A stretch of 64,000 nucleotides of DNA from Mesodorylaimus sp. YZB2_4 (lineage: Eukaryota; Nematoda; Enoplea; Dorylaimida; Dorylaimidae). The position numbers and the translations under genes were made by a program. The notes under the pieces are model-generated. The model saw only the letters and a program-made list of their open reading frames with translations, was not told where the DNA came from and made no database searches. The stretch covers positions 124,001 through 188,000 of the forward strand of contig JASANH010000156.1 of NCBI GenBank assembly GCA_030248295.1. The letters are read 5' to 3'. Shown piece after piece: positions 1 to 64,000 of this stretch. How positions within the stretch are numbered: position 1 is the first letter of the stretch; each line of letters opens with the position of its first letter.

Positions 1-1470
1 TTCCATAATCCGCAACACGACTTTTCGATGAGATAGTCGTATTGCTGTTGTCGAGACTCGCTGTCTGTCCTGTGACTGTAGTAATACTAAATATTACCGC
101 GTAGGTATGTGAATGCAGTAGAGATGACGGTGATGATAAGTCCTCCGATTCCTCAAACCTCGCATCAAAACCTTAGTTTTATAGCGGTGGGCGAAACCAA
201 GGCCTCTTCATATCCATATATAGAACGTATACGCAGCATCTTGCTGGCCCACATGCATCATCCCACTATGTACCTAGGCACATCCTCTTAGTGGGCCGCG
301 TTTATTTTCTCGCTGTTTTCATATCTCCCATCGAATTTCGGCATGACAGTCAAACAGCATGATCACCCATACTCCGTCGCGCGAGTTCCTGCCAAACAGG
401 TTTGATTCGAGACGCAATTAGGCAACTGGCTCCTTTATAATTTTCTGCATTCGTTTTGAATTCGAACTTCTTTAAGATCTCTGATGATTCACATTGGTCA
501 GGCACGTTATAGAATGGAAAATGAGATGGATGGGTGTGTTTTGCTTTATAATGAGATGCTTGGCTTTCTGTTGAGTTGGGGGAAGACGATGGAAAGTATC
601 GACTTTATTATTCCTTTCTGCGATGTGCTGGGTGTGCAAATAACTGCGAGCTATGGAGGATGGGAAAAATTTACATGAAAAGAACATGTAACAAGGGCAA
701 AGTTTGGAATGAAATATGGCGTGCGATCTTTTCTGCCAGCTCGAAAGTGTGGCTAAACAACAGGCTGAACCCATTTACGCCCATTTCACATGTGCACTGT
801 GGTGGAATGGATGTCGAAATAATGAACGAAGAATATGATAGTCAGATTCAGCACACGCGTTTTATTGGGGTGACCAAAATTTTCAAAATCCATCTCAATT
901 ATTTAAGAAGTCGAAATTTTCATTTCCCAAGTGTTCCTCCTTTGCAATCAAGAATTTCGACTTTTTTATATAAGTGCTGAGACTCCAGAATTTTGGCTAC
1001 CTTGAGTGCTGAATCCGTATATCATGCTCCCTTTTTCATTGCTCGAACGTTGATTCTACAGTGCACTTTGTCTTCAGTCAATCCTATTCAGACAGAAGCT
1101 ACCACCACGGCGAGGCGATAATGACGTTGGTGTCATGCCAAGAGAGTCCATTGGAGATGTGAATAGCGAGAAAAAACATGGCCCACTAACAGGATGTGCG
1201 TAGAGATAGGCAATGGGAGAATGCATATAGGCCAGCAAAGTGTTGTTAGTGCGTTCTGTGCTGTACATCACAGTGAAAGACCTTTATTCCGCCAACATTG
1301 TGCGCGATTTGAGAAGTTGGGAGAATTTTTACCGCTGTCGTACTTTTTATCGCTGACGCATTCATTTCTTTGTCCAGTTTCCAATGCCGTTACCGGTATT
1401 CAGGGGGGCCGTTACAGTGGGTCTCGACGGTACATATGCGACTAATGGCGAAGAAATCGTGTTGTAAATA
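1..1470. other. No gene recognised
   Basis: Upstream flank of the SEC14-like gene. Only short open frames without recognisable motifs or a coherent splice pattern are seen. It may hold the promoter and 5' UTR of the gene that starts at 1471. Confidence 0.5.
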
Positions 1471-2655
1471 ATGGAGACTGGTGGAATAATAAGTTCTGAT
1501 GAGATCACTGGGGATCATCGATTAGTGATTGAGGAGGTCCGTCGGCAACTGGGCCATATGTTCAATGACCACTTCAACACTGACTTTGACATCCTCCGTT
1601 GGCTGCAAGGACATAATTTCAATCTCGCCGTCGTTATTCCCAAGTTGAAATTGCATTTGAGGGTCCTGGGGTCGTTTGATATTCATAAATACAAGTGGAA
1701 TGAGCTGATGAAGGACCATTTCCCGTTCGGCGTGCTGGGTTGGACTGGCAAGGACAACAACCTGCTGATGATTGACTGCACAGGCCGCATTGATGGGGAA
1801 GGTGTAGTCAGAACCATACCATTGATTGAGGTGCTACTCACCACCATATGCCGCGCGGAGACACTGGCTTTGAGCGAGATTAGAAAACGAGAGGCTGCGA
1901 CTGGCAAACAGTCTGGTCTGATCGCAGTCATGGACATGGAAGGCATGAACAACAACAGCGTGAGCATGATCATGAACTCGTATCGCGAATTTGGCATCTT
2001 CCTGGCCCATCACTACGCCGAGACGGTTCATAAGATACTCATGATCAACGCGGCTTCCTATCTGCACTATATATGGAAGCTGGTCAAACCTTTCCTGCCT
2101 GAGCGCACAAGGGGCAAGATAGAAATACTGGGCTCGGATTGGAAGAAGGAGATGTTGAAGTACGTGGACGCTGATAAGTTGCCAGTGCATTGGGGCGGCA
2201 CTATGACCGATCCTGATGGTGACCCGATGTGCAGAAGCCGTGTGATCGTGCCCGTCAAGGTGCCCCCGAGCCTGTACTGGAAACCGAGCACTGACGAGCC
2301 TGCCAAGGACGCTTTGACCACCCTGTACATCGGTGCAGGGAAACACGAGTTCGTGTCCATTCCGGTGAATGAGCCTGGTGGTATGTTAAAATGGTATTTC
2401 TTCACTGAGGGTGATTTCTCGTTCGGGGTGTATTGGACGGATGATGAGAGTGAGTTCGATATGGATGCCATGCGCATGGTGTATCCGCATCTAACCCTCG
2501 TTGCCCCGGCATCAAGAAGACCAGAAGGATCATCTATTGCGTGCGATCGAGCGGGTGTGTATAGGATCCGATTCGGCAATGAGCACGCATGGATTTATCG
2601 TTTGAAGGTTATATACAAGATCGAATACGTGGCGAGAGAGAAGATGAAGGAATAA
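1471..2655 (+). CDS. CRAL-TRIO (SEC14) plus GOLD domain lipid-transfer protein
   Basis: A single uninterrupted exon encodes 394 residues. The N-terminal CRAL-TRIO-N helix region (about 10-65) contains TDFDILRWLQGHNF, a hallmark of SEC14-like proteins. The CRAL-TRIO lipid-binding lobe (about 75-250) includes VMDMEGMNNNS, HHYAETVHKILMINAAS and the closing ILGSDWKKEMLKYVDADKLP. A GOLD-like beta-sandwich follows (about 265-390) with FFTEGDFSFGVYW. Family members bind phosphoinositides, tocopherol or other hydrophobic ligands and act in the cytosol or at Golgi and endosomal membranes. Architecture and motifs resemble the nematode CTG proteins and vertebrate SEC14L proteins. The start is the first ATG of the open frame. 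The TAA stop overlaps an AATAAA hexamer, and a second hexamer lies at 3091. The ligand cannot be inferred from sequence. Confidence 0.93.
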   Translation: METGGIISSDEITGDHRLVIEEVRRQLGHMFNDHFNTDFDILRWLQGHNFNLAVVIPKLKLHLRVLGSFDIHKYKWNELMKDHFPFGVLGWTGKDNNLLMIDCTGRIDGEGVVRTIPLIEVLLTTICRAETLALSEIRKREAATGKQSGLIAVMDMEGMNNNSVSMIMNSYREFGIFLAHHYAETVHKILMINAASYLHYIWKLVKPFLPERTRGKIEILGSDWKKEMLKYVDADKLPVHWGGTMTDPDGDPMCRSRVIVPVKVPPSLYWKPSTDEPAKDALTTLYIGAGKHEFVSIPVNEPGGMLKWYFFTEGDFSFGVYWTDDESEFDMDAMRMVYPHLTLVAPASRRPEGSSIACDRAGVYRIRFGNEHAWIYRLKVIYKIEYVAREKMKE

Positions 2656-2656
2656 A
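2651..2656 (+). terminator. Poly(A) signal overlapping the SEC14-like stop codon
   Basis: AATAAA at 2651-2656 includes the TAA stop at 2653-2655. A second AATAAA at 3091-3096, after a T-rich tract, is a more conventional downstream choice. Which one is used is unknown. Confidence 0.45.
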
Positions 2657-3096
2657 AAGTTATCGTTTCCCTTCAAAGACTATGGGCATCATGACGTTGA
2701 AGGATCTGCTTGTATCTTTGACCAAGTCCAATCCTTTTGTCCTTTTGATGAGTGTCGATGTTATTATTATCAGATTCCGTTGCCCTCTGCCTAGACGAGT
2801 GGCCTGGACTGTGAAGTGGAGAATCTGTTGGAGGGTTCAATGCTGTCGGTAAGTTTGCAATGGATAGGAGGGTTGGGAACAAGGTTGCAATAGCGGGTTC
2901 AGGCATGTGCTGTAGCCACGAATTAAAATAGTTATGTAGCATGCTTCCGAAAGAGCTCCGTACTGGGCTTTTGTATTTGCTCCGATGTTTGACTAGGCAG
3001 CCTGTTACACGAATGCACTGGGTTTTCCTGTTTTATTGCACGAGTGGACATAACGACATTGTCAGGAACTGTTTTTTTTTCTTGGATAACAATAAA

Positions 3097-5026
3097 TTGA
3101 TCTTGGAATGTTTACTTTGCTTCATAGAATAGTGAGTGGGGTGATAACTCTCCGGAATCAAACTATGTTAAGCTTTCAAGAGTAGTGTTTATTTGTAAAA
3201 CGCACGTCACGTGTATGAAATTATAAAGCGACATACTATATTGCTCGTTAGTTGTGAAATATGCCCTTGGCTACAACCTCTTTCTGATCGACTCATGTGT
3301 GATACCAGTCCTGAGGTCAGCTTCTGCTCAATACATGCATATGTTTAGGGCCTCTTGCCTACAGATCATTGATGCGTGCAGTAGGTATAATTCCAACACC
3401 CCCTCGATACCTACTCACACGCCCAGCATCTTACTGTAAACATAACTCTCTCAGAGCCATTGCTCTCCTTGGCACTTAGAAAGCAGCTGCGAATGCATGG
3501 TACTTGATGGCAACAACGCAACCGGTTGACTTGGCGGACCACGAATTGCGATGACCGACCGAACAGCATAATGCCTGAAGCCTTGCTGGCAACGCAAGGG
3601 TTAATGGCTTTTTTGACACTTCATAACGCTCCCATGTCTCCTTTTAAACATGCCCTAACTGCGCAGCAGATACAGCAAACACTACTGGTTCAATAAATTT
3701 TTTCTAGCCATCCCATTTCATTCGATGCCTCTTCAGGGTCAGCTTTTTCCGTCTAATTTTCCTTGTTATGATAAGAATAAACTCAAACACCCTTCACTGA
3801 ACCGACTAAACTCTCTTCAGTGCCGACGTAAGAAAAACATCTTTTGCTGGCCAAATATCAGATTAGGTCTTTTCAAGCCTAAGAGCTAGCCGTCCGTATT
3901 TGATGTGGTGCAAAGTCGAAGTCAAGAGGTGGTCATTGCCCGAAGCTCATTCTCTTCGAAAGAACGAAGCAAAGACACAAATTGGATTTTGAAACAAACA
4001 GGTTCTTGAGCTTTTTGAACTTCGTAGAGATAACATCGTTTCTAGTTTGATGCGGTCTTGAATTATATGGGCTTATCAATGATAATTTGTAGGGGCTATT
4101 ATTCGCTGCGAACGACGTCCTAGTTGAGCGAACGTGCCGTCACAAAGGGAGAATTGAGACTTTGCTGACGTAATTTCTCCAACTGCCCCCTTCTTGGGCA
4201 TTTTAGGTTGGACAATACAGATACGGGCAGCTTGACGAGCGTCATTTGTTCGTGTTCATTGAGCAGACCGTGTCTGGAATAGTGGATATAAATCGAGTGG
4301 CGTCATCTGGCACAGAGCATAGGTAGTCATCAAATGATAAACTACGCGTGCATAGACAGCAGAGCCCTCCCCTCTCCGCCCGCCCTGACTGCTGCCGCAC
4401 GTATAAGGCAATTAGTGGCCACTCGATTGAACCATGCGCCCCTGCACTCCAACACGTAACTGGACACCCGACTGCGGACCAGCTTTGCTTGTGCGACTGG
4501 GAGAGAGGTTTTATTCATCTCGTATTTCTCGCTGTTCTCTCTGCGTTTGTCCTCAACTTGTCTCACTCAGGTTTTCAGCAGGGCCGTTTGTTCGATTTTG
4601 CATGGTTGAGGGACTTGTGTGATTTCATGTCGGTCGAGCATGATTGAATGAAAGCGAGCGCATGCGGCGGATGGCCACTAGAGACAACTAGTTAGCTGTC
4701 GTCTTCAATTCGCCTTGGGCAGTTTCCGGCCAGTGCCCGAGCTAAATAACTAGACTCACTCGTCCATATTACTCGCCCTGAGGTATGGCGCTCAGTCGCG
4801 TCTAATAAGGTAGCGGCGGAAGTCTTAACTAGCCTATTTTCGCCTCATTCGAGTACGTCGAAAATCCTTGTCCCTGAATTACATAGTCGCCTGCAGGAGA
4901 ATAGGGTCGACGAGCACACGTCAAGTGCGTCGGGGCCATCTATTCACATTTCGACTCGCTTTGCAGGGCATTCGAGAAGGGATTTATTATTCGCTATTTG
5001 TTCATTACCAATCTCGACACCCGACC
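3097..5026. other. Intergenic region upstream of the PKC gene
   Basis: No exon or repeat was recognised in this 1.9 kb. Short open frames near 4340-4650 lack motifs. The region probably carries promoter sequence for the first PKC exon. Confidence 0.4.
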
Positions 5027-15720
<10,694 letters not shown>

Positions 15721-15880
15721 ATGAAACTCGACCATTGTTTATTGTGCAGACAAAGGTTTATTGCTTGCGTATTTGTCTATACTGCTCTCTGCTTTGCTAA
15801 GCTAGCCTGCATGCTATTTGTGCTGACTAAGCCATGTTATGTGAATGATTGACTATCCCTGTGGCGTTTCCCTCCGGCCA

Positions 15881-15886
15881 AATAAA
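15881..15886 (+). terminator. Poly(A) signal of the PKC gene
   Basis: AATAAA lies 160 nt after the PKC stop codon, the only canonical hexamer near the end of the gene. Confidence 0.7.
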
Positions 15887-16394
15887 GGACGTATGAGACA
15901 AAGGTGCACAACAGGTATGGTGTCGCCCCAGTGTTTGCTAGTCGATCCCTGGACGAGCGGGCTGTCCCAAGCCGGCTGACACATGCACCAGTGTAAAGTG
16001 GGGACCATGATGAGAATTAGCGCAAGACAACTCATTTTCGCCTGCCTGTGACACAGAATGGTTGGTTAGTGCGCTCAAGGGTTGTTAGTGCGCACAAGTC
16101 TAGAACATTTGATCTAGCTCGGGTAAGCGAGACAAGTAATTTGAGGGATGTAGATGCGGTCAAATAGTTGGTAACGCACTCTGAATTAGGCAGTCCTTAC
16201 TCCCTGAACCTAGGCGCGAGAGAGCACCGCTGACACTAACTTTGAACAAAGAATAAGCTGTAAGCCAATGTAAGGAGAGTCCAAACGCAGGATTCGTTCA
16301 AAAATTTTCTCATAGATCAACCCAATTCAAGAACAAAGTAACAAACGCACAACGGCATGCTAAACGTGCGCTCTCCGCGTTTCCATCGCTTAAT

Positions 16395-19167
<2,773 letters not shown>

Positions 19168-19531
19168 TATTCAGAGAATATTCTTTTTCTAAATTTTAAA
19201 TCAATTACAACCAACAAAATGACGGAAAACTTTTTCACAAGTATGGAAACAAGGAACAGAACACAAATTTGCATCGAGAATTTTGTCCTCAGGCGCGCAC
19301 GCTTGGACCATTTCAAATAAATGCAGGCTGCATAGTGGTAACGTTAAAGCGGGAAATTTAAATATACAAAATTTACCATCGATGTGGAACTTGATTCTTT
19401 TTACGAGTTGCAATGACAATGAGATGAAACATTGTAATAGCATAGACTTGTATCGAGTCCTGTACGTACATATATAAAGGAATATTTATGTTGGCCTATT
19501 GCGCCATAGTGCACTGTACAATACATAGCTG
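19168..19531. other. Short intergenic spacer
   Basis: Lies between the 3' end of the Ly6 gene and the 5' end of RPS11, both on the minus strand. No gene recognised. The RPS11 promoter should lie here. Confidence 0.4.
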
Positions 19532-20799
19532 TCATGAGAAGCAGTACCAAGCCGAGACTAGCACAGCAGTGATAACAGCCCTGGAAACAAGTGCACGACA
19601 CGATAAGGACTTTGTGGAACCATGATTGCATCCATCCGTTATGCATGTGAGAATGCAGCCAGTCATTCGATTCCCGTTGTAGACGAAATCACCACACATG
19701 TTGCCCATGTCCTCCAAACCACAGTCGCGAACGTAAAGACTCTCCTTGGTCTTACCTATAAAGAGCGAGGTGTGTACGTGTTCCCAAGCTCGTTCAGAGC
19801 GGATTCAATGAAGAGCCAACCAAAGTTCAGGCTTGGTTATTGCTCTTGCCCAGATCCTAACTAGGCTCAAGTTTCCCATTATTTTTCCCAGACGGTTTTA
19901 GAGGAAGTGTCGTCTATCAGCAGACACACGATGGAACGAAGTTTCTTTAAAGAGTTCTTTTTTCACGAACAATGAACTGGCTAGGCGCTGTTTGCGTGCA
20001 GAGAGGGATCGACAGGGCGCTCTTTATAGTTTTACTTACGACTCTCGCCATGTATTTTTATGCAATATGTTGCCGGAAACAAGCCTTGTCGATCACGTTT
20101 GCCAGCGAAGCAGCTGGGAACGTAGGTGGCATTAATGGCATTGTATGGGTCCTTGCAATATATGTCCGTATCGTCGAATGAAGCGCATCGAAAGCAACCC
20201 AAGGGCGATGCTGGAATGGAAGACCACACTGCATGCACATTGTAGAGGACTAGATACTGCTGCAACACCAGGCCGCCCCCTCAGTGGGACCCCTCTGACA
20301 TAGCCAGAGATTTGGTCGGGACAGTGCAGCTTTGTTACACTGCTGCTATATCTGAAGCTTCTTCCACCATACAGTATCGTAGCGAGGTCATGCCACAAAA
20401 AGGATCTGCCGCCAGCAGAAGCGCGTCGCTTATCCCAACCGTTTCTCAATTATCTTGTTTTTCCATTTTGGTATGTCCTGAGCGCCTTCTCTAGTACGCC
20501 CGCATGTGATTCGAGATGTCAGTACGTTATTGGCCGACAGCTCATTGCGACTATGAATGTCGAAAGATGGTTCTAGTCAGCAGCATGTACTTGTATCCAA
20601 CTTACCCAGTTAGCACATCTCTCAAACGTGCTTCTTACCCACAAAGCCCCCATCCCAGAATTTGGCTGGACTTTGTCAGAGAGTTTTCCCGTCCGACATA
20701 CCGTCCTTCAATCTGGATCGACTTACCGAAAGGTAAAATTTTCAGACAGGCGAAAATAAGGCAAACGAAACAATGCCGAAACGAAACCACGACTCGCAT
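19532..20799 (-). CDS. Quiver/sleepless-like Ly6 GPI-anchored protein
   Basis: Three exons on the minus strand: 20799-20727, 20210-20040 and 19755-19532, in consistent phases 1 and 1, giving 155 residues. An upstream in-frame ATG at 20814 would add five residues. Exon 1 is a signal peptide (MRVVVSFRHCFVCLIFACLK). The mature part begins SPLGCFRCASFDDTDIYC, the two-fingered Ly6 start, then LFPATYCIKIHG, YVRDCGLEDMGNMCGDF and GCILTCITDGCNHG, matching the invertebrate quiver-type Ly6 cysteine pattern. The C terminus is hydrophobic (AVITAVLVSAWYCFS), as expected for GPI attachment. NAT is a potential N-glycosylation site. Family members modulate potassium channels, nicotinic receptors or septate junctions; the partner here is unknown. 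The 5' two thirds of the gene lie in the left arm of an inverted duplication. Confidence 0.88.
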
Positions 20800-21114
20800 A
20801 TCCGCGCCTTGCATGGCAATACGCTCACGCAGGCTCTAAGAAACAGTGAAGATCGACGAGCCTCGAACGGAAGTTCCACTGGATCGCGTTACCCATCAAC
20901 ACATTGGTCAGACAAGTGATTGCATCCAAATTGAGTTCAGATCTACCCATTAGTGTCTCGATGCATTTGGACCGGCAGACAGCAGATAATGGAAAGTGTG
21001 GGACACGAAACGGTGTCCGCCGGGGTCGAGTCGAGGATTCTCGTCGGACTCGCCGCTTCCCACTGTTACACCCTTCACGTCATCACCATTATTGTCCACA
21101 TGCGAACCAGAAAT
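20137..21114 (+). repeat. Left arm of a ~980-bp inverted duplication
   Basis: Inverted counterpart of 23889-24875. The arm includes Ly6 exon 1, intron 1, most of exon 2 and about 300 bp upstream. Stretches of about 190 bp at the inner end are identical between the arms, which implies a recent event. Similarity stops inside Ly6 exon 2 at the outer end. Confidence 0.93.
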
Positions 21115-22613
21115 ACGTTCTGTCTGAAGATGAAGAATAATCGAAAATTATACAGAAGCATATAACTTTGGAGAACTGATTTCAAAGGCGCCCAGCTGAG
21201 CTTAACGTTATTATGAAGGGAGAGCGTAAAATAGGGTATCTGAGATAAATGCCGGGATGGCCATATTTACAGTAGTCTAGTCATATTTTGCTGCACATTA
21301 AAAGCGAAATGCCGCAAGATTCTAATAGCAAGGAGGAAACGGACCTGATCGTGAATGTAAGGGTAGCTAAGAGGCTATGCAGATGGTGTGAGTAGGAAAA
21401 ATTGAGGAGAGGCTAGAAAGTTGAACAAATCTTTGCCGAGGCTGGCGTGCAAGTGAAGTGCGGTCGAGTGAGCAGTCGACAGGGAATGGGAGAGAGGGCT
21501 TTCCCGTTCTGGAATAGTTGCAAATTTCAAATTCCTGGGGATTGGGCGGAGGGCAAAGAGGCGAAATCCTACTGAGCCAATTCTCAGTCAATCACAAGTT
21601 CTTCTTATGAAGTACTCCTCGAGTCCTCTCTGACAACTCTCCCGGAGTCCGTCCATATCCAGCAAGCATTTAGAGTATGGTCAGAGCACTGTGCATTTCC
21701 GTTTCCTCTCCACCCCAGTTCTCATAATGGAGTTTGTTTGCTTCATCGATTGGCCCTCTTCAAGCCGAGGTAGGCGTGGGATTACGAAGCGCGCGAAATT
21801 CGACCACTCCTCCCTTTTTACTAAAGTAATTTTCTTCCGCCTTATCGAACCTGGCAGTTTTAACGGAACAGGGCATACGACTTGTGTGAGCACGGAGTCG
21901 TGTTTCCTGTCTGCAGTCGTCTCTTTTTGTATGACAGTTTGTAAGTGCGATAACGTTTGCAGTCTGCATCCACCCATGGGATGTGTATCCAGCCGAAAAA
22001 TAGGACGTGGTTCGAGGCTTGATAGGACGGCGAGTGGAACCTATCAAGGCATGTTTCACTCTGACTGGAATGCATGCATGCTTCTTCGAGGCCGGGTCTC
22101 AAGAAACAGGACAGGCTTCTAGTGCCTCTTTTCCTCGTCTGACGGTGGCTGTTTTTGCTGCACAACGATTTCTTCAGCTCTTTTGGGCTGCCTAATCAGG
22201 CGAGCACTAGTTTTTTATGGCCTTAGCTCAATCGATCTTGTCCATTGGCGGTATTCGTGCCGTTGCAGCCAAGGGATGTAAGAATTTCGTTGACGTGAAC
22301 ACAGTACGGATAAGGGGTTGCAGACTCCAAGTTTGAGTCGTCGGAAGTCGTCCATAGAGGAGAATCGCCTAGCAGCAGTTGGGATGAGATAATACCAAAG
22401 AGGGAGAGGGGCTAACGTCTTGGAAAGTCATAAATTTTTTAATTCGTGTCCAAGTGCGAGAGAGTGGGTGTGAACAGGGGTCGCCATGGAGCTCTTGCTG
22501 TTTACCGAGACGGGGTAAGAACCGTGGGGCACATGGCATACATACAGTCAGTGTTGGTTCTGATCGTGAGTGTGCACTCTCCAGTTGGTCACAGAATCGG
22601 AGTATGTGTGAAA
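21115..22613. other. Spacer between the inverted arms, upstream of the DEG/ENaC fragment
   Basis: No exon recognised. Several short open frames on both strands near 21.7-22.2 kb have no motif. It should include the DEG/ENaC 5' UTR or promoter. Confidence 0.35.
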
Positions 22614-23548
22614 ATGACTGTGAAAGCGAAACTTAGTGAATTCGCCGAGACCACGTCTATGCATGGCATCTCACACATCAATTCAGCGACCAAGGTCCTG
22701 CTGAAAGTGTTTTGGACCATTGTCGTTTTGGGTGGAATCGTCATCTGTATATGGTACATCTATTCATCTGTCGTGGCTTTCTTACAGTTCCCAGTTTTGG
22801 TCCAGACGGAGGTAAGCACTAGTTGATTCCACCATATAAGATTTGATTGCTGGCGCACAAACCGCCTGTAGAAGTGGGTGAGAGTATAAAAAGATTTTTT
22901 AATAGGTAGGCGATGGAATTTGGGGCATTTCGAGAAGGGTCATTGATGTAAGCACTGAGTGCTAATGCCGAAGGTCCTACTGTATGTCGTCACGACCTGT
23001 TGACCGATGTGCTAGGCCACGACCGCAATTGCTTAACCCGTGTCGTGGCCTAGCAGTTTAAGGCGTCTGTCTCTCACGCTGGGTGCGACCTTACGCGGGA
23101 GGGTTCGACTCCTGCCTGGGGAAAGAATGATTGTCAATTATGTGTTCCTCAGGCCTCGAGTGCTTGGCTATGGATAAAGTATGACATGACATGACATGAC
23201 AGTACTGTACATATCTTAGCCGCTGCACAAACGAAGGGTTGGTCATGGCAGCCCAGGGTAACGCGGGTCTATCAATTACGTCATGCAGCCCATGCATGAC
23301 AAGTTGAATCAAGTTGTAAGAATCAATCTATTGATTCTACGACCTCACTCAAGTATCCCCACATCTAAATTAATGTGTGATTCTAGATCAAGTTCGACAA
23401 ACTTCCATTTCCGGCAGTTACCATCTGTAATTTGAATCCAATCCGCAAATCGCAGATCAGCAAAGTTCCAAAACTCGAGCAATTACTTAGCGTCTGCACC
23501 ATGTCCCCCGAAAAGAACACCACACTCGCACCCACCGATTTCTGCAAG
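22614..23548 (+). CDS. DEG/ENaC channel subunit, 5' fragment only
   Basis: Two exons, 22614-22811 and 23387-23548, join in phase 0 to give 120 residues. The cytoplasmic start contains FAETTSMHGISHI (the conserved HG gating motif), followed by TM1 (VFWTIVVLGGIVICIWYIY) and the post-TM1 signature IKFDKLPFPAVTICNLNP, typical of degenerin/ENaC sodium channels. A donor follows at 23549, but no later ectodomain or TM2 exon is found before the next gene. A normal subunit has over 500 residues, so roughly three quarters are missing. The right arm of the Ly6 inverted duplication starts 340 bp downstream, suggesting the rearrangement truncated the gene. It could be an expressed remnant or a pseudogene. 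The ATG is the first in-frame start before the conserved region. Confidence 0.83.
23036..23201 (+). mobile_element. tRNA-derived SINE with (ATGAC)n tail
   Basis: Sits in the intron of the DEG/ENaC fragment. A-box TGGCCTAGCAG at 23046-23056 and B-box GGTTCGACTCC at 23102-23112 form a polymerase III promoter like that of a Leu/Ser-type tRNA. The acceptor stem does not close, so it is not a working tRNA. A unique body and four ATGAC repeats (about 23181-23200) follow, the usual layout of a SINE 3' end. Confidence 0.75.
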
Positions 23549-23888
23549 GTAATTCTCATCTATGTATTTTGTATTCCCACAATGCCTTAGTCACTTTTTA
23601 GATGTACCGCGACAAGACAATTGCAGCTGCGAGCGGGACAGGAGGATAAATGTTGAGGGTGATACTTTGGGTGACCACTTGGATCGAACATTATTTTATT
23701 GGGCGTGTCTTCTTGTTAGCCGTGCGTTGCATGAATGCCCAATTTATCTAGTTCTAGTTCTAGCTTTACTTGCTAAAACGTAATGCGCACTCAAATAGCA
23801 AGTCACAAAGTAAGAAAAAAAAGCAAAAAAATACATCTACGAAAATGTCATTTTACAAATCGCTTGATAGAAGAAATTATAGTTGTGA

Positions 23889-24875
23889 ATTTCTGGTTCG
23901 CATGTGGACAATAATGGTGATGACGTGAAGGGTGTAACAGTGGGAAGCGGCGAGTCCGACGAGAATCCTCGACTCGACCCCGGCGGACACCGTTTCGTGT
24001 CCCACACTTTCCATTATCTGCTGTCTGCCGGTCCAAATGCATCGAGACACTAATGGGTAGATCTGAACTCAATTTGGATGCAATCACTTGTCTGACAAAT
24101 GTGTTGATGGGTAACGCGGTCCAGTGGAACTACCTTTCGAGGCTCGTCGATCTTCACTGTTTCTCAGAGCCTGCGTGAGCGTATTGCCATGCAAGGCGCG
24201 GATATGCGAGTCGTGGTTTCGTTTCGGCATTGTTTCGTTTGCCTTATTTTCGCCTGTCTGAAAATTTTACCTTTCGGTAAGTCGATCCAGATTGAAGGAC
24301 GGTATGTCGGACGGGAAAACTCTCTGACAAAGTCCAGCCAAATTCTGGGATGGGGGCTTTGTGGGGAAGAAGTACGTTTGAGAGATGTGCTAACTGGGTA
24401 AGTTAAAATACAAGTACATGCTGCTGACTAGAACCATCTTTCGACATTCATAGTCGCAATGAGCTGTCGGCCAATAACGTACTGACATCTCGAATCACAA
24501 CCGGGCGTACTAGAGAAGGCGCTCAGGACATACCAAAATGGAAAAACAAGATAATTGAGAAACGGTTGGGATAAGCGACGCGCTTCTGCTGGCGGCAGAT
24601 CCTTTTTGTGGCATGACCTCGCTACGATACTGTATGGTGGAAGAAGCTTCAGATATACCCACAGTGTGACAAAGCTCCCAGCTGCACTGCCCCGACCGAA
24701 TCTCTGGCTATGTCAGAGGGGTCTTACTGAGGGGGGCGGCCTGGTGTTGCAGCAGTATCTAGTCATCTACATTGTGCATTCAGTGTGGTCTTCCATTCCA
24801 GCATCGCCCTTGGGTTGCTATCGATGCGCTTTATTCGACGATACGGACAAATATTGCAAGGACCCATACAATGCC
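23889..24875 (-). repeat. Right arm of the ~980-bp inverted duplication
   Basis: Reverse-complement copy of 20137-21114 with few substitutions. The 2774-bp spacer (21115-23888) holds the DEG/ENaC fragment and the SINE. Confidence 0.93.
24204..24875 (+). pseudogene. Truncated second copy of the quiver-like Ly6 gene
   Basis: Signal-peptide exon 24204-24276 (alternative ATG at 24189) is intact with its GTAAGT donor. Exon 2 begins at 24802 after a TTCCAG acceptor and reads SPLGCYRCALFDDTDKYC. Similarity to the left copy ends at about 24875, in the middle of exon 2. The frame then runs into unrelated sequence and stops at about 24983. The second half of the Ly6 fold and the GPI signal are absent, so a functional product is unlikely. 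Confidence 0.8.
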
Positions 24876-25085
24876 CATAAAACCAAGGGGAGGTGTGAGC
24901 CAATCTCACATGCAGAGCTTGGTATGCCAAGTTTTAAAGCATGTGCTTCGCACAACCCAAATGATGATAATGTATCACCGTAACAAAGTTGTCATTAGTG
25001 TCCACATGGGTATCACGCAAATGCTCTCAACGAAAGCAATGCACTAGCATTACCATTTTAAAGACAGGTATGTCCGCATTTTAGT

Positions 25086-28000
25086 TCAGCAAGTGTCACA
25101 CAGTTTGGGACAGTAATTGGGCAAGTCTTTGTAAGACGCGCATTGACTCTTGTTATACTTGTCACATTTGAATTTGTTAGAATTGTAGCATTTTGAACCT
25201 GAAAGAAAAAGGGCGCAGTTTGTATTGCCGGAATAATTTTGGGGACTCCTCAAGAATATAGTATATACAGCACAGTACTGAAGAAAAGGCGCTGCACCCT
25301 CCCCCTTGCATCCGCATCCAACCTTCTCCCCATCCGACTTACCATCGCAATTGTTGCACTTGCTCTTGCACAGTTTCAGGTACTTGCCAGGTTGGAAATT
25401 GCACTTATCTTGGTTCACCTTGACGCAGGCTGCCTCATCGCTGTCTACGCACTTGTTATTGTTAGGAGGGGTGGTGGGAAGTGTGCTGGTGGTAGGCGCG
25501 GCTGTAGCCGAAAAGAGTTGCTCACAAAAGCCGCATTTGTTGGGGCAGTAAGGTAGCATGTCATTGGGGAATTTGGTACAGTATCCAACATCTTGACTGC
25601 CATAATAGTTGCAATTGAAAGTTGTCGAGTCAGTGCATTTCTTTCCTGAAAAGATTCAGCGCGATCTTAAAGTACAGGGGTTAGACATGAAGTTTACCAT
25701 CACAGTTGCTGCAAGTTCTTTTGCATTTGGGCAAGTAGGTACCAGGCACACGGTCACACAGCTCTGTGCTGCAGGCGACTTCAGGCTCGTCTTGACAACT
25801 GAGGGGTGCTGGAGTAGTCGAGGCCCAAGTGGTAGGTGGAGGTAAAGTGACTAGTCCGCACCGATCGCATGACTTGGGGCAGTAGCGGGACATGGCGTCC
25901 TTGTAGCGAGAACACCAGTTTATGGAAGAGTAGTAGCTGCAGTTGAAGGAAATGGAGTCGATGCATTTGGTCCCTGTAGGAAAGAAGATGCTGCAACTGG
26001 CATTGCATTCGAATCATACAGCCGTACCATCACAGTTTCCGCAGGTGCCTCGACACAAGGCCATGTACTTTCCTGGTTCCTTCAAACACATTTCACCAAG
26101 CTTGCTGCAATCTATGTCATCCTCACAGTCTTTTTGAGCGGCTGAAGTGTATGCTGGCTTGGGGCGGGTGGTCCTGGGTGTTGTTGAAGACGCGGTAGTC
26201 GACAATGTGGATGTACTTCCCGAAGATTCGCTTGCTCCAGATAAGCTAGATGAAGGCATTGGAGTTGATGAGGTACTAGCAGAAGCTGCGGTGGACACAG
26301 ACGTGCCAGAAGATGATAATGGTGACGTTGAAGTGCTACCAAGAGCTTCACTAGATAAAGACGCTGATGTTGACACTGTGGTGCTTGCTAGGCTTTCGCT
26401 TCCACCAGATGCTGCAGATGTCCAACTCGGCGATGTACGAGTAGAAGTGCTCGCTGGACTTTCGCTTGCTCCAGACGGTGACGATGTTGACGCTGTGGTA
26501 CTTGCTAGACTTTCACTAGCTCCAGATGATGACGATGTTGACGCTGCGGTACTTGCTGGACTTTCGCTTGCTGTAGATGCTGACGATGTTGACGCTGTGG
26601 TACTTGCTGGACTTTCGCTTCCTCCAGATGCTGCAGAAGTCGAACTCGGCCTTGTAGAAGTGCTTGCTGGGCTTTCGCTTGCTGCAGACGCTGACGATGT
26701 CGATGCTGTGGTGCTTGCTGGACTTTCGCTTGCTGCAGACGCTGATGATGTTGACGCTTTGGTGCTTGCTGGACTTTCGCTTGCTGCAGACGCTGACGAT
26801 GTTGACGCTGTGGTACTTACTGGACTTTCACTAGCTCCAGACGCTGATGATGTTGACGCGGTGGTACTTGCTGGACTTTCGCTTCCTCCAGATGCTGCAG
26901 AAGTCGAACTCGGCCTTGTAGAAGTGCTTGCTGGGCTTTCGCTTGCTGCAGACGCTGACGATGTCGATGCTGTGGTGCTTGCTGGACTTTCGCTTGCTCC
27001 AGACGCTGACGATGTTGATGCTGTGGTGCTTGCTGGGCTTTCGCTTGCTGCAGACGCTGACGTTGTTGATGCTGTGGTGCTTGCTGGACTTTCGCTTGCT
27101 CCAGACGCTGATGATGTTGACGCGGTGGTGCTTGCTGGGCTTTCGCTTCCTCCAGATGCTGCAGAAGTCGAACTCGGCCTTGTAGAAGCGCTTGCTGGGC
27201 TTTCGCTTGCTGCAGACGCTGACGATGTCGATGCTGTGGTGCTTGCTGGACTTTCGCTTGCTGCAGACGCTGACGATGTCGATGCTGTGGTGCTTGCTGG
27301 GCTTTCGCTTGCTGCAGACGCTGATGATGTTGACGCTTTGGTGCTTGCTGGACTTTCGCTTGCTGCAGACGCTGACGATGTTGACGCTGTGGTACTTACT
27401 GGACTTTCACTAGCTCCAGACGCTGATAATGTTGACGGGGTGGTGCTTGCTGGGCTCTTGCTTCCTCCAGATGCTGCAGAAGTCGAACTCGGCCTTGTAG
27501 AAGTGCTTGCTGTGCTTTCGCTTGCTGCAGACGCTGACGATGTCGATGCTGTGGTGCTTGCTGGACTTTCGCTTGCTCCAGACGCTGATGATGTTGACGC
27601 GCTGGTGCTTGCTGGACTTTCACTCGCTCCAGACGCTGATGATGTTGACGCGCTGGTGCTCGCTGGACTTTCGCTTGCTGGAGACGCTGATGATGTTGAC
27701 GCGGTGGTGCTTGCTGGACTTTCACTACCTCCAGACGCTGATGATGTTGACGCGGTGGTGCTTGCTGGGCTTTCGCTTCCTCCAGATGCTGCAGAAGTCG
27801 AACTCGGCCTTGTAGAAGTGCTTGCTTGGCTTTCGCTTGCTGCAGACGCTGACGATGTCGATGCTGTGGTGCTTGCTGGACTTTCGCTTGCTCCAGACGC
27901 TGATGATGTTGACGCGGTGGTGCTTGCTGGGCTTTCGCTTCCTCCAGATGCTGCAGAAGTCGAACTCGGCCTTGTAGAAGTGCTTGCTTGGCTTTCGCTT

Positions 28001-29842
28001 GCTGCAGACGCTGACGATGTCGATGCTGTGGTGCTTGCTGGACTTTCGCTTGCTCCAGACGGTGATGATGTTGATGCTGTGGTGCTTGCTGGGCTTTCGC
28101 TCGCTCCAGACGCTGATGATGTTGACGCGCTGGTGCTCGCTGGACTTTCGCTTGCTGCAGACGCTGATGATGTTGACGCGGTGGTGCTTACTGGACTTTC
28201 ACTAGCTCCAGACGCTGATGATGTTGACGCGGTGGTGCTTACTGGACTTTCACTAGCTCCAGACGCTGATGATGTTGACGCGCTGGTGCTCGCTGGACTT
28301 TCGCTTGCCGCAGACGCTGATGATGTTGACGCGGTGATGCTTACTGGACTTTCACTAGCTCCAGACGCTGATGATGTTGACGCGCTGGTGCTTGCTGGAC
28401 TTTCACTACCTTCAGACGCTGATGATGTTGACGCGGTGGTGCTTGCTGGGCTTTCGCTTCCTCCAGATGCTGCAGAAGTCGAACTCGGCCTTGTAGAAGT
28501 GCTTGCTGGGCTTTCGCTTGCTGCAGACGCTGACGATGTTGATACTGTGGTGCTTGCTGGGTTTTCGCTAGCCCCAGATGTTGAACTTGGCTTTGAAGAA
28601 GTGCTTGCTGGACTTTCGCTTGCTGCAGACGCTGATGTTGTTGACACTGTGGTAGTACCAGATGTGTCACTTGCTCCAGACGCTGAAGATGTCGAAGTTA
28701 GCATTGAAGAAGCGCTTCCTTGACTTGCGCTTGCTGCAGAAGCCGCTGATGTCGATAACGATGTGCCGCCAGTTGATCCGGATGTTAATACTGGTGTCGT
28801 TGAGAGGCTCCCAGTTTCACTTGCTCCAGATGTTGATCCTTGTGGTGTAGACTGAGTCGACGTGAAGGAGGCTCCACCAGCAGTTGTGCTTTCACTTGAC
28901 ACTGATGTCGTGCTAGCACCTGCTGTTGCTGTTGTTGATGACGTGTCGCCTAAATGCATTTGAGACGAACCCATTGTTAAACGACTACTAATTTGGCAAA
29001 TATCGAATTACTGCCACTTACAGCAAAGGCCTTTCGAATCACACGTGTTCTTGTCGTTGGGGCAGGTTGCTGATGTGCATCCATCCTTGCTGGCTTCGAA
29101 TGCCTTGCCCTTGTAACTGTACGTGGTTGCCGTTCGAAATTGACACACGACTACGTAACCTGATAATTTTTCTGGTGCTGTATTTTCGATTTCACTGCAC
29201 TTGACTTTAGCGCAGCCGACAGCGACATTATCGTGATAGATGATCTGTGGCAAAATAGATGGTAAAATCATAAAGCCACGCATATATACTAATCAAGGAC
29301 GAAGGACCTTACAGATTTGTAGTTATAGCATTCCGGGCTGCACTCTCCAGTCTCGGTATCATAGGCCATCGTCGCCCCCTCGACGTACATTTGAGCGAGG
29401 GCGTTGTCGTAGGTTGGGTTGTCCACCACCACCAAGGCTTCAAGGAAGTCCAATCCCGTTCTTGGCTTAGCATCACACTGCCGAGCCCTCTCATAGGCAC
29501 TGAACTCCAAATCTAAGTCATATTTCTAAAGCAGGTTGTCAAACCCTCACGGTTTTGAGTTCAAGCCTAATCCTGTTCTCTTACCAAGCACCTCATTCCT
29601 TGAGGCGAAACGTTTTCTTGCGGCTTAGGCCGGAACACACTATTCAAGTTCTCCAGAATCATATACCTCTCCAATTCGGATGGTGTGTCTGTGTCCGTCG
29701 GTTCTACAAGGCAATGCAGGAGTAACTGACGCTCAATCATGTTGTTCCTTTATCTCCTTACCAGCGTAATCTTCATTGCGCTTGACCCTTTGAAGTTGGC
29801 GGGCGTCTGGTAACTTCTCGCGATGGCCCCAAGATCCCCCAA
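25086..29842 (-). CDS. Secreted CAP-domain mucin with six ShKT domains
   Basis: Minus-strand exons: 29842-29762 (tentative), 29703-29585, 29525-29313, 29244-29022, 28949-26028, 25973-25698, 25645-25343, 25198-25086; about 1415 residues plus an unidentified signal-peptide exon. A CAP/SCP domain comes first (MRCLKYDLDLEFSAYERARQ, then NVAVGCAKVKC and a CNDKNTCD-like Cys-rich end). The 2.9-kb exon then encodes about 930 residues of Ser/Thr/Ala repeats resembling SESPASTTASTSSASA, a likely O-glycosylated mucin. It ends with ShKT 1; the next exons carry ShKT 2-3, 4-5 and 6, each with six cysteines, joined through NCDG glycine codons in phase 1. Two ShKT subtypes alternate. Family members include nematode surface-coat and excreted mucins. 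The CAP active-site His/Glu residues are not evident. The paralogue lies directly upstream at 30594-32360. Confidence 0.88.
26420..28720 (-). repeat. 51-bp coding minisatellite of the mucin region
   Basis: About 2.3 kb of tandem near-identical units of 51 bp encoding a 17-residue Ser/Thr/Ala unit. Higher-order blocks recur in which a variant unit with STRPSSTSAASGG (a 57-bp insertion form) appears about every third to sixth unit. Likely length-polymorphic. Confidence 0.88.
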
Positions 29843-30593
29843 CTGATGTGATTAACACGTGTAGGAAGCATAGCGCACATAAAAGGCGAAAAGGGGGATG
29901 GACTAACATAGCACAGGTTACGATGCGGGCACCGAAAGTGTGTACAGAGAACGTAATCTGGGGGATTCTGTACAGGCGAACAGTGATGATCGGCTGCCAG
30001 TAAACCCCAAGTGAACTTTATATGGAACCGAACGTGTAGGGCCATAGAACGCAAGCAAAAAATGCAAAACTGGTCAAACATTAATTTCCACGCGCTGCAC
30101 TTGAAAGGCCGCTTGAGCAAACCTAATGCAAATTGGGAGAAAAAGTGAGACGTAATGCTGTAGATGCTGCAAAAACAGCTGCATTTACATTAGGGCAATA
30201 ATAGATATGATTCTGGCAAGTGTAGGATGCGACCTTGGTAATGACGTAAACATTACCCGAGCCAGTGTCATGAGCCAGCTTTACTTTTCACTGTCGCAAG
30301 ATTAAATGGTGCATCGCAGGGATAGTGATTAATCGGCGTCAGGATAAGGTGAGTGAGGCCATACCAGAACGTGATTCATTAGAGACATTATATTGCCTAT
30401 GTGCTGTTCTGACGCTGTCTCAAAATCCAAATGGGGACATGATGAGCAAAGTCGGTCAAACCCTCAAGTTTTGCGGGCCCAAGCCGGTCGATAGCAGCAC
30501 TTATCATTCACAGGCGAACAAGCAGAGACGGCAACTATGCTTGACTTATTTCCTTCCTGCTGACACACTGATGCTGATCTTTTTTAAGAACAC
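29843..30593. other. Spacer between the two CAP/ShKT genes
   Basis: Should contain the missing signal-peptide exon and promoter of the downstream mucin gene. I found no convincing hydrophobic leader joined by a donor in the right phase. Confidence 0.4.
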
Positions 30594-32360
30594 TTATATC
30601 CTGGTACCGTTACGACGACCAGTCAACGCACTACACAATTTACACGTTTTCGGGCAGAAGCGAGTCATAGCGGAACGTTCTCGTTCACAGAATCCATTGG
30701 CTTGATAATAAGCGCAGTTGAACTGATTGCTGTCGAAACACTGATCGCCTGAAGAAATGCTAAGCTTAATTCGTCTATGGCCTGGAAAATCATCGCAGCG
30801 CGCAGCATACCGTTGCAGTTGTCACAAGTGCGCCTGCATTTGCTCAAGTAAAGCCCAGGTTGTCGACGACATGATTGCTGGCTGCAAGGAAAATTGGTGT
30901 CGTCGGCGCATTGGGTAGGGCTGTCAGTGGGATTAGGAGCAGTAGGTGCAGCAGTGGGTGCGCGTGTAGATTCTGGAGTCGGGGCAGGGGTTGGAGCAAG
31001 CATTGGGGCTGGAGTTGGAGCTGGAGTCGGGACTGAAGTCGGTGCAGCAGTTGGAGCTGGAGTTGGGGCTGGAGTTAGAGGAGGCTAAACAAAACAAGAG
31101 GTCTGAAGCAGGGCTCTTGGCAAGTACCACAGTACTACTTTGACAGAACCATGAGCTTACTGTGGCTGGACTCTCCGTAGGTGAAGGACTGGTTAGCTGC
31201 GGCTCGCCTGTAAATAAAGGTGCTCATTTTAGGGAACACGACGCGCTGCTTGGACCGGCTGTGATCTTAAGGGTCCCCGAAAAGACTTTATATTTTGACA
31301 TAGTTATTTACAGTATGCGTAACAAATTTAAAGCTACGGTGGTTCCAAAATTACCAACATAAGTTACAAAATACGCAAATTACCAAAATAACTTACAGCA
31401 TAATCGTTTGAACGCACTGCCGCAGACTGGCTTCGCAAATGGGCATGATGAACACGGTGCTGCGTCCCCAAATGGGAATGGCTTGCCTCCATAAGTTCCC
31501 GCGTCGTACCCAATACCAAAAAAACACACTGAAACATAAGCCGTTGCGCCAGCAGCTGATTCAACGTCATTACATTTGGCCATTGCGCATCCGATCTGGT
31601 CAGTATCAGCGTACATCAGCTGCAAATAAGTAAGAAGCCATCCATGCGTTAGCACTGAATAGAGCAGGTACTAGAGATCCGTTGGACTAATAGGCATAGT
31701 CGAGAAATCAGGTCTAACTTAGGAGAGTAAACCTATCCGGTGCTACCAAACGGGGACCCCAAACTGTCACGCGCGCACCGCACTCACATTCAAATAGTCC
31801 TGACAATAACCATGTTCTTGTTCTGGTGCACATTTTCCAGCTGCATGGTCAAAATCAGCATACTGTAGATACCAGGCATTGAGCACAGTCTGGTAATCCG
31901 GTTTCGATCCCTGTCTCATGACCAAAACACTTTGAGCAACCTTGTCAAAGTCGTCTACCTTGTACGTGGGTGTCTCCCGGTATCCATCGCACTTCTTAGC
32001 CGATGCATAAGCCTCCGATGCCAATGCGTTGTTATAAGACTGAAAAAGAGTCGATTCTAAATTGGAACAGTTGACAGTCGGTGTGAGTCTCAAACTTCAG
32101 CTTACCAGACATCTCATACTGGGAGAATTCTGCTCGATATTATTCCTTAGCATATTCACTTCGCTTAGAATTTCATCCACTTCTTCTTTGGTGGGAAAAT
32201 AAGCTTCCACTGGTGCTAAAATCAAACATAAAAACAAAGATGGTTTTGAAGTTCTCTATTTCTTACTTCCTCTGACTTGATGCCTTTGCGGGGTCTTTGT
32301 TTTTGCGCATGTAAAAAGAGAAACAATACTTATAATACTCAAAAATAATAGGCGATCCAT
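30594..32360 (-). CDS. Secreted CAP-domain protein with two ShKT domains
   Basis: Seven minus-strand exons: 32360-32267, 32215-32106, 32039-31788, 31619-31397, 31207-31161, 31084-30811, 30748-30594, giving 384 residues with all phases consistent. The signal peptide is MDRLLFLSIISIVSLFTCA. The CAP domain (about 35-225) includes EVNMLRNNIEQNSPSMRCL and DQIGCAMAKCNDVE. A Pro/Thr repeat linker (PAPTPAPTAAPT type) follows, then ShKT 1 (CADDTNFPC...CDNC) and ShKT 2 (CFDSNQFNC...CKLC). The third CAP exon is 223 nt in both this gene and the mucin paralogue, and the CAP-to-linker junction falls in the same CC codon, showing tandem duplication. Here the linker is short and proline-rich instead of a minisatellite. 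CAP plus ShKT secreted proteins are common in nematodes; the target is unknown. The substrate-groove His residues of catalytic-like CAP proteins are not obvious. Confidence 0.9.
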
Positions 32361-32761
32361 ATTTGTCCTGAACAATACCATTTGGTGCATGCCGCTTTAG
32401 TGGTGTGTAGCCTCTAGCAGGTGGAAAAATAGTGGTAGCGAGGATGTTAAGTGCGAGCCAATAAAATGCCGATGCTTTGCAGGCAAAGCTTCAAAAGGGC
32501 GTCGTGTTTGACGCCGTCGAGGTGTTGGTACCACCTATTGCGCCTGTGTTTGCACTACAGTAGTACAGTATTTCAGATTTACCAGGCCTTGCACTTTCCT
32601 TGCACTAACTCCTCATGCTAGTGTGTTCTAGTGGTCACTAAAGGCAGAGTCAAAGTGTAAAGCAGTGCACAGTACAGTTTGAATGCGGTGAGCTCACGCT
32701 CTACCAAAGTCCACTCTGCCGACCTGCTGTGCGGTTGTTCTGCTGGACTGTTTCGTTTGCA

Positions 32762-33445
32762 ATGGCCGATCAAGTGACACGCTTCTGTTGGCTGCTGATT
32801 GTCGCAACCTTGATTTGTGCTGCCAATGGTCAAACGGGAGCCATCGACGATGACAACTCCACCACGATGGCTTCTTCTTCTTCTTCTCCTGAAAAAAGTC
32901 CAGCGATGACGACGACGCCGACCACGAAGCCGCCGACAACGAGCCGACTGATCATGGACAGCACTTCTACGAACGCCACAACAACTGAGCCAACGGCAAC
33001 ATATACCGCCCCGTGGTGGGTCATCGTCCTGATCACCATCTGCTTCATTCATTTGGTCGGTGGCGTTGTACTGGCCAACTATGCTCGCTACAAGAAGCAC
33101 CAGGCGTTCAAACTGGGAAAATTGCACAAACGCGATCGTATTCTGCCGACTGGACCATCCGAAGACAAGCAGATTTCGAGCATCCACGACGTGCCTACTG
33201 CTAAAGATGCGAACGAGATAATTGAACCGACTGGAAAGACTCCATCGGGGCGTGCCGGCAGTGAAGCATCGTCAGGTGACACGATGCAAGGAGTTCCGGC
33301 AGTGCCAGCCAGCGATGGCAAAGTGGCCATGCCTTCGACGACAGGCAAATCGCAAGCCGCGTCGGCCAAAACCGCCGTCAGTGCCTCAGCTACCGCCAAG
33401 TCGAGCAGTAGCGCCGCGAAGACAGCCGTTAATGTAAATAAGTAA
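32762..33445 (+). CDS. Single-pass membrane protein of unknown function
   Basis: One open exon of 227 residues. Signal peptide (1-23, TRFCWLLIVATLICAANG), then a short Ser/Thr/Pro-rich extracellular stalk (about 24-95) with TTTPTTKPPTTS and an NAT glycosylation site, one membrane segment (WWVIVLITICFIHLVGGVVL, about 97-117), and a basic then Ala/Ser-rich cytoplasmic tail of about 110 residues starting NYARYKKHQAFKLGKLHKRD. Type I topology is expected. No family recognised. A donor-like GTAAGC overlaps the stop codon, so an alternative spliced tail is possible. Upstream DNA is divergently shared with the CAP/ShKT gene. Confidence 0.6.
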   Translation: MADQVTRFCWLLIVATLICAANGQTGAIDDDNSTTMASSSSSPEKSPAMTTTPTTKPPTTSRLIMDSTSTNATTTEPTATYTAPWWVIVLITICFIHLVGGVVLANYARYKKHQAFKLGKLHKRDRILPTGPSEDKQISSIHDVPTAKDANEIIEPTGKTPSGRAGSEASSGDTMQGVPAVPASDGKVAMPSTTGKSQAASAKTAVSASATAKSSSSAAKTAVNVNK

Positions 33446-33952
33446 GCATAGCGGCTACACGATGGCCGTTGATCAAGATGATGATGGTGGGCGTGATGTC
33501 GAGGTTTGTTTGCATGAACTGATGCTCGATGACCTGTCTTCAGTTACATTGTTGTGAAAAACCTCAGACCGAAGTCTACTGTATCTTGCATTCGCTACGG
33601 GGAAAACGCTGCTGATTTTTGCCTCATACTATACAAGGAAGTGCTTTCAGACTGATTGTGAGCCTCGAAGGATGGGGTGGAAACAGTTTTTCTGGCCATT
33701 GGATTGCATACTGGCGATAAATCGTAGGTCTGGTTGTCGGGCACTGGCGTCAAGCAGTCAAAAGACCAATGGGCAACAAGTTCAAGATCCAGGCCATAAG
33801 CGGAAGTCGGATTTAAAAATACTCACGATCAGAAAACGTCAGAGATAAAATAACATGAACAGAATACAGTAGTAGAAGCTATAATCTATCTCTATTCAAA
33901 TTCACTCCATGTACATTTTGCATAACAGAACATGCATCTGGGTTTCGCGACC
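33446..33952. other. Intergenic, convergent 3' ends
   Basis: Lies between the membrane-protein gene (+) and the end of NF-kB (-). No additional gene seen and no AATAAA hexamer found on either strand. Confidence 0.4.
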
Positions 33953-36900
33953 TTAGCACCCAGCCCCCATGGCATCGTCCTGCGTCTCTCCTTGTCCAGC
34001 CTCTTGTGACTGCAGCTGTTGCTTTTGCTTACGAATAATCATATCAACGGCGGTCCGATGGCCAGCTTCCCGCAACGCATTCAAAAGGCTGGTGACTGAG
34101 GAGCCCGGCGTGTGTTCCAGTTGATCCAGCAGCAGGATAGTCGGACTGGAACTATCGGCTTCACAGCACACCTTCAGAAGATCGATCATGTGCTCGCAGC
34201 CGAGTGACCGAGCTAATTCCTCCCATCGACCGCCCTCGTCGAGTAACTTCGATAGACGAATGCGGGTCACATAATCCAACGTGGAGAGGTCATCTGCAAA
34301 AAGGACTTGGTGGCGTGAGATATGAAAGACCGATGCCCAGGCAAAATAGAAAGACAGCTGGAACGTCAAACGCATTGGTTTGATGCTTCACTGCCAGGGA
34401 ATAGTATTGATACCCCTGGAATATCAGGAATGCTGGTTACACTAATGTATGTGCGATACTGTACATAATCGCGTAACGGCGTCGATGCTTCCGACCAGGC
34501 AGAATCGAATAGCGTAAGGAAAAGACCAATGTCTTACCTTGTATGAAAGCAGGAAACGGCTCGGGGCTGCCACTGCTGCTTCGACTAGATGCCAATCGTC
34601 TGACTGTATGCGGCGTCCATGTAATGCCAGTGTCACCGCCAGCAGCTTCTCCACCCTCGGTCACTGCACGCGATGGGGATAATCGTCCAGGTGTGCCCCC
34701 TGGGAGAGCTAAAGATTGCTTACTCGAGGTGGAAGGTACGTAGGGGGACGTCTTTGGACGAGCACCGCCAGAGGCCACTGATGCCGATGCCGTTGCTCCA
34801 AATCCATTATTGTCATCTGGGGACATAGGCGATGCTGGTGCTCGGATTGGTGGCGTTGGGGCAACGTAAGGTTTGCCATTGAGGATATCCACAATGGTCT
34901 GGTCGTCGCCAGCAAAGTCGAGTGCCGAATGCAACTCGGTGCCTTCGCCTTCGAGTACTGAAAGAATCCACAAGTAAAGTTTTTATTCATTCCGCAGGCT
35001 AAAAAACTGACCTTCTTCCTCCCCTTCCTCTGATTCTCCCTCGGTAGTCTCAGTAGCCGCTCCAGCATCAATTTCTGAGTCCGTTTTCGATTTGGGGACT
35101 GATAAAGCCATACTGCTAGTTTTCTGACTTGGATCAGCACCAGCTGTAATTAGCTTAGCCACAATTGGTGTGTGTTTCAATTTAGCAGCCAGTTGCAACG
35201 CAGTGGTGCCATCGTACGCTTGAAGATCGACTGTGATTCGGTTCTAATGCAAGAAATGCACTTTTAGTCACGCGGCTATGTCCCATTTATAACCAGTCCA
35301 TACCTGCAGCAATAAATCCACCGCCTCTGCATCGCCTGCTTCAACGGCCAAATGCAAGGCAGACTTGCCCGTGTTCCTTTCAACGTCATTGACCGGCGCC
35401 TGAGCTTCCAATAAGCTTTCGAGTAAAGCTAGCTTCTTCCTCTTCACTGCCAAATGCACAGCAGTGTCGCCTTCGTCATTCATGACAGCCAAGTCCACCT
35501 TTTGTCGCGAAGCCGCTGTTTCATTCGGTGGGAAAAGAATATCTCGATAAATGTCCTCGTTGAATGTTTCGGCCAAATAGTGCGCTACTGTCTGACCCTC
35601 TCCATCAATAGCAGTCCTGTCGGAGCCGGCCGTAATCAAGTAATGAACACAGTCAGCGTCCCCGAATCGTATAGCCATGTGGAGGGCCGTCTGAAGCGAT
35701 ACGATAAGGATGGAGGAGTCAAGGCAAAAGATAACAACGACTTACCTGTTTTTTGAAATTGCATTCGTCAATGACGTGCTGCTTGTTGGGCAGAGTGTCC
35801 AACACTTTCAGCATAGTCTTCAGAGCAAATGACTGCTTATTTTTTACTGCAGTGTGGATCGCCCTGCAAAGACCAGCGTTTAATTTTGCACGTGCACTTT
35901 CGAAAGCTGTGACTTACGTATTCCCATTTTCGTCCTGCAATCCAATAAGCCCTTTGCAAGCTAGCACAAATGGTTCAGGATCGCCCTCAGCACCGAAGCT
36001 CCAGAGAGCACGAACATGAGTTTCCCACAATCCAGTCAAATAGTTTTGCAATTTGGCCGCTTCTCCAACGGCACCAATTCGGTTCAGTTCGGCCAAACTC
36101 ATATTTTCAATACGCGAACGCACGTCGGTCAAGGAAGTCATGGACGAAGGACCCGGCTCGCCGCTGGACGAGAGTATGCTAGTGTCTGCCACTATACCAC
36201 TGTCCAAATCGCGTGGAACATGGGCAATTGTGGAGCGACCTAAAACAACCGGACTATGCAACACCAAACGAGGAGCGACCTTCCAGTGCCAGCCTACGCT
36301 AAAACTATGTAGATACTTCGCAGAGTATGTCTCAGATCAACAAAAATTGCACAAACCATGCATAAAGAAACAGAAAACACACCATGCTGAAAACTGGGCG
36401 CTGGTCTCCTTTGCTGTTGTCGATTTCCTCCAGCCGCACCACCCCCTCCAGGCATATAAGCGTCGAATTCGACAGACGGCCCGAAATTGGACTGTTGAGC
36501 CGACGAGCTCGAAGGGATCTGATCTGGGAAGTAGCCGAAACCGGAGGGACCAAAGGCAGGCACTGATCGACGAGGCCTTTTCGCCGAGGGTCCTGAAGTG
36601 GAATGAGTTAGAGACTACCGATAAGGTAATTAGTGCTCATCACTCAGGCGTGCATAGAAAACAATAAAAATGTTCATGCGAGAGAATAGAGTGAGCCTTA
36701 CCATCATCCAGAGGCAGATAGACAAAGTCCACTGCGGGGCTGTACGTGTTGTCGGATGTGCGAAGCAGGTGAAGATTGACGTGCACACGTTCTGTGATAT
36801 TCACGTCGTGATAAGCCGGAGTCTTGAAGATGATAAGGATCTACAAACAATGTTCATGACAATGATTCTCCAAACTGAGCAAATTAATGTGTTTGCACTG

Positions 36901-39368
36901 TCCTCTGGGACCAGTCAACAGCTTACCTGTTCGTAGACATCACTAGCAGAAAAAATGCCCTCAGCTTCCCATCGAGTATTTGGATCGTGGAAGACGATTT
37001 TGATTTGATCTGGATGGAAAACAGTGAGGTTCATATAAACCTTTATTACCTTTACCATAAAACTTACCACGGCGAATTTTGGCAGCACATCGAAGCCAAA
37101 TACGATCACCGCCAACCGCATGACCACAACTTTTATCAATTTCTGCGATTTTCAGCTCGCTATAACCAGTGTTCTCTAAAAGTAGGTTCCGCGTAAGAAA
37201 GTAACAGAAGTGGCTCAAGACGATAAGCTATACAGCCAAAAAAATCTTGCCATTGTTTGGGTGCTTGAAGTGCCTACAAAGAGCTGGCCAAGGCCTGGTT
37301 CACTAAAGGTATTTTTAAGATTAGGGACATCAAAAATCAAAGTCGCTCAAAAGGGGAGTCTGGTTAAGGACCCCTTTCATTCGGACGCGGGCTGGACACC
37401 TGTAACCTCACATGATGTCAGTGGGTGTCGAGTCAAAAATGTGAGGAAAAAAACCAAAAAAATGCACAGTGCACTGGATGCCCACGCAGTAATGGTGAAC
37501 ACAAGGAATAAACATATTCTCTTCCTCCCAACCTGACTCCATAGTCCAGCTTTGACCTTGGGCTGGACTAATCCGTGCGCGCTCTTATAGTTCCGTTCAG
37601 ATGCGTGTGGCCATTGGGATATATGCACCCAAAATGACGTTATTCTCATATAACATGTGCCAACCTATCTACAATAGGTACCTTCCTTCGCCTCTGCTAG
37701 GGGAAATGGTGGAAAGTGCTTGGCCACCACATATTCATTCCCTATTCCGCTGTTTTTCCTCAAAACCGATTCTCGTTTACCTAAATCCTCCCGTACCTTT
37801 AACAATAGACTACTTACGCGAGTTGAATATAGGACTGGACAAGACGATGGGAGTCGAGAATTCTCGGCCATTGGCATCGTCGAAAAGAAAAGCTTGGAAG
37901 CCCAATCGGACGCAATGCAAACAGTCCTTCATTGTGGCCGTTTCGCGTTGCGCTTTTTCTCTCAAACTTTCTTTTACATCGTCTGAAATAGAGAAAGATA
38001 CAGGTTCATATCTGCTAGCGATCAAGGCAGCCTGGCTATGTGCTGATACAAGGCAATTGAAAACACGGATGTGGTGGGAAGATGTGCCAGCATTGACATG
38101 TCTCATTGTCAGAAGGAGCTCATAAAGCAGACCGTGCCATCTGGTTTGCCTCATATTTGATTGGCAATAAACTTACCAGTAACAGTCCAACCTTGTTCGT
38201 TGTACTCCTTCAAGAACTTTCGATACAATAAATCGCACACATCGTTCTCCTTTTGACGCATTATGCCCAAGTTCGGAAACCTACGCAATGTAAGAGCAAG
38301 CCGTGGATCAATTAAAGCACAAGTATGCATGTTTGGTGATAGTTCACAGCGGCAACAATCAACTGGGCACTGCCACTACGATTACACTTTGAACAAACTC
38401 CTTCCCGCCTTTTCCCGATTGTAGACACTTTTGTGGGGAAGACATGGCCCGCGGCACAAAGTTCCCTTTTCCCCTCCTTCGTCGCTCCTAATTCGACTGA
38501 ACCTGATTGAACGACTCGTAAACCCGGTTTTGGAGAGTGGGAATTTCCCAAACCTTCCCGCGTAGGCAGGTAGTTGAAAAAGTATTTGGTGTAAGTTGAA
38601 TAGGAGCAATGCCTTACGTGGTGCACATATTGGCATCCAAATCGACACGACACCGACCATCGGTGCAATTGTTGCTCCAACCCCACAGTTCATTGATATG
38701 GGGACGTGGTATCTCCTCGTTGGTAAACAGACTTGCCAGCACGTAACCGCGCCCTTTAAAATTTTCAACCTAAAACACAGAAGCTGGTAAATAAAACCCA
38801 GATTCCGGCAAACATTTAGGCTTACTTTGACTTTAGGACATGATTTTTGACGTTTATCGGCTCCTCTCAGAGCTCCGTGCGGACTGTGCTCAGCTCTATA
38901 TCTAAATCTACACCTTTCCACCGGTTGTTCGGTGATAATCAATTGCGCGATACAAGTAGCAGCTACGGGAGTCGAAGCGGTGGCAGCAGCTGGCAGTGGA
39001 CTGGGTAGCCATCCGTTACTCATTTCTGTTCCTGTTCGTCCGAAAGTAGCGTCCAATGTATTAGGATAGGCTTCAGACACGGACATAGGACTGGCCACAG
39101 AAGACAGGACAGAAGGTGGACTGGCCACGCTGGGCAGAGTTGACGAGGGACCGTAACCAATGTGAGGAGCTGCTTGTGATAAGGAAGCCTCGACGAAAAC
39201 GAATTCGCTCGACTCCGATTGGGAGGACAAAGGCACAGAATAAGGATTTTGAAGAGTCCGATTCTGGGTAGCCAAATAATGAGCCGATTCCGACTCTATC
39301 TCGCGATAGATTGTGGCTATATCCCTGCTGGGGTCGGTCGGATCCACATTTGAGTAGGGTGCTTCCAT
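33953..39368 (-). CDS. NF-kB p105/Relish-type transcription factor
   Basis: Fifteen minus-strand exons: 39368-38826, 38769-38618, 38375-38319, 38280-38177, 37982-37818, 37175-37068, 37009-36927, 36840-36702, 36592-36383, 36239-35918, 35863-35746, 35690-35304, 35243-35012, 34957-34538, 34293-33953; about 1126 residues. Order: disordered N terminus (1-138), Rel homology DNA-binding lobe (about 140-335; QLIITEQPVERCRFRY, FPNLGIMRQKEND), IPT dimerisation lobe (about 345-450; GGDRIWLRC, FKTPAYHDVNITE), NLS KRPRR, Gly-rich hinge, ankyrin repeats (about 610-830; GDTAVHLAVKRKKLALLESL), acidic and Ser/Pro-rich segment, death domain (about 1015-1095). Such precursors hold the Rel part in the cytosol until the ankyrin half is removed. 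The DNA-contact loop reads RFRYRAEH where the family has RFRY-x-CEG. The join 38319/38280 has no good donor. Confidence 0.93.
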
Positions 39369-40285
39369 GATGATGAGGCACAATGGAGACTAGCCTGAAA
39401 AATGAGTCTGTGGAGAAAATATAGGACAAGACCAAAACATTATGAACCATTTTCAGTGGCCTGGACTGTGGAAATAAGCTGTCACGAAAATAAAAATTTT
39501 AAATTTCAAAATATGATTTCCAATGTGCTCACAATTGACTTCACATACGACCACTGTGCCGCATCTTCTTCAAGAGCATGACCCAGAAGCGCGGGTAGGT
39601 GCGAGCTAACGTAAGTAGAAGCTAGCAACTGCCGAGGCACTTTTACACGAAACACGTGAACTTTTAAAAAGTTTTAAAACTCTGCGTTCAAAAATCGATT
39701 GTGACTTAGGCTAGTACGTCCATACGCCAAAAAGCCATGACTAAGACACTGAATAAGTTGGAAACGTCTTCAGCAAATATCGGGGGCACGCGAGGAGTGG
39801 CGAGAAAAAGCCACCAACTGTTCCCGTCTTACTCATTCATCGAGCTTGTTACGCTCAACTTTCTGAAACAAGCTCGCAGGAGCACACTAGGTTTAGAGAG
39901 AGCAGATGGCCCCGATGTTACCAATACGCGCTACAGCTGAGGATTTGTTTATTTCTCGAAGTCCTGTTCTATCGGATATCGCACACAAGGCCACCACCAT
40001 TCTTCCACCACGTCGACCTCCGTCGCCTACAACCTCCACTTGAATGGCCAGGTTCTGAGCGAATCGCCTCGTCGCTGGGTAAAAGAAGAAACACATTGAA
40101 GATGCATAAAACTAGTCGCCACACGACCGCCTTGGGTCCGTACCGGCAGACTGTCGTACAGTGCATGCGATTGGTGTGACGGATGTTGCATCCTAGTATA
40201 TGCCTGGGGGCCAGTACTCATAGCGTCACTGTCTCAGTTGCCATGCGACTGTCTTGTCGATAAGAAATTCAGAAAGAACAGTAAG
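39369..40285. other. Intergenic; weak open frames only
   Basis: NF-kB upstream region. A minus-strand frame at 39893-40096 (FAQNLAIQVEVVGDGGRRGG) reads protein-like but has no partner exon that I can identify. Confidence 0.35.
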
Positions 40286-40660
40286 TCAGCGCCATACCAC
40301 AGATATTAATATAGGAACAGCAATCAAGATCAACCAGGCCATCATGAGAGTTATGACATTATCAACCTTCTTACTCAAGGCGAGCACTTTATGAGTCAGG
40401 TCACTTGCGCCACTGTCGTGTGGCCCAGATTGTGGCTGATTGTGTGATAACCGTGACTTGTCCCGCGTAGATGCTACCGCCTTTTCTCGTAGACACTTGA
40501 TATCGGCCAGATCCATTTTGATGCCAGTCACATCATCTTGAAGGTCGAGCACGGTATTGTGAATTGTGTGCAAGCTCTGCTTGAGAGCACAGGTGGAATC
40601 GGTTAAGAAGGACACTTGGGTTTGAATGTCCTGAAGTAAACTCAGATACGACTCGTCCAT
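40286..40660 (-). CDS. Small tail-anchored coiled-coil protein
   Basis: One exon of 124 residues starting MDESYLSLLQDIQTQ. Heptad-like hydrophobic spacing through residues 5-60 and 82-105 suggests coiled coil. A Ser/His-rich hydrophilic linker lies between. The C-terminal 19 residues (MMAWLILIAVPILISVVWR) form a membrane anchor with two luminal-side residues, the layout of tail-anchored proteins such as SNAREs or fission adaptors, but no SNARE motif is recognisable. An acceptor-like CTTCTCAG lies 15 nt before the ATG, consistent with a 5' UTR intron. Confidence 0.55.
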   Translation of the reverse strand: MDESYLSLLQDIQTQVSFLTDSTCALKQSLHTIHNTVLDLQDDVTGIKMDLADIKCLREKAVASTRDKSRLSHNQPQSGPHDSGASDLTHKVLALSKKVDNVITLMMAWLILIAVPILISVVWR

Positions 40661-41834
40661 CGAACACTTGTCTGAGAAGAAAAGAGAAGAAAATGCTAGA
40701 TCAATCCCTGCACATTATCTTCTGCCTAAAAGTGAACTACGTCGTGAAGGCGCTACCAGCCAATCCTGGAACAAACTACTATAGATAGCCTGATACATAA
40801 CCCTGACGGATGCTGCCAGCACCCCTACATACATACAGGACAAGCTCGTAAGTGACACTGACGGTGTGCCGTCGATAAGACCACTAAAACAGCCTGTCAA
40901 GCCGTGCACTATACACAGCGATGGCAGCTAGTATGACTGATTGGATGACTTGGCACCATGTACACTCGTGTAACTCCTCTGATGATGCGTATGTGCACTA
41001 TTGTGGGCATAGTTATTTCGTTTGCTCCGGCACATCTCACGGTTTAGCTTGCTGAATGATAAACAGAGATGACGTCACCAAGCACACGCATGTCCTAATC
41101 ATTTTGTGACTGTCATATTTGTCTGGTGCAAAATTAAATACGTATTCTTCGATGTCTTTAAAAATTCTGATGTAATATCGTACATGGATTTTAATGTATG
41201 TAGCTTCGCCATGGGATCAATATATTTCCTCAGGGTGCTTCCAAAATGTCATACTCGGCTATCTCGTCATGCAATGCAAGATGACGTAAATCAGTGAATG
41301 TCGATGATGTCGTGATGTTGGGCCTGTTTCAGCTTGTTTCAGCACAGCATTTTTGGCAAGTGATAGAAATGACCATTCACAAAGATCACGCCCATTTCAA
41401 ATATGTCATTCGTGCTCGGCCCACTTTTACAGAAAAAGCTTACTGAAAAAAAAGATTATTCATTCGTCAGTCTTAGACGCGGCTTCGATCGTGTGAGCAT
41501 GCATCATTTATTATCTCCTTTTCTGGTCCTCCCATCGGACTCGGTATTTTGGTTGGCGAGTCTTCGATAAGCGCATTGAAGGTGTCGTGGGCATTGGTAG
41601 GACCGAGTTCGATCAAGCGAGCAATGTTGGTGCTGAATAATTGCCGCAAAAGGCTTTTATCGGCTTGAGATTGAGTAATATTTTATGGTCGTCACGCAGG
41701 CAGCCAGCCCTTCTTATATTTCCTGAGTCTTCGATGCAATTACCATAAGGCGAAAAAGCACCCTCTGCCAACGACCTTACAAGAAATTCCTTCATTGACA
41801 TCGTTATCAGCACCCACTCAGTCAGCCTGCGACA
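40661..41834. other. Intergenic
   Basis: Divergent region between the tail-anchored gene (-) and the peptide-precursor gene (+). Nothing recognised. Confidence 0.4.
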
Positions 41835-42318
41835 ATGTATTTCTCCCTCATCAACTCTATTTTGGCTTTTTGCATTTTGGTGTCGTACGCATCAGCCAAT
41901 TACGACGACTCCAAAAATGCGCCTGTATTCTCGCGAGTGGCCAAGTAAGTAAATTTTATTATTATATTCAGGAATTTTTTGAATTTAAGAAATGAGTTTG
42001 AAACAAATAAAGTTTTTGAAACCATGCAGGGACAGGAGGAAATTCGATGGTGATGCGAGGTCGTTGCTGATGGCGTCGGGGAATGACGGTGTTCAAGTTA
42101 GATTCTTTCGCCCGTACAGGGACCGCCGACTATTCGAAGGCCGTGTGCAGGCGGCGGGTGGCCGATTGTCATCTGGTGGTGGACCCAAGATGATTCAGCC
42201 CGCAGCCAAGGCCCCAATCAGACCAGCTGCGGGTGGTGTACGTTTTCAGAGACCTATGCGCAGTCAAATGGCCAATGGAGACGAGGGTGTCGCTTTAATT
42301 GAAGATGCAAATGAGTAG
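41835..42318 (+). CDS. Small secreted protein, candidate peptide precursor
   Basis: Exons 41835-41944 and 42030-42318 give 132 residues. Exon 1 encodes a signal peptide (MYFSLINSILAFCILVSYAS, cleavage near ASA-N). The exon 1 donor is CCAA|GTAAGT. Of the nearby acceptors only ATGCAG|G at 42029/42030 keeps the long downstream frame open. The mature part has a repeated motif: VFSRVAKDRRKFDG, VRFFRPYRDRRLFEG and VRFQRPMRSQ, each with aromatic/basic cores and two with DRR. Ala/Pro-rich spacers and an acidic tail follow. This fits a neuropeptide or host-defence peptide precursor, but classical GKR amidation sites are missing. Two poly(A) hexamers follow. An alternative start at 41992 would lack a leader. 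Confidence 0.55.
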
Positions 42319-42398
42319 GCGTCACTAATTGTACTCCAGTAAAACTTGGGGTCAAGATCCTAACGAGTCCCCCTGTTTCAGTGAGCTAGCGGTGGCTG

Positions 42399-42404
42399 AA
42401 TAAA
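42399..42404 (+). terminator. Poly(A) signal, peptide-precursor gene
   Basis: AATAAA 81 nt after the stop. A second AATAAA is at 42524-42529. On the opposite strand an AATAAA (42505-42510 read in reverse) may serve the convergent NRAMP gene, so the two 3' UTRs may overlap. Confidence 0.6.
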
Positions 42405-42721
42405 GGCACATTGTTCGAAGATAAGAAGCAAGGCCCGATATCAGAGTTAGCTTTACCATGCAGCTGTCCGCTGCTAATTGTAACCGCTTGTGTGTCCTCG
42501 CCTGTTTATTTATAAGCCACTTAAATAAAGCATGGCATTATCAGGTCTCTCGTTCCTCAAACGTCCACACAGTTATCATGATAGTGCAGTTATAAATACA
42601 CACTAGGCTCTTGTCATGATCACTGATCAGGTAACGGGGACGTTTGGGTACAGCCGACGGTGTGGAATCTGGTACATTTCTTGGTCCTGGAGCAGTAGGA
42701 GTACTGCACATTCGATGTGAC

Positions 42722-45608
42722 TTACATTACGTATTCCCTGTCCCATGGTGTCCCAGCCTGGCCCCTTACCTGCGAGGCATAGTCCCCATCTGCTTTTCGC
42801 TTGACACAGTTTGAGTGGATTTCAGCTGAATCCATCCAAGGACTATCGATATTCATGCTCTCATTGACTGGAAAAACCTTGGTGCAGCAGAACTGAAACA
42901 ATGAACCCATGCGAGTCATAGAATTAGGGGGGGGGGGGGGGGGTACACAGCTTACTAATCTAGTTCCAGCAAGGAAATTGACACCCAGTGCGTCCAGGCA
43001 GTAGATTATCTGAAAATATAAAATATTCAGCAGGATATCAAGCCGACATTTGCAGAAGATCGTGCCCCACATACCAAATAAAGAACGAAGCAAAAGTAGG
43101 CCAGCATTAGGAGACCGACTCCCACGAACACGCCCCAATGATGAGGCGCATTGTCGTAGATAAAAGAGAAGAGAAAATACAAATTAATGCTGATTGCTGC
43201 GATCGCAATTCCAAATACGAAAGCTCGAGTGACCCTAAAAAGCATTTTCAAGTATCATGCGCAGTCGTGCTTTTTGGACTTTTTGATACATTTACAAAAA
43301 CCTCTGGACTGGTTGTTTACGACAGATTCGATCTTCCGCCTTTGAGAGGCATCAATCTCTGACCAAAACCAGGAACGAGGTCCCGCCTGGAATGCCCCTC
43401 TATGGATAAATGTAATAGATCACTTACACAGAGAGACGGAATTTCTTCATTACGCGCTCTGAGGCTGTGAACGTGATCATTGGCAGCAAGGCGAACGGGA
43501 GCTGCATCATCATTAGGGCATTTAAAGTGTCGTTCATTCCAGTCAACCGTTCAACATTTTGGAATATGGCCACAAACAAGGTCGGGACTATGGCCAAGCT
43601 GCGACTGAACAATACTCGCTTCCATCTGGTCCAACCGAGTTTCAGGAAGCCCTCGAGAAAATCAACGCGGTTAGGTTACGGGTTGAGGTGGAGCTCAAGT
43701 CTTACCTCCATCACGAATTGACCCGCGTAACAGCCAGCCATCGTCTGTGCAAAAGTAAGGCTTGTAGAGGTGGGGGAGTGTTTTGCTAATCTGCTGGTAT
43801 ACCGAGCTCTGGCCAGCAGCCAAGATTCCAATGGCCCAGATGTACAGGGCAATAGATCCATATTTGCATCCGAGGAAGATCCCTCCACTGTAAATATCAG
43901 CTGATGCTAATTCCGTATCGTTTGGAAAAATATCATTTTTGGAGTGATTGCTTTGACTGCACAGCTGGTGCTATAAAGACTATTTGGAGTATTTGAGTGG
44001 CCTTGGTAATCACAAGCAGTGTTACCACATCCGCATTTGTCTTGCCGTGCAGACCAGCTGCAAACACAGAAACCACAAATAGGTTTATTATGAACGAAAC
44101 CACAAGAGCGAAGGCTGATTCGATAAAGAAGTACAAGTTGGCTTTGCTGATAGCCGATTCGAGACTCCGGTTGACACGCCTCGACTGAAATAAGGAAGAA
44201 TTATGACGTCACAGACCTAGTGCAGGCATGCCTAAAGGCAAGGCAATCAAGTGAGATCGCTGCAGGACAAACCAGCACAAAAAAGTGACCTTGTTTTTAC
44301 TAACTGGATTTGGACCGCCTCGAATGTGTTTGTGGCGCAGTCATTTTTGTGTGTTCTCCTGCGTGCATAAAGTGTGTTTGATGTTGTGGCTATAGGGCGC
44401 AGAAATTCTTTGTCTAAGCAATGTCTACAGCGTTGAGTAAACACGCTGTTCACCATCGCCGGTCAAAATGCGCTGACTAGTATCTTACCTTGACTAGCCC
44501 GCTGTGCAGGTACAGATTATGGGGCATGATGACAGCACCAATAATGCCCACAGCTTGTAGTAGCACTTCGCTTGAACATTCACCACATCGAGGAACAAAT
44601 GTGCCTTCCGCGACTGCTCGTTGACTCGGTGCTGTGAACACGTACTAAAGTGTGGTAAAAGCCAGTCAGATGCTGTCAGCTCGCCATGCCAATAAGTATA
44701 CCTCAGTTCCAAAAGTCAATGCCATGACAGTGATCAAGAAGCAGAAGAGCATCTCCAACTTTCTCAACCCGTATCGGTCCAATAACAGGAACGTTAAAGT
44801 GTCTATGACCGTGATGATAACACCACCCCAAAGTGGAATGCTGAAATGCGACACTGAATGACTATTCTCCACTGGCTTTAGACAGATGTCTTACTATCCA
44901 CGAGACAATAAGCTCAAGGCTATGGCCGAGCCGATCACTTCTTGCATATCAGCCCCGATGATCGTTATCTCCATCATTATCCACAGCAGTATACGAGGCG
45001 CTGTGGGGTAATATTCGCAGGCCACTTCGGCCAAGTGCAGACCAGTTACTACTCCGAGCCTGGCAGCCAGTCTTTGCAGCAGAAGGCCAAGAATGTGGGC
45101 CAGAAGGAGGACCCACAGGAGCTGAAAAAAGGTAAAGGTGACTCGGCAGTGGGCATCCTTCAGATAACCTGTACAGTAGCTGAGGTAGCTGAAACCTCGT
45201 AGTAACCAGTGTATGATGCGGCTTATCGATGTCTGGGGCTTTATTCAGCCTCAGTATCACATGTAGCAGTCAATGGCACGAATGGTAAGTCCCCCTCCTC
45301 CTACTACCAGTCTTTCCCCTACTCACATTAAACCCAGCCACTGATCCAGATCGCAAGTCCGATTCGATATTTCCAGGATCCAAATAAGCTATACTCATCA
45401 AGAATCCAGGCCCCACAAAGGCAATAAACTGTCGAAAATTGCATTTTGACTAAAACAAATACAACATAAAATATTCCTCATTCAAAAACGAAAAATCGCT
45501 TACATTCTCAGGTGCCTCCGGTATTTCGACGGCCCCGTCGATATAGTTTTTATTCTCGTCTTCTGTTGGCTTATTAGAACAAATCGAACGCAATTGGTGT
45601 TTCCACAT
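42722..45608 (-). CDS. smf: NRAMP/DMT1 divalent metal transporter
   Basis: Twelve minus-strand exons: 45608-45504, 45428-45327, 45121-44895, 44840-44702, 44644-44489, 44184-44026, 43970-43803, 43744-43706, 43651-43428, 43234-43075, 43009-42956, 42892-42722; about 567 residues, the usual length. TM1 carries [20 protein letters not shown] with the metal-binding Asp and Asn (DPGN). TM2-3 read [19 protein letters not shown] and [21 protein letters not shown]6 carries the metal-binding [11 protein letters not shown]8 contains [18 protein letters not shown], and TM9-10 follow [20 protein letters not shown]. Proton-coupled uptake of iron and manganese at plasma or endosomal membranes is expected. 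Exon 7 starts after TTTATAG at 43970. The last exon is uncertain: splicing at GTAAGG (42769 region) or GTAAGT (42727 region) could replace the C terminus. Confidence 0.95.
42927..42943 (+). repeat. Poly-G tract in the last NRAMP intron
   Basis: Seventeen consecutive G, in the intron between exons 11 and 12 of the minus-strand NRAMP gene. Confidence 0.9.
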
Positions 45609-47307
45609 AATACAGGAGGGTCAAAGGTTTCCTGAGTTATTTTGATCTTGTACACGCGTACTCAACAGTCGGAATGCTGGAAATGTGTCGACGAGACCGA
45701 AACGTAGATGACAGGCCCGGGAACTGGCTGCGTACGAGACACCGTACAAAGAGCGTACAATAAATAGGCCTGGCTAGGACTCGGCCGCGGAGGTGGGGAG
45801 AGGAGAAAACTGTTCAAATTCACGTAACAGAACAGGATTGTTGCGGTGTGAAGGGCTATATTGCTGACATCATGCTTTGAATGGGGGTTCAAGACTACGA
45901 GCATACAGTATGGCCATAAAGGGCCTACCATATTTTTCGAAGCTTAGGGCAGATAAAATTTCTGACTACCTTCTGGGAGTGGAATGTCCGAGGGGAGAGG
46001 GATGGGAAAATTGTGTACAGGCTGGCTAAAAATGTGCATGAATTCTAGCGTTGCACCTTTAATCCCAGCTTCCCAGTTAGAGCATGACACCAGCAAAGTG
46101 AGTCTTTGTTAGTGTGGATCATCATTATGAGAACCTCAGCACTGTGCAGTAAATGCATTCTTTGAGTTATATAACTCCACATGATCCTGGGGTCATGAAC
46201 CTCACGCTCAAGTCCCCGACGGAGGGGTGCTTCATGTGATAGTGGGGAACATATTTGAAGGGGGATACCGCGAATAGAGTGCATTCATGTCAGACAAGGA
46301 AACGGGAAATAAGTTTATTTGGCACACTACTGATGAGGATGGAAAGCTAGGATTCAGCAAGCCAAACAAGAAGCCAGGAAAAATACAAGCGAGCATTTAA
46401 TTAAATTTCAAAAAGAGCTGGAGAGCATCAAGTGCGTCGCCCATCGCAGTGGCGGATGTTTACTGGGAAGCCTAAAATAAAATGTTCAGTCAGTGCAAAG
46501 TGCCATAATCAAACAGAAACGCTAAAACAAGCAAGCAAAAACTTTCTTTGAAGCGAGGGCGGAGAATCTGGATTTTTAGTTTCGTTGAACTTGGAGACTG
46601 CTACTTCAGCCCATGCAATGTTAAAAGGGGAACGTTGTTGAGGGAGTGCTTTACGAAAGTTTTAGTGACGTTTTTAAAATGCCATTGAATTTTGATTTTT
46701 TTACTGCAGTATTTATCCATGTGCAATAATGCAACGCAGATGAAGGTGGGGAAACATTGCGTAAAATGCGTGCTAGAACCGCCAATCGTGTCAGGAAATA
46801 GGCTCAACAAAGCACTTCTATTGAGTTTTTGTGACGGGGGGGGGGGGGGGTTAGGCCGTTGAAAACACTTGTGGGAATACGGGGGTGCTGGTGCGCCTGT
46901 GCGTGTGCTATGTATATTTACTGCCAGCCGATGAAGCATCAAACTGGCTTCTGCTGTATACCTTTGAGATTTCCAGTAGTAGGACGTCATTTTGCCACAA
47001 TGCAGAGGCAGAGGGCGTCTTTTGGGCAGGCTTACGTGGGTCGAGCCCGGACATATACTGTATCAATTTTAATCTCTAATAAAACTCGTTACATAACTCG
47101 CTCTGCACAGAGTGGGTAGATAAGCAAAATATAAAGTGCGAAAAGCACAGTTCCCACTCATCTGATGAAATAGGGCCTATGGGAACTGGCATAGTGTACC
47201 AGGTAGTACAACCTGCGCTTAATCAGATGTGAGTGCTTTGGAATATCCATTATCACTAAAACGATTCAGTATGCGAGACAATGACTAACTGCGATTGAAA
47301 TGGTCGT
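45609..47307. other. Intergenic, includes a poly-G tract
   Basis: NRAMP upstream region and 3' flank of the PAN-domain gene. A 15-G run lies at 46836-46850. No gene recognised. Confidence 0.4.
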
Positions 47308-48138
47308 TTACAATCCCAAGCGTTGTCTCAGAGTGTCCAGCGATCGACGTCGTCGACGGCCCCAGTAGAATGGGTTTGGCTGGGCGTATAGCTTTTGATA
47401 GAATTGCTTCCTCTTTGTGGGGGAGTTGTCTGGCTCGTCGTTCTCATCGACGAGCCGGAATTGGTCGACTGCAATGAAGAACTTACTGTACCCGCTCGAC
47501 AGTTTGTTATCGTTAACATTCAGAGTGTACCATATGCGTGGTGTACTGATGCCAGAGTGCATTTTAGTTGCTTCAAGGGGTAAACCATATCACAAACACC
47601 AACAAATCAGGACTTTGGCTATACAGTATCTACAACGCACTTACCATCTACATTGCACGGTGCACTGACTCGTGGTAGAAAGACGTTTAACCCATAAACA
47701 TAATGGGGTGACTCGGTCGAGCTGACATCCTTATATAGCTCGCAGGTGTAGACATTTCTGCCCCCAACGAGTCCATATACAACGCCTTGACAGTTCTAAA
47801 TAAGCATAACCTCATTTTAGCGACTGCTTTCTCCGAAATGCACACGTCATACCCCTGCATCAATCAGGCACAGTGCCAGGCATTCATCCTGAGTTACGTC
47901 CAATGGATAGGATGCGACCTTATATGGCTGCAGGGGCTGCCAAATGTCCCTGTCCGTATATTCCACATAACACTCGCATAACTTGCACTGGTGCAGTTTG
48001 TTGGCTGCAAAAAAGGACTGGTGACACAGGCGGGCGAGGGGTGGTCAAGAGTCACTTACGTCCGTTGTCATGATTGGCGAGGACAGTGCAAAGGAAGGCT
48101 AGGCACAAAATAGAGAATAGCTCGGCCGGGTATGTCAT
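47308..48138 (-). CDS. Secreted PAN-domain protein with C-terminal amidated-peptide motif
   Basis: Exons 48138-48060, 48004-47853, 47795-47645 and 47570-47308, phases consistent, 214 residues. The signal peptide is MTYPAELFSILCLAFLCTVL. Residues about 30-130 carry a PAN/apple-like pattern: HQCKLCECY, WQPLQPY, DVTQDECLALCLID, NCQGVVYG, YTCELYKD. A Ser/Asn-rich stretch (about 130-180) follows. The C terminus reads PTKRKQFYQKLYAQPNPFYW followed by GRRRRR and SLDTLRQRLGL. Cleavage at KRK and at the GR cluster with amidation would release a 15-residue peptide starting Gln (able to cyclise) and ending Trp-amide. PAN domains bind proteins or carbohydrate. The combination is unusual; the product might be a secreted peptide hormone carrier or a furin-processed protein. 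The last acceptor (TTGAAG) is weak. Confidence 0.75.
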
Positions 48139-49773
48139 GGTGTAGAAAGCGAGCTGATCCTATGCGAGAGAAATATCAACTTAACTTCTTCACGCGCACG
48201 CGACTGCCAGCACAGGAAGAACAAAAGTTGAGCACTAGTTCAAAAAAGTTCGCGTGAGAAGGCTCGAACTGTCACTTTTCAGGTCACTGGGATGATCCAG
48301 GCACGAATTAGGTTACTTCGTGCTCACTCTTTCTGGAATTCGTGCAAAGAGGGCACCCGCGAGATAGTCACTTGGGTTAAGGCGGTCAGAAAGTTGTCAC
48401 GGGCGTGAGCGATTTGATGAAAGGGGTCGGACGAAATGAGGGGATCCGAGATGGCCGCACGATTGTTTGTTGTGGTTCAAAGCATCCATGCAGTCAAAAA
48501 GCTTGTAACCAGTCCGGAAATGGGTTCATCTCACTCGCACAGTCAACAATGGACAATGATGACCAGCGCAATTATATGAGTTTAAGGGTGTATGTTCTGA
48601 TGATCCATAAATTAGCCCATCTGGTAGAAATACGCGTGTAGGAGAGTGTGTGCATCATTTGTCTCTGCGCCCATTTTGGCTCCTGTTCATCCAATAAATG
48701 AAAATATCGGGGCCAACGTTTGCTCTCGAAGCGACCAACTGTCAAATCGTATTAGCCGCAGTGGGGGCTGCGGGGCGGCTATTCTATTCTATTTCCTCGC
48801 TCGGCTTTACAGTACACGTCTTTATAATCGAAGTGGGCGGTGACACTTGGCGCCTTTTGTACTGTCGGTGGCTTGTTCTTGGACCTCCCGCCGTCCACCA
48901 TTCGACTCTACCATCTGTTTGATACTAAACGCCAACGAACGCGGCCTTGTCGCGAACACGGTTCGACCATTGTTCGAGCTAATGAGACGAACAGGGCATT
49001 CGTCTTGCCACCAGCCGCCTCCGTCCTTATGCGTACAGGCTCGGTTTTCTACCATTTTCCATCCCGACCAAAAGGCGCGTTTATTGGCCTTGTGGATAAG
49101 ATAGGGCAAAAGAGATCTTTTGTGGCGATACAGTAGCGAGCATTGAAAGGGTACAATGACCAGTGCTGATTAACGTCCTAATAAGGAGAACGATGCGACA
49201 GCCATGTTTTCACCGTCCTTTCATGAAACGTCTTCGTGGCCTGAGGGCATGTGCTCGCCGCGTTTGCGCAAAACGAGCCCACCAATTGCGCCTATGAGAA
49301 AGGAGAGGACACGCCAGTTGCGTATAACCGAGTTAGGAATAGAATGAGAATTTCCATTACGCCCAACAATCGTCTTGCCCATCTCATTTATCACGTTTTC
49401 ATCAAAGAAGTGTAATGATACCATAAAAGGAGATGGAAAACAGGAAGGCGTTCATCACGTAACAATCATTCCATCGCATTGCACTATGGTCCCTGGAAAG
49501 TTGCATGCACGACAAAGAAACGAGTGGCAAAACAGATCACGTATTTACAGTATCTCGAGTCCAATATGCCGTGCGCATGATGAAAATTCTGGCACAGTCC
49601 AAAGATAATGTTAGGGGAAGACAAACTAGGAAATTGAACACGCCAGAACACTGTGCAAACTGACTTTAACTGTGCATAGCTTCTGCTCTGCACCCACAAC
49701 CATTCTGTATGCATGCACACTGGATGAGGTAGTATTGCAAACCTGATCGATCATTTCAACACATTGCACAACT
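48139..49773. other. Intergenic
   Basis: 3' flank of the bHLH gene and upstream region of the PAN-domain gene. Overlapping open frames of 85-98 residues at 48.8-49.1 kb on both strands lack motifs or splice logic. Confidence 0.35.
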
Positions 49774-50737
49774 TTAAAGCTGCCGACTGGCCATAGGCAA
49801 TTGATAAGCGGCGTAGAATGCAGGCGGCAGCAAGGATGGGAATGGGAAGAAAGAGCCAGCATTTGGAGCACTGGCGAATGGGACCGGTGGGACGAGAGTG
49901 GTAGGCTGTTGCAATCCAATACTGGGCATGGACACGGGCGGTGATCTGGCGAGGGAGGCGGAGGGCGGTGATGTGGTTTTGACAACGGACTCGACCGATG
50001 GTGGAGGCGTAGATGTGGGTATGGATTTCGGATCGGTGGAACGCTGCGAGTTGACCAAACGACGTAACTCGTCCACGGATTGGTTTAGCATAACGATGTA
50101 ATTACGGGCCAGGAGCAACGTTGAGATTTTCGACAACTTGCGGACCGATGGCCCGTTATTGTAAGGCATGACTTGTCGCAAGGCGTCCAATGCTGAATTC
50201 AAGTCGTGCATACGCTTACGCTCGCGACTGTTAATACGAAGGCGCAGTTCCTAAAAAGAGTACAGGAGCGTTGAGTTGACGAATATGGAATACTGTAGAT
50301 CATGCAAAGACATATGTCTGATCAAATCAGCAGTCTGCCGAGAATCATGAACCACCTTGGATCGTGTTCAGCTTACTGCGACATCGACTCCAAGTAGTCC
50401 CACCCCAAGAACCAAACCACACATCCGCTTATGGTCTTACCTGCAGCTCCGGTTCAGACATTCTTTTCCGATTTTTCAAACTTTTTGCGCCATTTCGTCG
50501 ACGAACATAAGGCTCGAACTCGATTTTCCCATCGGGGTCAATGATCGATCTCATCACAGTCTCATCGTATTCGGTGCTATCATCTTCTCCCGCGATCGAG
50601 ATCGAAGATCGTGAATCGTCGTCGATCGATCCACGGCCGCCCAACGAACCGTCAGCTTTCCAAGGCAGAATGGTCTTTTCGGGCGAGTCATTCTTGACTA
50701 CAGAGTCAGGGGCTACGAGGTTGGCTACAGTAAACAT
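49774..50737 (-). CDS. Olig/Beta3-type bHLH transcription factor
   Basis: Two exons, 50737-50441 and 50250-49774, joined in phase 0, 257 residues. The N terminus (1-92) is acidic and Ser-rich. The bHLH domain straddles the intron: [20 protein letters not shown] is the basic region and helix 1, then the loop and helix 2 include [20 protein letters not shown] and [26 protein letters not shown] with [18 protein letters not shown] is diagnostic for the Olig/Beta3 group (nematode hlh-17/31/32, fly Oli). Members control neuronal and glial fates by E-box binding, with the Glu and Arg contacts conserved. The C-terminal half is Pro/Ser-rich. The short 190-nt intron falls just before the basic region. 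Confidence 0.95.
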
Positions 50738-52599
50738 GGCTGGGACGCGAGCGGGTGACGGGCCAGAATGAGGAGCACTGAATGAGTGATGGCGAACTGG
50801 GCCAAATCGGCTGGGGGCACGAGAAGGCGGGCCGAACGGAAGCAGTCGTGGCTATTGGTTCATGGGATTCGCTTTCTAGTCCTGTGGGCAGAAACTGGAG
50901 ACGCAAAATCGCATGCGGCTGCAGATACTGCCGGAAACTCGGGGCAAAGGATGGGTGCATTGCGGATAAACTGTACGGCCACGTCGCAACCTGTCTTATG
51001 TTAGACAAAGGTGCATTGGTAGGGGAGTTCGAGCAGTTTGGGGTACTGATACAGTATTCTAATTTCGCTCATTAGAGCCCAGCAATATGGATTTATCTCA
51101 CAAGAAATGCTTTCCAAGTATGCTGTTAATCCCAGGTGCAAAATGAACATATATGTACCTAGGGACAACGGAAGGCGCTATAGAAAGTTTGAGTCGGGAA
51201 AAACATACCATTTGGAAAGCATCCTTTGTCAGTCGAACATTGTGGTCTGACCTCTCAGAACAGAAGCATTACCTTTCGTTGTAGGTCAGATCAATACGAA
51301 CCTCACCCCAGTGGAAGAAAGAAATGAACTGCAAAACTGGGGCTGCTAGAGGCACTGGACACTTTTAAAACATTTCCCGAAAGGCTTCACCTCCAAGCTG
51401 GTTCACATCGGCAGCTTCCATTTTCATGCCAAAACGCAACAACTGCGCAGGGTTTGCACGAGTTCTGCTATCAGCGTAGCGTTGGGACAGAGGAATCAGT
51501 GGCTTAGCGCACGGCGCATGCTCAATCGAAGCCGATCAGTGAGCCTCGACTGTCATTGTCTGAGTATGTACGCTCATTAGATATGTTCCCACGAGTTGAC
51601 CATATTTACGCAATGGGGCGAGGTAGACATTTTCTTTGACAGGGCTGTATTTCTTCAGTCATCATTGGCCTTTGGCCATCATTCTTTGCATTCGAGCCGA
51701 GTCATCTTATCGTCAGACCTAAATTGTCGATCCTCGACTAGTGCATCCGGCCACAATATGGGATGAGTATACTGTAGAATGGCCTAAGGCTTTATCAGGG
51801 TATCAGCAACTCTGCCACACTGACCAGCGGGGCGGCACTTCATGAAACATGCACTGTATACTCTTTGCGCTTGGCACACTTTGGAGAGGCGAAGATAAGC
51901 AGATTAATTAGAGTCGGCCGTGATGGACATACGGCGAGACAAGGACAAGACTGTACAGATGGCGGGACACCAGTAATTATCCGCTCCAGTGAATAGTTTA
52001 TCCACCTAACCGCGTCCGAACGGCCGTATTTTGTACACGTTACCTCACCGAGTTTAGTAGCCGCCATCCACTCGACCGATTGGCCAAACAAAAAGAGAGC
52101 TTTGACTCATTTTTTCTCCGATCTGTTCTTCGCGCGTATCCTTTCTTGCATCTGCGTCATCATCCCTTTCCGACCAGCAATACGATTACGATTAGACCCA
52201 TTTCTTTCGCGGATCAGCGTCCGGGTCAAAAACGGTACGAATAGTGAGGTGTCGATGAAAGCCAATGAATAAGGCAGCGGCGAGAAAAGCCTGGGGTAGG
52301 ACAATGGACAGAATGGGCAGAGTGGATTAGCTCACTCGACACCCGCAGAGACCGAAATCGGCTACTAACAAACCACAAACGTTGATCTTGGCCTCGGCGT
52401 CGAGTTGATGACGAGCACTCGATTCGGCGACCGTATTAAGGAACGACGGGGAGTGCGCAGGATTAGTGAGGCAATAAAGAATGAACAGACGGTCAGTACA
52501 TGCACGTTACCAGGGTGCTATTGACCAAGCACAAATGGGCACAAAATCACTGAACGACCGCGTAACTGATCCGACCTTTCGCAGGTTCCTTATTCAATG
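50738..52599. other. Intergenic, upstream of the bHLH gene
   Basis: No exon recognised. Probably holds regulatory sequence for the bHLH gene. Short open frames at 50.8-51.1 kb on both strands are unsupported. Confidence 0.35.
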
Positions 52600-52693
52600 C
52601 CACTCTACTCTGGTCTCATGGCGTACGGTGCTCATATATGAGCACCGTACGCCACGTACGTACGTATACGTACGCCGGGACCAGAGTGTAGTG
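52600..52693. repeat. Foldback element with a perfect 34-bp palindrome
   Basis: 52620-52653 is a perfect palindrome (each arm GGCGTACGGTGCTCATA). It is nested between imperfect 16-bp inverted repeats at 52600-52615 and 52678-52693 (14 of 16 matching, CCACTCTACTCTGGTC type). ACGTACGT repeats fill the gap. It would extrude as a hairpin. No target-site duplication is evident. Confidence 0.85.
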
Positions 52694-53469
52694 GAGTAAA
52701 GCAGTTTTCAGAGGCAGTTTGGAGCACCAATAAACTGCGATACAGCAAGGCCCAAGGTCGCATGCTGTCTCGCTCATCGTCAGCAAAACTTTTTACCTTT
52801 TTTTTAACTTTTTACGTTGATCTTACATCCACACACCCACTGTAGCGATGCAGTCTCCCTCTCGTTGTCAGCTTACCCTGTGCTGACTTCAGACTCCGTA
52901 AAATGCAAATAGTGCAAGGATAGACACAAAAAAACAAAGACTTCGATCGTTCAAATACGGCCATTTGTTTGCCATAAAAGAAAAAGACGTTGAACTGGTT
53001 CCGTCTGTGCAAGGAATGTTCAAAACGTGCTATTTTCACCATCGCTCGCACCTACTCGTAGGTGGAAGCTGAGTACAGTACACCTTTTCTCGCAACACGT
53101 ACCCGCTCGAGAGTCTCTAGTACATATCACTGTAAATGTAGCGGTAGCCGGTGCAGGGGCACTGCTGTCTTTTACCCGTTTCGCCACAAAGCTACCGATG
53201 GTGCTTGGTAGTGCTTGAGGGGCAGCGTGTGGAAGATCGTCATTTTCACAGGTATGGAAAGGACCTGTAAAATTGTACATGTTATGAAATCTTGAAAGCT
53301 TATACTACTTTTCCTATGCCATGCTTTTTCAATGATTTTGCACTTCAGTCTCCCAATACTTGTGTGTATTACTTTTTTATGCATGTTGTCTGGTCGTGAG
53401 CACTGCGCAATATCAATTCCGACTACTACACCACTCTGATGAATGGCTAATTAGCATTCCTCACACTAG

Positions 53470-53829
53470 CCAGCATCGACCGATCCGACCCTTGGCCTGG
53501 ATCCTGATTCCGATCCGATCTGGCCGATGCACTTCAAAAAATAGAAGCTAGATGGGGATGACGTGTTTGGCACTGCGTCCTCACCAACCTGCCATGGTTC
53601 CTCACTGTCACTCTCTGTTAGACCATTCCAAAGGACACAGGAGAACTAAGCAGCACCTAACGTGGGATTAAATACTGATATGAGAGAAAAAACGGGATTT
53701 TCTCATAATAGTTTGTCACATTTTATCATTTCCCAGCAGATCAAGCGCGAAAAATATCAGTTACCGATCCAGCAGTTGGATTAGATCGGCGGATCGGTTC
53801 AGGCGGATCGGTGGATCGGTCGATGCTGG
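53470..53829. mobile_element. Possible 360-bp MITE with 17-bp terminal inverted repeats
   Basis: CCAGCATCGACCGATCC at 53470-53486 recurs as its exact reverse complement at 53813-53829. GATCGG-rich subterminal repeats sit inside both ends. No open frame inside and no clear target-site duplication. Confidence 0.5.
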
Positions 53830-54421
53830 GGCACCGGCAGCGAAATTGGTATTCCTTCCCTTTCCTGTCCTGTGGTGTTCATAGTAGCATGTCGTGGTTT
53901 TTTGCGCGCCGAGATTTGGTGCAAGGTGAAGACAAGCTTTGCGACCAGAGTAATGGTGAACATACAGTAGTAAGACATGCCATCAGGACTTTTCTCTTTC
54001 GTTATGGATCAGCTGGGTCGCCCTCTTACCAGGCATAGGTCTCACCCTCTATCAGCTTAACCTCCCAGCTTACTTGCCTCATCAGTGTTCCTGGGAGGTC
54101 CTGAACATACATACATCCCAGCAGTGGGCATGTCTTCAAAGGATGCTGTCGTCAGCCCCGCTCTGGAAAGGATGCAAATTTCGTTCGGTTGCAGGTCGCG
54201 CGGTGGACTCTGACTTGGATGGGAGATGCTTCAAAACCTAGCACAGACTCTCACAGAGCAAGCATATCCGCCAGGAACCCGTCCGATCGAGATTTACGTT
54301 GAAGGAACACACGTTCCTCCCGCAACTACCAGATTTCACATTGCAGACTCATTCGCAGCATTACTGATAACAATTCGAAACAATCACAGGTTTACTGCGT
54401 CAAATGGCGGCCGTCGAAGGG

Positions 54422-54965
54422 TCATTTTATAGAGTCTGCCACTGAAACAATCGAAATTCGGTCACGGGTCATACTAATTCGACCCACAACCACAATTGGA
54501 TTTTTAAAATGATCGCCAAGGAAGGAGTTCTCGAAGACCCAATGCATGGGGCCCATGAATGTACTGGCTCTACATTCGAATGCCTGACTCGTCAGCTCTG
54601 CTATTCGTATTGTAGACACTCTGCTTGTCTGGCGATCGAACATTGCATGGAAGACTGTCCGAATGCTGGCTGGTCCCTGCAGCGATACGGACCCCGACGT
54701 GTTACAGTACATTTAGCCCACGCGTATTGAGTGTCGGTAATTTCGTTAGCAGCACGAAGTGTCAGCACTTTCTCAAGTTCATAAAGCGGTTTCATCAGGG
54801 AGAGGGCGCCAGATCCCGAAGGATCCACTGCGCCTCCATTATCAACCTGAAACAATGATTGCTTTCCACTCAGTTACGGGCTGCTGAATGCGGAACCTGT
54901 ACGGCATACAGAGTAAACTAGCTCACCAGTGCGTTGGTGCATTTCCCATCGCAGCACGACCACAT
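54422..54965 (-). CDS. Unresolved Cys-rich coding region
   Basis: On the minus strand a short exon 54965-54927 (MWSCCDGKCTNAL) joins in phase 0 to 54846, giving VDNGGAVDPSGSGALSLMK and LEKVLTLRAANEITDTQYAW. The frame then either runs on to a Cys-rich end at 54601, or a 29-nt intron (54705-54677) switches to a frame with STIRIAELTSQAFECRAS, an Ig-like F-strand pattern, ending near 54422. The plus strand at 54509-54730 is also open and rich in cysteine. I do not recognise the family and cannot choose between the readings. The 5' end is not found. Confidence 0.3.
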
Positions 54966-55311
54966 CTAGAGTGCAGAGGGAATTCCTTGATTACCCGTCA
55001 CAGAAGACCGCAAAGTCCATGAAATACTAAATTATACCTATTCCTACAGAATTCACACTTTCTCAAACCCATACAAAACTTCCAGAACTGAAGAAAAGCA
55101 AAATCATCACATGCACAGGTCCAGGGCCAATGTCACAGCACACTATCACAGTGTGACCACTGTAAGCACAAATGCAATGTGACGACAATAAAGATCTAAA
55201 TTCTAAATATATGATCACCTAAAGAATAAGAGAAAAGCGATTTCGCCAATGAAAAATACAAACGTACAAAGGCCGAATGTAAGAGCACTTGCGTCCTTGG
55301 TGACCAGGTGT
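54966..55311. other. Intergenic
   Basis: 3' flank of the cysteine-string gene. A plus-strand AATAAA occurs at about 55186. Nothing else recognised. Confidence 0.35.
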
Positions 55312-56865
55312 CTAATCCTCGCGTACAGTCGACTTGCTGACATCGCTCTCCGTCACGGTCGTGCTTCCATAACTAAAGCTGGCCGATATTTCGTTATCTT
55401 CATTATGTTCAGGGGGCCTTTGAGCAGTCTTCGTTGGAGATTGGCGTGTCGGAGATGAACCAGATTTTAATGGAATTCGTTCACCATATTCCGGCGGGGG
55501 GGACGGTGTTGCTCGACTCGACGTTGGCGGCGGCATTGCGATGACTGTTGGTCGTTCAGGGACTGGTGAGCTGCCTCCATGACCCGTGTGCGATTTTGGC
55601 TGCGAGGTAATAACAGTGGCTTCATCTTTAACTGTCCCGTTGCCTCCGGTTTCCGTGTTTCCTTCGTCCTGAAACGAATACAGCAAGCTCGCTAGTTTAA
55701 AAAATTTCATTAATCGGGCCGGTAGGGAGCTACCATATACAGCTACACAATGGCTCTTACGCACCCGCCCGCCCTGTCGTCTTCTGTTTACACAGGATGC
55801 GTGTCCAAGACTATATGTTGATTCGAATGCCAGATTTTATGGGTACACCTCGCCATTGTGAACATGCCTTGGCTCTTATCTCAACTGGTATGAAATGTAT
55901 GTACTTACACGGAGATCATCAGCAAAATTTGCGAACTCTTCGTCCGAAGGTGGTTTCATACGCCCGCAGCAGAAGCAACAACAACAGCAGCAACAACCTC
56001 CGCAGAAGCAGCAGCACGTCGAGATGAAACAACCGATCAGAAGGCACTGAAAAGACAAAGTCCATTACACCCTTATAGAACGGGTAAGCTGGCGAAATGG
56101 CTTACCCGGAAACACTTGTTTTGTGACAGCAAATAAGCAGCCATGTTCTCTTCACCGATGGTTTCGGCTGCTTGCAAGCCGAGCGAGCCATACGTATCGT
56201 AAATACGTCGTTTCCTTTCATCGGATAATATCGCATTGGCTTTGTTGATTTCTTTGAACTAAAAACCGCAAGACATTAGTTGCATGGACACAATATAAGC
56301 CGTTACCAATGTCGCGCACTTAAAGGAATGAACGGAACGGTATGACGCCAAAGAGAGGTTGCTAAACACACAACCATCCTCAGCGACGGATCAACACACC
56401 CGCTTTGTAATGCATGACTGATCAGATCCATACAGTACACCCCAACCAGAGATATGGGTTACTTGATGCGCGCAAGCCTATCTTTGCATTCCAGTGACTC
56501 AACTTACTAATACCCTACGCGCCTTCAACAAGCGGAGTTTAGCGCAAGTAAGTACACATGACTGAAACTAGGGCCCCTCACGGAAAATGTGGTAACTTCT
56601 ACACACAACTATATCCCATACTCCCCTTCTAGCTTACCTTTTCCACCGCTTCTGCATTATCTGGATTTTTATCGGGATGAAATTTCAATGCTAATTTCCG
56701 ATACGCCCGTTTGATGTCATCTTGCGTAGCCGTTTTATCCAAGCCCAATATTTCGTACAAACCGTGACCTGTTGTCCTGAAATATGAAACGAAATACAGA
56801 TTTCTGAATAGTAGAACCACATTGCAGTACTCACGATAACCGTCTTTGCGGATGAGCACTTTCAT
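55312..56865 (-). CDS. dnj-14: Cysteine-string protein (DNAJC5 type co-chaperone)
   Basis: Five minus-strand exons: 56865-56835, 56768-56638, 56258-56106, 56046-55909, 55668-55312, in consistent phases, 269 residues (mammalian CSP-alpha has 198). The J domain starts at about residue 12 ([20 protein letters not shown]) and contains HPD in [29 protein letters not shown] is the CSP linker. The palmitoylated string has about 15 cysteines in 23 residues, including seven in a row. The last exon adds a 118-residue Pro/Ser/Thr-rich tail with [10 protein letters not shown], also seen in the Caenorhabditis protein. CSP sits on synaptic vesicles and recruits Hsc70 to keep SNAP-25 folded. The exon 2 acceptor that keeps frame is ACAG|GTCAC at 56768, nine bases beyond a stronger-looking TTTCAG. 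Confidence 0.94.
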
Positions 56866-57559
56866 CTTGGAAACCGCTCGCTGAACGAGTCCGCCCCTCA
56901 ACGCCCGCCCCAGAACTCATGGTCACCGAATGATAGAACTAAATCGACGAAACTGTTCAGACTCCAATACAGAAAAAACAACAAAGCAAAGCGCCGATGA
57001 CGTTCGCTCAAAAAATCAAAATCCTGCCGAGAAAAAAACGTCGACCTCTTGTTTGATTTTGGTGGATACACAGCGACTACGAGAGCGCATGCATACACAG
57101 CAGGTTCACTGCTTACAAACCCCAAAACGCGGGAGTTTCAAATTATAATAACTGTAAACAAACGTTGATTACGACATTTTTGAATAATGTCGCTTTTACC
57201 TTCGTCGTAACGTTTTTTAGTCCCGAGTCTTATATAATTACAAATAGATCAGACAGGGCCTTCTGAATGAGGAATATATTGCATAATTTCAACAGCCAAT
57301 TTCAAGGCCATTAGACATTCGCAAGTGTTCCCAGTCTTCACACTCTCAAAGACTCACCGGAAATACAGTATCTACTCCATATCCGAAAGCAATTTTATTT
57401 AAAATGAGTCTTATAGGAAGGAAGGAAGGTTTTCAAGGGATAATTAAAGAGGTAGGGGGACTACAATTTTGTATGCAATGCTATGGAAGTACTAATAATT
57501 TTACTCCCCAAATCAGTCCAAACACTCTTTTTTAAAGAAACTTGTTGTAGGCTTTTAGC
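56866..57559. other. Intergenic, upstream of the cysteine-string gene
   Basis: No gene recognised. A GGAAGGAAGGAAGG simple repeat occurs at about 57417-57428. Confidence 0.35.
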
Positions 57560-57948
57560 CTTTTGCCTCTGGCCAGCCAGCAGTCAAACCTTACAAGGTG
57601 AGCAAGGCTGCGGGGGACAAGCGCACAGGGCAGCTTCCCTCTGCGTGTCTCCAGCACCTCCACGCGAGGGCGTCCTGGACTGCACACCAACTTCCTCGGA
57701 CGACGCCGGGTGGGTGGTGAACCCTGTTGGTGTTCGACAGCCGAGACTGTCTACTCGTTTGGCGTCCGTCTCTCCACCCGGAGCACCTCGGCGGTACCGG
57801 GTCACCCAAGGCCTGGCTTGCAAGGTCAGCGAGGGTTTATGGTTCGCAAACCGACCTCCATCACTGGAGATTGAACCCGGGACGAGCATAGCCGTTCGCT
57901 CTCAAGCAATACGGAGACATGAATGGCCAAACCTCTGCACCCGCGACC
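57560..57948 (-). mobile_element. tRNA-derived SINE, copy 1
   Basis: Reads on the minus strand from a tRNA-like head (A-box region near 57935, B-box GGGTTCAATCTCC near 57880) into a body of about 300 nt. Roughly three quarters identical to the plus-strand copy at 58331-58694. The open frame through it is the SINE body, not a gene. Confidence 0.75.
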
Positions 57949-58330
57949 GCAAACACTGCTGCAGCGCAGTGCATGGAATTCACTGAACTAGCTGCTCCCC
58001 ACCTTCTACCCTCTTCTAAATCGCAAACATCATGCCAGGGTGTCTACGGGTTAGCCTATACCACATTGATTGTTGAAGTGCACAGGTGCCCCACACTACC
58101 CTGGTATTTGAGGGAGATGGATCCTAGGAGGGGAAACTAACGATAGGTGAGTATTTATGGCATCCGCTCAGAATAAAAGAAGCAGAAGGCATTCGCATTT
58201 TTGCTTGGCGAGAGACACCTGTACTGTGAACATATGGCCGCAAGCAGGGCCCACAATAAAAATGAGGGGAAATGCATGAGCACGCACTGTATTTGGAGAT
58301 GTGGTAGCAAATTTGAATTACATGCGGCCG

Positions 58331-58694
58331 TGAGGGTGCAGCGGTTGGGCTTCGTCTCTCCATACTGCTTGAGAGCGAGTGGCTGGACTCGTCCTGGTTC
58401 AATCCCCGGTGATGGAGGTCGGCTTGCGAGCCGTAAACCCTCGCTGACTTGCACGCCAGGCCGTGGGTGACTCACCTGGTTGCTCTAGTGGACATACGAA
58501 GGCCAAACGAGGAGACAGTTTCGGCTGTCCAACACCGACAGCCCACCCGCCATCGTCCGAGGAAGTCGGTGTCCAGTCGAGGATGCCCTCGCGTGGAGGT
58601 GCTCCTAGTGGAGACACGCAGAGGGAAGCTACTGTGTGTGCGGGTCCCCGCATAGCCCTGCGCATAAGGTTTGACTGCTGGCTATAGGCAAAAA
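58331..58694 (+). mobile_element. tRNA-derived SINE, copy 2
   Basis: Plus-strand copy of the same family: tRNA-like head with TGCAGCGGTTGGGC and B-box GGTTCAATCCC at about 58396, then the shared body with CGTCCGAGGAAGTCGGTG-type sequence, ending in TTTGACTGCTGGC near 58682. It lies head to head with copy 1, 380 bp apart. Confidence 0.75.
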
Positions 58695-60144
58695 CGGGCC
58701 TCGCCCATAAAAATTTAGAAAAACTGTGTGAGTGACACTGGTCTGCGTGCGATGCTTGTTTGAAACTCACTTACGATTAGGATGGGCACTGACACCTCAG
58801 TCAGATTAGACCTCGAACGTGCTGTATCATATTTTCTCACGATCAGGAAAGGGCTCTAAACCCTAAGTTTCACATGAAAACTCAATACCGACCCTGGACA
58901 TTAGCCAAACTCATAGTCAGCAAAACCAAACCCTGACAGCATTCTACTGTACAGCGCTACAAAGATTTATCCGTACCTTAAGGCCAGGGTGGGGGCCTAT
59001 TCGAGGGGACATAATTTACAGACAAATATTTGCAATATGCCTCTATCGATTTTTTCTGCTAGACTTGTTTTCACAGTACCTGCCCGATGTTCTCTGCTAG
59101 CCGACATACGTACGGCTGACTGGAGCACACAAATTTAGGAACCAGGCATACGCAATATGTGCGGAGTATACAGCGAAATGGTTTTGGTTGATAAGAAATT
59201 GTGATAGACAACGTGCGTTCATGGCTGGCCAGTATAGTCAGGCGACCTAGCCCACGCCCGTCGAGAATTCCCTGTACTTTTCTCGAATAAAAGGTCTTGA
59301 CATTTTTGCTCTAACTATATTCATCAAATGATGCCATATAAAATGGTCATTGCTTTCGGTTGACTCGGTTCATTTGCAACCATCCATTTCCTTACACCTC
59401 ATTATCTATGCGTCGTGAGCGACGTATGCGCTCACACTAATTAACCCATTCAATGCCCATTCCACCTCTTCCCTGGGGAATATAATCCATCAGCAATGCA
59501 AAAATTACTCGTTGCACATCCAATGCGACCCGTAGCAGCCACGTACCGCGCAATAAGTACCTAACCACTGGCACTGGCTCGACCAACGTTTTACCTTTTT
59601 CCATGTCTTTAATGAACAACACACGCTCATTTGCAAAGTTTTTCATCATCAGATTCATTTGCAAAAAACATGGACTACTGTAGTATTAAAATAAATAAGA
59701 CGATGGTAAACACGTAAGGGGATAACACAGGCGATGGATGGCCGATTGTCAGCTCAGATCAGCTACGCCTCGTCGGGTGCACTGATTTAGGCCTTGCCCG
59801 CACTCGGAAACGCGTATTTACGAGGATTTCTGCTTCGACTGTAATCTGCATGCGTTCAAGTACTTGGATCGATAGCAGCGTTGGATGGGTCGAGAGGAGT
59901 TGGAAGTGGTCGCCTAGTTCGTTGCAGTTTGCATTATGTACAGCAATGCCTCTACTTCTTTACACTCCCACGTGCGCATTTGCAGCGCAGTGCAGTATAA
60001 TGACTGACTGACAGTGGGCTATGCCCAGTCCTATGAAACTTGCCAGGACAGCGGTACAAATTGCCTGGTGCTAGACGCAAAGTCAACTTACATTTTAAAA
60101 AAATAGACTTCGCACACTGCGCGCACAGGACAAGAAACGGCGAC
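58695..60144. other. Intergenic
   Basis: 3' flank of the GPCR gene. No gene or repeat recognised. Confidence 0.35.
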
Positions 60145-61404
60145 TCATGCCACAGATCCCATGGCTCTGACAACAGTCGCTCGTCTTTTTGCTCTTCTAC
60201 GAATCGTGTTTCTTCGTCTTTGACGCAAATCTCTGTTAAGGAGAGCGTAAAGAATTGGATTGACGGCCGAGTTGAGATAGGTACCGATATGCACTATGTA
60301 CATGATAATTACACCCGTTGTTTGCAGCTCTGATTCGAATAACATGACGTAAAAGGAGCCGAGCCAGTACGGTGTCCAACACCCAAAATGGAACAGGACC
60401 AGGAGCAGGGTCCTCGTTGTGACCGTTTTGACCCGTATTGTTGGGGCCCTTTTCAACACCTGGCCACCCCTCCGTCTCTGCAACGGCTGTTGGGTACTCG
60501 TCTCAGTGACAGAGGTCGGATCGTTGGAACTGACCAATCTTTTCCGACGCTTGTTCAGTGAGGTTAGCATGCTGGCATAAAAGACACTCATTAGAATAAG
60601 CGGGGCGAAAAATCCAAAGATAGCCAAGGCCACTGCGAAGTCGGCTTCGCCCACGAATGCGCAAGTTGGTGTGGTTTGGTTGCGCCCATGCTCGTCCTCG
60701 ATGGCCACCTGGATAATGTCCGTCTGAACATAGACGGGAAGTAAAAGGATGAAAGCGAATGATAGGCACAGAATGAGCACGATCACCGTGCCCCTTACAG
60801 AACGGATACGAAATAGTCTCTGAGGATACTTCACAGCCAGCAGACGATCCAGACTGAGACAGGTCAGAATGAAGGTGGACAGTGTCTTATTGACGCTGTC
60901 TATTGTGTAATAGACCGTGCACAGAGACCGATGGAAGATCCATCTTTGGAAAAATATGGTGGTCGATACCACGGCAGCATTGATTAGTACCAACGAGTCG
61001 ACCACACTCAATGCCAATATGTAAACCAGGATATGCGCATTTTGGTTGCTGCTGAACGAGGTCCCAGTGTGGGGCGCGGCACCCTGGTTTCGGGACAGTA
61101 AGATTTGGGTCACCGTCAGCACCACGGCCAAATTGGCGAACAGTGCGAATGAGAGAATGGCGTAGACTGTCCCCAAAAATACTCTGGACACTTCATTATC
61201 CGAAGTGGCGATCGAATATTGTTCGAACACTTCCTCCTCACCGACGCTCGTTTGTGGCATGGCAAAGATTCCATCAGGTTGGTGAGGTGGTGAGCCGAAG
61301 GAGTGATTTCGGGGCCGGTATCCGGGCAAGGACCAGAGTGGGCTGGCGGAGAAGGGAGTTGATTCAAGAAGGGAAGAAAGGAAGTCTGATGGCGAGTGGG
61401 TCAT
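60145..61404 (-). CDS. Rhodopsin-like (class A) peptide GPCR
   Basis: Single exon, 419 residues from the first ATG at 61404. Seven membrane segments are visible: TM1 VYAILSFALFANLAVVLTV, TM2 LVYILALSVVDSLVLI, TM3 after the conserved Cys (LCTVYYTIDSVNKTLSTF) ending DRLLAVKYP (a DRL variant of DRY), TM4 VIVLILCLSFAFILLLPV, TM5 FAVALAIFGFFAPLILMSV, TM6 LLLVLFHFGCWTPYW, TM7 with NSAVNPILY. A loop-2 Cys in TTPTCAFVG pairs with the TM3 Cys. The N terminus is Ser/Pro-rich and the tail short and Arg-rich (RDLRQRRRNTIRRRAKRR). Sequence style is that of the neuropeptide-receptor branch (somatostatin/allatostatin-C or AKH-like groups), but I cannot assign a ligand. Intronless structure might reflect retroposition. 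Confidence 0.9.
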   Translation of the reverse strand: MTHSPSDFLSSLLESTPFSASPLWSLPGYRPRNHSFGSPPHQPDGIFAMPQTSVGEEEVFEQYSIATSDNEVSRVFLGTVYAILSFALFANLAVVLTVTQILLSRNQGAAPHTGTSFSSNQNAHILVYILALSVVDSLVLINAAVVSTTIFFQRWIFHRSLCTVYYTIDSVNKTLSTFILTCLSLDRLLAVKYPQRLFRIRSVRGTVIVLILCLSFAFILLLPVYVQTDIIQVAIEDEHGRNQTTPTCAFVGEADFAVALAIFGFFAPLILMSVFYASMLTSLNKRRKRLVSSNDPTSVTETSTQQPLQRRRGGQVLKRAPTIRVKTVTTRTLLLVLFHFGCWTPYWLGSFYVMLFESELQTTGVIIMYIVHIGTYLNSAVNPILYALLNRDLRQRRRNTIRRRAKRRATVVRAMGSVA

Positions 61405-62394
61405 GAATGTCGAGTACTGATAATTTATCAATTACTGATAAGAAATAATTAATGGACCTTTTGCGACTAAAAAAACCACGGATCGATTTGGCGAAGCAGA
61501 GACCTGCGTTTCGTGTGGTAAAGCCAGATGATGAGCACTCAGATAAATTTCAGAGTCACCAATAAGATCCCGCGGTCGAGCCAAGAGAGATCATGAATGA
61601 AAGTAGAACCAACACCAGAACAAGGAGTCTTTGGTTGGGAAGGTCCAATGACGATTGCGATAAGTCTATCTTTCCGTTTTTCTCATCTCTCCGCCCCAAG
61701 AAACACTAATGAGAACCAGCTTCACTGTCCAGGATAATAGTGACCAGCATTACGGCACGTGGTTCAGTAGTCAAAGCCGAAATAGTTCCGCTTCTGTTCC
61801 ATATCAGATATCCTGAAAAAATAAGTCTCAGTGTTCCGATCCCCGCACCACTCACTCGTCTAGAACATGGTATTGTGACAAGACATTCTTGGAACCACTC
61901 GATACCTCCTCGACATTAGGTATGCACAAGACGAGCAATCATCGTGCCTGGACTACGCGTGGTCGGAATGAGCACGTAAAAGGAATTGTCATTTCCAGAC
62001 GTAAAATAGAAAATAAGCTGCCGAACAGGAAGCTCTGCACGCTCAGACCTCATGACCAGTTGTGCGTGGGGCAAGGATATATGCAGGTGGCCAACGTCAG
62101 CGGATCGAAATCGATATGTTGCAAAGACTAGACCACCACATCCATAATGCATGCCCCTGGTCCCGTAGGCACCGTAGCCCAATCAAATCAATGGGCTCTT
62201 GAAGAAAGACCAAATCGTGAATGGGTTCTTTTCAAAGACCAACTCCACGACTGTCTATCTTCTTCAGGATAACTTCTTGCATCGAAGACAGAGCCAGGCC
62301 GATTAGCCGCTTCGTTTCCACAACATGGCTAGGAAGGAGGGATTGGGTTGTAAGGAGCGAATTGCAGATGGATTTATTTGCTTTATAGAAACCA
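61405..62394. other. Upstream of the GPCR gene
   Basis: No gene recognised. Expected to hold the GPCR promoter. Confidence 0.35.
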
Positions 62395-62831
62395 GCTTTG
62401 ACGGAGGACAATGTGGACCCGGGAGCGATGGAAATAGCTAGCTACAATGCATGTTTTGCATTCGATCACTGTGTCAACATGTTTTTAAGTTTGTACTCGG
62501 CCCCAACTATTCAACAAGGGGACGAATGACGAACACTGGGCGCACCTGAACGAGGGCCTACTGTACCAGATCCAGCCTGTCCCTGAGGGCGGTTTGCATG
62601 CCCACTTCCAGGACACATTAGGCCATCGGACGCGTTGCAGAGCTCTCCGAGCTGATGCCATTCAGCATCTCCCAATACCTATGTCAATTCACAATTCAAT
62701 TTCTCTCTAACGCAATTACTCGTATTTTTCTTACTTTTCTTTGGTTCCAGAAAGGCTCTCCATGCCGAGATTGTGACGTCTATTCAAATGGACATCATCG
62801 CTCTGGTGAACATCAAGGAGCCCCGTGCATA
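62395..62831 (+). other. Possible exons of an unidentified gene
   Basis: After TTTATAG at about 62389 a frame reads KPALTEDNVDPGAMEIASY and FLSLYSAPTIQQGDE before a stop. Another frame at about 62529-62680 reads HWAHLNEGLLYQIQPVPEGG. After GGTTCCAG at about 62750 a third reads LHAEIVTSIQMDIIALVNIK and ends. They look protein-like but I could not join them in phase and recognise no family. Confidence 0.2.
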
Positions 62832-64000
62832 GGCAATAAGCCGGTTCCTTTCGAGTGCGGATGGTGACGGGTCGGTTGTAGGGCTGCTGATGACATTCAA
62901 AGCTCTATTCACTTCCGCAAACGACACGGCATAGCATAACCACTGGTAGTCCATTACTCAAAAATCCCTCCCCAGCCATGACCAAATCAAGCCCAACACC
63001 TACCTCACTCCGCATAAGGGAAGATCCAATGCGACATTGCCTCATCGCGCCGCTGGTCACGACTGCTGACCTGTCTAGTGCTTAGGCTGCGCCTCTGCCT
63101 TTAGTCACCCGCCGACTCGACGGAATATGTTATGGCCCTCGTATCCTTCAAGCAACCTTAAAAGGCACCTTCATTTCCTCCGGTCGTGCGCACTTAGAGT
63201 GGGTGGGAGTCGTGTTACTAGCCGCTTATTACAGGCAACCAATTCGCGGCACCATCCGTTGCTGATTGCAGGTGGCTCGCAATGCGTGCTTATCATCCAG
63301 CACCCTGACACACCCATCGACATTATCAAGCTCAAAACACCCACGTGACATAGTGACAAGACATCCTTGAGAGCCAGTGCCTATGAGGACACATGCTCTG
63401 CCCACCCACCACGCGACCTTCACCAACATAATTAAGCCTCGGCTTCCACTTTTAGCAACCCGTGTCTCTTCCATCCATCACTTGACCTTATTAGGCAACC
63501 CATCGGCGCAAAGTGTTTTTCACATTTCCAAACGCAATCACGACCAAAGCGGTTTATTGCAAATAGATACATAGTATTTCCAGATTTTACAAAAATAAAA
63601 TTAAGTTATCCTAAAGTTCACTGCCCTACACGAACGTACAAGACGCATGACACTTCGCAATGACAAGACAAACATGCAAGCTCAAAATGGAAACGACGCA
63701 AACACATAAGTTAAAGCTGCCTCACAAAAGCTGCTCGATGGCTGATCATTAGTGCAGCACATTTGCTAGACTGACTAAATTGTGATGACTAGACAAATCC
63801 ACAAAAATGCAAAACACTGCTTGACAATGTTAAATCGAAATACTCATTCGAGTACTTCAGACACTATCGAGGAAAATACGTACTATCCACAAAACCTGCC
63901 TCATACCTGCAAATATATTGCATACCTTTATCATCACCAATTGCATTCACTCTTCAACTCTTACGTGCCTTTTCCCTTTCCTCTGCCTCACCTGCTTCTT
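62832..64000. other. No gene recognised
   Basis: Right edge of the window. Only short unsupported frames. Confidence 0.4.

What the first reader, a model, noticed from the sequence alone, without database searches (positions are those of the whole stretch)
20137..24875. Recent inverted duplication of a Ly6 gene bracketing a broken ion-channel gene
Two arms of about 980 bp in opposite orientation, with long identical stretches, flank 2.8 kb that holds only the first two exons of a DEG/ENaC subunit. The left arm keeps a complete quiver-like gene; the right arm keeps its signal-peptide exon and half of exon 2. The breakpoint inside exon 2 and the channel truncation next to the right arm suggest one rearrangement created both. 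Inverted arms can also yield double-stranded RNA and may trigger small-RNA silencing of the intact Ly6 gene.
Basis: partly seen in the sequence, partly recalled or inferred. Interest (0 to 1): 0.75.

Follow-up and report, generated by a model that had tools for sequence, protein, structure and literature searches.

The report
Partial inverted copy of Ly6 gene
In a genome that looks like a roundworm's, the front half of a cell-surface (Ly6) gene was copied backwards to the far side of a neighbouring short ion-channel-like gene; the copy looks like an ordinary young gene fragment, and the neighbour is probably an intact short gene rather than one broken by the event.

Summary
Window 20137-21114 matches the reverse complement of 23889-24875 at 96.6% over 987 columns; no third copy was found in the 145-Mb genome. 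The left arm is the 5' half of a complete three-exon quiver/Ly6 gene. The right arm carries about 300 bp upstream, exon 1, intron 1 and 74 bp of exon 2, then runs into a 35-codon unrelated tail: a partial duplicate with recruited sequence, a class reported as frequent among young C. elegans duplicates.

The broken-channel reading is not supported. The DEG/ENaC-like gene between the arms has a likely terminal exon (23602-23649), giving 135 aa. Its two closest paralogs also lack detectable further channel exons, and no long inverted repeat lies beside them. A 74%-identical metagenome protein (145 aa) and a Romanomermis protein (165 aa) share the short layout. The right arm starts 239 bp past the proposed stop.

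Arm divergence is uneven (8 events in the inner 769 bp, 11 in the outer 218 bp; p = 0.007), suggesting gene conversion. Gene orientations do not favour a hairpin transcript. The repeat is ordinary; the short DEG/ENaC genes interest more.

The parts
20137..21114 (-). Left arm of the inverted repeat: the presumed parental Ly6 copy's upstream region, exon 1, intron 1 and first part of exon 2
   Evidence: 96.6% to the reverse complement of 23889-24875; differences column by column
23889..24875 (+). Right arm: the presumed daughter copy (about 300 bp upstream, exon 1, intron 1, first 74 bp of exon 2)
   Evidence: no match in the genome apart from the left arm and itself
19532..20814 (-). Complete Ly6/quiver-like gene, 155 aa: exon 1 20799-20727 (an in-frame ATG also at 20814, read by eye), exon 2 20210-20040, exon 3 19755-19532; signal-peptide-like start, 10 cysteines before a C-N, hydrophobic tail
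   Evidence: PF17064 QVR E=9e-8, over cut-off (on an earlier hand-joined model that lacked a few residues at the joins); spliced translation and GT/AG sites; cysteine count
24204..24983 (+). Daughter Ly6 fragment: exon 1 24204-24276, exon 2 part 24802-24875, running on into a 35-codon non-homologous tail, stop at 24981-24983; 3 of the 10 family cysteines plus 2 in the new tail
   Evidence: 84-aa frame; counts; no Pfam family at E<=0.1 for an earlier hand model; the DNA 24870-25110 matches only itself in the genome
22614..23649 (+). Short DEG/ENaC-like gene between the arms: exon 1 22614-22811, exon 2 23387-23548, likely terminal exon 3 23602-23649; 135 aa
   Evidence: PF00858 positions 1-90, E=2e-25; exon 3 from acceptor scan, spliced frame; relatives P0001 and P0012
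21115..23888 (.). Spacer between the arms; its only scored matches elsewhere in the genome are to one dispersed repeat
   Evidence: 40 of 2229 first-look candidates scored
23031..23211 (+). Dispersed SINE-like repeat inside intron 1 of the DEG/ENaC-like gene
   Evidence: the 40 matches outside the locus lie within query 1917-2097

Best explanation
A local DNA-level duplication copied about 980 bp of a Ly6/quiver gene (upstream region, signal-peptide exon, intron 1, part of exon 2) in inverted orientation. The copy landed between the 3' ends of two convergent genes: a short DEG/ENaC-like gene and a downstream cysteine-rich gene. The left gene remains intact and presumably does the work. The right copy is a partial duplicate with recruitment: it keeps the upstream region, start and splice sites, but only the first 3 of 10 Ly6 cysteines, and it ends in a 35-codon tail read from DNA unrelated to the left gene. 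It is most likely a decaying or neutral fragment. The inner three quarters of the arms were probably homogenised by gene conversion after the duplication. The DEG/ENaC-like gene was not broken by the event; it was already a short, single-transmembrane gene. Shown: the arms, the absence of other copies, the frames and splice sites, the uneven divergence. Inferred: direction (left to right), DNA-level mechanism, conversion, completeness of the short gene, fate of the right copy.
For: Arms and absence of other copies. Intron 1 retained, so not a retrocopy. No target-site duplication abutting the right arm and no matching base at either junction. All three differences in the 49 shared codons are non-synonymous, so no sign of constraint on the fragment. 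Uneven divergence: 8 merged substitution events in the inner 769 bp against 11 in the outer 218 bp, change-point p = 0.007 on 20,000 uniform draws (one-sided), mean-position p = 0.005. Within the intron alone 4 events in 381 bp against 8 in 144 bp, Fisher p = 0.005 at a split chosen from the data, so coding constraint does not explain it. Short channel gene: 0 of 3 short-type loci (window, C64b, C35) show profile hits beyond position 130 at E<0.1 in their own downstream DNA, against 7 of 9 other DEG/ENaC loci. A GT follows directly after D-x-C-(K/A) in all three, phase 0. P0001 (145 aa, 74%) and P0012 (Romanomermis, 165 aa) share the layout up to and past that cysteine. No inverted pair of 60 nt or more beside C64b or C35.
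Against: No reads, transcripts or sister genome were available, so an assembly error or the opposite direction of copying is not formally excluded. The exon 3 call rests on a small motif: a tail start this similar to P0001 and P0012 follows 9 of 962 or 7 of 514 candidate acceptors in the window (0.9-1.4% each), and seven candidate acceptors lie in the 752 bp scanned, so chance is not remote. A whole-tail alignment was not better than shuffles (p = 0.24 window, 0.58 C64b). No convincing terminal exon was picked in C35. The profile also missed downstream exons in 2 of 9 control loci. Short DEG/ENaC frames are common in the protein collection (1300 hits), many surely single exons or fragments, so a short length proves little by itself; P0002 and P0003 look like single exons. 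P0001 could end at its contig's end (986 bp). The longest difference-free run in the arms is not unusual alone (p = 0.22). The last 34 codons of exon 2 show no third-position excess against C64b (17, 14, 18).
Confidence: 0.7

Rival explanations
1. One rearrangement made the right arm and truncated a formerly full-length DEG/ENaC gene, whose exons 3 onward were lost or moved.
For: No TM2 or ectodomain exons were detected in the window or in 10 kb on either side. DEG/ENaC relatives in this genome such as C9 and C29 have several further exons.
Against: The closest paralogs C64b and C35 also show no further exons, with no long inverted repeat beside them. Close relatives elsewhere are short: up to 74% identity among proteins of 66-210 aa against 35-45% among long ones, the best E-value 7e-10 at 38%. 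P0001 and P0012 go on past the shared cysteine with short tails and end there; whether P0001 ends at a stop codon is not shown. The arm starts 239 bp beyond the stop of the likely exon 3.
Confidence: 0.16
2. The inverted arms are a regulatory device: an inverted-repeat transcript gives dsRNA and small RNAs that silence the intact Ly6 gene.
For: Arms of about 980 bp at 96.6% could pair if transcribed together.
Against: Left Ly6 runs leftward from about 20814, the right copy rightward from about 24204, the DEG/ENaC gene rightward from 22614. No predicted transcript covers both arms and all predicted Ly6 RNA is sense. No RNA data.
Confidence: 0.04
3. Assembly artefact (palindromic chimera or haplotype mis-join).
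For: No reads to inspect.
Against: Arms differ by 25 substitutions and three indels, unevenly spread; the spacer and the right flank match nothing but themselves and one dispersed repeat, the flanks of the two arms are unrelated, and the window has no N.
Confidence: 0.05
4. The right copy is a new functional chimeric gene: a secreted 84-aa protein with part of a Ly6 domain and a new tail.
For: Start codon, signal-peptide exon and splice sites intact, open frame to 24983; no difference in exon 1 and 5 in about 319 bp upstream.
Against: Only 3 of 10 Ly6 cysteines before the new tail; 3 of 3 coding differences are amino-acid changes; no Pfam match.
Confidence: 0.1

Closest known systems
Partial duplicates with recruitment among young C. 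elegans gene duplicates (review PMC3449122 and study PMC2728529; matching passages seen, not the whole texts)
   Same: Incomplete copy of a gene whose frame runs on into sequence not derived from a second gene duplication. The review gives 21% partial (perhaps about 38%) and 40% chimeric (perhaps 23%) among 290 young C. elegans pairs
   Different: Another species; inverted around a neighbouring gene; uneven arm divergence
Quiver (QVR) family of Ly6/uPAR-type domains, PF17064
   Same: Left gene matches the whole 86-position profile; ten cysteines ending in C-N, hydrophobic tail
   Different: Right copy stops after three of the ten cysteines; no Pfam match
DEG/ENaC (ASC) channels, PF00858
   Same: N-terminus, first transmembrane helix and the FPAVTICN segment
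   Different: No ectodomain or second transmembrane helix detected; likely 135-aa product

Membership tests
Quiver/Ly6 family (PF17064) | Profile match over the whole domain, above the curated cut-off (left gene) | tested here: met
   33.4 bits against cut-off 27.3, profile 1-86 of 86
Quiver/Ly6 family (PF17064) | Ten-cysteine pattern ending in C-N | tested here: met
   10 cysteines from residue 25 to the D-G-C-N; that this count defines the fold is recalled
Quiver/Ly6 family (PF17064) | Secreted and GPI-anchored | not testable with these tools
   Signal-like start and hydrophobic tail seen in the sequence only
Quiver/Ly6 family (PF17064), right copy | Complete Ly6 domain | tested here: not met
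   Homology ends after 74 of 171 bp of exon 2; no Pfam family
DEG/ENaC channel (PF00858) | N-terminus and first transmembrane segment | tested here: met
   90.1 bits, cut-off 23.6, profile 1-90 of 455
DEG/ENaC channel (PF00858) | Cysteine-rich ectodomain and second transmembrane/pore segment | tested here: not met
   No hit beyond profile position 130 at E<0.1 in the window or 10-kb flanks; the same test finds them in 7 of 9 other loci, so a miss is possible
Partial duplicate with recruitment | Part of the parental frame lost, new frame sequence not from a second duplicated gene | tested here: met
   Presumed parent is the left gene; DNA of the tail matches only itself in the genome
Retrocopy | Loss of introns | tested here: not met
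   Intron 1 is present in both arms
Transposon-carried gene fragment | Target-site duplication or other copies | tested here: not met
   No abutting duplication; a shared 5-mer TGTGA ends next to the left junction but lies 18 bp off the right one; two genome copies only
Hairpin RNA source of small RNAs | Transcript crossing both arms; antisense small RNAs | not testable with these tools
   No RNA data; predicted genes point outwards

The most novel reading that the evidence does not exclude
Romanomermis-like nematodes keep a set of short DEG/ENaC genes (here perhaps three: the window gene, C64b, C35) that encode only the N-terminus, first transmembrane helix, the FPAVTICN-x-NPIRKSQ segment and a D-x-C stub. 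Such single-pass proteins could join channel trimers or their assembly as non-conducting regulators. The window's gene would be a complete member of this set that the inverted Ly6 duplicate happens to flank.
Probability: 0.4. Interest if true: 0.5.

Novelty: new member of a known kind. Interest (0 to 1): 0.27.

Why it matters
The inverted repeat is one more young-looking partial duplicate, a class reported as frequent in C. elegans; its value is as a clean example with a visible parent, uneven arm divergence and a recruited tail. The neighbouring gene matters more: a conserved short DEG/ENaC gene would be a testable single-pass relative of a pore-forming family, and it corrects the reading that the channel was broken by the duplication. 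I saw no paper on such genes in three searches of the open-access library, of which I saw only listings: 19 papers hold the terms, 12 listed; none; 16, 8 listed.

Tried and rejected
Retrocopy: rejected, intron retained. Transposon capture: no target-site duplication and no further copies. Full-length paralog as donor of the DEG/ENaC exons: rejected, the next best places in the genome are C64b (55% on exon 2, 39% on exon 1) and then weaker ones. Missing exons near by: tblastn with a C7 exon and with C9 exons, and a profile of nine of the genome's own DEG/ENaC frames run with filters off, gave nothing convincing in the window or 10-kb flanks; the best tblastn scores there were 9 residues at 41750-41724 on the minus strand (E = 0.023) and 25 columns in the right flank (E = 0.058). 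A short match of a C9 exon (RQLAECPAYGV, E = 0.24) lies 0.9 kb downstream of C64b and was not followed up. The PF00858 scan of the genome lists no place on contig C172, but it scored 93 of 1086 candidates and does not list the window's own exons, so it proves nothing. Single origin of the short genes: not resolved; the five short rows of 25 need two changes on the tree, and 4% of bootstrap trees have one. Whole-tail alignment of exon 3 to P0001: no better than shuffles.

Controls against my reading and rows dropped: 2 of 9 other DEG/ENaC loci with an N-terminal profile hit (C281 near 62.7 kb, C290) also showed no downstream hit at E<0.1; C290 had only about 2.6 kb examined and C281 only weak hits (E 1.2 and 2.8). 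A tenth stretch (C281 near 73.5 kb) was left out of the count because its one hit straddles position 130, and the one late hit on the C64 stretch was given to a further gene at its end.
Full report
Observation. Self-comparison of the 64-kb window gives one long inverted pair around the reported place: 20137-21114 against 24875-23889, 96.6% over 987 columns, 25 mismatches and 9 gap columns. The repeat finder finds the same arms in ungapped pieces of 516, 269, 154 and 56 nt. The genome that holds the window (145,146,385 bases, 1067 contigs; the window is contig C172, 124001-188000) contains two matches to the arm, both here. The 241 bp at and beyond the right-hand end of the right arm match only themselves. 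The spacer matches only itself, except for a dispersed repeat.

What organism. Named proteins near the channel-like gene come mostly from nematodes: Brugia, Parascaris, Toxocara and, by profile, Romanomermis; sea cucumber and starfish proteins follow in the search of long proteins. I take it to be a nematode, possibly nearer to Romanomermis; this is inference.

The Ly6 gene. On the minus strand the spliced frame 20799-20727, 20210-20040, 19755-19532 translates without a break into 155 aa, with GTAAGT donors and TTCCAG/TTATAG acceptors. An earlier hand-joined model, a few residues shorter, matches the quiver family PF17064 over all 86 positions, E = 9e-8. It starts with a signal-like stretch, has ten cysteines ending in C-N and ends in a hydrophobic tail (read by eye). 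Other Ly6-like places in the genome are far more distant, 33-42%.

The right copy. It keeps the upstream 300 bp or so, exon 1, the intron and 74 bp of exon 2, then leaves homology. The frame 24204-24276 plus 24802-24983 encodes 84 residues, the last 35 from sequence unrelated to the left gene. No Pfam family matches it. In the 49 shared codons there are three differences, all changing the amino acid. In the terms of the review PMC3449122 (passages seen) this is a partial duplicate with recruitment. PMC2728529 (passages seen) puts partial and chimeric together at about 50% of young C. elegans pairs; the review gives 56-86% for C. elegans and D. melanogaster. I did not find their figures for inverted copies. 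Retained intron, no abutting target-site duplication, no microhomology visible and no other copies point to a local DNA-level event rather than retrotransposition or transposon capture.

Divergence along the arms. Merging substitutions within 3 bp gives 19 events. They lie towards the outer end: 8 in the inner 769 bp and 11 in the outer 218 bp; a change-point as strong is reached by 0.7% of uniform placements (one-sided), the mean position by 0.5%. The longest free run (208 bp at the inner end) is not significant alone (p = 0.22). The change falls inside the intron (4 events in 381 bp against 8 in 144 bp), so coding constraint is not the reason. Gene conversion over the inner part is the simplest account, so the overall identity is a poor clock and 'recent' is not established.

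The channel-like gene. Exons 22614-22811 and 23387-23548, joined, match PF00858 positions 1-90 of 455. I looked for the rest of a channel with a C7 exon, with C9 exons and with a profile built from nine frames of the own genome: nothing beyond profile position 130 at E<0.1 in the window or in 10 kb on either side. The same profile shows such hits downstream of 7 of 9 other DEG/ENaC loci (C9, C29, C7, C64a, C7b, C12, C119; not C281 near 62.7 kb and C290) and of 0 of 3 loci of this type (window, C64b, C35; the one late hit on the C64 stretch belongs to a further gene at its end). A tenth stretch, C281 near 73.5 kb, was not counted because its hit straddles position 130. C64b and C35 have no inverted pair of 60 nt or more in the 8.0 and 9.5 kb around them. 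So the shortness is shared by the nearest paralogs without such a repeat, which argues against the inverted repeat as its cause. In all three, exon 2 ends with D-x-C-(K or A) before a GT, phase 0.

A terminal exon. In the window a 53-bp intron with a TTTTTAG acceptor leads to MYRDKTIAAASGTGG and a stop; in C64b a 61-bp intron leads to a 20-residue end; in C35 nothing convincing was picked. Relatives elsewhere: P0001, 145 aa, 74% over the whole query, with the two exons joined and a tail CQNYNQK... after the shared cysteine; P0012 of Romanomermis, 165 aa, tail CEKYAQR.... The window's CKMYRDK resembles both. A match at least this good follows 9 of 962 acceptors with a fair pyrimidine tract and 7 of 514 with a better one in this window, while alignment of the whole tails is not better than shuffles (p = 0.24 window, 0.58 C64b). 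Among proteins of about 250-790 aa the six relatives found reach 35-45%, the best E-value 7e-10, although spliced genes of unannotated nematodes would be missing there. Short DEG/ENaC frames as such are common in the collection (1300 hits of 3197 candidates, 120 listed), many probably single exons, so length alone is weak evidence; P0001 counts because it spans the joined exons. Against C64b, third positions differ most (47, 39, 73 over 120 codons; dN 0.49, dS 2.8, saturated), which fits coding constraint, but not in the last 34 codons (17, 14, 18). On a tree of 25 N-terminal parts, window pairs with P0001 (86/93) and C64b with P0012 (95/90); whether all short genes share one origin is unresolved.

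The right arm starts 239 bp after the stop of the likely exon 3, and the next gene, on the other strand, ends around 25089 by its open frame. The duplicate therefore appears to sit between two 3' ends. I see no broken gene except the duplicate itself. The dsRNA idea needs a transcript through both arms; the three predicted transcripts run leftward from about 20814, rightward from 22614 and rightward from 24204, so none does, and all Ly6 RNA predicted is sense.

Verdict. Real, not found elsewhere in the genome, and ordinary in kind: a partial inverted gene duplication with recruited tail, beside a probably intact short DEG/ENaC-like gene. The second part deserves follow-up more than the first.

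Noticed in passing
23031-23211: SINE-like dispersed repeat in intron 1 of the DEG/ENaC-like gene, with what looks by eye like tRNA-type A and B boxes; 40 scored matches outside the locus at 79-89%, 2229 first-look candidates.
   Followed up: partly
57561-57942 and 58334-58693: A second inverted pair in the window (78%). The first member belongs to a dispersed repeat of about 382 bp; 39 other places scored at 81-84%, 3096 first-look candidates.
   Followed up: partly
26306-28756: A 51-bp tandem array of about 43 units inside a 997-codon open frame on the minus strand: Ser/Thr/Ala-rich 17-residue repeats, mucin-like, next to cysteine-rich ShK-like stretches (the ShK match of the neighbouring frame is below its cut-off).
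   Followed up: no
G000 contig C64:360466-361773: Two DEG/ENaC genes head to head, one short type (C64b) and one with further exons (C64a).
   Followed up: partly
G000: Large DEG/ENaC family: 114 PF00858 matches listed with only 93 of 1086 candidates scored.
   Followed up: no
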